Positions 1 to 47,026 of a DNA stretch of 47,026 bases are shown piece by piece. The number at the start of each line of letters is the position of its first letter. Positions within the stretch are counted from its first letter, which is position 1. The notes under the pieces are model-generated. The model searched no databases and had not been told where the DNA came from. It was given only the letters and a program-made list of their open reading frames with translations. Source of the stretch: a virus. The position numbers and the translations under genes are program-made. The stretch is taken from IMG/VR virus record IMGVR_UViG_3300009788_000148, positions 1 through 47,026 of that record, one strand, 5' to 3'.

Positions 1-1040
1 CAAGAGACTTTGCTGCTAATATAGCAACCTTAGCTGCTGCTCCCGTAGACGCAGATCACCTTACCCGTAAGGATTATGTAGATACAGAAATAACCAATGC
101 TATAACTTCAGGAACGGCTGGCGTATCTTTCCTTAATAGTTTACAAGGAAGTATAACCATCTCCGGTGCTGGAGAAGTATCTGTACTTGAAGTTGGTCAA
201 GCAATAATTATAGAGGGATCTTCTCACCCCGTACCTAATGCCTTTGCAGGTGCCGATGGAATTACAGTTATTTCTGGTTCTTCTATTGATACGATCCAGG
301 GTTTCAAGGCAGAGTTTGTAGCCGCATCAGGAAGTTTACAGTCACAAATTGATTCCAAATCAGATTCTAGTGAACTACTCACTGTATCGGGACATCTTCA
401 ATCCCAGATTGACATAATTGATGTAGATGAAGTAGAGCCCGCCATTGTTGGTGTTGATGGTAACGTTGTAATATCGGGAACTAATATTACGACGGTCAGT
501 GGTTTCAGAGACGAATTCGTTGCTGCTTCGGGCTCCTTACAATCCCAAATAAGTTCTGGGGGAGTAACTGATCTTAATACTCTCACAGGGTCTGTTGATG
601 TCGTAGGCCGTGGTGAAGTAGTAGTTACTGTAGAAGGTCAGGAGATTGTTGTTTCAGGAACTCCCCATACCGGTAGTGGTGGGGGAGGGGATGTCCCCAA
701 TGCCCTTGTTGGGTCTGATGGTATTACAATAATATCAGGAACCAGTATTGACACTGTTGACGGATTTAGAGATGAGTTCACTTCTGCTTCTGGATCTCTT
801 CAAGACCAATTAGACTCTACTGTCTCTGGAATTAACACAGTCTTTGCTCTCAGATTAGACGAAGTTGGCGGGGATACCACATACATAGGTGAAGCAGATC
901 CAGGTGCAATCGAAACAAATAATGTTTGGAGAATAAAAAGATTAATAGAAACAGGCCCCGATCTAGATCTTACTTGGGTAAGTGGCACAGCCGCTTTTGA
1001 ATTCGCCTGGACAGATAGGCTTATTTTAACTTATGCTTAG
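1..1040 (+). CDS. Tail fibre-like protein, C-terminal part (5' end outside window)
   Basis: An open frame enters from the left edge and stops at TAG 1038-1040, so only the last ~345 residues are visible. The protein is rich in Gly, Ser, Thr and Val with short beta-type strands. A 17-residue module of the form GFRDEFVAASGSLQSQI occurs three times (codons at 300-350, 501-551, 762-812). Near the left edge a stretch including DHLTRKDYVD is typical of phage fibre repeats. The last ~60 residues (motifs TTYIGEADPG and WRIKRLIETGPD) are repeated as the whole of the next small gene. The same 17-residue module recurs in the giant fibre at 9416. Role inferred: tail fibre or distal tail adhesin. Receptor unknown. 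Confidence 0.75.
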   Translation, partial: RDFAANIATLAAAPVDADHLTRKDYVDTEITNAITSGTAGVSFLNSLQGSITISGAGEVSVLEVGQAIIIEGSSHPVPNAFAGADGITVISGSSIDTIQGFKAEFVAASGSLQSQIDSKSDSSELLTVSGHLQSQIDIIDVDEVEPAIVGVDGNVVISGTNITTVSGFRDEFVAASGSLQSQISSGGVTDLNTLTGSVDVVGRGEVVVTVEGQEIVVSGTPHTGSGGGGDVPNALVGSDGITIISGTSIDTVDGFRDEFTSASGSLQDQLDSTVSGINTVFALRLDEVGGDTTYIGEADPGAIETNNVWRIKRLIETGPDLDLTWVSGTAAFEFAWTDRLILTYA

Positions 1041-1049
1041 GGGTGAGAA

Positions 1050-1271
1050 ATGCCAGAAACTATTATAGGGCCGTTAGCAATACAATTGGATGATGTAGCG
1101 CCTGATACCACTTATATCGGCGAAGCCGAGCCAGGCTCTCTAACTTCAAATCCTGCATGGAGAATAAAAAGAATTATAGAAACCGGGCCAGATTCCGAAA
1201 TTACATGGGCAGATGGCAATAGTGATTTTGACAACATATGGGATAACAGACTTTCTTTGAGTTATACCTAA
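1050..1271 (+). CDS. Small stand-alone copy of the upstream fibre C-terminal module
   Basis: 73 residues, ATG start after AGGGGTGAG. Nearly the whole protein aligns by eye to the last ~60 residues of the preceding fibre gene: TTYIGEAEPG against TTYIGEADPG, WRIKRIIETGPD against WRIKRLIETGPD, and a shared ending of the type DRLxLxY. It therefore looks like a duplicated C-terminal domain encoded as a separate protein. It could be a fibre-tip cap, an intramolecular chaperone analogue or an alternative receptor-binding tip; the sequence does not decide. It sits 9 nt after the fibre stop, so co-translation is likely. Confidence 0.7.
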   Translation: MPETIIGPLAIQLDDVAPDTTYIGEAEPGSLTSNPAWRIKRIIETGPDSEITWADGNSDFDNIWDNRLSLSYT

Positions 1272-1293
1272 CAATTTGACAGGGGGATAAAAA

Positions 1294-3876
1294 ATGGCAG
1301 TAACTGATCTTAGAGATCTGATCGGCGACGCCACAACCAATACTGATTGGACAGATGACGGCGGCGCCGGGTCAATCTCGACGAACACGGACACTACCCC
1401 TCCAGGTGTGACGACTGTCCTATCTGATAAGGTCTCTAATGATCTCGATGGGATCATCTTCGATGACGGTGGTACGAATACGTTCGCTGACACAGATACA
1501 ATTTATATCTGGTATAATACGATTTTTGGACCCCTTAACACAGTAGCCCTGGGCGGCGTTCGCGCATATTTCGCAGGAGCAACCATCACTGACTTTTTCT
1601 CAGTAATCATTGATGGTACAGATTCAGGAAGGACAGGTTGGCAGTTAGTGGCGATTAATATTGGAAAGGCGCGTTCAAGTCCCGACTTCACTGGAGGCAC
1701 ACCGCCGACGGCAGCGAACATAGAACAAATTGGTGTTCAGTGGGACATGATTTCCACTGTGGGAGGTAATAATGATAACGTTGCCATTGGAAATATTTAT
1801 CGACAAACGGCAGCACAAGGTGCGTCTTATAGAGTAGATGCTGGGACTGATGGTACCCCCAACACATGGCAAACAATTGCAGATGGGGTTAATACAGATG
1901 GTACTGGGATTGTAATTAAAAATCTTAACGGAACGTTTTCTCTAAGCGGAGGCATTCTTTTTGGGCCTGATTCGGGGGATGTGGATACCACCTTTGTAGA
2001 CGAAGGAGTGGTATTGGCATGGGTTGACTATCCACTTATTGACGATGACTTTTATGAATTACGTATGGATCTTCCCGGAAGTTATGCAGGAGATGCTAGA
2101 ATTACTGCAGGTAATAAAATAGGTACAGGTGCGGACGCGGTCGGTGTGGCGGGGTGGACTATTCTTACAGGCAGACCTAGATATAAGATGACGTTCGAGA
2201 ACGCAGACCAAACCGATGTTCAATTTTATGGATGTTCTTTTTTTTCCTCTTCTACGTGGGCAATAGACGATACCGCGGTAGAAATATTATCTTGTAACTT
2301 TGATGATTGTGATACCCTAACTTTTACTGCAGGCAGTACAGGCCCGGCCGCAGTGTCTAAGTGTTTCTTCGCAGCAGCTCCCGGGCCACAAGCACAGTGT
2401 ATTATTAATCAACCTGGAAGCCCTACAGACTTCTCGACTGATCAATTTACTGAAAACAGTTTTGTTAATATGATTTGGTTCGGAATGGATTTTACAGCGG
2501 CAAGTCTTGCATCTCCAAACGGTATAACGTTAAAAGGTTTCCTTTTCTCAAATAACGGAACGAATAGAGATATACTTACATCAAATGATACGGGGGATTC
2601 TCGTTTCTTAGTAACAGGTGCGGGAGATAGTCCTGGGGTAACTAACGGATCGACTATTAACATCACGACAGTCGGTACTGTAGATAATTTACTTTATAGT
2701 GTAATTACATTTGACGAAGTGCAACAAGTAGGTGGCGGAACAGATGCCAGTGCAGATGGTACTTTGGATGTTACAGGTAATACTTTAACTGTAGATGATG
2801 ACACCTTTGCTGTTTGGGCAGCTACCCCCTTTGGAGATTTAACATCAGACGGTACTGGTGATAATTATACCGACGGTAAAGAGATAGATAGTGATGTCGA
2901 CGAAATTGCAGTATTGCTTGGATACCCCGATGAATTAACCCCCAGTACAACCGCAAGAAGAGCCAATTCAACCCTAAGCGTAGCGACGGTTGATTCGGTA
3001 GTGGCTCTTATTGAAGTCATTGCAGAGAACGGTAGTACTCCGGTAACTTTAGTAGATCCTGAGTTTCGTCCTTGGGTTAAAGTAGATTCTGTAAGCACTA
3101 CAACATTTGGGTATGGTGCTGGGGACGATGCTACAAATCCAAACCGTAAGACTTTCGTCATTGCTGTTGCACAAGCCGGGGTGGCAGCAGACACTGCCAT
3201 TAGTACAATAACTATTGATACTGGTGCAGGGAATACCGCTTTGTCATCTCGAGAAGTTGCCCAAGATGACAACGTAGGCGCAACCGGTAACTCTCTTGAA
3301 GCATCAATATTTTCATTAGCTAATACCGATGAGGCATTAGACCAAGGAAATACCCCAGTTGTTGAAGCAAATGTAACTACTACTTTCACAAATATTCGCT
3401 CAGATTCTGAGTTTAGGCTTTTTGACGTAGGAACAGCGAACGAGATAACAGGTACAGAATCTGTAACCGGGGGATTAGTAGAAGCCCAGCTTGTTAATGC
3501 GGGGACTGGGTATGTTGCCTCTGAAACTTTAACTCTAGTAGGAGGTACATTTACTACCGCAGCAGTGATTACTATAGATACTGTTGGGGGTAGTGGGGAG
3601 ATACTTACTTTTTCCGTCACTACTCTTGGTTCTTACACAGTAGACGCGTCTTCTCCAAATAGTCCCTCGGGCGGGTCGGGCTCGGATGCCGAATTTGATA
3701 TTGTGATACGCGGAGTATTTGATTTTACATTTAATGCTGCCACTCAGGGAAACTTTGATATTGTGGCACATCATCTAGACTTCGTATATTTGAAACTCTT
3801 TAATCAAATTCCGGCGACGGCTGATGGAAGTATTCCAATTAATCAGCGGACTGATAGGAATTTTAGTAACCCGTAA
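1294..3876 (+). CDS. Large beta-rich virion (tail/baseplate appendage) protein
   Basis: 860 residues, ATG preceded by AGGGGGA. The composition is dominated by Thr, Gly, Asp, Asn and Val with almost no Lys, as in secreted or virion beta-structures. The middle (about residues 300-420) has short strands with repeated FxxCxF-like steps (YGCSFF, LSCNFDDC, SKCFFA) that resemble a right-handed beta-helix. The C-terminus ends in TDRNFSNP, a motif also found at the very end of the 775-codon fibre frame ending at 6856, which points to a common attachment or assembly signal. I do not recognise a specific family. Role inferred from context and composition: tail appendage or receptor-interacting protein. 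Confidence 0.7.
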   Translation: MAVTDLRDLIGDATTNTDWTDDGGAGSISTNTDTTPPGVTTVLSDKVSNDLDGIIFDDGGTNTFADTDTIYIWYNTIFGPLNTVALGGVRAYFAGATITDFFSVIIDGTDSGRTGWQLVAINIGKARSSPDFTGGTPPTAANIEQIGVQWDMISTVGGNNDNVAIGNIYRQTAAQGASYRVDAGTDGTPNTWQTIADGVNTDGTGIVIKNLNGTFSLSGGILFGPDSGDVDTTFVDEGVVLAWVDYPLIDDDFYELRMDLPGSYAGDARITAGNKIGTGADAVGVAGWTILTGRPRYKMTFENADQTDVQFYGCSFFSSSTWAIDDTAVEILSCNFDDCDTLTFTAGSTGPAAVSKCFFAAAPGPQAQCIINQPGSPTDFSTDQFTENSFVNMIWFGMDFTAASLASPNGITLKGFLFSNNGTNRDILTSNDTGDSRFLVTGAGDSPGVTNGSTINITTVGTVDNLLYSVITFDEVQQVGGGTDASADGTLDVTGNTLTVDDDTFAVWAATPFGDLTSDGTGDNYTDGKEIDSDVDEIAVLLGYPDELTPSTTARRANSTLSVATVDSVVALIEVIAENGSTPVTLVDPEFRPWVKVDSVSTTTFGYGAGDDATNPNRKTFVIAVAQAGVAADTAISTITIDTGAGNTALSSREVAQDDNVGATGNSLEASIFSLANTDEALDQGNTPVVEANVTTTFTNIRSDSEFRLFDVGTANEITGTESVTGGLVEAQLVNAGTGYVASETLTLVGGTFTTAAVITIDTVGGSGEILTFSVTTLGSYTVDASSPNSPSGGSGSDAEFDIVIRGVFDFTFNAATQGNFDIVAHHLDFVYLKLFNQIPATADGSIPINQRTDRNFSNP

Positions 3877-3888
3877 GGAGACCCCATA

Positions 3889-4095
3889 GTGGAAATCAAA
3901 CACGGATTTATGGAAATAACATTTACAGAAGAAGAGGCACAAGAGTGCGGCGACAGTATTTGTAATCGGCTTATTCTGCCTGAGGACACATGTTTCGTCG
4001 ACGTACAAGAAGGCGGCAAACTTTATTGCAAGCTTTGTGGTACTTGTGAACGATACCACCGCAAGAAAGCTGCCGAAAGAAAGATCGATACATAA
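3889..4095 (+). CDS. Small Cys-rich putative zinc-binding protein
   Basis: 68 residues. The start is GTG at 3889, with AAGGAG about 8 nt upstream overlapping the end of the previous gene. It contains CGDSIC, a Cys in EDTCF, then CKLCGTC, a set of cysteines compatible with one structural zinc site. The C-terminus is basic (RYHRKKAAERK). No known family is recognised. It lies between two fibre genes, so it could be an assembly factor, but this is only positional inference. Confidence 0.65.
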   Translation: MEIKHGFMEITFTEEEAQECGDSICNRLILPEDTCFVDVQEGGKLYCKLCGTCERYHRKKAAERKIDT

Positions 4096-4109
4096 GGAGG
4101 GTTGTCAAT

Positions 4110-4592
4110 ATGGTCTTCGTCACTGACCCAGATAATCTAGATCGTTTTGACGTTGCCGTAGATCCCCTTGGAGAGAGGATTTCAATACGCGGATTAGGTA
4201 CTGAAAGAATAGGTTTCTCTACAACAGGGGATAGCAACGGTACTAATTTTTTTGGAGATAATTCCCAATCCGACTTTAGCGCCAGTGGAGTGGCTGTAAA
4301 TGATATTCTTGCCATAATTTCTGCTGACACGGGTGATATTATCGGGCATTTCACCGTTTCCGGAAGTATTACTACTACAGGTATTGGTGTTTTTGGAGAC
4401 ATTCCTGCTAATACCGCAGCAGACAACCTTACTTATAAGCTTTCAGAACCCACCGCTGCGGGAGGAGTTGCCGAATCGGCTACAGATGGTGCCACTCTTC
4501 AAACCTTATATTCGTTCCTGAAGGAAGAGTGGAGAGTCCTCAGTGCGGGGCTTGGAGCTGCGGAGGATCTTATCCAATTCACTTTCCAATAG
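4110..4592 (+). CDS. Tail fibre protein, N-terminal part (0 frame of a split gene)
   Basis: 160 codons, ATG with an AAGGAGG site. The N-terminus (MVFVTDPDNLDRFDV) and the segment TLQTLYSFLKEEWR resemble the beginning of a phage fibre/structural family that I recall as one continuous protein, with LYSFLKEEW followed by a FPFPxxxIT-EQFE stretch. Here the frame stops at TAG 4590-4592, one codon after a Phe codon. The -1 frame then continues at once with PIESITSEQFE, the expected next segment. A -1 slip on TTC (4584-4586) to TTT gives a 915-residue protein. Either programmed frameshifting or a missing base in the assembly explains this. Confidence 0.75.
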   Translation: MVFVTDPDNLDRFDVAVDPLGERISIRGLGTERIGFSTTGDSNGTNFFGDNSQSDFSASGVAVNDILAIISADTGDIIGHFTVSGSITTTGIGVFGDIPANTAADNLTYKLSEPTAAGGVAESATDGATLQTLYSFLKEEWRVLSAGLGAAEDLIQFTFQ

Positions 4593-6856
4593 AGTCTATT
4601 ACGAGTGAACAGTTTGAGATTGGAGGAACCACGCACTCTGATTGGGATTTCTTTGATGACACCACCCGAAATTTGATTAGAACCGGGGGATGGCAGAAGT
4701 TGGACAGTGCGGGTAGTATAATCCAAGATTATTCAGGTATCATTACTCTGGGTAGTTTGGATACAGATACTGTGGTTTATTTCCAACAGCACGCAACTAC
4801 GGCAGATCCTGTGGACTTTGTTTTGCCTGGCGCTGTGAATCAAGCAGTTAATACTTTTGATGAAGTTACCGGCCCAGACACAGGTACCGGTTTTGCTATC
4901 ACTAATACTGATACAATTACTCGTAACGATGGTGGGAATTGGTTTACTGACGGCTATCGAGTTGGTGGACAAATTACTATCAGACTTGCGGAAAACGGAG
5001 GCAACAACGCCACCTTTACCATTTTAACTGTTGCTGATGCGGTCAACGGTGCCTTGGTTATTACTACATCGACACTAACCAATAATGCAGCAGACACTGC
5101 TATGATTGCAGCAGTAAACAAACGTGCCTTTCTAAAGTTGTTTGCCAGGAAAAAGGCCCGCTCATATGAACAGTCTGAGATCGCAGATATTGGTGTTACA
5201 AGCCTGGTAACCATCGTAAACAGATTCCCATTGACACATGCTGTGGATGCTGCCATTCTTCTTGATGATGGACAAATTGCAGGAGATCCTGCAACAGCCC
5301 AACAGGTTTTCCAAGATGTAGAGGCGCACTCTAATGCAACTAATGGGTCTTCTGTAAATAACGACGATGGTACTTTTGATTTCACTAGTGTGGCTATTTC
5401 TCCCGCTTGGAATGATGGAATTCTACAGGTAGGAGATTCTATTGAACTTACGGCAGGTCTTAGTGCGGGTGATAATGGATTTTATGAGATCGCAGCTATT
5501 GTAGATGCAGATACTATCACTTGTTTCCAAGAGCCAACTAATACCACGGATATAGGAACTAACTCTTCGGTTACTTTCCAAGTCAGGACCGGTACTCGAG
5601 ATTCGGGATTGGCCAATGCTGTCCTGACTAACGTGGATGGTGCTACTGGAACTTTGGCCAGTGCGACCTCTACCTTTACAACTGATGATGGTTTAGGAGA
5701 TAGAACCGTACTGGCAGGGGATATGGTTACCGTCACCGCAGACGATAGTGCAGTTATTGGAAGCTATAAAGTTATTTCGGTAGATAATGCTACGACATTA
5801 ACTTTGAATACTTCTGATCAAGTATTTTCAGGCGAAACTGCACAAACTTACATTGTTAGACAGCCTGGTATGCATCTTCAGCGGAAGTCTGTAATTGCAA
5901 CTCCGGTTGCACAGTCAGACATCTCGTTTACTGATGGTAATCCAGATGAGATCGTGCGAGTCGCGGGATCTTGGATTACAGATGGTTATGTACACGGTAT
6001 GGCTGCCACGGTAGTAGGCGCAACCAATGCGGGTAATAATGGAACCTTCATTGTAGATACTGTAACTGCTTCTACTTTAACTTTGATAGCTTCTGAGACA
6101 TTGACTGTTGAAGGCGCAGGTGCCTCAATTACTGTAACAGGTGAGGTTGGGTTTGTCAGAACGTTGAACAACGTGGACTTCCCATTCAACTGGCGCCTAC
6201 TCTCTAATGGGGCAACTTTAGCCCAAGCTTTCCAGTTTATTCAAAGAGAACTGCGAAGAGGTAGAGCGGGAGATACCAATACTGCCATTGATGAAGATAT
6301 TGATGAGGCAAATCCCGTAACACGGGGTGATGTCGGAGATCTTCTGATGATCTTCGCATCCCCGACAGCAACTGCCCTTAGCATGACTATTGACGATGTT
6401 GATGTTTCGGAATTGAATAATCTTACCGAACAAGACTTATCTGGAGATAACAGAAACTTCGCCTTCTTGGCAGGAGTTACTATTACTCTCAATTCTAATA
6501 TCACTGATGACGTTCCATCTGTAGGAACTAATAGGATCGTAGTATTCTTCACCGATGCCGATGAAGTGGGAGATAATGGTGATGAGTTTGGTTCCAATGG
6601 TGCTATCATTGTTCAGGATAACACGTCTACGGACATGTCTGCCACTGACCAAAGTACCACTCCTCTCCAATTCACATTTGATTATGACAATAACGCCCAG
6701 GGCGGAAGAACTCCTGCTACTGATGCAAATGTTACTATTGTATGTATTGGTGAAAGCAGCGCCCAATATTCTCAAGTTACCGGTGTTATTCAAAGACAGA
6801 ACAACAATACATTCGCACTCGTTGCCGCTCTTGAAAGAAACTTTAGCAATCCATAA
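4529..6856 (+). CDS. Tail fibre protein, main part (-1 frame of a split gene)
   Basis: 775 codons if started at GTG 4529 (AAGGAAG lies just upstream), but the first ~19 residues look non-native. The recognisable protein begins at about 4586 as the continuation of the preceding frame. Motifs SEQFE and DDTTRNLIRTGGWQ mark the start of the body. The body holds several copies of a ~70-residue beta domain, for example RNDGGNWFTDGYRVGG and VRVAGSWITDGYVHG, each followed by a NNxTFxI strand. The C-terminus ends in ERNFSNP, as in the 860-residue neighbour. Role: tail fibre or baseplate-associated protein, inferred from family resemblance and context. Confidence 0.75.
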   Translation: MESPQCGAWSCGGSYPIHFPIESITSEQFEIGGTTHSDWDFFDDTTRNLIRTGGWQKLDSAGSIIQDYSGIITLGSLDTDTVVYFQQHATTADPVDFVLPGAVNQAVNTFDEVTGPDTGTGFAITNTDTITRNDGGNWFTDGYRVGGQITIRLAENGGNNATFTILTVADAVNGALVITTSTLTNNAADTAMIAAVNKRAFLKLFARKKARSYEQSEIADIGVTSLVTIVNRFPLTHAVDAAILLDDGQIAGDPATAQQVFQDVEAHSNATNGSSVNNDDGTFDFTSVAISPAWNDGILQVGDSIELTAGLSAGDNGFYEIAAIVDADTITCFQEPTNTTDIGTNSSVTFQVRTGTRDSGLANAVLTNVDGATGTLASATSTFTTDDGLGDRTVLAGDMVTVTADDSAVIGSYKVISVDNATTLTLNTSDQVFSGETAQTYIVRQPGMHLQRKSVIATPVAQSDISFTDGNPDEIVRVAGSWITDGYVHGMAATVVGATNAGNNGTFIVDTVTASTLTLIASETLTVEGAGASITVTGEVGFVRTLNNVDFPFNWRLLSNGATLAQAFQFIQRELRRGRAGDTNTAIDEDIDEANPVTRGDVGDLLMIFASPTATALSMTIDDVDVSELNNLTEQDLSGDNRNFAFLAGVTITLNSNITDDVPSVGTNRIVVFFTDADEVGDNGDEFGSNGAIIVQDNTSTDMSATDQSTTPLQFTFDYDNNAQGGRTPATDANVTIVCIGESSAQYSQVTGVIQRQNNNTFALVAALERNFSNP
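4583..4592 (+). other. Putative -1 frameshift junction in tail fibre gene
   Basis: The zero-frame codons are ACT TTC CAA TAG. A Phe-tRNA on TTC (4584-4586) can re-pair on TTT (4583-4585), after which CCA ATA GAG is read and the frame stays open to 6856. The stop codon one codon later, an AATAG/CTATT hairpin at 4588-4600 and a GGAGG at 4562-4566 could favour slippage. This is not a classic X XXY YYZ heptamer. A single missing base in the assembly would give the same picture. Confidence 0.5.
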
Positions 6857-6878
6857 TATTAAGTAGAGGTTAGTTTAT

Positions 6879-7409
6879 ATGACAGTGGCTTCGTTCGACG
6901 GTGTGAATAGGATAATAACCCTTGCTAGCGGGGTGTCTCTACCCGCTAGCGGGGTTCTCCTTACGGACGCTGAATCTGAAATTTATTCTGAATGGAAGCG
7001 CTTTTCTGCTATAAATGATAACTTAAAATTTGCGCCGGCTTTTAGAACCATTGGTGGAGATCCCCTAGGAGGAGGAATTGACGTTGGGGCTTATTTTTTC
7101 CTTCAAAATCAGACCAGAACTACCGCTGCAGGAGGTTGGCGGATAAAGCCTCCCGAGCATGATGGATTTTTTGAAATCGAAGGTAACATTTTTGGTGAAG
7201 ATGCTGACGAACCTGTTTTCTCAGGCACTATTGGAAATTTCAGTTCTGTTTTAAGATTGACAACTTCTAGTTTAACTCAGTTAGCAACTCTAGAAGGAGT
7301 AGCTGCGGAAGTTTGGGCAACTACAGTTTCTGGAAATCAAAGTATAGACAGCTTTGGTGAATTTGTTTCTAAATTACTAACTGTTGCCAAGTTTATTGGA
7401 TTGAAATAA
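6879..7409 (+). CDS. Phage tail-fibre/structural accessory protein
   Basis: 176 residues, ATG with AGAGG upstream. Segments IYSEWKRF, FAPAFRTIGGDPLGGG, GAYFFLQN and GWRIKPPE match a small phage structural family that I remember from fibre clusters, with the order IYSxWKxW - AFRxxGGDP - FFLxN - GWRIxP. The C-terminus (GVAAEVWA) is a frequent ending of that module before an optional coiled segment. It lies directly after the split fibre gene. Probable fibre-associated or hinge protein; the exact position in the virion is unknown. Confidence 0.7.
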   Translation: MTVASFDGVNRIITLASGVSLPASGVLLTDAESEIYSEWKRFSAINDNLKFAPAFRTIGGDPLGGGIDVGAYFFLQNQTRTTAAGGWRIKPPEHDGFFEIEGNIFGEDADEPVFSGTIGNFSSVLRLTTSSLTQLATLEGVAAEVWATTVSGNQSIDSFGEFVSKLLTVAKFIGLK

Positions 7410-7422
7410 AAGGAGGAAGACC

Positions 7423-7509
7423 ATGTTCATCCTACGTAACTATAGAATCCTTACTGGAGGAACTGCAACCGTTACTAGTACGGGCACTGCTCCCGGTGGC
7501 GATGATTAA
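7423..7509 (+). CDS. 28-residue peptide with a strong ribosome binding site
   Basis: A very short frame, MFILRNYRILTGGTATVTS followed by a Gly/Pro/Asp-rich end, starts 6 nt after AAGGAGGA and stops at TAA 7507-7509, two bases before the next ATG. The near-perfect ribosome site and tight spacing favour real translation. It may mainly act as a leader that couples translation of the next gene, which has only a weak site of its own. No function can be assigned. Confidence 0.5.
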   Translation: MFILRNYRILTGGTATVTSTGTAPGGDD

Positions 7510-7511
7510 TC

Positions 7512-7886
7512 ATGGCTGAATTGTCTTTATCTTGTCCAAAATCTGTATCTACTGCCGGGGCAGCTGCTACGGGCGTAGATATCCAGAGAAGGGTTCTAAT
7601 CAGAACTGGGGGTTGTTTTGAACAGAATACTGTTCTAGATATTACTGACCCTGGGACTGGTTGGGTGGTTTTAGGAGACTCTGTAACTTTTTCAGGGTCT
7701 GAAGATTTTACGGAACTTACCCAAGTTTTCCGGAACGGAGTTATACAATTAACCGCAGAATCGGCAACTGATAATAATGATGTGTACTTTGTCGCAGTCA
7801 GCGGAAGTATTGGGTTTGAATATAATATTCAAACGAACGACGTCGTACAAGTTTGGAAATTTAATCCCACCACTTCAAGTGGGTAG
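7512..7886 (+). CDS. Stand-alone copy of a fibre-cluster C-terminal domain
   Basis: 124 residues. From about residue 25 it parallels the last ~100 residues of the next gene: QRRVLIRTGG against QKRVLIRTGG, GTGWVVLGD against GAGWTVVGD, VFRNGVIQL against VFTNGILQL, NNDVYFVA against NNDVYWVA, and FEYNIQTNDVVQVWK against FEYKIKKNDVIQIYK. This is therefore a paralogous beta domain, here without the N-terminal region. Likely a virion surface or adhesin domain. The start follows the 28-residue peptide by 2 nt, consistent with translational coupling. Confidence 0.7.
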   Translation: MAELSLSCPKSVSTAGAAATGVDIQRRVLIRTGGCFEQNTVLDITDPGTGWVVLGDSVTFSGSEDFTELTQVFRNGVIQLTAESATDNNDVYFVAVSGSIGFEYNIQTNDVVQVWKFNPTTSSG

Positions 7887-7940
7887 TATTTGGTCTTACT
7901 TTGCTTTTATCCAAAAAATATAAAAGGAGGTTAAGCCCAT

Positions 7941-8681
7941 ATGAGTCCACGAACATTAACACTACAGAATCAAATTCGTTCGACTACATCGGGTATCGAA
8001 TACCAAGACGATCTGTCTTTGTCTTTGGCAGAAGATCTGGTAAACGAGGCGTTTCTTACCGACGGTACTCAAGTTTCCGGTACGTTAATCATGGACTTGA
8101 ACTTCCTACGAACCGCTGTTCGAGATATTAAGGGCGCAACCCCGACCTTCAATTGGTTTGATCCTTCGAGCACCGCTGCTACAGCTACTCTAATTGACTT
8201 GAGTGAGACTAGAACTGAGATCAATAATTTGCAGAGCTTTACTGGCTCCGATGGAGACGGCGATGCCACTCCGGATTACCTCAGCCTTTGTTTCATCTCT
8301 CAGAACGACCCTCTAGAGACAGCAGTGAGCACTCTTGACGAACAGCTTTGTATCGCGACTGGTACTATTTCCAGTGCGAGTGAAGTTCAAAAGCGAGTAC
8401 TTATTAGAACGGGTGGACAGATCCCTGAGAATACAACTATTGATATTAACACTCCTGGGGCAGGTTGGACTGTAGTTGGAGATGATGTTCAGCTTACCAG
8501 CTCAGGTGTCTTTCTTGAAGCCGCTAAGGTCTTTACCAACGGAATACTACAGCTTCTTGGTCCAGATGATGCTGCGAATAATGATGTTTACTGGGTTGCT
8601 GCGAATTATGATATTGCATTTGAGTATAAGATTAAGAAGAATGACGTTATTCAGATTTACAAGCATCCACCCTCACCATAA
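7941..8681 (+). CDS. Fibre-cluster structural protein with shared C-terminal domain
   Basis: 246 residues, ATG after AAAGGAGG. The N-terminal ~120 residues (motifs TLQNQIRSTTSGIEYQDD and LIMDLNFLRTAVRDIKG) are unlike the neighbours and probably form a trimerising or attachment part. The C-terminal ~100 residues are paralogous to the preceding 124-residue gene. This two-part design (anchor plus exchangeable beta domain) fits a virion appendage. A 12-bp hairpin follows the stop codon. No named family recognised. Confidence 0.7.
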   Translation: MSPRTLTLQNQIRSTTSGIEYQDDLSLSLAEDLVNEAFLTDGTQVSGTLIMDLNFLRTAVRDIKGATPTFNWFDPSSTAATATLIDLSETRTEINNLQSFTGSDGDGDATPDYLSLCFISQNDPLETAVSTLDEQLCIATGTISSASEVQKRVLIRTGGQIPENTTIDINTPGAGWTVVGDDVQLTSSGVFLEAAKVFTNGILQLLGPDDAANNDVYWVAANYDIAFEYKIKKNDVIQIYKHPPSP

Positions 8682-8687
8682 TCATTG

Positions 8688-8716
8688 TAAGACGGAAGGC
8701 CAATCCTTCCGTCTTA
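8688..8716 (+). terminator. 12-bp hairpin between fibre-cluster genes
   Basis: TAAGACGGAAGG pairs perfectly with CCTTCCGTCTTA around a 5-nt loop. There is no T-tract after it and the next ribosome site begins 3 nt downstream. It may be a weak terminator, an mRNA 3'-end stabiliser or processing site rather than a full stop signal. Confidence 0.55.
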
Positions 8717-8731
8717 TCAAGGAGAATAATC

Positions 8732-9181
8732 ATGGTAGAAGTAGTTATTGAAAATGGGGAATTATTTGGTAAGGATAGAGCGAAACTAAGAAATGAACAG
8801 CTTATAACGTTAATTAAAAGTTGGGAAAAACAAAGAGATGAGTTATACGATGAGATTGCTTTCCGTAAAGGGCAAGTAGAGTTGCTGGAAGATTTAGTTA
8901 AACAAACCTATGAGAAAATGTTGGATGTCAATAAGGAAGAGCAGCAGAAAGAAAAAGAAAGAATTGATGCTAGAGTAGAAGAGTTGAAAAAGGAAGAAGC
9001 TGCGCTGGGGGAAGAAAAGAGACAGAAAGAAGCACTGGCAAGACATAAGAAAAAGGAGGCGGCTGCTAAAAAAAGAATGGAAGCCTCCCAAAAGAAAGGT
9101 ATAAAAGAAACCTCCACTCCGAAACATCCCACAGATAAAATCAAAGACATCCAAAAAAGAATGAAACAAAAGCGGGATTAA
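8732..9181 (+). CDS. Charged coiled-coil protein
   Basis: 149 residues, ATG with AAGGAG. From about residue 25 onward it is almost entirely Lys/Glu/Gln/Ala-rich helix with heptad-like spacing (for example KSWEKQRDELYDEIAFRKG and KEEQQKEKERIDARVEELKK). It ends with a strongly basic tail (KDIQKRMKQKRD). No transmembrane segment or cysteine. A long coiled coil directly before the giant fibre gene could be a fibre assembly chaperone or stalk component; this is positional inference only. Confidence 0.65.
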   Translation: MVEVVIENGELFGKDRAKLRNEQLITLIKSWEKQRDELYDEIAFRKGQVELLEDLVKQTYEKMLDVNKEEQQKEKERIDARVEELKKEEAALGEEKRQKEALARHKKKEAAAKKRMEASQKKGIKETSTPKHPTDKIKDIQKRMKQKRD

Positions 9182-9184
9182 AGC

Positions 9185-12100
9185 ATGCCTCGTACTAGGA
9201 TACGTGGAGAACAAGAGCAAGACATTGACTTTCTTAGTGAGGGTGAGCTAAACGACTTTTTTGGTAAGACAGTTATTACTGGTACTATAGATGACAATGA
9301 TATTCAGGATACTGCAATTCTAGAAACTTTTGATGATTACCTTCCTGGACGGGGTCTTTTTGGGGGCGAAGACGGAAACACAGTTACTACCGGTACTCAG
9401 GCTGTTACTATATCCGGATTCCGGGGGGAGTTCGTGGCCGCTTCCGGATTTTTGCAAGGGGGCACTGATTCCCACAATCATGATGATAGGTATTACACAC
9501 AGACCTTGCTGCGTTCTACTGTCTCCGGATCTGCTGGCGCGGGAAGAATTGGCTTTCCTACAGTTTCTGGGTTCTCTACAGACCTTACTTCTACTGAGGC
9601 CTCCCCTTCTGTCCAAGGGGCGATTACTTTCTTTTCTTCAGCTGGTTGGGTAGACGGGGGAGAAATTTCAGATCTAGGCGACGAGACTGTTCTGATTGCT
9701 TCAGGCATAGGTGCCGTTAGAACACAAGATAATAGTTTAGCAAATTTGGTGGCTTTTGGGTGGTTGTCTGTATCTGGTATAGCAATAGCTAATAACTCTA
9801 CAAGATTTATAGGTGTAAGCTATGACAGTAGCCAAGATATGGCTAATATTCTTAGCAAGGCAAGTAATACCTGGGACTACACCACAGAATTTCCTTTAGG
9901 TTTAGTAGCTAATAGGGAGAACGAATTAACCATAGTTTCAATTCCCCACACGGTAGGGGATTCTCCAGGTATAATTAATAGAAGATTTGAAGAAGTAGAA
10001 GGTCCCCGACGGGCAGACGCCTTAGGAGGAATGATATTAGGTGAGAGCGCAGATAATAATAGAAATGTTACTGTTAGTGCAGGTGTTTTGTGGTTTAAGT
10101 TAAATAGGTTTCCAACTCCGGCGATTGATACCAGCGGAAGTGACACTTTTGATGCTTTCTATGAAGACGGAGGCGGTGGATTTACTAAAGTAGCAGATGA
10201 AACTATTTGGGATAATGATAGTTATGATGATGGCTCTGGCTCTCTGGCCACTTTAACTAATAATAGGTTTGGTAATCTTTGGTTCTATCTGGAAGTTAGT
10301 GGGGAGCTTTCCTGTGTTTATGGAAGAGTTAACGCTGTCAAATTATCAGATGCGGAATTAGAATCAGTACCAGATACTTTACCTACTGGATTAGCTAATT
10401 CTATTCTTCTTGGACGTATAATCTTTCTTAAGGATGCCACGATTGCGACCGACGTTCAAACAGCATTTGAAACTACTTTCCCTCTGAGTAGTGCATCTGA
10501 CCACGGAAACTTGGCAGGCCTTCTTGATGACGACCATCCCCAGTATAGTTTAGTGGATGGGACCAGGGATTTCACTGGCGATGTTACTGTCCAGGGGGAT
10601 GTTACTGTTCAGGGGACACTGACTGCAGTAACCGGGACATTCACCGAAGAGCTCACTATTTCCGGACAACCTGTCGTAACGGGAACCCATCACGGGGCCC
10701 TAGACGGACTTGCCGACGACGACCACACCCAGTATGCGTTGCTGGCAGGACGCTCGGGCAACCAGCTCCTACATGGAGGAATCGCTGCCTCCGAGGAGCT
10801 TCAACTCCGGGGCAGTACCGACGCGGACCTTGGCAACATACGTGTGCAGGCGCCGATTCTCATCGATGACGTCAGCGACGGCAGCACCGGTATCATAACG
10901 TATAACAACGGTGGCAGAACGATCGATTCTGGCGTCTTCGTCGAGACCCTCCTCGGTGGCAATCCGTCCTACACTATTGACGTGAACACCTCGCTCTTTG
11001 TGTTTTTCAACGAGCAAGGTACGTACACGAACTCGGTGGAGCCGAGTGCGATACTCGGTGAAATTGTCGCGTTCAATCAGTTTTCGACCTATAAAAGCGC
11101 CTCGGCAGGTATCCATGCCCTGAACCCGGTAGGAATGCGTATTCGCCCGACGATTGCCAACTCTACGCTCGGTGCGAGCTGGCTCGGTGTACAGGAAGTC
11201 ATAGGGCTGAAGATGGAGCCCAGCCTCACGGCGCAGGCCTCTTCGGATTTATCTATTGTTGAACACATAACGGGCCTGAGGATGGGCCCGCAATATAGCG
11301 CGTCCAGCGGCAGGGCCATCAACTTTGGCAACATACGTGCCGTCTGGTGCAAGAGTGTCGGCACGACCCTGTTTGGCCTCGGGGGCGGCACGATAGAATA
11401 TGAGAACTACTACGGCTTGCACTTCGAGGACATGTCCCACGCCGTACCTGCCTCGGGAACAAGCCGCCAGATTGCCGTCATCTCCGACTTGGTAGCAGAC
11501 TCCAATAATCTCTTCCTAAAAAATGCAGGTGGAGCACGGAGTGAGCTCGAAGGTGACATGGTCTTCCTCGGTTCCGACGGCTGCATCGTCTTCGAGTCAA
11601 CCGCCCCGACCGAGGGCCACATCGTCTTCGACGAGGCCGGTCCTAACCTGGTGTTTAACGACAACACGGGTGGTCCTAATGTGACGTTTGACGCAGCTCT
11701 GGTAGGCGGCGGCGTCACGTTCCTGGTCCACAACGGCGCGGGCGACGAGATGGAGATCATCTGGACGTCAACGAGTCAAGTAGTCACGCCCGGCGCATTG
11801 GCCGGCGGCGGCTCCAACTCGTGGGACATCGAGTTCCTCCCCGCGGGCAGCCCGGCGGGGGCTTCAGAACACACCAAGTTCGGTGGGTCGGTCAACGCCC
11901 AGTGGGACTATGCCCAGCTGGTCTTCGGTGGTGGGGGGTTCCCTCTTATATCCGGGGACACGCAGCGCGGTTCGTTCATCTTCGAGAAGAGCGGGGTGCC
12001 GTTCATGGGCTCGGCGGACGACGTCTGGAGTGACCTCGAGGTCAAGCCCGGGACGTCCGTCAATATCAACGGCCGCACGAACACCGAAGTCAACACGGTC

Positions 12101-15100
12101 CTCCTGAATCCGCCTACCTGGACGCTCTCGAGCGGGACGATCGCCGACGAGAGCCAGCTCCACATCAACGGCATGGGCACCGATGGTGCGACCCAGCAGG
12201 GGATCTGGTGTGAGAACGCGAGGGCGCGTATCGACGGAATTCTCAACCTCGGAGAGTCGAGTCCTACTGAGATTACAAGCGACCAGAACGACTACGAGAT
12301 CCCTGCAAGTGGGACCGGTCGGACCGTGCTCCGGCTTTCGACTGATGCTTCGCGAACCCTCACGGGCATCGCAATTGAGCAGGAGAATGACTCGATTTGG
12401 ATCGTCAATACCGGATCGAACGACCTGGTGTTGGCCAACGAGAACGTAAGTTCTACGGCAGCCAATAGAATCATTACGTCGGATGGATTAGACCTCACAC
12501 TCGTACCCGACGAATCTTCATTGCTCTGGTACGATCCGACGGATAGTCGTTGGCGTATTCTTTTCACTACTGCCGGAGATGTAGATTCCCTCAATGGTCT
12601 AACTGGTGCGGTCACGATTACGGGAACTACAGGAATAAACACCCTTACTTCTGGTACTTCTATCACTCTGACTGCCGTAGGCTCTGAGATAGATCATGGC
12701 GGCTTAGCCGGCCTGGGCGATGACGATCACACCCAGTACGCGCTCCTCGCGGGACGCACTGGGGGGCAGGAGCTGGTAGGCGGCTCTGCTGCATCTGACC
12801 AATTGGATCTGCGGGGTAGTACGGACGCGGACTTCGGTGAGATCCATATGTTATCCGAATTGGTATTCGATAACCCTTGGGGCGCACCCGGAGCTGTAGG
12901 TTCCCGTATCCTTTACAACCCAACCGCGACCCACACGGCAGCGCTCGGCGAGACGGTCATCTCGGTGTCGCCGACCTATACGATTAGCAATGCAGTCTAC
13001 CTCTTCGCCATGGTCGGCGTCGGTGGAACCTTCACGACCACGGTCGAGCCGTCCGACGTTCTTTCGCAGTTCGCGTTGATGGGCACCTCTGCAACTTTAG
13101 CGAGCGACAATGCAACCATCCATGGGCTTAGTCCTGTGGTCGTTGCAGCACAACCAATTATCAAGAATGATGGGTTGAGCAGTACATGGGTCGGTGTCGA
13201 GAAGGTCACCGGTCTGCTCTTCGGACCCAATCTTGCTGGTATCGGATTCCTGGATACTGCAGCAGTCGATAATATGACGGCGGTGGTGGTGGCACCAACC
13301 TGGAACACACCGGGGGTTGTGTCCCTCGCCCAGTTCGGCAATATTCGTGGACTCCACTGCAATGACCTGGCCGAGGTTCTATTCGGTTCCTCGACTGGAA
13401 TCGAGCGATACAACAACTATTACGGCCTTCACTTCGACGACCTGACAGCCCTCACACCATTTCCGGCTGATGGTCGAAACATCGTCGTCCTCTCCGACTT
13501 AGTAGCCGGCTCCAAGAATCTCTTCCTGGCAAATGTAGGTGGAGCACGGAGTGAGCTACGAGGCGTGATGGCCTTCTTAGGCGGCGCCACCGACGGTCGC
13601 ATCCTCTTTGAGACGAACGCCGAAGCCGATGGCCACATTAAATTCGACGGGGACGGTCCTAACGTGCTGTTCGAAGGGACTGGTCCTAACTTGGTGTTTA
13701 ACGCGACCGGTCCTCACCTGGAGTTTAACGACGTGGTGGCGAGCATGGACGTCGCGGGCGGTGGCGGCGACGTTATGGAGATCAGATGGACATCGAATGG
13801 AACCACCAATAAACAAGTAATCACGCCCGGCGCATCGGACGGCGGCGGCTCCAATTCGTTCGACGTAGAGTTCCGCGCGGCGGGCCACTTCGCGGGGTCT
13901 GCAGAATACACCAAGATCGGTGGGTCGCAAAACGTCAATTTCGACTATGGCCAGATCGAGTTCGGTCAGGGGTTCCCGATTCTCGGCTTCGACCAGCGCA
14001 GTGCGTTCACCTTCGAGAAGGGCGGGATATATTTCATGGGCCGGACGGACGATGTCTGGAATGACATCGAGGTCAAGCAGGGGCAGAGCGTCAATCTCTT
14101 TGGTCGCGAGGACACCGAAGTCAACACGATCCTCCTGAATCCGCCGACGATCGTCGTCAGCTCCGGTTCGGTCGCTGACATGAGTGGGTTGCACATCAAG
14201 GGAATGGGCACAATTAGTGGTACTAATCAAGGCATATGGTCAGAGAATGCCCGAGTTAGAATCGATGGAATGTTCAACTTCGATCACGTCACTCCTGCCC
14301 AGATAACGTCTGACCAAGACGACTATGTAATCGAAACTACAGCATCAGGGAGAATGGTCTATAGGCTATCCACTGATGCTACAAGAACTCTTACAGGAAT
14401 TACTGTAGAACAAACTAAGGATGCCCTTTGGGTTGTTAATGCTGGTAGCAATGATTTAATATTAGACCACGAAAATGTAGCTTCAAGTGGTACTAACCGA
14501 ATTATCTCACCGACTTCTGCAGGATTAACTCTTGGACCTGATGAGGGTGCGCAGTTATGGCATGATCCTCTCGATGATCGTTGGCGTATTCTTTTTAGTA
14601 GTACAGCAAATGTAGCTTCCCTCAATAACCTAAACGGAGATATTACACTTGCAGGTTTAGGAAGTGTTAACATAAATGAAAGTGGTCAGAATATTAATAT
14701 TTCTGGTTCCGGTACTTTTATAGAAACTGTTCAAGGTAATCTTGATGACACCTATAATTTAGGAACAGCCCATAATAACTGGAGAAGATTGTTTGTTTCC
14801 GCAAGCGGGGCATCAGGTGTAACTGCACGAGAAGGTATGAGAGGATTGCATGGTTATCATACTCTTGGGGATATATTTGTTGGGCCAGATAATGTGTTCC
14901 CACCTTTCTATGTTCAAAAAGTAGTAACACATAATTCTACAGTTACCGACGGTTCAGAAGATTTCACTACGCTATATCAAGGAAATGCTAATTGGCAACA
15001 CATAGAGATAGTTTATAGCAACGGGGATGGTACAACATCTACTGCGTATGGTAATTCACTTAGAAAGGGGGCAGTGACCCTAGGAGTTTACGAAACTGTT

Positions 15101-15499
15101 AATGCCCTCGGCGGGGGTGGGATCGCCATCTGGGGCCGTGGCAGTAATATGTTTACTTATTTAACTTACGATGAAGATAATGCCAGGTTTATTCTTCGCG
15201 GAAATGAAGGGGCCATGTCAGTAGTGGATACCACCTCTATAGGCCTTGATGGTGGTCTTGTAGATTTCGTTCCTGTAACTAGCGATAAGATAGATTTAGG
15301 TCTTTCTGATAATAGATGGAAAGATTTCTGGGCAGCCGGAAATTCTACTGTAGATCTTAGCAGCACTGTTGGTGGTTCCTTAACCGTGTCTGGAACCGTA
15401 GTTAATTTTCCTAATTTGCCAACTTCCTCTGGGGGATTAGCTTCTGGAGATTTATGGGTAGATGTCCCATCCGACTTTACACTAAAGGTAACACCATAA
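9185..15499 (+). CDS. Giant tail fibre protein with tandem ~2 kb internal duplication
   Basis: 2104 residues; the ATG follows the previous stop closely and has only a weak ribosome site. Near the N-terminus a GFRGEFVAASGFLQ module is shared with the fibre at the left edge, followed by HNHDDRYYTQ. A motif of the type GLxDDDHxQY occurs three times (near residues 452, 514 and 1182), the last two followed by ALLAGRxGxQ and a long repeat unit. Units of about 668 residues (roughly 505-1150 and 1173-1830) are paralogous: both contain SDLVA-S-NLFL, GGARSEL and WRILF (near 1122 and 1799). The C-terminus (LPTSSGGLASGDLW ... LKVTP) is a common fibre ending. The duplicated part is markedly GC-rich. Host-recognition fibre. 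Confidence 0.85.
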   Translation: MPRTRIRGEQEQDIDFLSEGELNDFFGKTVITGTIDDNDIQDTAILETFDDYLPGRGLFGGEDGNTVTTGTQAVTISGFRGEFVAASGFLQGGTDSHNHDDRYYTQTLLRSTVSGSAGAGRIGFPTVSGFSTDLTSTEASPSVQGAITFFSSAGWVDGGEISDLGDETVLIASGIGAVRTQDNSLANLVAFGWLSVSGIAIANNSTRFIGVSYDSSQDMANILSKASNTWDYTTEFPLGLVANRENELTIVSIPHTVGDSPGIINRRFEEVEGPRRADALGGMILGESADNNRNVTVSAGVLWFKLNRFPTPAIDTSGSDTFDAFYEDGGGGFTKVADETIWDNDSYDDGSGSLATLTNNRFGNLWFYLEVSGELSCVYGRVNAVKLSDAELESVPDTLPTGLANSILLGRIIFLKDATIATDVQTAFETTFPLSSASDHGNLAGLLDDDHPQYSLVDGTRDFTGDVTVQGDVTVQGTLTAVTGTFTEELTISGQPVVTGTHHGALDGLADDDHTQYALLAGRSGNQLLHGGIAASEELQLRGSTDADLGNIRVQAPILIDDVSDGSTGIITYNNGGRTIDSGVFVETLLGGNPSYTIDVNTSLFVFFNEQGTYTNSVEPSAILGEIVAFNQFSTYKSASAGIHALNPVGMRIRPTIANSTLGASWLGVQEVIGLKMEPSLTAQASSDLSIVEHITGLRMGPQYSASSGRAINFGNIRAVWCKSVGTTLFGLGGGTIEYENYYGLHFEDMSHAVPASGTSRQIAVISDLVADSNNLFLKNAGGARSELEGDMVFLGSDGCIVFESTAPTEGHIVFDEAGPNLVFNDNTGGPNVTFDAALVGGGVTFLVHNGAGDEMEIIWTSTSQVVTPGALAGGGSNSWDIEFLPAGSPAGASEHTKFGGSVNAQWDYAQLVFGGGGFPLISGDTQRGSFIFEKSGVPFMGSADDVWSDLEVKPGTSVNINGRTNTEVNTVLLNPPTWTLSSGTIADESQLHINGMGTDGATQQGIWCENARARIDGILNLGESSPTEITSDQNDYEIPASGTGRTVLRLSTDASRTLTGIAIEQENDSIWIVNTGSNDLVLANENVSSTAANRIITSDGLDLTLVPDESSLLWYDPTDSRWRILFTTAGDVDSLNGLTGAVTITGTTGINTLTSGTSITLTAVGSEIDHGGLAGLGDDDHTQYALLAGRTGGQELVGGSAASDQLDLRGSTDADFGEIHMLSELVFDNPWGAPGAVGSRILYNPTATHTAALGETVISVSPTYTISNAVYLFAMVGVGGTFTTTVEPSDVLSQFALMGTSATLASDNATIHGLSPVVVAAQPIIKNDGLSSTWVGVEKVTGLLFGPNLAGIGFLDTAAVDNMTAVVVAPTWNTPGVVSLAQFGNIRGLHCNDLAEVLFGSSTGIERYNNYYGLHFDDLTALTPFPADGRNIVVLSDLVAGSKNLFLANVGGARSELRGVMAFLGGATDGRILFETNAEADGHIKFDGDGPNVLFEGTGPNLVFNATGPHLEFNDVVASMDVAGGGGDVMEIRWTSNGTTNKQVITPGASDGGGSNSFDVEFRAAGHFAGSAEYTKIGGSQNVNFDYGQIEFGQGFPILGFDQRSAFTFEKGGIYFMGRTDDVWNDIEVKQGQSVNLFGREDTEVNTILLNPPTIVVSSGSVADMSGLHIKGMGTISGTNQGIWSENARVRIDGMFNFDHVTPAQITSDQDDYVIETTASGRMVYRLSTDATRTLTGITVEQTKDALWVVNAGSNDLILDHENVASSGTNRIISPTSAGLTLGPDEGAQLWHDPLDDRWRILFSSTANVASLNNLNGDITLAGLGSVNINESGQNINISGSGTFIETVQGNLDDTYNLGTAHNNWRRLFVSASGASGVTAREGMRGLHGYHTLGDIFVGPDNVFPPFYVQKVVTHNSTVTDGSEDFTTLYQGNANWQHIEIVYSNGDGTTSTAYGNSLRKGAVTLGVYETVNALGGGGIAIWGRGSNMFTYLTYDEDNARFILRGNEGAMSVVDTTSIGLDGGLVDFVPVTSDKIDLGLSDNRWKDFWAAGNSTVDLSSTVGGSLTVSGTVVNFPNLPTSSGGLASGDLWVDVPSDFTLKVTP
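10690..12660 (+). repeat. Tandem duplication unit A inside the giant fibre gene
   Basis: First copy of an approximately 2 kb unit. Equivalent landmarks are offset by about 2.0 kb in unit B: CACACCCAGTA at 10724 against 12728, GGTGGAGCACGGAGTGAGCT at 11528 against 13538, and CGTTGGCGTATTCTTTT at 12548 against 14579. Offsets of 2004, 2010 and 2031 show small in-frame indels between copies. Identity is patchy at the DNA level but strong at the protein level, so the duplication is old or maintained by selection. Confidence 0.8.
12690..14640 (+). repeat. Tandem duplication unit B inside the giant fibre gene
   Basis: Second copy of the ~2 kb unit. It starts with a GLGDDDHTQY motif and ends with WRILF plus an NLNGDITL segment matching LTGAVTI in unit A. 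It differs from unit A most in the block between the DDDHTQY motif and GGARSEL, and in extra 'GPNLVFN/GPHLEFN' style repeats near 13650-13730. GC drops back to the local level from about 14220 on, before the unit ends. Confidence 0.8.
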
Positions 15500-15984
15500 T
15501 GAATGATATATATGCAGCATACGGACAAGCTAAAGAAATTCAAGGAGCCGTTCTAGAGATCGGCTTAGGTTGGGGATTTATAGCTGATGCTTTAGTCATA
15601 AAACCAGAGATATCTAATTTAATTTCTTACGAAAAAAATACACAAAGAGTTAACGACTATACCATAAAAAATGTAAACAAACATACAGTAAGAGAACAAG
15701 ATATTCTTTTGGATACCATAACTGACAACTTTGATGTTGCCATCATAGATGTTTTTGATGGCAGGGCTTCAGAATTTTATGACCTGGGTAAAGATATTGT
15801 TACTAAAATTTTACCTAATATAAATTCTTCGGGCAAAATTATTATAGAATATCAAATAGACACACTAATAGAAAAAGATTTTAGAGCATGGATGGAGAAT
15901 CAATTTGGACTTATGAAAAAAGAATTTATACATACTGGACTAAGACAAACTTCAAGATCTATAGCTTATTATAATATAAGTTAA
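15499..15984 (+). CDS. Methyltransferase-like protein (class I Rossmann fold)
   Basis: 161 residues. The ATG overlaps the giant-fibre stop (TAATG), which fixes the start and implies coupled translation; a longer GTG-started form from 15454 is less likely. The order of motifs fits a SAM-dependent methyltransferase: GAVLEIGLGWGFIADALV (motif I, residues ~16-33), an acidic residue after strand 2 (ISYEKN), FDVAIIDVFDG (strand 4) and SGKIIIEYQ (strand 5). The protein is short for the family and no substrate-binding motif is evident. The fusion-like spacing to the fibre suggests a role in virion modification or host interaction, which is inference. Confidence 0.6.
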   Translation: MNDIYAAYGQAKEIQGAVLEIGLGWGFIADALVIKPEISNLISYEKNTQRVNDYTIKNVNKHTVREQDILLDTITDNFDVAIIDVFDGRASEFYDLGKDIVTKILPNINSSGKIIIEYQIDTLIEKDFRAWMENQFGLMKKEFIHTGLRQTSRSIAYYNIS

Positions 15985-16004
15985 AAGTGTAAAAGGAAAA
16001 TAAT

Positions 16005-16280
16005 ATGCCTCTTGGACCATTCGAACTGGACGACGCACATTGGGAAAAAATCTTGCTTTATATCAACTTAAAGGCGAAAGAACAAGGCCTCACGGAACCG
16101 ACAGCGGTATTTTTCCTATTCAAGGTATTTTGGCTCCAGCTGGATGACCAAGCAGTACTTGATGCATTTATAGATGACCAGGTATTGGCAAGTTTGGAGG
16201 CACGTAGAGATATATTGGATGGAGAGCGGCCTGGTTTGGATACAGAAATAGAGGCCATTAAGACTAGATTAGGACGATAA
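16005..16280 (+). CDS. Small hypothetical protein
   Basis: 91 residues, ATG preceded by AAAAGGAAAA. The N-terminal half has aromatic/hydrophobic segments (HWEKILLYINLKAKEQGL and AVFFLFKVFWLQLDD); the C-terminal half is an acidic helix (VLASLEARRDILDGE) suggestive of a short coiled coil. No transmembrane segment is convincing because charged residues interrupt it. Not recognised; placed after the fibre operon and before two other small genes. Confidence 0.6.
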   Translation: MPLGPFELDDAHWEKILLYINLKAKEQGLTEPTAVFFLFKVFWLQLDDQAVLDAFIDDQVLASLEARRDILDGERPGLDTEIEAIKTRLGR

Positions 16281-16300
16281 ACTAAAAGGAGAACAAAATA

Positions 16301-16468
16301 ATGGTATTAGAAAATAATCAAGAAACTACACATATTGCAGTTGAGGTAGCAGTGTTTAGAGCGGTACATGCCATTTTAAATACACTGCCTAGAGGCCAAG
16401 TAAATGAAATTGTTACAGCATTTGAACAGTCTCAGGGTGTGACGTTGCCGAAAGAACAAGTTAGTTAA
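16301..16468 (+). CDS. 55-residue hypothetical protein
   Basis: A short frame starting MVLENNQETTHIAVEVAVF and ending KEQVS before TAA 16466-16468. It has AAAAGGAG upstream and lies 20 nt after the previous stop. It is predicted mostly helical with an LPRGQVNEIV core. Length, ribosome site and spacing between two genes support it. No function can be proposed. Confidence 0.6.
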   Translation: MVLENNQETTHIAVEVAVFRAVHAILNTLPRGQVNEIVTAFEQSQGVTLPKEQVS

Positions 16469-16506
16469 GATTATAAAATAACTCAGTGAGGGGAGCAAGT
16501 TAAATA

Positions 16507-16866
16507 ATGCCAAGCCAAATAAAACATAACGGAGGACTGGTAGATGCCGTTCTAGAGTTGGGGTTTGATGCAGTTAAATATTTTGAGATCACTGCTGATG
16601 GTACAGCTCAACTGCTAACAATAAGCCCACCGGCTAGACGTCTTACTTTACGTAATGCAGATACAAATAATCCATTTTATTTTAATATTACGGGAGAGGA
16701 TGCCACAACGGTTGTCAGTTCGATACCTGGGGATAACATTAAACTTGGGCCTGAGTGTATATTTACTATGGATTTTGATACTCTAACTGCTGTGTCCTTC
16801 ATCACCGCAGGGAGTGATGTTTTGGTAGAAGGAATCATAGGATTCAAAGGTACAGACATGTGTTAG
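16507..16866 (+). CDS. Beta-rich hypothetical (possible virion decoration) protein
   Basis: 119 residues, ATG at 16507 with GAGGGGA 9-15 nt upstream. The sequence alternates hydrophobic and polar residues (YFEITADGTAQLLTI, RRLTLRNADTNNPFYFNI, IFTMDFDTLTAVSFI), as expected of a small beta-sandwich or jelly roll. Such proteins in phage genomes are often minor structural or decoration proteins, but there is no family match I can name. It is followed by a promoter for the HNH gene. Confidence 0.6.
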   Translation: MPSQIKHNGGLVDAVLELGFDAVKYFEITADGTAQLLTISPPARRLTLRNADTNNPFYFNITGEDATTVVSSIPGDNIKLGPECIFTMDFDTLTAVSFITAGSDVLVEGIIGFKGTDMC

Positions 16867-16869
16867 TAC

Positions 16870-16898
16870 TTGAATAATTCAAAAACATCACGTATAAT
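16870..16898 (+). promoter_or_regulatory. Sigma70-type promoter upstream of the HNH gene
   Basis: TTGAAT (16870-16875) and TATAAT (16893-16898) are separated by exactly 17 nt. The -10 box is perfect and is followed by TGA, the same TATAATTGA string as in the promoter at 25911-25939. The predicted start of transcription lies near 16905, just before the ribosome site AGGAGA of the next gene. Confidence 0.65.
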
Positions 16899-16922
16899 TG
16901 AGTAGTCAGGAGAAGCTACGCT

Positions 16923-17576
16923 ATGAGTAAACTGAATGCGGGAACTCTAGTACTAAATAGAGGCTGGATGGCGGTACAAGTTTGTTCTGTCAAAAGAGCT
17001 ATCTCTTTGCTTTATTCTGGGCACGCTAAAGTTGTAGACCGGGACTACCAGAGTTATGATTTCAACGATTGGTCAGAGATATCTCAACTAATGGTTGAGG
17101 TGGACATTGATGAATTTATCTGCTCTCCCAGCGTAAAGATTAAAATCCCGCGTGTGATTGTACTCATGTTTTATGACAAGCTACCAAAGCGTAACGTTGC
17201 TTTCAGTAGAAAGAACATCTTTGAACGAGACAAGTACCAGTGCCAATATTGTGGTACTAAACCTCCGAACAAACGAACAGCGATACGCTGGATGGAAGAG
17301 AACGCTTTGACTTTTGACCACGTAGTGCCTCGATCCCGGGGAGGTAAAACTACCTGGAACAATATCGTGACTGCGTGCTTCAAATGTAACGCCAAAAAAG
17401 GAAATAAAACGCCTAAAGAAATGGGTTGGAAGGTTAAGAAGCTTCCGGGGCAACCTGCTTGGCATCCTACTGTAAACATTCCGTTGAAGATGGTACCCCA
17501 CAAAGAGTGGGCCAACTTCTTAGATGTGGCTTACTGGAATACGGAGCTAGATAATGACAACCAAGCCGACAACTAA
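16923..17576 (+). CDS. HNH endonuclease
   Basis: 217 residues, ATG after AGGAGA. The N-terminal part (VLNRGWMAVQVCSVKRAI, residues ~10-27, and LLYSGHAKVV) is the usual lead-in of the bacterial/phage HNH family that places this domain before the nuclease core. The core has CQYC (C107, C110), FDHVVPRSRGG (D132, H133), NNIV (N146-N147) and CFKCNAKKGN (C152, C155), so the zinc ligands and the His/Asn residues are all present. It could be a homing-type or packaging-associated nuclease. Its own promoter and full-length core suggest it is active. It overlaps the next gene by 23 nt. Confidence 0.9.
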   Translation: MSKLNAGTLVLNRGWMAVQVCSVKRAISLLYSGHAKVVDRDYQSYDFNDWSEISQLMVEVDIDEFICSPSVKIKIPRVIVLMFYDKLPKRNVAFSRKNIFERDKYQCQYCGTKPPNKRTAIRWMEENALTFDHVVPRSRGGKTTWNNIVTACFKCNAKKGNKTPKEMGWKVKKLPGQPAWHPTVNIPLKMVPHKEWANFLDVAYWNTELDNDNQADN

Positions 17577-17925
17577 AGTCTTTAACTATATCCGGGGTGC
17601 TCTTCGCGGCGCATACGGAGTTGAAGATTTTCGTGGTAAGGGTGTTCTCATCATTGGTATAAATGACTTCGGCCAAGACCTCGTCAGTAAAATCTGTTTT
17701 GATGAGGGGGTCAAGCTCTTCTTCCTAGTGGATAAAGAACAAGGCATGCAGAACTACCTGAATGCCTTCACGATATGTGCCCTTGTGGAACCGTGGGGTG
17801 GGCAGGAAGTGGACATCGTGGTTGATACCTTGTCCCGTAGGGTGACTGTGGATGGAACCACAATCAGTTTTAACCTAATAGGAGAAGACCCTTATACTCA
17901 GGGAATTCATGACTTTTATCTCTAG
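17554..17925 (+). CDS. Rossmann-like hypothetical protein
   Basis: 123 residues, starting inside the HNH gene (23-nt overlap). Residues ~28-60 read GKGVLIIGINDFGQDLVSK followed by VKLFFLVDKEQ, a beta-alpha-beta unit with a glycine-rich turn (GxxxxG) like a nucleotide- or NAD-binding fold. The C-terminal half is beta-rich (VDIVVDTLSRRVTVDGT and TISFNLIGEDPY). No catalytic residues can be assigned. Function unknown; co-transcription with the nuclease is likely. Confidence 0.6.
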   Translation: MTTKPTTKVFNYIRGALRGAYGVEDFRGKGVLIIGINDFGQDLVSKICFDEGVKLFFLVDKEQGMQNYLNAFTICALVEPWGGQEVDIVVDTLSRRVTVDGTTISFNLIGEDPYTQGIHDFYL

Positions 17926-17933
17926 GAGGACGG

Positions 17934-18209
17934 ATGGTCAATCTAGACACCGTTTCCGTGCTGGAGCAGAGACTAGAATTCTTGGACTGCATAACGGAAG
18001 TAGCAACAAATTGTAATTGGCCTTCTGAAAAGGTTCAGGAGCTTCACGATTATCTTTTGGACGAAGTCATCAAGATAGATAACTTGTTATTCGATGTGTA
18101 TGAAGAAACCCAAGATGGAAAGTTGGCCTATCTTATTTGGGAAGGGCATATGGAAGATTTGCGACGTTGGTTAGGGTTGATCTTGGGAATCAGAATCAAG
18201 TTCATATAA
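17934..18209 (+). CDS. Small helical hypothetical protein
   Basis: 91 residues, ATG preceded by AGGAGG. Predicted all-helical and acidic (VLEQRLEFLDCITEV, EKVQELHDYLLDEVIKIDN, MEDLRRWLGLILGIRIKFI). The C-terminal end is hydrophobic but too short and charged to call a membrane segment. It lies between the Rossmann-like gene and the FAD enzyme in one operon. Not recognised. Confidence 0.6.
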   Translation: MVNLDTVSVLEQRLEFLDCITEVATNCNWPSEKVQELHDYLLDEVIKIDNLLFDVYEETQDGKLAYLIWEGHMEDLRRWLGLILGIRIKFI

Positions 18210-18224
18210 CTAAAAGGATTAAGT

Positions 18225-19379
18225 ATGTCCGTTTCTTATTGGCAGGATACCGCACAAGCGCGGTCTAAAACAACAGTTGATATAGTAATTATTGGCGCGG
18301 GTCTTGCTGGACTTTCTACCGCTTACTGGATTCGTAAACTAGAGCCCACTTGGAGTATAGCGGTTGTGGACAAAGGCCCTGTAGGAAGCGGAGCATCAGG
18401 AAGAAACGCGGGTTTTATTACCTGTGGTTCTACCGAACACTTTTCTGATATGATAGATCAATATGGGGAAAGCAAGGCAGAAGAAGTTTGGAAGTTTAGT
18501 GAATACAATCATAATCTGATGATAGAGGAATTTGGTAAAAAACATTTAGAAGAAAAATGTGAGTATCGGAGCCTTGGGAGTTGGACTCTCGCAGCATCCG
18601 AGCATGAGATTGAAGTCATTAAGTCTACCGTAGACGCACTTGGCAACAAGGGCGCGAATGTAGAGTGGAGAGACCGTGCTTTTGAAGGGGCAGAAGGTTT
18701 TCACGGAGGAGCTTATTACAAAGATGATGGTGAGATTCATCCTATGAAGTATCTCAATTTACTTCGGGATAAAACTCCGATCTTTGAGAATCAGGAAGTC
18801 TTTGAGATTGACACCTCTGGTGATTTGATTATCGTTAAAACCAACGTCCTAGACTTTCAAACCAACGCAGTAGTCCTGTGTACTAATGCGTGGTCTGATC
18901 AACTCTTTTCATGGTTCAAGGATAAGATTAGTCCCATGCGAGGACAGATTATTGTTACAGAGCCTGTTGCTCAGTTTCTACAACCGTCCTACTGCAGCTT
19001 TGTATTAGATTACTTTCGGCAACTTGTAGATGGCCGCTTGCTTATTGGTGGTTTCCGAAATGCCGATATAGAAAAGGAGGTTGGTTATTCAGATGAAATC
19101 AATCCTACTATTCACGAGAAACTTGAAGGTTTCCTTAATGAACATTTTCCCACTTTACGCGGGAAACGAATTGATTATCGCTGGTCTGGCGTTATGGGTT
19201 TTAGTAAGGATGGATACCCCATGACAGGCTCTTTACCAGAAGATCCCCGTATTTTTTATAGTGGAGGATTTACAGGAACTGGATTAGGATATACCTTTGC
19301 TATGGGAAGATTAACAGCAAAGTTAATGATTGAGGGACAGGACCCTGGGATCTTTTCAGGGAGAAGGTTCCAGTCCTAA
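18225..19379 (+). CDS. FAD-dependent oxidoreductase of the D-amino-acid oxidase (DAO) family
   Basis: 384 residues, the normal length of a complete DAO-family enzyme. SYWQDT at the N-terminus resembles gamma-glutamylputrescine-oxidase-like proteins. The dinucleotide site is intact: DIVIIGAGLAGLS (G24, G26, G29) and an acidic D49 at the end of strand 2. GSGASGRNAGF (residues 54-64) is the second FAD signature. The C-terminal YRWSGVMGFSKDGYPMTG and GGFTGTGLGY match the family's closing FAD contact. Known members oxidise amines or amino acids to imines, producing H2O2 or passing electrons on. The substrate here cannot be read from sequence. Complete catalytic framework and operon position suggest a functional auxiliary metabolic gene. 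Confidence 0.88.
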   Translation: MSVSYWQDTAQARSKTTVDIVIIGAGLAGLSTAYWIRKLEPTWSIAVVDKGPVGSGASGRNAGFITCGSTEHFSDMIDQYGESKAEEVWKFSEYNHNLMIEEFGKKHLEEKCEYRSLGSWTLAASEHEIEVIKSTVDALGNKGANVEWRDRAFEGAEGFHGGAYYKDDGEIHPMKYLNLLRDKTPIFENQEVFEIDTSGDLIIVKTNVLDFQTNAVVLCTNAWSDQLFSWFKDKISPMRGQIIVTEPVAQFLQPSYCSFVLDYFRQLVDGRLLIGGFRNADIEKEVGYSDEINPTIHEKLEGFLNEHFPTLRGKRIDYRWSGVMGFSKDGYPMTGSLPEDPRIFYSGGFTGTGLGYTFAMGRLTAKLMIEGQDPGIFSGRRFQS

Positions 19380-19456
19380 ATATAATCCCCGATACCAAAA
19401 TGCCTACTCAAATAATAGCGGGTTCTTGTAGGCGTCCCGTATGTAAGGGAGGAAAT

Positions 19457-20272
19457 ATGATGGTTTATGATTCGCAGTTCGTGCTGTGCGTGCTGCACAA
19501 AGGTGCTCCTGTAAGGGAGATTGGTGGAAAAATACATCTACCATTTCACAGCGAATATAAGGTGCGACTTAAGAACAAGAATAATGTAAGAGCAAAAGTT
19601 CGTGTATGGATTGATGGTCGACAGGTTTCTAACCTAGGTGATTTCATTCTTCAACCGAATGCGATTATGGATCTGGAAAGATTTGTAGATGAGTCTATGA
19701 CCAGGGGAAATAAATTCAAGTTTGTTCCTCTTAGTGATGGAAAGGTTAATGATCCTACAGATAGCAACAATGGTATTATCAAGGTAGAATTTTACAGCGA
19801 GATTCGACCTTATTATCCACCGTATGTTATGAAGGTAACGAACAGTGGTCCTAATTGGGTATACAACCAAAGCACAACCCTTGGTGATGGTGATCAGACT
19901 TTCACCGGAGGTGGTGGCGGAACAACTAATTGTTCTGTAAACTATGTGTCCAACAACATTGTACATGACTCCTACATTCCTGAGAACGCGGGAGCTACTG
20001 TAGAAGGTGGACATTCCGGACAGAGCTTCGTGTATGGATCTGATTTCCAAACCGAAACCTATCCCGTAACTCTAGAACTTCGTATTCGTGGAATTGATCG
20101 AAGCGAAATGGATTGGGAGGACCATCCTAACCCTTCTCATCAGCCAAAGAAGCGCATCAAGTTCTGTCCCAACTGTGGGGCAAAGAGACATGGCATGGCC
20201 AAGTTTTGTGCCAGTTGCGGTACTGCATATCACCCTCGTTACGAACGTGAACGGGGACGCATTGTAAGATAG
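19457..20272 (+). CDS. Virion-like beta-sandwich protein with C-terminal zinc ribbon
   Basis: 271 residues starting at the ATG-ATG pair at 19457 behind AAGGGAGG; an upstream in-frame ATG at 19400 lacks a ribosome site. The N-terminal half (YKVRLKNKNNVRAKVRVWIDG, about 30-50, then VDES and FKFVP) resembles a phage domain seen in virion-associated and host-interaction proteins, with pattern R-LKN-N-RAKV-V-IDG. A Gly-rich linker (TGGGGGTTN) follows. The last 35 residues hold FCPNCGAK and FCASCGTAYHP, a four-Cys zinc ribbon. Function unknown; possibly a capsid or tail accessory protein or a nucleic-acid-contacting scaffold. Confidence 0.65.
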   Translation: MMVYDSQFVLCVLHKGAPVREIGGKIHLPFHSEYKVRLKNKNNVRAKVRVWIDGRQVSNLGDFILQPNAIMDLERFVDESMTRGNKFKFVPLSDGKVNDPTDSNNGIIKVEFYSEIRPYYPPYVMKVTNSGPNWVYNQSTTLGDGDQTFTGGGGGTTNCSVNYVSNNIVHDSYIPENAGATVEGGHSGQSFVYGSDFQTETYPVTLELRIRGIDRSEMDWEDHPNPSHQPKKRIKFCPNCGAKRHGMAKFCASCGTAYHPRYERERGRIVR

Positions 20273-20278
20273 CAATTG

Positions 20279-20305
20279 GTCCTGGTGTCGAAAGGGCACC
20301 AGGAC
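20279..20305 (+). terminator. GC-rich hairpin after the zinc-ribbon gene
   Basis: GTCCTGGTG pairs perfectly with CACCAGGAC, and the stem can extend inward by a T-G and a C-G pair to leave a GAAAG loop. It lies 7 nt after the stop codon. Only TTCTA follows, so intrinsic termination would be partial. The next ribosome site (AGGAGA) follows within 10 nt. Confidence 0.55.
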
Positions 20306-20319
20306 TTCTAGGAGAGTAA

Positions 20320-20568
20320 ATGCACGAGCCTTGGAAAACAATCGTCTGTGATGACCCTGCTTGTTTCTTTAAGTCCATAGATGAGAAGGGAAATATCCGG
20401 GAAGGGTTCAAAATCTATCCGGAGATAGATACTGCAGAGTTTACTCAGTTTAAGTGTCCTCTGTGTGGGAAGATAGAAACGTGGGGAGTGACCCGACGTC
20501 AAGTAGCTAAGACTTTATATGAGAAATTTTCTAATGTTGGAATGGATTCTACAATACCCCGTTCTTAG
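20320..20568 (+). CDS. Small zinc-ribbon protein
   Basis: 82 residues, ATG after AGGAGAG. Cysteine pairs in IVCDDPACFF (C9, C14) and FKCPLCGKIETWG form a probable single zinc ribbon. The C-terminus is helical (RRQVAKTLYEKFSNV). Its end overlaps the next gene by about 50 nt. Single zinc ribbons of this type are common in phage early genes, but no target can be inferred. Confidence 0.65.
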   Translation: MHEPWKTIVCDDPACFFKSIDEKGNIREGFKIYPEIDTAEFTQFKCPLCGKIETWGVTRRQVAKTLYEKFSNVGMDSTIPRS

Positions 20569-20779
20569 TGAAGTTTGGTTTGCGTATGTAACCTTTCATG
20601 ATCTCATCCAGTGGGCTATCATGATTGTATTAGCCCACACTACGTGGGGACAACGTAAGAAAAAGAAACAATTGGAAGAACTTATAGAACACATTCACGA
20701 AGAACTCCATATCCATATCGCTGAAGACTCCTCGTTTCACGAGGATCTTGGACAAAGCGGAATGACAAAGGGGGCATAG
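20519..20779 (+). CDS. Single-pass membrane protein with charged cytoplasmic tail
   Basis: 86 residues from ATG 20519; an alternative ATG at 20534 has GAGAA upstream and may be the true start. The N-terminal half is hydrophobic and aromatic, with one clear membrane segment (FHDLIQWAIMIVLAHTTWG). A basic patch follows (QRKKKKQ), then an acidic/His helix (LEELIEHIHEELHIHIAED). The positive-inside rule places the tail in the cytoplasm. Holin-like or superinfection-related roles are possible but unsupported. Overlap with the previous gene implies coupled translation. Confidence 0.6.
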   Translation: MRNFLMLEWILQYPVLSEVWFAYVTFHDLIQWAIMIVLAHTTWGQRKKKKQLEELIEHIHEELHIHIAEDSSFHEDLGQSGMTKGA

Positions 20780-20998
20780 ATGTCTCTAGTTAATAAAGAA
20801 AACGTGTTGGCTGCGCAGTATATGTATGTAAAGCGTATCGAATTCTTACGCTCAGAGGTTTCCAGGATAATTAACCGAGGTAAACAGTTGGGTGGTGCAT
20901 ATGAGTCAGAAACCCTGGCTGCTCTGGATGAAATTGAAGAAGAATTAAATGGTATAGATGAGTGTCTTGAATTACTAAAACACATGTTATGGAGTTAA
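20780..20998 (+). CDS. Small helical protein
   Basis: 72 residues. The ATG immediately follows the previous stop, with GGGGGCA upstream. Entirely helical with heptad-like leucines and acidic residues (SETLAALDEIEEELNGIDECLELLK). It could be a regulatory or adaptor coiled coil. Its stop is 2 nt before the ATG of the acetyltransferase, so it belongs to the same translational unit. Not recognised. Confidence 0.6.
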   Translation: MSLVNKENVLAAQYMYVKRIEFLRSEVSRIINRGKQLGGAYESETLAALDEIEEELNGIDECLELLKHMLWS

Positions 20999-21000
20999 GT

Positions 21001-21585
21001 ATGGATACCGCATTCAAATTGTGTAAACTTACTGAAGAACACTTCGAGCCTGCTTTAGAGTTGTGTTACAAAGTTCATGGGGATAATTTCTATACTCACG
21101 AGGAACTACAAGAAGAAGTGGACCAAGGCACTATTGGAGAACTTTCCTGCAGTTATGTACTTTACGATATTCCAAAAAAGAAACTTGTAGGTTTGAGAAT
21201 AACCTCTGCCCCAGGGCAGTGGGAAATAGGGAAGACCTGTTCCCCAGACGATTGGGGAGTAGATCCAACAAAGATTTGTTACTTTCATACCGCAGCAGTT
21301 GATTCAGAATATAGAGGTTCTGGAATAGGATCTTTCCTATTACAAACATCTATTGATGTTGCGAAAAAAATGGGAGCGCGCGCGGGATTGGCCCACATTT
21401 GGATGCAGAGTCCTAATAATAGTGCCTTCAAATACTTTACGCGTAATGGTGGAAAATTAATTACAGTATGGTCAGAAAAATTTATAGATTTTCATAGTGC
21501 AGAGAGGCCGTGTCCGAGATGTGGTTCGACATGTCATTGTGATGCAGCAGAAATGATAATACATTTTGGGGAGCTAGACAAATGA
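21001..21585 (+). CDS. GNAT-family acetyltransferase with C-terminal Cys motif
   Basis: 194 residues from ATG 21001, chosen because GGAG lies 6 nt upstream; a start at 20989 is possible. The acetyl-CoA-binding motif A is clear: FHTAAVDSEYRGSGIGSFLL (R-G-S-G-I-G, residues ~100-110), followed by helix VAKKMGARAGLAHIW and motif B-like NNSAFKYFTRNGG. An extra C-terminal segment PCPRCGSTCHCD may bind zinc, unusual for a simple GNAT. The family acetylates amines such as protein N-termini, lysines, aminoglycosides or polyamines; the substrate is unknown. It overlaps the next gene by 4 nt. Confidence 0.8.
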   Translation: MDTAFKLCKLTEEHFEPALELCYKVHGDNFYTHEELQEEVDQGTIGELSCSYVLYDIPKKKLVGLRITSAPGQWEIGKTCSPDDWGVDPTKICYFHTAAVDSEYRGSGIGSFLLQTSIDVAKKMGARAGLAHIWMQSPNNSAFKYFTRNGGKLITVWSEKFIDFHSAERPCPRCGSTCHCDAAEMIIHFGELDK

Positions 21586-21872
21586 GTACACAACAAGTCG
21601 ATGGGGTGTGGGTAGTAGTTTGTGATTGGGTAGATCCCGAAACAAACAGGCCCTGTAGTTTAGGTCACGAAGGCGAACCTAGGATGGCAGTAGACCCCGA
21701 CGGGGGTAAAGACCCTAACACACATTTTCAGTGTGGTGCACATCATGGTATTGTAAAACAAGAGTTTAGACCTGAGTTCCAATTACCTGAAGGCCACAAG
21801 TTGAGCGAAGAGGTACTTAGGCAAGGTAAACAAGGTGATGAGATTGTGGTGGAGGAGATAGATGATGACTGA
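21582..21872 (+). CDS. Small hypothetical protein with Cys/His residues
   Basis: 96 residues, starting in a 4-nt ATGA overlap with the acetyltransferase stop. It contains VVCDWVDPETNRPC, SLGHEGEPR and HFQCGAHHG, together three Cys and several His that could form a metal site. The C-terminus is very acidic (EIVVEEIDDD). No family recognised. The tight overlap suggests it is made with, and may act with, the acetyltransferase. Confidence 0.6.
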   Translation: MSTQQVDGVWVVVCDWVDPETNRPCSLGHEGEPRMAVDPDGGKDPNTHFQCGAHHGIVKQEFRPEFQLPEGHKLSEEVLRQGKQGDEIVVEEIDDD

Positions 21873-22125
21873 AAGTAATGGACCTACTCTTTCAGTTGGC
21901 AATTACAGTATTACTCAATCTGCGGGAGGTTTTGGAATCTTTCTATCTAATGAGCTTACTGAGGATCAGTGGGTAGCCACAGCACCAGATCCTGAAATGG
22001 CTATGAAGATTGTTGAAGGATTAGTTATGGTAGAAATGAAAAGATTCTATCATCCAGAGTCCGCCCCAATTTTAAAGGGTGCAGACAGCAAACCGCTTCC
22101 CCCCTTTATCAAGAAAGGGGACTGA
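21862..22125 (+). CDS. Small hypothetical protein
   Basis: 87 residues, ATG 21862 (a second ATG follows at once) overlapping the previous gene by 11 nt. The first half is beta-like (LSVGNYSITQSAGGFGIFLS), the second helical (PEMAMKIVEGLVMVEMKRF). The last codons contain a CCCCTTT/AAAGGGG inverted repeat. A two-hairpin leader follows before the next gene. Not recognised. Confidence 0.55.
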   Translation: MMTESNGPTLSVGNYSITQSAGGFGIFLSNELTEDQWVATAPDPEMAMKIVEGLVMVEMKRFYHPESAPILKGADSKPLPPFIKKGD

Positions 22126-22134
22126 GAAGCCTCA

Positions 22135-22186
22135 GATCGTCCTGTAAGCGACGATCGGAGGTAGGAATGACCGACGGGTCATCCTA
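22135..22186 (+). promoter_or_regulatory. Two-hairpin leader upstream of the 78-residue gene
   Basis: Hairpin 1 pairs GATCGTC (22135-22141) with GACGATC (22150-22156). Hairpin 2 pairs TAGGAATGACC (22162-22172) with GGTCATCCTA (22177-22186), 10 pairs with one bulged A and a GACG loop. No T-tract follows. The AAGGAGG site begins 16 nt later. It looks like a structured 5' leader or an RNA processing site. Confidence 0.5.
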
Positions 22187-22215
22187 AGCAAAGAAATCTA
22201 TAAGGAGGAAAAACC

Positions 22216-22452
22216 ATGGGATTCTTCCTACGACCAAAAGATACGAATTTGGATCGAGCTAATGCCCATATCAACGCTGAATCAATCGAGCTGTCTGATA
22301 CAGCGCAGGCACGATTCACGACCAGACATCCGTCAGAGGCAATCGAGGCCAAGCAGGATGCTCCGCTTCCGGGCGGTAGTTGGCGTGGAGCTGTATCACG
22401 CACGGTTCCTAGTGGATTTGGCCGCGGTACTCGGGCAGGAAGGAGTAAGTAA
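22216..22452 (+). CDS. Small basic hypothetical protein
   Basis: 78 residues, ATG with a perfect AAGGAGG 7-8 nt upstream. The N-terminal half is polar/helical (NLDRANAHINAESIELSD); the C-terminal part is Gly/Arg-rich and probably disordered (GGSWRGAVSRTVPSGFGRG), ending RAGRSK. This tail would bind nucleic acid or acidic partners. A different frame over the same bases (22262-22525) was not chosen because it lacks a ribosome site. Not recognised. Confidence 0.55.
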   Translation: MGFFLRPKDTNLDRANAHINAESIELSDTAQARFTTRHPSEAIEAKQDAPLPGGSWRGAVSRTVPSGFGRGTRAGRSK

Positions 22453-22455
22453 ACA

Positions 22456-22731
22456 ATGGATCGAAGAATTGTACAATGCTTTGGCATTAAGAAGAAGCCT
22501 CATAAAGAGGATAAGGTTTGTATGAAAAAGTTTCTTTGGACGGCACGTGGTGCAGCCTCGGGTCACTTTGGTAGTAATGGAGCGCATGCTTGCCCAAACT
22601 GTGGCACCCTGCCTGATTTCCAGCACCCATATAATCAGTTCCTCGCAGGTCTGATAACTTATGAAAAGGCTGCGGAGATGATGCCAAACTTTAGGGAAGA
22701 GTTAAAGAAAAGAAATCTGGGAAAGAAGTAG
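22456..22731 (+). CDS. Small CxxC-containing hypothetical protein
   Basis: 91 residues, ATG 22456 with AAGGAG about 10 nt upstream. It has C8, C22 and a HACPNCGTLPDF motif, with a basic helical C-terminus (EELKKRNLGKK). The CPNCG knuckle lacks an obvious second CxxC, so it may pair with the N-terminal cysteines. No known family. It is the last gene before the thyA promoter. Confidence 0.6.
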   Translation: MDRRIVQCFGIKKKPHKEDKVCMKKFLWTARGAASGHFGSNGAHACPNCGTLPDFQHPYNQFLAGLITYEKAAEMMPNFREELKKRNLGKK

Positions 22732-22750
22732 TGCGCATGTAAGTTTTTGC

Positions 22751-22779
22751 TTGACTTACAGGTAAATATACCTTATCTT
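22751..22779 (+). promoter_or_regulatory. Sigma70-type promoter upstream of thyA
   Basis: TTGACT (22751-22756) and TATCTT (22774-22779) are 17 nt apart. The -35 box is strong and the -10 box moderate. Transcription would begin near 22786, leaving a ~125-nt leader before the GTG start of thyA at 22912. This promoter overlaps the region a longer TTG-started reading of thyA would use, which argues for the shorter protein. Confidence 0.55.
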
Positions 22780-22911
22780 AAGAAGGATGATCAAGAGGGG
22801 TCCATTATAGATCTGATAGGATATACTACGGGATCTTACGGAGTCAGCAGGAGCTTTCTTGTCTTTCATCTTTCAAAAATTAGACGCGCACGTACCAATG
22901 AGGAAACAGCT
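22780..22911 (+). promoter_or_regulatory. Untranslated leader of thyA
   Basis: About 130 nt between the predicted transcription start and GTG 22912. In frame it could be read as a 55-residue N-terminal extension from TTG 22747, but bacterial ThyA proteins begin with the KQYQDLL-like segment found right after GTG 22912. I see no clear riboswitch fold or terminator, only the GAGGA ribosome site at about 22900. Confidence 0.4.
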
Positions 22912-23712
22912 GTGAAACAGTATCAAGATTTACTTAAGGCTTGTCTCTACGGAGACGAAAAGTCCGACAGGACTGGAACTGGTACCACCAGTGTATTTGG
23001 TCATCAAATGAGATTCAATCTTCAAGATGGGTTTCCTCTGATTACTACGAAGAAACTCCATCTCAAGTCAATTGTCCATGAACTTCTTTGGTTCATTTCC
23101 TGCGACACAAACATCAAGTATCTACAGGACAACGGTGTACGTATCTGGGATGAGTGGGCAGATCGTAATGGAAACTTAGGCCCTGTGTACGGGCACCAGT
23201 GGAGAAAGTTTGGTTCTGATTGGTATTCAGGTACCACCGGAATCGACCAATTGAGAGATGTGATTGAGCAAATTAAAATCAATCCCGACTCCCGTAGACT
23301 TATTGTAACGGCTTGGAATCCAAAAGAGGTAGGTGGTTGTGCTCTGCCTCCTTGCCATTGTATGTTTCAGTTTTATGTAAACGATGGGAAGCTTTCTTGT
23401 CAGATGTACCAAAGAAGTGCAGACGTATTCTTAGGTGTGCCATTTAACATTGCGAGCTATGCACTGTTGACGATGATGGTAGCCCAAGTATGTGATCTAC
23501 AACTCGGAGATTTCGTTCATTCATTTGGCGATGTCCACTTGTACAACAACCACAAGAAACAGGCCGTTGAGCAGTTGATGCGAGACCCCCGAATGCTTCC
23601 GATAATGGTACTGAATGAAGAGGTCAAGAACATCAATGATTTTGTTTACGAGGATTTCACACTGGTGGGGTACGATCCCCACCCGCATATTCCTGCAGAG
23701 GTATCTGTTTAA
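22912..23712 (+). CDS. thyA: Thymidylate synthase
   Basis: 266 residues, close to the 264 of the E. coli enzyme, starting at GTG 22912 behind GAGGA. It converts dUMP and methylene-tetrahydrofolate to dTMP. All signature elements are present: DRTGTGT (R20, dUMP phosphate), FPLITTKK, the catalytic Cys in LPPCHC (C148), [18 protein letters not shown] and HLYNNH. There is no truncation. With the nearby dNMP kinase it forms a short dTTP-supply route, common in lytic phages. It overlaps the next ATG by one base. It has its own promoter. Confidence 0.96.
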
Positions 23713-23990
23713 TGGAGTTCCGTGGAGTAGTTAATATTAATGACAAAGGCCAAGTAGTTTGTTTTTGTTATCAGACAGAAGTCCTTCAAGGAAAATGCAC
23801 TTGTCAGGATAGGGATGATTGCCCAGAGGCCGTAATTAGTATTGAGGTTATTCCGGGCACCCGGCCTTCTGAAAGAGGAGTAAAGAAAGTAGTTAAGGCT
23901 GGAAAAGAAGTGGCCAAGGAAGTTATAAAAATTAAAGAAGGATTATCCCGTCTAGAGAAGGCGGTCCGAAATACTAAGTTTAGAATTTAG
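23712..23990 (+). CDS. Small protein with N-terminal Cys cluster and helical tail
   Basis: 92 residues; the ATG shares its first base with the thyA stop. The first half has VVCFCYQTE, GKCTCQDRDDC, i.e. five cysteines in CxC and CxCx5C spacing that may bind metal. The second half is a basic helix (KKVVKAGKEVAKEVIKIKEG). Not recognised. Position between thyA and the dNMP kinase suggests it is expressed with nucleotide metabolism genes. Confidence 0.6.
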   Translation: MEFRGVVNINDKGQVVCFCYQTEVLQGKCTCQDRDDCPEAVISIEVIPGTRPSERGVKKVVKAGKEVAKEVIKIKEGLSRLEKAVRNTKFRI

Positions 23991-24003
23991 GAAAGGATAC
24001 TTC

Positions 24004-24594
24004 ATGCAAATTATTGGACTTGGTTGTACTGCTCAGGTGGGGAAAGATGCCGCAGCGGAATATCTCGAAAAGCTTTATCCTGGAAAGGTAAAGAGAGTAG
24101 CGTTCGCGGACAAGTTAAAGCAAGTAGCTATGGATGTTTTTGATTTGAGTTGGGAACAATGTTATGGTTCTCAAGAAGTTAAGGAAGCTGTGGATCCGCG
24201 GTATAACATGTCTCCAAGAGAGATTATGCAGGGTGTTGGTGAAAAGTTGCGTAAAGTCTACCCCGACGTTTGGATAGACGCTGTTTTTAACGTTACTATT
24301 CCTAAGTTTGCAGCGCGGGGTTTTGATTGTTTTGTGATCTCTGACGTACGCTACCCTAATGAGGCAGACAGGATACATAAGATGGGAGGTACAGTAGTTA
24401 AGATTACTCGTGAGGGTAGTGGAGTTACTGTAGGTGCTTCTCATTCTAGCGAAACTGCAATGAATAATTATCAGGATTTCGATTTCGTCCTTGAAAATAA
24501 TGGTGGCTTCGAAGAATATTATCGGAAGCTAGACCAGCTAATGGGAGAACTCGAATATGTCGGAACACAGAGACAAAGTAGATACCGAAGGTAG
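24004..24594 (+). CDS. Deoxynucleoside monophosphate kinase
   Basis: 196 residues, ATG after GGAAAGGA. The protein resembles the phage dNMP kinase family (T4 gene 1 type), which phosphorylates dNMPs to dNDPs using ATP. The phosphate loop GLGCTAQVGKDAAAEYL (G13-K14) is a relaxed Walker A motif as in that family. Also visible: RVAFADKLK, MSPREIMQGVGEKLRKVYPDVW, and ISDVRYPNEAD followed by a lid-like region. It acts after thyA in dTTP synthesis. It overlaps the next gene by 38 nt. Confidence 0.88.
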   Translation: MQIIGLGCTAQVGKDAAAEYLEKLYPGKVKRVAFADKLKQVAMDVFDLSWEQCYGSQEVKEAVDPRYNMSPREIMQGVGEKLRKVYPDVWIDAVFNVTIPKFAARGFDCFVISDVRYPNEADRIHKMGGTVVKITREGSGVTVGASHSSETAMNNYQDFDFVLENNGGFEEYYRKLDQLMGELEYVGTQRQSRYRR

Positions 24595-25405
24595 TGGCCT
24601 GGGACACTCGTGGGCTGATGATAACGTGGCTCGCGGTGATCCAGATGTAGATTTCATTAAGCGACGTCCCCAGTTTCCTTTTGGAGATAATCCCCGGGGC
24701 AGAGAGATTGATTTTACAGATACTACAGGCGAAGAGGCGTACGGTTCTACCAGAAACCAAGTCTTCCGGGCATTTAGAGGTAAGGCCCCTATCGAAGGGC
24801 AGCCTTTTGGTATGCCCAAGAGAAAGGGACAGATAGTTCAAAATATTAGAGGTCTCCGGCCTGAGCTTCCTGATAGAAGCACCGCTGACACCGTTAATGC
24901 AGCTTTACAGGCAGGCCAAATAGCGGTGCTTGAAGCCACTAATTTTACTGCACTGAGCCCCTCTCCTACAATTTCATCACCTGCACCGGGTGCTACGTTT
25001 TCTCCGGGCGGAGAGATCACAATTGTAGCACCTACTTCAGCTTTGCGAGACATTCATTCTGCTGTTCTTGAAATTGATGGCCAAGCTGTAGACCGGAGAG
25101 TTCTTGATCGTAGAGATCAAGATTCTACAATACAGTTTGATTTTAGATTTATCTATCAAATTCCAGCCAGCCAAGCACTGGGGCCTATGACTATCACAGT
25201 TCGAGCGTTCAACATGGAAAGCTCTATGCGGGGTATTGTTGCAGACGATGCGTTGAATACCACAGACAGGCAAGGGGCTTTGGGAACTCTGGACGGACGT
25301 CCTGGCTCTGCTACGTCTTCAGATGACTATCAGAAGCTCTTAAATAAGACAGGGTTTCTCCGCTCCCCTGAGGGAGTAGTGAGTATCACTGTTAATATTG
25401 TGTAA
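24557..25405 (+). CDS. Hypothetical protein with Ig-like beta domain
   Basis: 282 residues, ATG 24557 inside the kinase gene. The N-terminal ~100 residues are charged and probably disordered (RGDPDVDFIKRRPQF, NPRGREIDFTD). The C-terminal part has a PTISSPAPGATFSPGGEITI segment, typical of the start of an Ig-like/Big domain, then beta strands (LDRRDQDSTIQFDFRF and GPMTITVRAFNM). Possibly a virion-associated protein. No specific family recognised. Confidence 0.6.
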   Translation: MSEHRDKVDTEGSGLGHSWADDNVARGDPDVDFIKRRPQFPFGDNPRGREIDFTDTTGEEAYGSTRNQVFRAFRGKAPIEGQPFGMPKRKGQIVQNIRGLRPELPDRSTADTVNAALQAGQIAVLEATNFTALSPSPTISSPAPGATFSPGGEITIVAPTSALRDIHSAVLEIDGQAVDRRVLDRRDQDSTIQFDFRFIYQIPASQALGPMTITVRAFNMESSMRGIVADDALNTTDRQGALGTLDGRPGSATSSDDYQKLLNKTGFLRSPEGVVSITVNIV

Positions 25406-25413
25406 GGATTATA

Positions 25414-25908
25414 ATGGCTAAAAACAAAAGACCCAAAACTACAGTAAATGTGGATGCGGTAAGACGTGAGAGTAAAAGGCTTGCCAAGAGTATGGCTAAG
25501 GAGCAGGCTCCTGGTGATATGGGGACAGTTATTTCTCCTGGGACTGTAAAGCGACAATCTCCTCTTGAACAAGAAATGGGTTCATCTAAGTATAAGAAGA
25601 TGATCCATGACCATAATGACAAGAATAAGCATATCTTAGACCGCCTCCCCTTTACTTTCCCTAAGAAGCGTATTGTGCGTTCTAACCGTACCGATGTCCT
25701 TGTGGAGTGCGTAAAGTGCCGCCACGAGAGCTATGGTTCGGAGTATACATATATGAAGTTCTGTGTGGTGTGTAAGAAATCTACCAAGGTTATTAACCCC
25801 GAAGCAGAGAAAAGGGGGGAGGATAGAGATTTTGCGCCGGGAATATTTGCTACTGCCTCCGACGTTCTGAAGATGCGGGAGGAACGAGAAAAGAAAAAAG
25901 GCCAATAG
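25414..25908 (+). CDS. Basic protein with a central zinc-ribbon
   Basis: 164 residues, ATG with AAGGA upstream. The N-terminal ~80 residues are strongly basic and Lys-rich (RRESKRLAKSMAKEQ). The centre has VECVKCRHES and KFCVVCKKS, a four-Cys zinc ribbon of CxxC-x16-18-CxxC type. The C-terminal helix is again charged (MREEREKKKGQ). Nucleic-acid binding is likely. It is the last gene before the promoter of the NusG-like gene. Not a recognised family. Confidence 0.6.
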   Translation: MAKNKRPKTTVNVDAVRRESKRLAKSMAKEQAPGDMGTVISPGTVKRQSPLEQEMGSSKYKKMIHDHNDKNKHILDRLPFTFPKKRIVRSNRTDVLVECVKCRHESYGSEYTYMKFCVVCKKSTKVINPEAEKRGEDRDFAPGIFATASDVLKMREEREKKKGQ

Positions 25909-25910
25909 GC

Positions 25911-25939
25911 TTGCTAAATTAAGAAAAACCTGTTATAAT
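25911..25939 (+). promoter_or_regulatory. Sigma70-type promoter upstream of the NusG-like gene
   Basis: TTGCTA (25911-25916) and TATAAT (25934-25939) lie 17 nt apart. The -10 box continues TGA, giving TATAATTGA exactly as at 16893. The predicted start is near 25946, about 19 nt before ATG 25965, so the leader is short with ribosome site AGGGAGAAG. Confidence 0.65.
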
Positions 25940-25964
25940 TGAACTGGATTTAGGGAGAAGTATA

Positions 25965-26501
25965 ATGGTTGACGGCAAGCAGTGGCATTCTTGGGTAATT
26001 AAACGCAACCGCTTGGACAACGTAGTGGAGTATATTAAGGAGAATTGCCCAGAAATAGACAAGTTTTTCTATCCATTTATTAAAAAGGAGTACCAAACTA
26101 AGAGGGGTAAGACTCGTATCAAGGATATGCCTCTTTACGAAGGTTATCTTTTCTTGCGATATCACGACCATCCTCAGGTATTCCACAAGCTTAGCCACTA
26201 TCCTCAGGTTACCACCTACTGTGGTGCCGTTTCGGAACATGAAATCAAGCGGATGGAAGCTGCCCAGGGAAAACTTATCACTGAGCTAAAGGCCAGTAAG
26301 TATAAAAGAGGGGATGCGGTTATCCTCAAGGACGGGCCGTTTAAAGGCTTTGAAGGGAAAGTCTCTTCGGTCAGCCCTGATTTTGTAAAAGTCAGAATTA
26401 CTGCCCAAATTCTTGGTTCCTCGGACCACGAGGTGGTTTATCCTGAGGAACAACTAGAACGCAAGACTGTACTACAGAATACCAAAGTGCAAGACATCTA
26501 A
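25965..26501 (+). CDS. NusG/RfaH-like transcription factor (NGN plus KOW domains)
   Basis: 178 residues, about the length of bacterial NusG. The N-terminal ~95 residues follow the NGN pattern: QWHSWVIKRN, FFYPFIKK, then MPLYEGYLFLRYHDHPQVFHK and a closing VTTYCGAVSEHEIKRM. The C-terminal KOW unit is clear at residues 113-145 (YKRGDAVILKDGPFKGFEG, then VKVRITAQILG and VVYPEEQL). NusG-family proteins bind the RNA polymerase clamp and control pausing and antitermination. A phage-coded copy with its own promoter just before the terminase operon suggests control of late transcription. Start fixed by AGGGAGAAG. The divergent NGN makes a specialised paralogue more likely than a housekeeping copy. 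Confidence 0.85.
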   Translation: MVDGKQWHSWVIKRNRLDNVVEYIKENCPEIDKFFYPFIKKEYQTKRGKTRIKDMPLYEGYLFLRYHDHPQVFHKLSHYPQVTTYCGAVSEHEIKRMEAAQGKLITELKASKYKRGDAVILKDGPFKGFEGKVSSVSPDFVKVRITAQILGSSDHEVVYPEEQLERKTVLQNTKVQDI

Positions 26502-26513
26502 TAGGATCTATCA

Positions 26514-26951
26514 ATGGTAGGAAAAACCGGAAGTGGAAGACGCCCTGGGTTTAAGCATTCTGAGGATGCAAAGCAGAAGATATCTGAGGGTATGCGTGCA
26601 AAGAAGTATGAGCCCACCTCGGAACATCGCGAAAATATCTCTAAAACCAAACTTATGTATGGTTTAGATGAGAAATGTGTTCAACGCTTTGAAGACTTGA
26701 AAGCTAACTACCCGGAACAAGAGGATTTTTTTCTAGATAACGAAGATGCCTTACTTATTGCTATGCGCGATGTGCGCACAGAGAAAGAACTGACCGACAT
26801 TCGTCGCTATATTGAGACGGCAGCGCTCAGACCAGATGAACCGTATCTATATAAAAGAACTTCTTGTTATGCAGCGGAAGACGCAATGATTGATCTTCTA
26901 GACTTTAAACGGTTATTACAAAAAAGACTATTAAATACCACACCATTTTAA
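26514..26951 (+). CDS. Putative DNA-binding protein with NUMOD3-like N-terminus
   Basis: 145 residues, ATG with AGGA upstream. The first 60 residues hold SGRRPGFKHSEDAKQKISEG and a second similar unit (PTSEHRENISKTKLMYG), matching the H(S/T)E-x-K-x-KIS helix motif of NUMOD3-type DNA-binding modules usually attached to homing endonucleases. Here no nuclease domain follows; the rest is helical (FEDLKANYPEQEDFFLD, AMRDVRTEKELTDIRRYIE). Just ahead of the terminase genes it could be a small-terminase-like DNA recognition protein or a regulator. Confidence in function is low. Confidence 0.6.
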   Translation: MVGKTGSGRRPGFKHSEDAKQKISEGMRAKKYEPTSEHRENISKTKLMYGLDEKCVQRFEDLKANYPEQEDFFLDNEDALLIAMRDVRTEKELTDIRRYIETAALRPDEPYLYKRTSCYAAEDAMIDLLDFKRLLQKRLLNTTPF

Positions 26952-26970
26952 CTAGGTTCCTTCTTTACAA

Positions 26971-27001
26971 GGAGACTGCGAGCTGCAGTTGTCCCCTTTT
27001 T
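26971..27001 (+). terminator. Rho-independent terminator before the packaging genes
   Basis: GGAGACTGC (26971-26979) pairs with GCAGTT(g)TCC (26985-26994), with one bulged G and a 5-nt loop. It is followed by CC and a run of five T (26997-27001). The hairpin and T-tract lie in the 72-nt gap after the NUMOD3-like gene. It would separate the NusG-like transcript from the terminase operon, or be the target of antitermination. Confidence 0.6.
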
Positions 27002-27023
27002 GTGGTACATAAAAGGACATAGG

Positions 27024-27701
27024 ATGCCAGATAAGCCTGTAGATACCCCTCCTGTTGATAAGGAGGCTCTAGCCGAAAAAGTAAAAAAAGATCCTAAGTC
27101 TAAAAAATGGAATAACCCAAATAGCCGTAGAAACCTGCTACAGTACCAAGATAAGAACCCTGCGATAGTACCAGAAGTAGTTGGAGATGCCTTCGACGCC
27201 GAGGAAGTTGACGTTGATGCCATTGTAGTAGGCCGCAAACTTAACCCTGATCGTATACGTAAATTGATGCCTCAGCGGGGAGTACTAACAGCCGCGGAGA
27301 ATAAGCGGTATGTGGGGGTAGTACAACAGTTCTTAGGTGATTTCAAAAATGAAGAGCCCACCGCAGCTGATATAGATGATATCTTTGAAATTGCGGAAGC
27401 TGATATCATGAAAACACGACTGCTCAAAGCTGCTAAAGATAGCCCGGATGCTATCGTAAACATTCAACAGGCAATAGAACGAATTAATAAAAGAAAGCAG
27501 ACTTCTAAAGAAAACCTATCCAACCGACGCGTTGACAGAAAAGACGCTAGGTCATCGCAGGACATCAACATCGTTGATCTTATTGTTCGCTATGATTTAG
27601 AGCAAAAGAGAAAGGACGAAGAGCGCGTTGCTGCCCTGCTCTCCGAAGAAGAAGCTGCCGATCGGCAACTTAAGGAGGTCCTGGAAAAGGACGGATACTA
27701 A
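27024..27701 (+). CDS. Putative small terminase subunit
   Basis: 225 residues from ATG 27024 (ribosome site AAAAGGA). An upstream GTG at 27000 overlaps the terminator and was not used. The N-terminus is Pro/Lys-rich, the middle and end helical and charged (RIRKLMPQRGVLTAAENKRY, DIDDIFEIAEADIMKTRLLK, IQQAIERINKRKQTSKEN), with a long acidic C-terminal helix (ERVAALLSEEEAADRQLKEV). Direct position before the large terminase is where the small subunit, which recognises phage DNA, is usually coded. The assignment rests on synteny and helical character, not on a motif. Confidence 0.6.
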   Translation: MPDKPVDTPPVDKEALAEKVKKDPKSKKWNNPNSRRNLLQYQDKNPAIVPEVVGDAFDAEEVDVDAIVVGRKLNPDRIRKLMPQRGVLTAAENKRYVGVVQQFLGDFKNEEPTAADIDDIFEIAEADIMKTRLLKAAKDSPDAIVNIQQAIERINKRKQTSKENLSNRRVDRKDARSSQDINIVDLIVRYDLEQKRKDEERVAALLSEEEAADRQLKEVLEKDGY

Positions 27702-27703
27702 AC

Positions 27704-29560
27704 TTGCAGAGCCTGCTTGATGATCCTGATTTTATAAATAGATCCGAAGAACTCTTAGAGTTCTATCGACAATATCCTGAAATCGCAGCCTTCGACCTTT
27801 TGAGAGTAGAATTAAGTCCAATTCAAAAGGTAGTCTTGAGGTCTATGTGGTTTCGGGACTATGTTATTGCGATCATGTGCCGTGGTTCTGGTAAGACTTT
27901 TCTCAACGCGGTCTTTGCTTGCCTGAAAGCTATGTTATATCCAGGCCATCGAGTGGGGCTTCTGGCGCCGACTTTTCGTCAGAGTAAGTTCGTATTTGAC
28001 GAATGTAGTAGAATCTATCAGCGGTCTCCGATTATGCGCGACGCGTGCGAACGTAAGCCCACTAACCAGTCTGATAATTGCTATATCAAATTTAAGGCCA
28101 CTGGAACTAAAAACCCCTCCATGATTCAAGCCATCCCACTCGGAGATGGTACCAAGATCAGAGGTTCGCGTTTCTACACCATCCTCTGCGACGAATTCCC
28201 GCACATTCCTGAAGAGATCTTCAATATGGTCATCCGTCCTATGGCAGCTACTGTAGCTGAGCCCATGGAGAATGTTCGGAAACTGGCCCGGCAGAAGGAG
28301 ATGTTATCTAAGGGACTTATCACCCAAGAAGAGATAGACAAAGATACAGTTACTAACCAAATTATTATCACCTCATCTGGTTACTTCACGTTTAACCACA
28401 TGTACAAGTTATATTGTGCTTACAAAGACGAAATGGAAAAGGGTAATGATAAATATGCGGTATATCGAGTTCCGTATAATTTGCTACCCGACGGTTTTTT
28501 GGATCAGAAATCTATCGAAGCTGCCCAGAGAGAAATGTCTAGTCTTGAGTTCCGAATGGAGTATGAGGCAGCATTCATTCCTGATACAGATGCGTTCTAC
28601 AAAGCTTCACTTTTAGAGGCATGTTCTAACACCGGCTTCTCTACACGGGTTGCGGGAGAGTACGAAAAGTCTTATTGTTTAGGTATAGATCCTGCTAGAA
28701 GCGAAGATTCTTTTGCTATCTGCGTCGCAGAACTAGGTGTACCCTCTAAGATCGTTCATGCTGTCGAAATTCAAAAGATGCCTTTCCCTCAGATGTCAGA
28801 ACTTATCGAAGACCTCTGTGATGCTTTTAACGTACAATCAATATACATGGATGCGGGGGGCGGCGGATTAGCTATCAAAGACATCTTGGCTGAAAACAAT
28901 CGCGCTCACCGAGCCGGAGCAATCCTGGACCCCAATGATGAAGTCCACCAGGCTAAGTCTGGAAGGCACATTCTTACGATGTGTAATTTTGGAACTGACT
29001 TCATTTCAGAGTCTAATTTTGCTGCCTTACGCCTGCTTGAGCATCGAGATCTGCTTTTTCCGAGCATCCCTCGGAACGAAGATCCAACCCCTGCCCAGGA
29101 ACAAGGTTGGCAGACGATTCAGATAATGAAGCAGCAGATGCAGATGATTGAGTTGAGTGAAACCCCCACCGGAAAGCAGCACTTTGATGTGCCCAAAGGA
29201 GAGGGGCACGGAAAGCAGAAGAAGGATTTGTACACCGCTTTCATGCTCGCTGCACGTTGTGTATATGATCATTTGTGGGCGGAAATGCTTCCCGAAAGTG
29301 TTATTCACCATGGTGGAGTTATACAGTCCAGAAATGTACTGCCAGGGGTTATGTCCGATGGCATGCCTGTTGGGGATATTCCGGACGCCCTCCGTGATAA
29401 ATTGGAAATGGCACAAGACCCGGAAGGGTATAGACAAAGAATGTTAGCTCAAACTTTCAAAGGCAGAAAAGTGATAACCAGTTCTGCCGCAGTATTAAAA
29501 CCCAAGAACAAAGGTAAGGTGCCCGGAAGAACGTCCAACAGGCCTGTAAACAAGCAATAG
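27704..29560 (+). CDS. terL: Terminase large subunit
   Basis: 618 residues, TTG start at 27704, 2 nt after the previous stop; the ribosome site is distant (AAAGGA), so translation may be coupled. It is the ATP-driven DNA packaging motor and headful or site nuclease. ATPase motifs: LSPIQKVVLRSM, Walker A CRGSGKT (59-65), Walker B TILCDEF with D163-E164, and coupling motif IITSSGY (residues 221-227). RNase-H-like nuclease acidic residues: D329 (LGIDPARSEDSFA), D383 (IYMDAGGGG), D508 (KKDLYTAFMLA). Full length, with a ~95-residue basic C-terminal tail. Confidence 0.95.
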   Translation: MQSLLDDPDFINRSEELLEFYRQYPEIAAFDLLRVELSPIQKVVLRSMWFRDYVIAIMCRGSGKTFLNAVFACLKAMLYPGHRVGLLAPTFRQSKFVFDECSRIYQRSPIMRDACERKPTNQSDNCYIKFKATGTKNPSMIQAIPLGDGTKIRGSRFYTILCDEFPHIPEEIFNMVIRPMAATVAEPMENVRKLARQKEMLSKGLITQEEIDKDTVTNQIIITSSGYFTFNHMYKLYCAYKDEMEKGNDKYAVYRVPYNLLPDGFLDQKSIEAAQREMSSLEFRMEYEAAFIPDTDAFYKASLLEACSNTGFSTRVAGEYEKSYCLGIDPARSEDSFAICVAELGVPSKIVHAVEIQKMPFPQMSELIEDLCDAFNVQSIYMDAGGGGLAIKDILAENNRAHRAGAILDPNDEVHQAKSGRHILTMCNFGTDFISESNFAALRLLEHRDLLFPSIPRNEDPTPAQEQGWQTIQIMKQQMQMIELSETPTGKQHFDVPKGEGHGKQKKDLYTAFMLAARCVYDHLWAEMLPESVIHHGGVIQSRNVLPGVMSDGMPVGDIPDALRDKLEMAQDPEGYRQRMLAQTFKGRKVITSSAAVLKPKNKGKVPGRTSNRPVNKQ

Positions 29561-29569
29561 GAGAGACGA

Positions 29570-31441
29570 ATATCTAAAGAAGTAAAGGACAATATTAATG
29601 AGAATTTGGACAACTCCAAAGTTCTCTCCCACCAGGAAGTAAAGCCTGGTGTACACGAAATGGAAATAGATGTTGGCCCAAAAGGCAGACCTGCAGTTGA
29701 ACTGGCTTATTTAGACCCCCAACGTGGGGATCAGAACCCTCTAAGATTCCATGAGGGTGGTAGGGTTATTACCCGAGACTTTACCCGTCGGGTAGACCTC
29801 GACCTCTTAGTTGGTAAGCCCTCGGTTACCAGGGCCAAGCCTGCGCAGATCTTTCAGAGTGCTATTGATTTTTATAAGGCTAAGGGCCCGTACGGTACCT
29901 GGGTTGATACCCTTTCTAATTTTGCAGCCAAGGGATACAAGAATGATATTGATGACGAAGATATCAAGCTTTTTTATGATACCTGGACGTCCGAAATTGC
30001 TTTTCAAGAGACCGTTGAGAAGATTTTCTTTGACTTCTTTAGAGTCGGAATGGTCCGTACCTTCAAGCTTGTAGGTAAGTTTGATCCCAAGTTGAAGCCA
30101 GAAAATTTTGATGGTGCTGTAAGACGTAAGGCCCAAGCAAATCGCTTTGACACTTCTGATCAGATGAAGAAGTTAATAGCGTATAGAGATGTTGCCGCCG
30201 CCAAAAAGATTTGGTCTAAGTCTTTTGTACCTCTTAAGTATACCCTCCTAAATCCCACACTCGTGGATATTAAAGGTTCCCTACTCTTTGACCAGACAGA
30301 AACCTTCCTAAAGCCAGAGGCTTTTAAGGAGATAGCAGCGCTGTTAAAAAACCCAGCTAAGGCTAGCCCAGAACAAAGGAAGTTTATAACTAGTCTGCCC
30401 CGAGACCTAAAAGATGCGATCAAGAAAAATAAGCCTGTTAAACTACCTCCTGAGTTGGTAGGTAAATGTGACTATCGTCGAATGGATTATGAGAGATATC
30501 CTCAGCCTAAGGCCGCGCGCATGTTTGACGATATGAATTACAAGGATGAACTCAAGAAGGCAGACTATTCTACCTTAGATGGTATTACCAATTACATTCT
30601 TAAGATCACTATTGGTAATGACGAACACCCTGTAACCAGTCAAGCGGAGTTAGAGACAGTAGCTAGGCTGTTTGATACTGCAAGTAAGAGTTTTGATATT
30701 GTATGGAACCATACTCTTCAGGTTGAAAAGATTACTTTCCCTGAGATTTCTCAAATTTTAGGTGTTGATAAGTTTGAGCAGGTTAACGATGATCTGAGTC
30801 AGGCTATGGGAGTTACCCGAGCATTGGTAGATGGAAAACTTCAGGCTAATGCCAAGTCCGTAGAAGCATCTCTTAAAGGTTTTGCTGAGGAAGTGAATTA
30901 TGCCCGGCGCTGCGTAAAGAGATGGATAGATCATGAATATGAAGAAGTGGCTTTGGCGATGGGATTTAGTCGTTATCCCCAGGTCCGCTTCGACGAGAAC
31001 GCTCTCAAGGATGAGATTATGATGATGAGCGTTATTCAGGGAATGATAGATCGACGTATTCTGTCTTATGAGACTGGTATTGAGAAGCTGGGTATGGACT
31101 TCAGCAATGAGCTTGCTAACTTCATCCAAGAGAAGCCCTTGGTTCAAGACGGCACCCTTGGTATTATTGGTTCGCCTTACAATCCAAAGGCTCTTCCCCC
31201 GCAGGGGCCCGTACCTACTCAGGACACCACACCTGGAGGTAAGCCTACTACGGTTACCCAGAAGGATCTTAAGGATTTCCAGAAGAACATTACTGATCTG
31301 GTTACAAAGCAAGTTCAGAAGATTCAGAGAACCCCAGTGGGTACTCCGAGCGAGGGCCGTCCCCGAACAGGGGGTAAAGGTAAGCCTCGTCAGAAGTCCA
31401 CAAAACCAAACACTAAGCCACGCCAGCCTAACAATAGTTAG
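29570..31441 (+). CDS. Portal protein, probable non-canonical ATA start
   Basis: At least 611 residues if started at TTG 29606, which has no ribosome site. A perfect AGGAGAG at 29559-29565 instead points to ATA 29570, giving MSKEVKDNINENLDN as the N-terminus and 623 residues. The frame is open from 29561 with no ATG, GTG or CTG. Size, position after the large terminase, and features such as GPYGTWVDTLSNFA, YRRMDYERYPQPKAARMF and a Pro/Lys-rich disordered tail fit a phage portal, the dodecameric DNA gate at the head vertex. The middle contains helical segments that would form the tunnel. Family call is by synteny and general resemblance. Confidence 0.75.
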   Translation: MSKEVKDNINENLDNSKVLSHQEVKPGVHEMEIDVGPKGRPAVELAYLDPQRGDQNPLRFHEGGRVITRDFTRRVDLDLLVGKPSVTRAKPAQIFQSAIDFYKAKGPYGTWVDTLSNFAAKGYKNDIDDEDIKLFYDTWTSEIAFQETVEKIFFDFFRVGMVRTFKLVGKFDPKLKPENFDGAVRRKAQANRFDTSDQMKKLIAYRDVAAAKKIWSKSFVPLKYTLLNPTLVDIKGSLLFDQTETFLKPEAFKEIAALLKNPAKASPEQRKFITSLPRDLKDAIKKNKPVKLPPELVGKCDYRRMDYERYPQPKAARMFDDMNYKDELKKADYSTLDGITNYILKITIGNDEHPVTSQAELETVARLFDTASKSFDIVWNHTLQVEKITFPEISQILGVDKFEQVNDDLSQAMGVTRALVDGKLQANAKSVEASLKGFAEEVNYARRCVKRWIDHEYEEVALAMGFSRYPQVRFDENALKDEIMMMSVIQGMIDRRILSYETGIEKLGMDFSNELANFIQEKPLVQDGTLGIIGSPYNPKALPPQGPVPTQDTTPGGKPTTVTQKDLKDFQKNITDLVTKQVQKIQRTPVGTPSEGRPRTGGKGKPRQKSTKPNTKPRQPNNS

Positions 31442-31473
31442 GATAAAATCTGCGTAGGAGGTATAGAAATACC

Positions 31474-33825
31474 ATGACTGAAAAGAACGTAGACAAGAAC
31501 GTTGACGTCCAGAGCTTTCTCGAAGAGTTGAGAGGGTTAGCTGTGGTCGTAGGCGAAGATTGTCCAGAAGGGCATCGCAAAGATCCGGGCAGCGGACGAT
31601 GCTTGCCGATTGGACCTACCGACCATACCGCATTTACACGAAGTCTAAACGTTGACTATGGTCCGGAGTGGAGGGGTGAAGTTGATAAGACTAATACCAC
31701 CTTTGCCAGTTCGCAAGAGACAGCGGTTGACGCAGACGATATGGATGAACCAGAGAGTTGTGCTGAAGGCACAACTTTTTCTTTTATCCAGAGACGATGT
31801 GTTTCTCTGGAAGACGCAGACAAGGAGAATGATGACGAATTCGCCATGACTGAAGAAGGTGAATATATTGAAGATGCGAAAAACGGCCACGAAGAGGTTA
31901 TTGCCCTAGATCCAGAGGGACGTAAGGATACTGTTAACTTTGAGTGTCCTACCAATATGTTCTTTGATCGTAAGTTGAGAGAGTGTATTCCGCTGAACAA
32001 GGATACTGTATTAGCATCCACTGATTTCAGCGACGAGTTTAAGCAGGCGGTGGCTACCTTTGCTAGGCTCGCAATGACTTCTCCAGACCCAGTGGATGGC
32101 CACAAGCATGTGGCAACGCTAGATATGGAGGGTAATGGGGTTACGTCCGTAGCAGGGCACATGCACCCGCACAGTCATGAGGTCAAGAAGTTCAATGTTG
32201 TTCCCCGTACAGAGACAGCGGGAGATATCACATATACTTCCCAGCACCCTGGAGTTGCTGTACCTGAGGAACATCGTGTAGAAAAGCTTGATGATTTCGG
32301 AAGCGACGAGACCGCAGCACCGCTCAAGGGCGGTCAGAGATCTGCTCTTCCCGATAGCGCCTTTGGCGTCCCCGGAAAGAGGAAGTTTCCTCTAGACACC
32401 TGCGCCCGCGTACGCAACGCGATGGCCCGCTTTAACCAAGGTAAGGGACTAACCTCTGGTGAGAAGGCAACTCTTCGCCGGAAGATTATGGCCCGAGCTA
32501 AGGCTTGTAGCATAGAAGTTCAAAACTTTGGCAAGGCAGACACTGTTGAAGAGTTTGCCGCCGTGGTACAGGAGCTAATCACAATGGATAATAAGACAAC
32601 TGAAGATAGAATTGAGACCTACCGGGCAGAAGCTCAGGGTCAAGGCCCCTGCCCTCCCGGTATGAATTGGGATTCCGCAGCCCTACGCTGCACTAAGGTT
32701 TCCGGATTTGTCAAAGAGATCGCAGCAAATGGACATGAGGATATCGTTGCGTTGCAGCCAGATGGGCGCAGAGACACAGTTGGGTTCAATTGCCCTTCAG
32801 GTTGGTTCTTTGATTTTACCAACCGGCGCTGCCTTCCGCTAGACCCTTCCCAAAAGCCGGGGTCTACCACGGATAAGGCTGCTGAACGAGACCTAACCGC
32901 TCAGCCTGAAGGACGCCCTGTTCGACTTCCTATTGACTGTCCTGCGGGCACGATTTGGAATAAGGACAGAAACGTGTGCATTCCTCTAGACAGCAGCAAG
33001 AAGACTAAGTCTGCTGAAGAAGAGGAAGCTGCCCTACCAGACTTCATCAAGAAGATTCAGGAGAAGAAGAAGAACGGTAAGGACGGCGACGACAAGAATG
33101 GTAAGAAGAAGAAGGGATTCGTACCGTTTACCAAGAAGAGCAAGTCTGAAGAAGAAGATGGCGCCGTGCACCCTGGCACGACCACCACAAATGGCCCTGG
33201 CAACAAGGGAGGCCCCGGCTGTCCTGAAGGCCAGTTCATGAATCCCGTCACTAAGAAGTGCATGCCTGGAAAGGGTGCCTTTAAGGGTAAGAGTACGCAG
33301 GAAGATGCAGATGCCAAGCCTCAGAATAGAGAAGGATTAACTCCTCCTCCTGCAGGGAAGGTACAGCACCCTACGGACTGCCCGCCCAATACTGCTTGGG
33401 ACGCTAAGAGTAAGGTTTGCCGACCAATTGACTCTATGGACAAGGATCGACCTTCCGGCGCAAGCCCTCAGAATCCTAAGTCCGTAGCGGATGAGCTTAC
33501 AACTGCTCAGATCATTCAGGTCCTCGATGATATCATCAAGGGACTCGGCGAGCAGGAGAAGAGCAAGGTTCTTGCAAAGGAACTACCTAACGCGGCTTTC
33601 CCGCCTTCTCTAGTAAGTGACAGTCACCGTAGCCTCATGCATCACAAGTCGGATGTTGTAGATCCGTACGACACTGCTTCTGTAGATGTAGCTAGACTAC
33701 GAAATTCTCTGTTCCGCGCAACCGCAGTCAAGGAATTCTCTGACAAAGCGATTGAGGACGGCATCGACCATCTTCTATTCCACGCCCGCGAAATCGTGGC
33801 GGAGAGAATTGAAAAAAAATCCTAA
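31474..33825 (+). CDS. Cys-repeat virion protein, 0-frame product
   Basis: 783 residues, ATG after AGGAGG. It contains eight pairs of cysteines with identical C-x12-C spacing (C30-C43, C96-C109, C158-C171, C393-C406, C440-C453, C489-C502, C583-C596, C636-C649), usually CPxG...CxPLD. Two longer blocks (NGHEEVIALDPEGRKDTV at 138 and NGHEDIVALQPDGRRDTV at 420) are duplicated. A His-rich stretch (HVATLDMEGNG, then GHMHPHSHE at ~228-236) and an FGVPGKRKFPLDTCARVRNA module (~297) are typical of phage head-associated proteins. It lies between portal and prohead protease. It ends on an A8 run with evidence of -1 frameshifting. Confidence 0.75.
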   Translation: MTEKNVDKNVDVQSFLEELRGLAVVVGEDCPEGHRKDPGSGRCLPIGPTDHTAFTRSLNVDYGPEWRGEVDKTNTTFASSQETAVDADDMDEPESCAEGTTFSFIQRRCVSLEDADKENDDEFAMTEEGEYIEDAKNGHEEVIALDPEGRKDTVNFECPTNMFFDRKLRECIPLNKDTVLASTDFSDEFKQAVATFARLAMTSPDPVDGHKHVATLDMEGNGVTSVAGHMHPHSHEVKKFNVVPRTETAGDITYTSQHPGVAVPEEHRVEKLDDFGSDETAAPLKGGQRSALPDSAFGVPGKRKFPLDTCARVRNAMARFNQGKGLTSGEKATLRRKIMARAKACSIEVQNFGKADTVEEFAAVVQELITMDNKTTEDRIETYRAEAQGQGPCPPGMNWDSAALRCTKVSGFVKEIAANGHEDIVALQPDGRRDTVGFNCPSGWFFDFTNRRCLPLDPSQKPGSTTDKAAERDLTAQPEGRPVRLPIDCPAGTIWNKDRNVCIPLDSSKKTKSAEEEEAALPDFIKKIQEKKKNGKDGDDKNGKKKKGFVPFTKKSKSEEEDGAVHPGTTTTNGPGNKGGPGCPEGQFMNPVTKKCMPGKGAFKGKSTQEDADAKPQNREGLTPPPAGKVQHPTDCPPNTAWDAKSKVCRPIDSMDKDRPSGASPQNPKSVADELTTAQIIQVLDDIIKGLGEQEKSKVLAKELPNAAFPPSLVSDSHRSLMHHKSDVVDPYDTASVDVARLRNSLFRATAVKEFSDKAIEDGIDHLLFHAREIVAERIEKKS

Positions 33826-33877
33826 GCGGATGGACTGAAGAAGGTCAGATAACTAATCCAGAGGAGTTTCATCCGCT
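33812..33877 (+). other. -1 programmed ribosomal frameshift signal (A8 slippery run plus stem)
   Basis: The zero-frame codons GAA AAA AAA TCC TAA contain a perfect A AAA AAA heptamer (33813-33819). Five nt downstream, AGCGGATG (33825-33832) pairs perfectly with CATCCGCT (33870-33877), and the stem extends inward by a G-T and an A-T pair. A smaller CTGA/TCAG hairpin sits in the loop. A GGAGAG at 33801-33806 upstream resembles the internal ribosome-site stimulator of E. coli dnaX. All three elements of a bacterial -1 signal are visible. Confidence 0.75.
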
Positions 33878-34304
33878 GTGCCAACCCCAGGAAGTCTTTG
33901 ATCCTAAGTCTGGATCATGTATTCCCCTCGTTAATGTTGAGGGGGCTGACCCCGTTGGTACATTGGAATGCCCCGATGGGTGGGTATTAGATGAAGAACT
34001 CAATATGTGCGTCCCTGCGAGTGCTATAGACCAGGCCTCCCATAACGGCACTGATTTTACAGGCAGATTATCAGATGTGCCTAAAGAGTTGAGGCCTAAG
34101 AAGCCAAAAAAGAAGAAGCGGATCACAGCCACCGATCTGCTCAGAGAGATTAATGAGAATGCAGCACCATTCAAACCAACAGATAAGATGGAACGTTGTA
34201 TTCAAGATGTTAAATCTCGTTTGAGAAAGAGTAAGAAAACCTTTAAAGACCAAAGCATTAAGAGTGCCGCGATAGCTATATGTAGATCACGACTAAAGCA
34301 ATAA
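33813..34304 (+). CDS. -1 frame extension of the Cys-repeat protein
   Basis: The frame is open from 33813 to TAA 34302-34304 with no ATG or GTG and no ribosome site before TTG 33963, so it cannot readily start on its own. Joined through the A8 slip it adds 161 residues (total 943). It begins ILSGWTEEGQ, then has two further C-x12-C repeats (HPLCQPQEVFDPKSGSCIPL; CPDGWVLDEELNMC), the same spacing as the eight upstream. It ends with a basic stretch and an MERCIQDVKSRL...AAIAIC module common in phage head proteins. The conserved repeat spacing shows that the two frames code one protein. Confidence 0.75.
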   Translation, partial: KKILSGWTEEGQITNPEEFHPLCQPQEVFDPKSGSCIPLVNVEGADPVGTLECPDGWVLDEELNMCVPASAIDQASHNGTDFTGRLSDVPKELRPKKPKKKKRITATDLLREINENAAPFKPTDKMERCIQDVKSRLRKSKKTFKDQSIKSAAIAICRSRLKQ

Positions 34305-34320
34305 GGGGAGGCTAAGGCCA

Positions 34321-34569
34321 ATGTGGGATTTCCTACAGCTAGTGTTCAAAGATTATGGCCTGCTGGCTCTTATTGAAGTAGTAGAAGTGGTCGTTATCGT
34401 GTATCTGTTTCGTTTGAATCAAAAGAAGCAGGATGAAATAGTTAAGCTCTACGAAAAAAGAGTTGAAGATGTTTCTGAGAGTAAGGAAGATTATGAAGAA
34501 TTGGCTCACAAGCTTGACCAATCAATTGATCTTCTCATCAAGGTTTTTAGAAAGAACAATGGGGGATAG
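34321..34569 (+). CDS. Small membrane-anchored coiled-coil protein
   Basis: 82 residues, ATG after AGGGGAGG. One N-terminal transmembrane segment (YGLLALIEVVEVVVIVYLF, about residues 12-30) is followed by a charged coiled coil (KKQDEIVKLYEKRVEDVSE). Such a layout is found in phage inner-membrane spanin-like and holin-like proteins, but the location inside the head genes makes lysis only one option. Its stop overlaps the possible start of the next small gene. Confidence 0.65.
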   Translation: MWDFLQLVFKDYGLLALIEVVEVVVIVYLFRLNQKKQDEIVKLYEKRVEDVSESKEDYEELAHKLDQSIDLLIKVFRKNNGG

Positions 34570-34576
34570 AAATCCA

Positions 34577-34750
34577 ATGCAAAACATCGAAACGATGGAA
34601 GCCCAAGTAGTAGAGCTTAAGCAGGAACAGAAGGCCTGCAAAGTAAAAACTTTGAAGAATTTAGATAAGTTGTATAAGTTACTAAACGACAGTGATAAAA
34701 ACTCAGAAGAGAAAGCAGTGGCAGTACCAGAACCCACTGCTCTAGTTTAG
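34577..34750 (+). CDS. Small coiled-coil protein
   Basis: 57 residues from ATG 34577 (GGGGGA 10 nt upstream); an in-frame ATG at 34559 overlapping the previous gene would add six residues. Sequence MQNIETMEAQVVELKQEQK then LKNLDKLYKLLNDSDKN is a short amphipathic coiled coil with an acidic tail. It follows the membrane coiled-coil gene and may bind its C-terminal helix, which is inference. Confidence 0.55.
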   Translation: MQNIETMEAQVVELKQEQKACKVKTLKNLDKLYKLLNDSDKNSEEKAVAVPEPTALV

Positions 34751-34760
34751 GAGGAGAATA

Positions 34761-36155
34761 ATGGTAGAAGATAATAAGGTTAGGGTATACGCGCCTATCC
34801 AGGTCCAGGAGGAAGTGGAATCAGCCGCTCTAGAGAAGGCGTCTGTCCTATCTTTTCCCGAGGAAAAACAGGGAGATCTTCAGTATATTCGTTCTATTCT
34901 AGTTTCAGCAGGGACTAATAAGAACGGAGCCCATTTTCTCCCCTCCGAGATGATGAGAGCCCATAATACCGTCGTCAATAAAGCCATTGACATTGAACAT
35001 GCCGAAGATAAAGTAATTGGACACATTTATGAATGCGCCTTTCTGTTCAAGGATGGGGAGCAGTTTGACCCCACAAAGATTATGGCAGAGTTCGAGGAAA
35101 CCGCTCGAGATCCAGACAGTTTGGATATAGATATCTTGGCCGCAGGTATTATCCACAAGATGCGTTTCCCTGAATTAGCAGAAGAAATCTCAGGTGGGGA
35201 TTGGAAGGTAAGCATGGAGTGTTACTTCAAGAATTTCGACATTAAGGTCGGAGAACAGATTATTACTAGAGATGAAGCCCAGTCGTTGGGCTACAATCCT
35301 GATGATCTTGTGGGCGGTTTTGTTAAAGTGATGGCGGGCCAGAAAGCCTTAGGTAAGCATTTTGTTTCTAGAGTTCTACGAAACATTACCTTCAGTGGGA
35401 TGGGAATCGTAAAGAACCCTGCCAATCCTCACTCCATTATCATGGAGACTGCGTCTCATCGAGAGCAAATGGAAAGGGGTGAGCAAGTTGTGGATCTAGA
35501 ACAGATAGATAATTTACGAGGACATAAAGTTGAACTTTCTTCCAGCAAGGAAGAAATACCCCAGGAAGAAATTGCAGCCCAAGTTAAAGTGATATCCGAA
35601 GAGGGAGATATGGAAGTACAAGACCAGATCTATGTAGAGTTGGACAAGGAAACTGGTGGAATTAAAAGAGTCTTAACTGTTGGAGGCAAGGAGGATGCAG
35701 CTCTACGTTGGACAGGCCCCGGTATTGGTGGTCCTGGATCAATATCCTCCTTCCCAGACAGTGTTTGTAAGAGCTTCAAAAAGAGAGTTACTAAGTTTAA
35801 TGCGCTTGACCAGTCAGAAGGTCAGGTCGTACATGAGCACTGGTGTGCTCTATTTGAAGAGGCTTGTCCCGTTATTGGTGCCACTTCAAAGGCACCTGAG
35901 TGTTTAAGGAATGCCAGGAATAGAACTACTCGGGATGAGGAAGACAATACTCTTACCAAGACGGTGAGAGAACATGTTGATGATGCCCCGGGAAATACAT
36001 TCGTAACTGTCCTGAACACCCCAGTCTTGTCCAAGGACGCAGCAAGCGTTCATTCTGAGAGACATGATCAGGTAACCAGGATCCGATCAGAAGCAGAGGA
36101 ACTTAGAAATTCTCTTCGATCTTTTGTTGCGGCCGAAAAAAAAACTTCAGAATAA
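34761..36155 (+). CDS. Prohead protease (head maturation protease), 0-frame product
   Basis: 464 residues, ATG after AGGAGG. The N-terminal ~200 residues fit a phage prohead serine protease that cleaves scaffold and capsid N-termini during head maturation: NKNGAHFLPSEMMRAHNT, then the catalytic His in DIEHAEDKVIG (H80) and the Ser nucleophile in WKVSMECYF (S151). SGMGIVKNPANP closes the domain. The C-terminal ~200 residues are an acidic/hinged extension (EEIPQEEIAAQVKVISEEG) with a Cys-containing module near the end. The frame ends 4 codons after an A9 run with an open -1 frame behind it. Confidence 0.78.
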   Translation: MVEDNKVRVYAPIQVQEEVESAALEKASVLSFPEEKQGDLQYIRSILVSAGTNKNGAHFLPSEMMRAHNTVVNKAIDIEHAEDKVIGHIYECAFLFKDGEQFDPTKIMAEFEETARDPDSLDIDILAAGIIHKMRFPELAEEISGGDWKVSMECYFKNFDIKVGEQIITRDEAQSLGYNPDDLVGGFVKVMAGQKALGKHFVSRVLRNITFSGMGIVKNPANPHSIIMETASHREQMERGEQVVDLEQIDNLRGHKVELSSSKEEIPQEEIAAQVKVISEEGDMEVQDQIYVELDKETGGIKRVLTVGGKEDAALRWTGPGIGGPGSISSFPDSVCKSFKKRVTKFNALDQSEGQVVHEHWCALFEEACPVIGATSKAPECLRNARNRTTRDEEDNTLTKTVREHVDDAPGNTFVTVLNTPVLSKDAASVHSERHDQVTRIRSEAEELRNSLRSFVAAEKKTSE

Positions 36156-36182
36156 TTAGTGAGCCAATTGAGGCCTCCTCAG
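36136..36182 (+). other. Second -1 frameshift signal (A9 run)
   Basis: Nine A (36136-36144) give the codons GAA AAA AAA ACT; A AAA AAA occupies 36137-36143. After a -1 slip translation continues AAC TTC AGA and stays open to 36472. A TTGAGG/CCTCAG hairpin with a 3-nt loop (36168-36182) lies 24 nt downstream, farther than usual. There is no clear upstream stimulator. Long A runs also invite sequencing error, so confidence is lower than for the A8 site. Confidence 0.6.
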
Positions 36183-36472
36183 TCATAACTTCGAACAAGG
36201 TTATTAGATATAAGAAGAAGATGGATGCTTTTAAGACTGCACAGGCTTTAGAACCATCCTCACAACGAGAAAAGGTAGGAGGATTTGTACTTTTTGTGGG
36301 ATCTGGTCCTGATGTAATTGAGGTAGGTTTAGATCGCGAGGTTGCGGTTGAGAAGGCTGTAGAAATTCTGAAGGAAAATGACACAGCTGTATTCTTATCC
36401 AAACTGCAATCCAAATTTGGAGAAGTTTACGTTACGAAAGATCAGCTGATCCTTACAAGGAAATCAGACTAA
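36143..36472 (+). CDS. -1 frame extension of the prohead protease
   Basis: 109 codons open from the A9 slip. The only ATG is at 36221, without a convincing ribosome site. Joined to the protease the product would be 570 residues. It begins NFRIISEPIEASSV and continues through a basic helix (VIRYKKKMDAFKTAQALEP) into a small beta-alpha domain (GGFVLFVGSGPDVIEVGLDRE, then a helix VEKAVEILKEN). Alternatively, the part from 36221 is a separate 83-residue gene. Function unknown. The last 46 nt of this frame are repeated at 37108-37156. Confidence 0.65.
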   Translation, partial: NFRIISEPIEASSVITSNKVIRYKKKMDAFKTAQALEPSSQREKVGGFVLFVGSGPDVIEVGLDREVAVEKAVEILKENDTAVFLSKLQSKFGEVYVTKDQLILTRKSD

Positions 36473-36484
36473 GGAGAATCTAAA

Positions 36485-36697
36485 ATGGCAAAGCCAGATA
36501 TCCAAGCGACTTTCATCACTGCTTCTGGAACCTTATTTCGTCTCAAGGGAAAGCTAGGTCTGGACGACCTGGGCGCTGTTACCGGCCCCGATCTCGTAGA
36601 ACGAAACTTTACTAGTGACGTAGCTGCAGGTAACGGGGGTGTGGAAGTTGGTGAGTTTTACCATCTCAATGGTGACCTACAGATTAAGTTTACTTAA
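36485..36697 (+). CDS. 70-residue virion-like protein, paralogue 1
   Basis: 70 residues, ATG after AAGGAGAAT. MAKPDIQATFITASGTLFR, then GKLGLDDLGAVTGPDL, closing GGVEVGEFYHLNGDLQIKF. It is a compact beta-type protein and is clearly homologous to the 70-residue gene at 37167. Location between protease and scaffold/capsid suggests a small head-associated or decoration protein, but no family is recognised. Confidence 0.7.
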   Translation: MAKPDIQATFITASGTLFRLKGKLGLDDLGAVTGPDLVERNFTSDVAAGNGGVEVGEFYHLNGDLQIKFT

Positions 36698-36698
36698 C

Positions 36699-37109
36699 AT
36701 GGTCTTGAGAATTTTAGTAGTTGAAGACATGAAAGTATCGTATGACTTTGTGATGAAAGAACTTGCAAAGATACTTTCAATGGAGAATTTTGAATTCATA
36801 AATGTGAAGACAATCCCTCCTGCTCTAGATGCTTTGGAGCAAGATTGGGATGCAATTTTGATGGATTATTATTTAGGCATGCCAGGTGTGGAAAGAGGAG
36901 AGTCTTGTTTTGAACATGGGGCAGACCTTGTGGCTTATCGTCGAACACTTGAAAAAGCCGAACCAGAGAAAAAGAAAGCGCATATCATTGGATTCTCAGC
37001 GAGTGATCTTCGTAACAATGATATGATGAATGCGGGAGCTACTTGCTGCTTTCTGAAACATGATGAAATAGGCCTTGCCGGGGCTCTAGATGCCCTGGTA
37101 AAACGTTAG
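36699..37109 (+). CDS. Stand-alone response-regulator receiver (CheY-like) protein
   Basis: 136 residues from ATG 36699, 1 nt after the previous stop and without a ribosome site of its own; a longer start at 36639 would lie inside the preceding gene. It has the receiver fold landmarks: acidic pair E9-D10 in ILVVEDMK, phospho-acceptor D56 in AILMDYYLG, the switch Ser S100 in IIGFSAS, and the conserved Lys K120 in CFLKHD. All five residues of a working phosphorylation site are in place. No output domain or kinase is attached. It would either be phosphorylated by a host histidine kinase or act as a decoy. Inside a capsid operon this is unusual. Confidence 0.82.
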   Translation: MVLRILVVEDMKVSYDFVMKELAKILSMENFEFINVKTIPPALDALEQDWDAILMDYYLGMPGVERGESCFEHGADLVAYRRTLEKAEPEKKKAHIIGFSASDLRNNDMMNAGATCCFLKHDEIGLAGALDALVKR

Positions 37110-37156
37110 TTATAAAGATCAGCTGATTTTTACAAGGAAAAATCAGAATAAGGAGG
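37108..37156 (+). repeat. Duplicate of the end of the protease-extension frame
   Basis: This stretch matches 36431-36478 almost base for base (for example AAAGATCAGCTGAT at 36437 and 37114, then TTACAAGGAAA, ATCAGA and TAAGGAG), but is not in a gene here. It shows that the unit 'end of frameshift gene plus 70-residue gene' was duplicated, with the receiver gene now lying between the two copies. Confidence 0.75.
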
Positions 37157-37166
37157 AATGCTAATC

Positions 37167-37379
37167 ATGGCAAAGCCAGATATTCAGAGAACTTTCATCA
37201 CCGCATCTGGAACCTTATTCCGTGATAAAGGTAAGTTGGGATTGGAAGATAAGGGACCAATTACTGGTCTAGCGCTCACCGACCTAGATTTTTCTAACGA
37301 TTCTAATGCCGCCAGTGGTGGTGTTGCCGTTGGAGAACTTTATCACAATTCCGGTGATGTTAGAATTAGAATTGTATAA
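37167..37379 (+). CDS. 70-residue virion-like protein, paralogue 2
   Basis: 70 residues from ATG 37167, 10 nt after AGGAGG; an ATG at 37158 is too close to the ribosome site. It begins MAKPDIQRTFITASGTLFR and ends SGGVAVGELYHNSGDVRIRIV, matching the 36485 gene along its length, with a changed centre (EDKGPITGLALTDLDFSN). A small head-associated protein by position. Two different versions may occupy different virion sites. Confidence 0.7.
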   Translation: MAKPDIQRTFITASGTLFRDKGKLGLEDKGPITGLALTDLDFSNDSNAASGGVAVGELYHNSGDVRIRIV

Positions 37380-37387
37380 TTAATGTG

Positions 37388-37487
37388 TTCACTACATTTA
37401 GTGAAGGAAACGGCTACGGAGTAGATGAGAGGAAGTGTGACGCAAAGAGCACACTCGTTTGAAATCGTCGGGGGACGACTATCAAAC
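37388..37487 (+). promoter_or_regulatory. Three-hairpin leader of the scaffold gene
   Basis: The 136-nt gap before the scaffold gene holds TTCACTA/TAGTGAA (37388-37405, CATT loop), AGTGTG/CACACT (37434-37455) and a nested GTTTGA/TCAAAC with inner TCGTC/GACGA and GGGG loop (37457-37487). No T-tract is present. It looks like a structured 5' leader or an RNA processing/stability region for an abundantly made transcript. Confidence 0.55.
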
Positions 37488-37515
37488 TAAAATCCTGATA
37501 AGGAGGAAAACCGAT

Positions 37516-38397
37516 ATGAGCGAATTCAACAAAGAAGAGTTCAATGCAGCTGTACAAGCTGAGGTCGAGAGACTTCTTTCCTCCAGAGAAGAGGCACAGG
37601 CTCGTGTAGAGGCTGAGTCCGCTCTCAAAGAGGCTAAGGAAACCTTCGAAACCCTACGCGCATCCCTAGAGGCAAAGGATGCTAAGCTTAAGGAATACGA
37701 AGATGCCCTTGCTAATCTCGACAGCTCTGAGGCAACTGATGCCGAGGTCGCCGCTAACGAGGCAATCGTGGAGCTAGAGAAAGAACTCGAAACATGGAAA
37801 CAACGTGCTGAGGTGGCCCAAGCTGCCTTAGATACCCTCGCTCGCGAAGAGACCGCTGCTAGCCGAATGGCTGAGCTTGCTGAGTCCGGAGTATCTCTGG
37901 ATGAGGAAGCCGCTGAGGCACAGTACTCAAAGGTCCGAGACATGTCGGATGAGGACTTCGCGTCCTATAAGAGCGAGCTTGTTGCTCTAAAGAGCAAGTA
38001 CGCCTCCGCTTCAGAAGAAGATGGAGATGAAGAGATCGAGGTTGCAGAACTATCCGCTCAGGAAATCGCTGAGATTTCTAAGAGCCTTGGTTGTGACCCT
38101 GCCGACTCCAAATGTATTTCTCTCGTCAACGAGGTAGCACAAAAGGTAGCAGAAGTTAGCAATAACCGACGCACCGAAGCTACAAAGGAAGAGACCCCAG
38201 AGGATAACTCTGAGGAAGCTTCTAAGGAGACGACAGAAGAGCCAAAGAAGGAGACCGCTTCTCAGAAGATGTCTTTGGGAGAGGCTATTAGTCGATCTAT
38301 GGATCAGGAAATTCGCCCCAGCGCGAGCCTGAAGGAAGAGATGACCCAAGCATGGGAGGATTACTACGCTGCCAAGCGCGGCGAAAACAAGTCCTAA
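37516..38397 (+). CDS. Putative head scaffolding protein
   Basis: 293 residues from ATG 37516 behind AAGGAGG; a longer frame from 37459 has no ribosome site. Nearly the whole protein is acidic, Ala/Glu-rich and predicted to form long coiled coils (EEAQARVEAESALKEAKE, AIVELEKELETWKQ), with a C-terminal basic/helical end (LKEEMTQAWEDYYAAKR) that would bind the capsid. Two small Cys pairs lie in GCDPADSKC. Its location directly between the protease and the decoration/capsid genes is that of a scaffold. Internal core proteins of this type are normally removed by the prohead protease. Confidence 0.75.
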   Translation: MSEFNKEEFNAAVQAEVERLLSSREEAQARVEAESALKEAKETFETLRASLEAKDAKLKEYEDALANLDSSEATDAEVAANEAIVELEKELETWKQRAEVAQAALDTLAREETAASRMAELAESGVSLDEEAAEAQYSKVRDMSDEDFASYKSELVALKSKYASASEEDGDEEIEVAELSAQEIAEISKSLGCDPADSKCISLVNEVAQKVAEVSNNRRTEATKEETPEDNSEEASKETTEEPKKETASQKMSLGEAISRSMDQEIRPSASLKEEMTQAWEDYYAAKRGENKS

Positions 38398-38414
38398 TAA
38401 GGAGGTACTGACAC

Positions 38415-38897
38415 ATGGTGTTCATCCCACGTGATCCTGTTGTTCAGAATCAGTTCCTGGTACATGATACGTCCCAGGGCAATGGTACTGAGACCGCAGG
38501 TTGTGTTGTTTGGTTGTCGGGTGACCAGCTAGTTGCATGTGTAAGTGGTTCAACGAGCGGCAATACTAATAAGCCGTATGGCTTCTTGATGCAAAACGTC
38601 AAGGCCGAGTCCTCCGCACACCCAACTGGGTTCCGACTTCCTGGTGATCTAGGAAGCTCCGACGCATTTACGGGAGACCCCGTAGCGGTTGCTCACCTTG
38701 GACTCTACGATACCACTTTCTATAACACTGCTACTACATTTGCTGCTGGTGACAACTTGACTGTTGCCGCCAACGGTGCAGTCACGCCGACAGGCGTAAA
38801 TGAAGTTAATGCAACAGTTATTGCCGTTGCACAGAATACACTAAATGCAGCAGCTGTTGCTGCAGGTGATAAGCTTCGAATGAAGCTTCTCATATAA
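38415..38897 (+). CDS. Head decoration-type protein
   Basis: 160 residues, ATG after AAGGAGG. The sequence is Ala/Gly/Thr/Val-rich and beta-type (ETAGCVVWLSGDQLVACV, GDNLTVAANGAVTPTG, ATVIAVAQNTLNAAAV). GDPVAVAHLGLYDT and GDKLRMKLL fit the small capsid-stabilising proteins that precede or follow the major capsid gene in many phages. No direct family motif seen; assignment is by position and fold-like pattern. Confidence 0.7.
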   Translation: MVFIPRDPVVQNQFLVHDTSQGNGTETAGCVVWLSGDQLVACVSGSTSGNTNKPYGFLMQNVKAESSAHPTGFRLPGDLGSSDAFTGDPVAVAHLGLYDTTFYNTATTFAAGDNLTVAANGAVTPTGVNEVNATVIAVAQNTLNAAAVAAGDKLRMKLLI

Positions 38898-38916
38898 CCC
38901 CTAAGGAGGAAAAGTC

Positions 38917-39984
38917 ATGGACAAGCAAAAGCTTGCTGAATTGTTTCACGCAACTGCTGCATTCGACTCTCCTGAGGGCGTCGAAGCATATAAGGCCTTC
39001 GCACAGGCACTAACGGTGCCCATTCTCCAGGAAATTAGAGACGCATCTATTATGCGGCAGCTCTTTGCTGTTGAGCGGCTCGCCCCTGGTGCTCAGGCCG
39101 TATATCCGGTTGCTGACGATTTCGAGGTCCCAGTATTCGTACTGCCCGGTCTCGGATATATCGCACAGAACTTCATCGAAGGCGTTGGTGAGGAAGTATA
39201 TGTCCCTACCTTCTCCATTTCCGTATCTGCGGATTGGAAGGTAACTTACGCCCGAGATTCGCGAATCGACATTCCCGAGAGGGCTGCTCGAAACGCTGCA
39301 CGCGCAATTGCTGACTTCGAGGAAGAGTCGGGTTGGCGAGTAATCGTTCCTGGTGGAACGACCAACTTCGCTGGTCAGGGTCTAATCGGATCCCGTAACG
39401 CGCCTATTTTCCAGGTTCCTGCCGGTGCTACCGGTGAGAAGTTCCTTTCTAAGGAGCTAATCAACCTGATGATGGTCGGTATGAAGAGAGTTCGCCGATC
39501 CCTAACTGATCTCTATATTTCCCCTGAAGATGCCGCTGACGTACGTGAGTGGACTGACACTCAGGTTGACCCGGTCACTCGCCGAGAGATTTTCCAGGCT
39601 GCTGGTATGGGTCGAATTTGGAACATCAATCTACATGAAGTATTCCAGCTTGGTGCTACTGGTCGATTTAACATCAACCAGAACGGCGCTACTTTTGGTA
39701 TCTTCCAGGTTGATGGCGGCGGAGATTTCAATGACTATACACCTACTAACGTTAACACTGTTGACGCTAATGGTAACGTCACTACCGCTGGTGAGACTCA
39801 GGTATGGGGATTCGATCTTTCCGTTAACGACTCCCTCGTTATGCCTATTCGAAAGGAATATGAGGCACACGACGATCCAACATTACTCCGACAGCAGAAG
39901 CAAGGTTTCTTCGGCTGGGAGGAAGTTGGTTTCGCACTTCTCGATTCTCGAATGGTTCAACTGGGCGTTATCGACCGATCGTAA
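38917..39984 (+). CDS. Major capsid protein (HK97-fold type)
   Basis: 355 residues, ATG with perfect AAGGAGGA. Features fit an HK97-fold capsid protein: an N-terminal helix region, a backbone-helix-like segment (ARNAARAIADFEEESGWRVI, residues ~125-145), RRSLTDLYISPEDAADVREW (a characteristic spine segment), and ending GFFGWEEVGFALLDSRMVQLGVI. No long pro-domain is apparent, so proteolysis may mainly act on the scaffold. It should be the most abundant product of the window. Very strong hairpins follow the gene. Confidence 0.88.
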   Translation: MDKQKLAELFHATAAFDSPEGVEAYKAFAQALTVPILQEIRDASIMRQLFAVERLAPGAQAVYPVADDFEVPVFVLPGLGYIAQNFIEGVGEEVYVPTFSISVSADWKVTYARDSRIDIPERAARNAARAIADFEEESGWRVIVPGGTTNFAGQGLIGSRNAPIFQVPAGATGEKFLSKELINLMMVGMKRVRRSLTDLYISPEDAADVREWTDTQVDPVTRREIFQAAGMGRIWNINLHEVFQLGATGRFNINQNGATFGIFQVDGGGDFNDYTPTNVNTVDANGNVTTAGETQVWGFDLSVNDSLVMPIRKEYEAHDDPTLLRQQKQGFFGWEEVGFALLDSRMVQLGVIDRS

Positions 39985-39994
39985 TCTCATTACA

Positions 39995-40032
39995 TCCCGA
40001 GGGAGGGGACGTAATGTCCTCTCCCTTTGGGA
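39995..40032 (+). promoter_or_regulatory. Very strong hairpin after the major capsid gene
   Basis: TCCCGAGGGAGGGGAC (39995-40010) and GTCCTCTCCCTTTGGGA (40016-40032) form ~16 pairs with one bulged T and a GTAAT loop. It starts 11 nt after the capsid stop codon. No T-tract follows directly. It probably stabilises the 3' end of the capsid mRNA or slows polymerase ahead of the terminator at 40055. Confidence 0.6.
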
Positions 40033-40054
40033 ACAAGTTTAAGGGGATCAAGTT

Positions 40055-40089
40055 GCCGGTATGGGTCTTGCTACCCCTTCCGGCTTTTT
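40055..40089 (+). terminator. Rho-independent terminator after the major capsid gene
   Basis: GCCGG (40055-40059) pairs with CCGGC (40080-40084) with an inner GGGT/ACCC stem, followed by TTTTTATTAT. Together with the hairpin upstream this is the clearest intrinsic terminator in the window. A 73-codon frame (40014-40235) that crosses it is not considered a gene. Confidence 0.7.
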
Positions 40090-40183
40090 ATTATGTCGGA
40101 ACAATCAGCTGGGCTCCGGTTAGTCCGCGGCTAAACAAGGTCTCCCCGCCCTGTTTCCGGAGTCCAGCATCAAGGAGAAATAA
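40090..40183 (+). other. Structured leader after the capsid terminator
   Basis: No gene. GGGCTCCGG pairs with CCGGAGTCC (one G-T pair), enclosing a small TTAG/CTAA hairpin with a GC-rich loop. A ribosome site (AAGGAG) and ATG 40184 follow. A promoter is not apparent, so expression of the neck genes may depend on read-through or antitermination. Confidence 0.4.
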
Positions 40184-40462
40184 ATGTCCCTCACAAATAA
40201 TAGATATGAAGAAGGCACTCGTTATGCTCACATGACCACGGGCTCTGCTATTAATCGAGATGGCGAAGCTAAGCTACATAGAGTAGTAGTTAATGACGTA
40301 ACAGCCCAAACTCTTACCCTCTACGAGGGAGCTACAGCTGCAGGAGAGGTTATTGCTGTTATAGACTGTAATGTTGGTGGAACTTATGAGTATGGAGTAA
40401 CTTTGACAGGTCTGACCGGGGATCTATCTGGTACAGCGGATGTGACAGTAATCTATCAGTAA
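40184..40462 (+). CDS. Small beta-type virion protein
   Basis: 92 residues, ATG after AAGGAG. Alternating beta segments (AKLHRVVVNDVTAQTLTLYE, VIAVIDCNVGGTYEYGV, LTGDLSGTADVTVIYQ) suggest a small beta-sandwich. Directly downstream of the capsid gene it may be a decoration or head-tail accessory protein. No family recognised. Confidence 0.65.
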   Translation: MSLTNNRYEEGTRYAHMTTGSAINRDGEAKLHRVVVNDVTAQTLTLYEGATAAGEVIAVIDCNVGGTYEYGVTLTGLTGDLSGTADVTVIYQ

Positions 40463-40471
40463 GGAGAAGTT

Positions 40472-40819
40472 ATGTTGTTTTATCTTTTGATTCAAGTATT
40501 GATGGCGGTCATCCTGACCGAGGGGTTGACAGAGTTAGTTATCAAGTCGGAAATTTTCAAGCCTGTGCGGAATGTGTTTTTTATGCTGGGCGATTGGTTT
40601 AGAAAGCTTTTCAGTTGCGGTTACTGTTTTTCCGTGTGGGCAGCCGCAACCGTTGTGCTTTTGATCGATACATCTTACCCTTTGACTGGGAACCATTGGT
40701 TAGACCTAGGACTTATGGCCCTAGTGGTTCACCGCCTAGCCAACATACTTCATAATGTGATTGACAAGTATACGGACAAGTATTACGACCAACGGTATGC
40801 GAATACCATAAAGCAGTAA
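40472..40819 (+). CDS. Membrane protein with DUF1360-like features
   Basis: 115 residues, ATG after AAGGAG. Three hydrophobic segments are visible: FYLLIQVLMAVILTEGLTEL (residues ~3-22), FSVWAAATVVLLI (~53-65) and DLGLMALVVHRLANIL (~78-93). The motif FSCGYCFSVW before the second segment fits the C-x2-C-x3-W pattern of DUF1360-type small membrane proteins seen in other phages near the structural genes. Role unknown; possibly host membrane interaction. Confidence 0.7.
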   Translation: MLFYLLIQVLMAVILTEGLTELVIKSEIFKPVRNVFFMLGDWFRKLFSCGYCFSVWAAATVVLLIDTSYPLTGNHWLDLGLMALVVHRLANILHNVIDKYTDKYYDQRYANTIKQ

Positions 40820-40829
40820 AGGAGTTATT

Positions 40830-41360
40830 ATGCGAGGATACGTAAAAAACGAAGGAACCCAAGCTTACTTTATTTGCCAGCGTCAGATTACACCAGCAGG
40901 TAGGGTTATGCTTGATGATATTTACAAGAGTGTAGGCGAGAAGAGCGGTTTGGAAGAGGGTCCTGAGTTTATAGAGTGGATTAAGACCAACGTCTTTCGT
41001 CGCGGATCCTGGGGATATTATGAGGAAGAGGGAAAGCTTTTGGCTGCTCCCAATACTAAGAAAGCAGCATCTAAGAAGCGTACTAAGGCTCAGAATTCTG
41101 CTACTTCTTCCAAGAAAGAGAAGGATGCCCCCGGAGCAGGGCGTGCCCTGCGCCGAGACTCTGCAGAGACTTATGATGTAACGGGTAGAAATATTACTCC
41201 CTCAGCAATTATAGAGGCGCCGTATGATCAGGCGAGGGCCTTGATTGAAAAGACCAAGGACCGAGTAGTATTGAAGAAGGCTCTTAATCTTACCAAGCAC
41301 TTTGCTAACAAAGAACAGCACATGAGGCATATAGTTAAGAGACTGGAGCAGGTATACTGA
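40830..41360 (+). CDS. Hypothetical head-tail region protein
   Basis: 176 residues, ATG after AAAGGAG. The N-terminal ~75 residues form a compact domain (YFICQRQITPAGRVMLDDIY, FIEWIKTNVFRRGSWGYYEE). A Lys/Ser-rich disordered linker follows (KKAASKKRTKAQNSATSSKK), then a basic helix (KKALNLTKHFANKEQHMRHI). Located between capsid and neck genes. Could be a head completion or DNA-stabilising protein; not recognised. Confidence 0.6.
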   Translation: MRGYVKNEGTQAYFICQRQITPAGRVMLDDIYKSVGEKSGLEEGPEFIEWIKTNVFRRGSWGYYEEEGKLLAAPNTKKAASKKRTKAQNSATSSKKEKDAPGAGRALRRDSAETYDVTGRNITPSAIIEAPYDQARALIEKTKDRVVLKKALNLTKHFANKEQHMRHIVKRLEQVY

Positions 41361-41376
41361 GGAGGGGGCCTAATCG

Positions 41377-42342
41377 ATGACTTCCGTGCTCAAACCAGAA
41401 ATAACATCGATCCTTAACGGTCTTCTTACAATAACAGTCAGGTCTGTTACTGCGGTAGAGGCCGTGTTTGATCAACTCTTGATCTTTAAAGCGCCCTCGG
41501 CTAATGGTCCATTTACCACTCTAACCACTATTACGTTATCTGCTGCTGGGGGATATACCTTTCTAGATACCGCAACTTCTGCGGCAAAATACTACAAGGC
41601 CCAGTACTTCAATAGTACCAGTATGGTTAGTAGTGTCTTCTCTGAGTTGGGCCAAGAGACAGGTATCTTTTCTGAGTATACAGCTCCGACTACTACCGCA
41701 TCTTATCCTCCAGAGATAGCTCTCTCTGAGCAAGACAGAGAGATTGTAGAGTCTATTAGAGTTACTCTCGGAGATTTTGGTATTATTGAGAGAGATTTTT
41801 ATGATCCCACAGACTCTAATTCCCAATTTGCTTGTTCTTCTCAGGTTTCTTCTGATAAAAAGACTTGGGAGTTGTTAGAGTTCAAGGGTTGGCCTCAAAG
41901 GGTTGTCATTAACGGTGAAGAGAAAACTAGTATCACTGATCCCCAGGTGCTTGGCTACCGGTTTTTGACCTTTAGTGGTGTCCAAGCCTGTATCACAGGA
42001 TCTCTAGATATATTTTACAATCATTTCCGTTTCTCCGACAGAGAAATTTTGCTGGCTTATGATAGGTCCGGGAACTTACTGGTATCCTGCGGCCTGGCCG
42101 CTGGCCAGATTACTACTGAGATGTTGATTATGCAGGCATCCATCCTTCTTTTAGAAGGAGAAGTTAGAGACTTTGCTACCGGTGCGGTAGAGATTAGGGA
42201 TGGAGATACTTCTTTCAGCAATACTAGAGCCATCCAGGCCCGAACCGAAGATCTCTCAGATCTGAAGCAAAAGATTAAGGATCTAATTGAGTGCGCTCGC
42301 TTCAATGCGTCCTACGGTCTGGAGGGGGTTAGGTTAGACTAA
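41377..42342 (+). CDS. Neck/head-tail connector protein with N-terminal Fn3-like domain
   Basis: 321 residues, ATG after GAGGAGGGGG. The first ~95 residues look like a fibronectin type III domain (EAVFDQLLIFKAPSANGPF, GYTFLDTATSAAKYYKAQYF). The rest (REIVESIRVTLGDF, SITDPQVLGYRFLTFSG, MLIMQASILLLEGEV, DLKQKIKDLIECAR) is helical/beta in the style of connector or tail-completion proteins coded right after the capsid in many phages. It overlaps the next ATG by one base. Family call by synteny. Confidence 0.65.
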   Translation: MTSVLKPEITSILNGLLTITVRSVTAVEAVFDQLLIFKAPSANGPFTTLTTITLSAAGGYTFLDTATSAAKYYKAQYFNSTSMVSSVFSELGQETGIFSEYTAPTTTASYPPEIALSEQDREIVESIRVTLGDFGIIERDFYDPTDSNSQFACSSQVSSDKKTWELLEFKGWPQRVVINGEEKTSITDPQVLGYRFLTFSGVQACITGSLDIFYNHFRFSDREILLAYDRSGNLLVSCGLAAGQITTEMLIMQASILLLEGEVRDFATGAVEIRDGDTSFSNTRAIQARTEDLSDLKQKIKDLIECARFNASYGLEGVRLD

Positions 42343-43022
42343 TGCCCAAGCAACTAATCCCTAACAGTGTGAAGAAGCAGTTCAAGAAGATTACCCAACG
42401 ACTTGTGTTGGATTTGTCTCAACCTCTACGTATTCTTCAGGAGAGCCCCTCGTTTGTGGATTGTCCTAACTGTATATGGGATTCTATCAACAAGAAGTCT
42501 TCTAACGTATTTCAATCCTCCTTCACTGTACCCCTGACTATTTTCTCCAGCACAGATCAGGAAAGAGTGATTAGTCCAGTTTCATTTACCGAAGGCCGTT
42601 GCCCTGTTTGTATTGGAGAGGGGCAGCTATTCACAACGAAAGAAATATGTATCCCAGCTATGATCAACTTTATAGGTAGAGATGAACGAGGCGGACGTTT
42701 CTTAGATCTTCCAGCAGGAAAAGAGGGAGTCAACTTTCTTGTAGTAAAGACTTTAGCCTGCAATTATGAATTGCTTTTAAATAATGAGGTTTTTATTGTT
42801 CACAATAATGTTAAGTGTGAGAAATTTACACCCCCGTTTGTTAGGGGTTTAGGAGGAGAAGAAGCAGTTACTGAAATGGTTCTTCAGACTACGGAAGTTG
42901 GACAAAGAACTTCCGCTAAATTTGGGGGCACCGATAAGCAGAGGAGAGAAGATAAGGTTAGACGTAGAATCAAGGGGCCGACTGAGGCTGATGTGCTAAG
43001 TGGTCGCTTACAAGGCAGATAA
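42342..43022 (+). CDS. Neck-region protein with two CxxC zinc knuckles
   Basis: 226 residues; ATG and previous stop share one base. Pairs CPNC (C41, C44) and CPVCIGEG (C87, C90) with spacing ~45 would form a DnaJ-like zinc site; the second is followed by the GxG typical of that fold. The C-terminus is basic and probably disordered (KQRREDKVRRRIKGPTEADV). In the neck operon, this is probably a head-tail joining protein. Exact role unknown. Its stop overlaps the next start by one base. Confidence 0.65.
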   Translation: MPKQLIPNSVKKQFKKITQRLVLDLSQPLRILQESPSFVDCPNCIWDSINKKSSNVFQSSFTVPLTIFSSTDQERVISPVSFTEGRCPVCIGEGQLFTTKEICIPAMINFIGRDERGGRFLDLPAGKEGVNFLVVKTLACNYELLLNNEVFIVHNNVKCEKFTPPFVRGLGGEEAVTEMVLQTTEVGQRTSAKFGGTDKQRREDKVRRRIKGPTEADVLSGRLQGR

Positions 43023-43687
43023 TGGTTGGATTCAAAATTAAAGCTAACATAGATATCTCTAAGCTGAAGAGTGTTCTTCAAAAGAAACAGAATCTAATCC
43101 AAAAGAATATAGTTGGCGTCTTAAAAAAGGAAGCTGTTCCTTTTCTGATAGAGAGAATTATGGTTGGTTTTGATAGTCTAGCAGAGAGAGCAGATATGCT
43201 TCCAGAAGATCCTACAAACCCTGGTAATTGGAGAGCAGAGTTTTTAAACAAGCTGGAGGAAGATTTGGCACGAAATTTTGTCGTAGCGGGGGGTAGGATT
43301 ACGATTAGATTAGGAGATAAAGACTTTCTTGGTTATGATCCTTCAGGAGAAGTGGATTCTAATGATACTGAACCTCTACACTGGATGGTCTTCTATATCG
43401 AAGGTCTTATTGGAGACTTGGCATTTGTTAGTCCTGAAAACTATACTCGTTTGAATAGAGGAAGCAAGTACAAGCCGGGTTGGGGCCGTTTTGATCAGGG
43501 ATTTATGGTGAGCCGTCAAGATTATGAGGAACAGGGGTGGGATAGAGTCCTCCCATTTTCTCAGTTGCGCCATCCCTTCTCTGGGTTTTCCCCCTTGGAT
43601 ATATTTGCAGAGGCCCTTAGAGAATTCAAACTTAGACCGTTTATTCAGAAGGCAATAGATGCTGCCATTCAAGGGAGGACATTGTGA
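43022..43687 (+). CDS. Putative head-tail joining/tail completion protein
   Basis: 221 residues, ATG overlapping the previous stop. The N-terminal helical stretch (DISKLKSVLQKKQNLIQKN, then VLKKEAVPFLIERI) and following beta segment (VAGGRITIRLGDKDFLGYD) resemble HK97 gp10-like neck proteins. WMVFYIEGLIGDL and FMVSRQDYEEQGWDRVLPFS suggest a large insertion. It overlaps the next GTG start by 4 nt. Call is by position and weak resemblance. Confidence 0.65.
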   Translation: MVGFKIKANIDISKLKSVLQKKQNLIQKNIVGVLKKEAVPFLIERIMVGFDSLAERADMLPEDPTNPGNWRAEFLNKLEEDLARNFVVAGGRITIRLGDKDFLGYDPSGEVDSNDTEPLHWMVFYIEGLIGDLAFVSPENYTRLNRGSKYKPGWGRFDQGFMVSRQDYEEQGWDRVLPFSQLRHPFSGFSPLDIFAEALREFKLRPFIQKAIDAAIQGRTL

Positions 43688-44532
43688 CCGTAACTTTGCT
43701 TAGAATGGAAGACATGAGCCTCCAACATTGGATTAAAGATGTTCTTCTTCCTCTAAAATGGGTAGAAAAGGTAGTTAATGCGCCGCTAACGTTTAATCTT
43801 GAAAAGTCGGTTTATGAGGCAGAGATCCAATGGCTCCCCAGTTTTCTAGATGAGGGAAGAGGCTGGGTGTTCTTTGAAATCGTAGGCGGCGGAACATGCG
43901 TTATATCAGATATTCCATCTACGGAACAGTCTACTAGAGTTACAGTGAAGAATGAGGTAGGAACTGCGATCAGTGCCTCCCTCTATACCGTTAATTATAA
44001 GGAAGGTACTATTGGCTTGCCCGGGGGAGGAACCACCACTGCGGAGGGAACCCCCACTACAGTGGATTTCTTCCAGTACTATACGTCAGTAATAGACGGT
44101 TGGCCAGGAACGGAGCCTCCGGATCTTCCGATTGTAGCTATAGAGATTAAAGGCTACGACAAGAGACCTTTTCAGCTAGGAGGAGGTAGGAAGTCTGTAC
44201 GCAAAGTGGCAATAGATATCTTTGCTACTTCCAGTGCGGAACGAGATGATCTATCAGAGTTTATTCATGATGCCCTGTATAATCGTCACATTCCTGTTTT
44301 TGATTTTAGGGAGGGAGAGCCCCTGACTTATGATGGGGAGTTTAATCCTACTTGGAGTGGTACCCTTCTGACTCTTAACAACAATGATGATGCTATTTTC
44401 TACTTCCGCAATATAAAAGTAGAACATATGAGCGGAAGACAAGATTGGAGTGACTTAAACAGATGGCGCTCCAGAATAACATTTGAGATGGAGTCCTTTA
44501 GAGATGGCTTAGATTTTAATGCCCTGTCTTAA
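43684..44532 (+). CDS. Putative tail terminator/completion protein
   Basis: 282 residues, GTG start at 43684 in a 4-nt overlap (GTGA). Ordered beta/alpha segments (LLRMEDMSLQHWIKDVLLP, RKVAIDIFATSSAERDDLSE, LSEFIHDALYNRHIPVFDF, YFRNIKVEHMSGRQDWSD, WRSRITFEMESF) fit phage tail terminator proteins, which cap the tail tube at its head end. It is the last gene of the neck operon before a structured leader and the major tail gene, exactly where this protein is expected. Confidence 0.65.
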   Translation: MTVTLLRMEDMSLQHWIKDVLLPLKWVEKVVNAPLTFNLEKSVYEAEIQWLPSFLDEGRGWVFFEIVGGGTCVISDIPSTEQSTRVTVKNEVGTAISASLYTVNYKEGTIGLPGGGTTTAEGTPTTVDFFQYYTSVIDGWPGTEPPDLPIVAIEIKGYDKRPFQLGGGRKSVRKVAIDIFATSSAERDDLSEFIHDALYNRHIPVFDFREGEPLTYDGEFNPTWSGTLLTLNNNDDAIFYFRNIKVEHMSGRQDWSDLNRWRSRITFEMESFRDGLDFNALS

Positions 44533-44535
44533 GGA

Positions 44536-44637
44536 GGAGCGCTGAAGCGCTCCAGGTATGGAATAGGAAATTCCTTCAAAGTTGCCTCAACTTTGAGGTT
44601 GTTGCTTAGATTCCCCCGTCTAAAGTAACTGAACAAC
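44536..44637 (+). promoter_or_regulatory. Four-hairpin leader of the major tail gene
   Basis: Within 102 nt there are four inverted repeats: GGAGCGC/GCGCTCC with TGAA tetraloop (44536-44553), GGAAT/ATTCC (44560-44574), CAAAGTTG/CAACTTTG with CCT loop (44577-44595) and nested GTTGTT/AACAAC plus TTAGA/TCTAA (44598-44637). No T-tract follows. It probably stabilises or processes the tail mRNA; attenuation is an alternative. Confidence 0.6.
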
Positions 44638-44661
44638 TCTCGTAAAGGAGGAAGACCTAAT

Positions 44662-46551
44662 ATGGCACGACGTAACCGAATCATTTACCCTAGTAATTCG
44701 GTATGGGCAAACGGTAATGTCCTCTACCGTGTGATGACGTTTGGTTCTACCACAACGTTTAACACTGAGGATATCTTCGAGCTAGGACAGCTCAAGGTTA
44801 TCGACGTAGTCGACGACTCTCCAACTGTCGCCGTGACCATTGAAACCGATGAATTTGGCTCCGTTTCTAACCTTTACGCTCTAGCAAACCTTGAACAGGA
44901 TGACGTCTTGGTTCATGATGCAACAAGCGTATCTGGCCACCTTACTGTAGTAAGTGGCCTTGGTGCAAGCGCAGTCAATATTGCTTTCTATCACGGTATA
45001 ACCCTAACCGATTTTGGTCTATCCGCTGTTTGTGGTAACTCCTCGGTCGAGATCTGGGCTCCAATCCAGAATGAGTGCGATCTTGGAACTGATTCCGATA
45101 ATGTTGATCAGACCATGTATCTACCTCGCGTCTTTGTCAACTCTCTTGAGTGGACCTACACCGCAGGTGCTAACGCAGCCGAGAATTTCGGTGGGGAAAC
45201 TGACGCGAAATTCTGGTTTGTAAATGATGGTAAGTTTGTTTCTAACGAAGAGTTTGTATACACTAGTTTCGGAGCAGGTGTTGATGCTGATAATAACACT
45301 GGAACCACAGGTGGTACTGGATTTAAGCTGCCTGATAGTGGAACTTCACAGTTCTTAGGCCTCGATGAAGGCGCTACTCCGGCACAGCTTGTATCCACTC
45401 GATCTACCGGCCAGCTGGCGTTCCTACGCTTCGACGATTTCGGTAACCCCGCAGTTCGTTACTTTAACGAATCTGCTGGTGACACAACTGAGATTCCTGT
45501 CGAGCCTGGCGTGGCAGCTACTGCGGGTGCATATGTATATGATAGTACTACAAACGAACTGTTTGATCCTACAGATCTACTGACCAACAGCGATCTTCTT
45601 GGTGAATCTAAGGCCACTGGTGACGTTCTTTACGTGGTGTACGCTGCGAATGCGTTTGCTAATGCTGCTGCTGACCTCTCCGGAGGTATTCTAGCAAGCC
45701 GAGGTGGTGGTACTGCTGCAACCTCTCTAATGGCAACGCGAAGAGACGCAGAGTATTTCGCGCCGATCGAAGTTGATACTGTTCATAAGCCAGAGGATGT
45801 AGGTGCTGTGCGACAGGGACAGATCGAGATTTATCTGATCGATAAGGATGTACTTGATCCAGGGGCTGATAGAGACGATCAGCTTGCTCTACGTGTAACT
45901 TCCGTGACTATTGCCGCGGATCTCACCCGAGAGCCTCTCTTCGAACTTTCTCACCTCAGACCTTATGATCGATCTTTGACTTTCCCAATTCCGTTCACGG
46001 TAACTGTTGAGACGACCGCGAACGACTTGGTAGAGTATGCAACTCTTGCTTCTAAGAAGCAGGGTGTTGTTACTGACCAGACTACGGATGATATCTCAAT
46101 CTACGACTTCATGACCGCTAATGAGCGACTCGACCTAGTGGTTCATGTCTATCAGCAGACCGATGAGGAAGCTGGTGGAACTGGACAGAACAGAAGAGTT
46201 CTCGTACGCGAGATGGTTGGAGATGAGTACTATCAGCGCGGCTCCCGCTTCAACTACTATGATGGAGCAGCCGACGATCCCGATGGTGATCCTTCGGGTT
46301 CTCCGACGGAAATTCCGTCAGTCCCAACTAAGGCTAATACCCACCGCGAACGTCCACTAAAGACTGTTATTGCTAAGGATCTCAGAATTACTGATGAGGC
46401 CTACAATCTTACTCTTGGTGAAAACGCATCGCAGACCTATGGATTCCGAGGAACTAATCGAATCTTTGCGATACTTGGAGAAGTTGATATCGCAGACTTG
46501 GTTGCTGATCCGGGACTACAGATCAATCCGGGTGTTAATAGACTATTCTAA
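44662..46551 (+). CDS. Major tail protein (tail tube-like)
   Basis: 629 residues, ATG after AAAGGAGGAAG. The closing third has TIAADLTREPLFELSHLRP, PYDRSLTFPIPFTVTVET and EYATLASKKQ, a segment order I recall from phage major tail (tube) proteins that read 'L-REPLEELG-K-PYYR-L-FP--VT'. The front half is beta-rich (VYRVMTFGSTTTF-like strands, ATSVSGHLTVVSGLGA) with probable decoration domains. Position after the terminator and strong ribosome site fit a very abundant protein. I cannot exclude a sheath protein of a contractile tail; no typical sheath motif was seen. Confidence 0.72.
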   Translation: MARRNRIIYPSNSVWANGNVLYRVMTFGSTTTFNTEDIFELGQLKVIDVVDDSPTVAVTIETDEFGSVSNLYALANLEQDDVLVHDATSVSGHLTVVSGLGASAVNIAFYHGITLTDFGLSAVCGNSSVEIWAPIQNECDLGTDSDNVDQTMYLPRVFVNSLEWTYTAGANAAENFGGETDAKFWFVNDGKFVSNEEFVYTSFGAGVDADNNTGTTGGTGFKLPDSGTSQFLGLDEGATPAQLVSTRSTGQLAFLRFDDFGNPAVRYFNESAGDTTEIPVEPGVAATAGAYVYDSTTNELFDPTDLLTNSDLLGESKATGDVLYVVYAANAFANAAADLSGGILASRGGGTAATSLMATRRDAEYFAPIEVDTVHKPEDVGAVRQGQIEIYLIDKDVLDPGADRDDQLALRVTSVTIAADLTREPLFELSHLRPYDRSLTFPIPFTVTVETTANDLVEYATLASKKQGVVTDQTTDDISIYDFMTANERLDLVVHVYQQTDEEAGGTGQNRRVLVREMVGDEYYQRGSRFNYYDGAADDPDGDPSGSPTEIPSVPTKANTHRERPLKTVIAKDLRITDEAYNLTLGENASQTYGFRGTNRIFAILGEVDIADLVADPGLQINPGVNRLF

Positions 46552-46562
46552 GGTTATCTTTT

Positions 46563-46618
46563 TTACTATCTTCGGTCTCCGGAGATAGTAACAAGTTTAC
46601 CTCCGGTTAAATCGGAGG
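46563..46618 (+). terminator. Two hairpins after the major tail gene
   Basis: TTACTATCTTCGG pairs with CCGGAGATAGTAA around a TCT triloop (46563-46591, 13 pairs, one G-T). CCTCCG/CGGAGG follows (46600-46618, 7-nt loop). A T-run precedes rather than follows the first stem, so a forward intrinsic terminator is doubtful; a 3'-end stabiliser or processing site is more likely. Confidence 0.55.
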
Positions 46619-46643
46619 GAGTTAATTAAAGGAAAGGAATATA

Positions 46644-46931
46644 ATGACTGATTCAAGGGAAGAACAGGCCTTAGACAGGTCTAAGGAAAAATTCAAGAGA
46701 GATCTTGAGAAAAGAATTATGCGAGGAGTGGATGAAATCCTCGATATAGCAGAGGTTGCAATTGGTGATTCTCAAAGGTACAAGCCTTTCCGATCCAAGG
46801 TTCTAAGAGCGGGAAACAATGCCATTAGAGATCTGAAATCGGATTTGGAACTACACTATAAAATATTGTTTGTGCCCACCAATGAAGATATAATTGAGAT
46901 ACAGAGGCCTACTCTGCGCAGAGCTAATTAA
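46644..46931 (+). CDS. Small helical tail-region protein
   Basis: 95 residues, ATG after AAAGGAAAGG. An all-helical basic protein (LDRSKEKFKRDLEKRIMRG, VDEILDIAEVAIGDSQRY, FRSKVLRAGNNAIRDLKSD). I recall similar small proteins with a 'RYxxxRxKVLRxGNxxIR' core placed after the major tail gene in other phages; they are probably tail assembly factors. Not verified. Confidence 0.6.
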   Translation: MTDSREEQALDRSKEKFKRDLEKRIMRGVDEILDIAEVAIGDSQRYKPFRSKVLRAGNNAIRDLKSDLELHYKILFVPTNEDIIEIQRPTLRRAN

Positions 46932-46954
46932 GGTTAAGGATAAGGAGAATAAAA

Positions 46955-47026
46955 ATGGCTGACGCTAAAGAAGATGTAAAGGATGCTGTACAGGATATAC
47001 TGGACAGCAGAAGAGAATTTACCTTA
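46955..47026 (+). CDS. Start of next tail-region gene (3' end outside window)
   Basis: ATG 46955 behind AAGGAGAAT opens a frame that runs to the right edge: MADAKEDVKDAVQDILDSR then REFTL. 24 codons are visible. An acidic helix. Too short to classify; by position it could be a tail assembly chaperone or tape-measure partner. Confidence 0.5.
   Translation, partial: MADAKEDVKDAVQDILDSRREFTL

Follow-up and report, generated by a model that had tools for sequence, protein, structure and literature searches.

A probable programmed -1 ribosomal frameshift at the end of a portal-adjacent Cys-repeat gene in a family of uncultured tailed phages

Described recoding systems and the portal-adjacent locus

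Frameshifting is familiar from the tail chaperones and the major capsid proteins of phages, and we describe here a signal of this type in a gene adjacent to the portal gene. The lambda G/GT products arise by slippage on G_GGA_AAG, a heptamer close to the G_GGA_AAA found in part of the present family. In lambda a morphogenesis gene gives a longer product by a -1 shift close to its 3' end, as the present gene would. However, the gene described here adjoins the portal gene rather than lying between the major tail protein and tape measure genes, and it encodes Cys-repeat beads. The lambda G/GT products are absent from mature virions (PMC5009743). Phage T7 (gp10A/10B), T3, Lactobacillus phage A2 and the Listeria phages PSA, A118 and A500 likewise extend a head protein at its C-terminus by frameshifting, with two frameshifts in each of A2 and PSA (PMC5009743), although the present extension is not an Ig-like domain. 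The E. coli dnaX (tau/gamma) signal is similar in having an A-rich heptamer, an upstream Shine-Dalgarno-like element, and a stem a few nucleotides downstream; it differs in that dnaX slips on A_AAA_AAG and its shift gives the shorter product, whereas here the shift would give the longer one, and the present Shine-Dalgarno-like element is not conserved. The carboxysome shell-assembly protein CsoS2 also has a long and a short form owing to -1 frameshifting, at a site that has a 3' stem but apparently lacks a Shine-Dalgarno element (PMC5009743). The parallel is one of mechanism rather than of demonstrated homology, and the CsoS2 shift yields the short form. Finally, transcriptional slippage occurs on a run of nine in Thermus dnaX and generates a C-terminal extension in Shigella spa13 (PMC5009743); the Thermus run resembles the A9 run of a second site described below (36136-36144), whereas the first site, unlike either system, has runs of four to eight A within a constrained heptamer.

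The window, i.e. the whole stretch of DNA analyzed, is IMG/VR record IMGVR_UViG_3300009788_000148 (47,026 nt), and all coordinates are positions within it unless prefixed by a contig name. The Cys-repeat gene directly follows the portal gene, and two small genes separate it from a putative prohead protease gene (464 aa) downstream. The features of the first switch are as follows.

29606-31441, + strand, portal protein gene, immediately upstream (PHROG 2739, E 7e-9; distant tblastn match to the Bacillus phage G portal, E 6e-10)
31474-33825, + strand, 0-frame gene for the short product, 783 aa, comprising eight C-x12-C units and a region matching DUF6582 (open reading frame list, translation, Pfam, unit count)
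33813-33819, + strand, candidate slip heptamer A_AAA_AAA, in phase, inside the A8 run (in-phase X_XXY_YYZ in 21/21 contigs)
33819-34304, + strand, -1 frame tail, 161 aa, the predicted C-terminal extension of the long product (translation; homologous tails always in the -1 frame; dN/dS about 0.1)
33879-33920, + strand, C-x12-C unit 9 of the long product, the first in the tail (unit count; predicted beta-hairpin)
33969-34010, + strand, C-x12-C unit 10 of the long product, the second in the tail (unit count; predicted beta-hairpin)
34182-34301, + strand, C-terminal two-helix domain, MERCIQ...AIAICRSRLKQ (pLDDT about 90; replaced by ferritin/Dps in L054 and L059)

The 0-frame gene ends GAA AAA AAA TCC TAA, with the TAA at 33823-33825 and a run of eight A at 33812-33819. 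The first-pass annotation had proposed a frameshift at this point, and the 783-codon gene, A8 run, in-phase heptamer, GGAGAG and 161-codon open -1 frame on which it relied are all present; recounting the C-x12-C units also bore out its figures, eight for the 0 frame and two for the -1 tail. We consider a programmed -1 ribosomal frameshift giving two products from one gene to be very probable (roughly 0.92). Most ribosomes would terminate at the TAA to give the 783-aa protein, and a fraction would slip by -1 on the tandem Lys-Lys codons of A_AAA_AAA (the Gly-Lys codons of G_GGA_AAA in other clades), with help from a stem that begins 5 nt 3' of the heptamer and perhaps also from the upstream GGAGAG. 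The shifted ribosomes would read 161 more codons to give a protein of about 943 aa, which would gain two C-x12-C units and a C-terminal helical domain, with a predicted junction at which ...ERIEKK is followed by ILSGWTEEGQ (predicted junction peptide ...EKK followed by ILSGWTEEGQITNPEEFHPLCQPQEVFDPK).

In a structure model of the tail each C-x12-C unit forms one beta-hairpin and the two-helix end is confidently predicted, and a low-confidence model of the 0-frame protein contains hairpin beads separated by disordered linkers; the like hairpins in the two models suggest that one kind of module spans both frames. Fold searches with the tail model and the low-confidence 0-frame model gave nothing at E < 0.001, and a PDB sequence-profile search gave no match. 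The DUF6582 region of the 0-frame protein is recognized by Pfam at E 4e-7, and CBM_14 (peritrophin-A) matches the repeats with a whole-protein score of 55.9 bits, a score to be read with the facts that single stretches fail alone and that about 22 residues align. In L074 (5889-8525), a MAG contig binned with some uncertainty as Candidatus Altiarchaeales, the DUF6582 region is present twice in the 0-frame protein.

The gene can be distinguished from two described classes. A lambda-type tail assembly chaperone does not fit a gene situated between the portal and putative protease genes, and a frameshifted major capsid protein of the T7/A2 type does not fit a genome in which the major head protein is encoded separately (38917-39984; PHROG 2522, E 2e-12). 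The 464-aa protein is probably the prohead protease, judging from its position and its His/Ser motifs. Its homologue directly follows the portal gene in phage Slash and in contig L075, and directly or nearly so in L076; the Cys-repeat gene is therefore an addition in the present clade. The search with the putative protease identified three MAG contigs, two of which (L075 and L076) do not contain the Cys-repeat gene; genome contigs searched with the portal protein yielded nothing. In L076 (2391-5561) the terminase large subunit gene is split by an intein with a LAGLIDADG domain.

Conservation of the frame switch among relatives

Relatives were gathered by scans with the tail, the portal protein, and the downstream 464-aa protein, and 20 distinct contigs contain both gene and tail: the window, L003, L006, L046, L047, L048, L049, L051, L053, L054, L055, L056, L058, L059, L060, L061, L062, L063, L064 and L074. 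L022 contains the gene end only and brings the number to 21 for heptamer counts; duplicates at the locus (L002 of the window, L057 of L063) were left out of the count. A match to the pattern A8TCCTAAGCGG in an unrelated phage contig (L008) is attributed to chance. L063 (297,725 bases) and L057 (196,567 bases), both from IMG/VR, have identical locus coordinates and junction sequence, and their sizes suggest that some members may be very large phages.

First, the tail lies in the -1 frame in 20/20 distinct contigs, and its reading frame is preserved over deep divergence. Relatives in which the protein stays in a single frame, which the first-pass annotation had named as evidence against its proposal, do not occur among these 20, including those with A7 or GGGAAAA sites. 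Secondly, all 21 contigs have an in-phase X_XXY_YYZ heptamer at the gene end, as compared with a background of 0.63% of in-phase positions (XXXYYYZ) in the same open reading frames; the comparison with related phages that had been suggested as a check thus found the run either kept (A_AAA_AAA, 12 contigs) or exchanged for G_GGA_AAA (nine). The distance from the X base to the stop is 10 nt in 20 of the 21 and 7 nt in L059. Thirdly, lysine codons inside the slip sites are AAA in 33/33 cases, with 282 AAA to 1125 AAG elsewhere in the genes, and in L054 the slip site holds the only AAA codon of the gene. When mapped on a family tree from which the last 8 residues had been left out, the heptamer type requires about three changes, of which well-supported branches force only one. 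Fourthly, pairs of tails with measurable dS give dN/dS values of 0.09-0.19, and among 18 tails the Cys residues and an FDPKSG motif are invariant or almost so. L056 (3336-3848), L062 (5162-5674) and L064 (5995-6510) have an insertion of about 50 codons, rich in charged residues, in the tail 3' of the slip site but ahead of the first C-x12-C unit.

The site therefore has the properties of the X_XXY_YYZ class, an in-phase heptamer in a frame overlap followed by -1 coding sequence that is under selection and has no start of its own. At the level of sequence comparison the signal, its conservation, the constant frame, and the purifying selection on the tail are demonstrated; we infer that the ribosome is the slipping agent, and the long form would be the minor product. 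In E. coli A_AAA_AAG promotes shifting more readily than does A_AAA_AAA (PMC5009743), and the efficiency here may therefore be low.

An alternative agent is RNA polymerase, which by inserting one A would allow part of the mRNA to be read through. The A8 run of the window is nearly as long as the A9 runs that cause efficient slippage of bacterial polymerase (PMC5009743) and could contribute some slippage of its own. However, relatives retain the switch on A runs of 4-7, they preserve an in-phase X_XXY_YYZ that polymerase slippage does not need, and the exchange between A_AAA_AAA and G_GGA_AAA makes transcriptional slippage less likely. Moreover, the adjacent second site, with A9-A10 in all contigs, exemplifies the form that a slippage-type site would take here; the runs of 4-8 A at the first site are shorter than the homopolymer of about nine A/T expected of such sites, whereas those at the second are 9-10 in 20/20. 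We therefore regard transcriptional slippage as a highly improbable explanation of the first site.

It is very improbable that the tail is a separate gene, whether it has its own start or is translated by ribosomes that re-initiate past the TAA. Phages commonly use stop-coupled re-initiation, and the tail of the window, which the first-pass annotation had described as lacking ATG or GTG, does contain an ATG (34005) and a GTG (34077) as well as a TTG (33963). However, none of these precedes codon 49, such that codons 1-48, which lack ATG, GTG and TTG, include the entire first C-x12-C unit and conserved sequence. The available starts are 3' of that unit, their positions are not common to the relatives, and the sequence that precedes the first starts, GQIT.PEEFHP.C..EEVFDPKSGSC, is conserved in nearly all contigs.

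A sequencing or assembly indel, with a true run of nine A and one continuous open reading frame, might be suspected in a metagenomic virus record, given that A runs are error-prone. Yet independent contigs from other samples, including a MAG contig, show the same frame; L006 and L048 have A7 followed by G; L054, L061 and L063 have GGGAAAA, with merely four A; and the 0-frame stop is at a constant distance in all but one contig. The heptamer exchange and the constant -1 frame at non-A8 sites exclude an A-run indel for the family, and for the window itself we hold it to be extremely improbable. The probability is negligible that an ancestral frameshift mutation left a decayed, non-coding tail, a reading to which the short tails of L063 (72 aa), L058 (82 aa) and L061 (109 aa) might point but which is refuted by the selection pattern, with dN/dS of about 0.1 and a frame kept across deep divergence.

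Candidate stimulatory elements

Three elements flanking the heptamer could assist programmed -1 ribosomal frameshifting.

33801-33806, + strand, GGAGAG, Shine-Dalgarno-like, a candidate 5' stimulator confined to this subclade (window, p = 0.033 relative to synonymous shuffles)
33825-33834, + strand, 5' arm of the downstream stem (pairing, shuffle test, clade comparison)
33868-33877, + strand, 3' arm of the downstream stem (pairing; one pair changes from A-U to G-U in L003 and to G-C in L074)

The perfect 8-bp stem described by the first-pass annotation is present, beginning 5 nt 3' of the heptamer, with AGCGGATG (33825-33832) pairing with CATCCGCT (33870-33877), and it extends to 10 bp when one G-U and one A-U pair are added. 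When stems starting 4-9 nt after the heptamer were compared with synonymous-codon shuffles, p was 0.024 for the window, 0.014-0.027 for L003, L046, L047 and L048, and 0.003-0.005 for L049, L051 and L058; the positioned stem was not significant in L054/L061/L063, L056/L062/L064, L055, L059 or L060. The combined value of 2e-7 overstates the case because the relatives are not independent. The minimum free energy of the region downstream of the site is ordinary in the window relative to shuffles, and only the positioned stem is unusual.

Stems were counted per clade because a 9-nt length difference misplaces the arms in an all-clade alignment. Within the window's group the core GGATGG/CCATCC pairs in 9/9 members; a second group has a different stem of up to 11 bp in the same place (GCACTGAGGGT/ATCCTCAGTGC), and that of L074 is 10 bp. 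Formal within-group covariation is slight, with 114/500 and 82/500 shuffles scoring as high. Stem conservation, also proposed as a check, thus holds in the window's clade; a second clade has a stem of other sequence, and in the remaining ones the stem is weak or lacking. As judged from predicted pairing, several clades have a real 3' stem, but not all do. In the X_XXY_YYZ class a 3' stimulatory structure at 5-9 nt is frequent though dispensable, and a 5' Shine-Dalgarno-like stimulator is optional. The GGAGAG is present only in the window and its closest relative L003 and is not family-wide, and the combined p for Shine-Dalgarno-like elements is 0.016, taken over non-independent relatives.

A second switch and the ends of the first tail

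The putative prohead protease gene has a switch of its own.

34761-36155, + strand, second recoded gene, 464 aa, putative prohead protease (homologue position in Slash and L075/L076; motif)
36136-36144, + strand, second slip site, A9 run (A9 or A10, same phase, 20/20 contigs)
36143-36472, + strand, -1 extension of the second gene, 109 aa (-1 frame conserved in 20/20; no conserved start codon)

This gene ends GAA AAA AAA ACT TCA GAA TAA, and the predicted junction peptide is EKKNFRIISEPIEASSVITSNK. The contigs with this switch include the window, L003, L048, L074 and 16 others; in those with A10 the additional A arises by substitution, leaving the phase unaltered. A start near +66 of the extension is found in some contigs only, and several have none before +204. 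Downstream structure shows no bias at this site (combined p 0.12). Bacterial polymerase slips well on nine consecutive A (PMC5009743), and the second site may therefore work by transcriptional slippage, or alternatively by stimulator-poor ribosomal slippage on the A run. The first site, with 4-8 A and a constrained heptamer, would be of the ribosomal type.

There is also diversity at the C-terminal end of the first tail. In L054 and L059 a ferritin/Dps domain (PF00210) forms the C-terminal part of the frameshifted tail (L054:5643-6521, E 1e-21; L059:5659-6405, E 1e-18), and in L060 (5983-6477) and L074 (8953-9471) a stand-alone Dps-like gene, probably the unfused form, lies directly 3' of the tail. 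The fused and stand-alone arrangements together suggest gene fusion onto the frameshifted end.

The annotation of the Cys-repeat product as a virion protein would follow from its position beside the portal gene, and our best guess from this location is a role for both forms in assembling the head or the portal vertex, in which the extension would equip a limited number of subunits with an extra attachment domain. More tentatively, and as a speculation that we do not favor strongly, two adjacent head-module genes may be recoded differently, one by -1 ribosomal frameshifting and the other by transcriptional slippage, each giving a fixed extended share, with the first tail acting as a swappable port that holds Dps/ferritin in some members.

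The mechanism is known, and the gene and the phage family that carry it are new. Neither the gene nor the tail had a match, at nucleotide or protein level, in the phage records searched, and these records and the papers searched yielded no description of the gene family, an absence that is not itself proof of novelty. The family comprises uncultured tailed phages without members in the phage records searched, and gene callers would miss the 161-aa and 109-aa tails, either dropping them or reporting them as spurious short genes. The natural exchange of heptamers lets one ask what evolution requires in order to retain a frameshift, and the paired sites offer a natural comparison, within one operon, of a ribosomal signal with a candidate polymerase slippage site.
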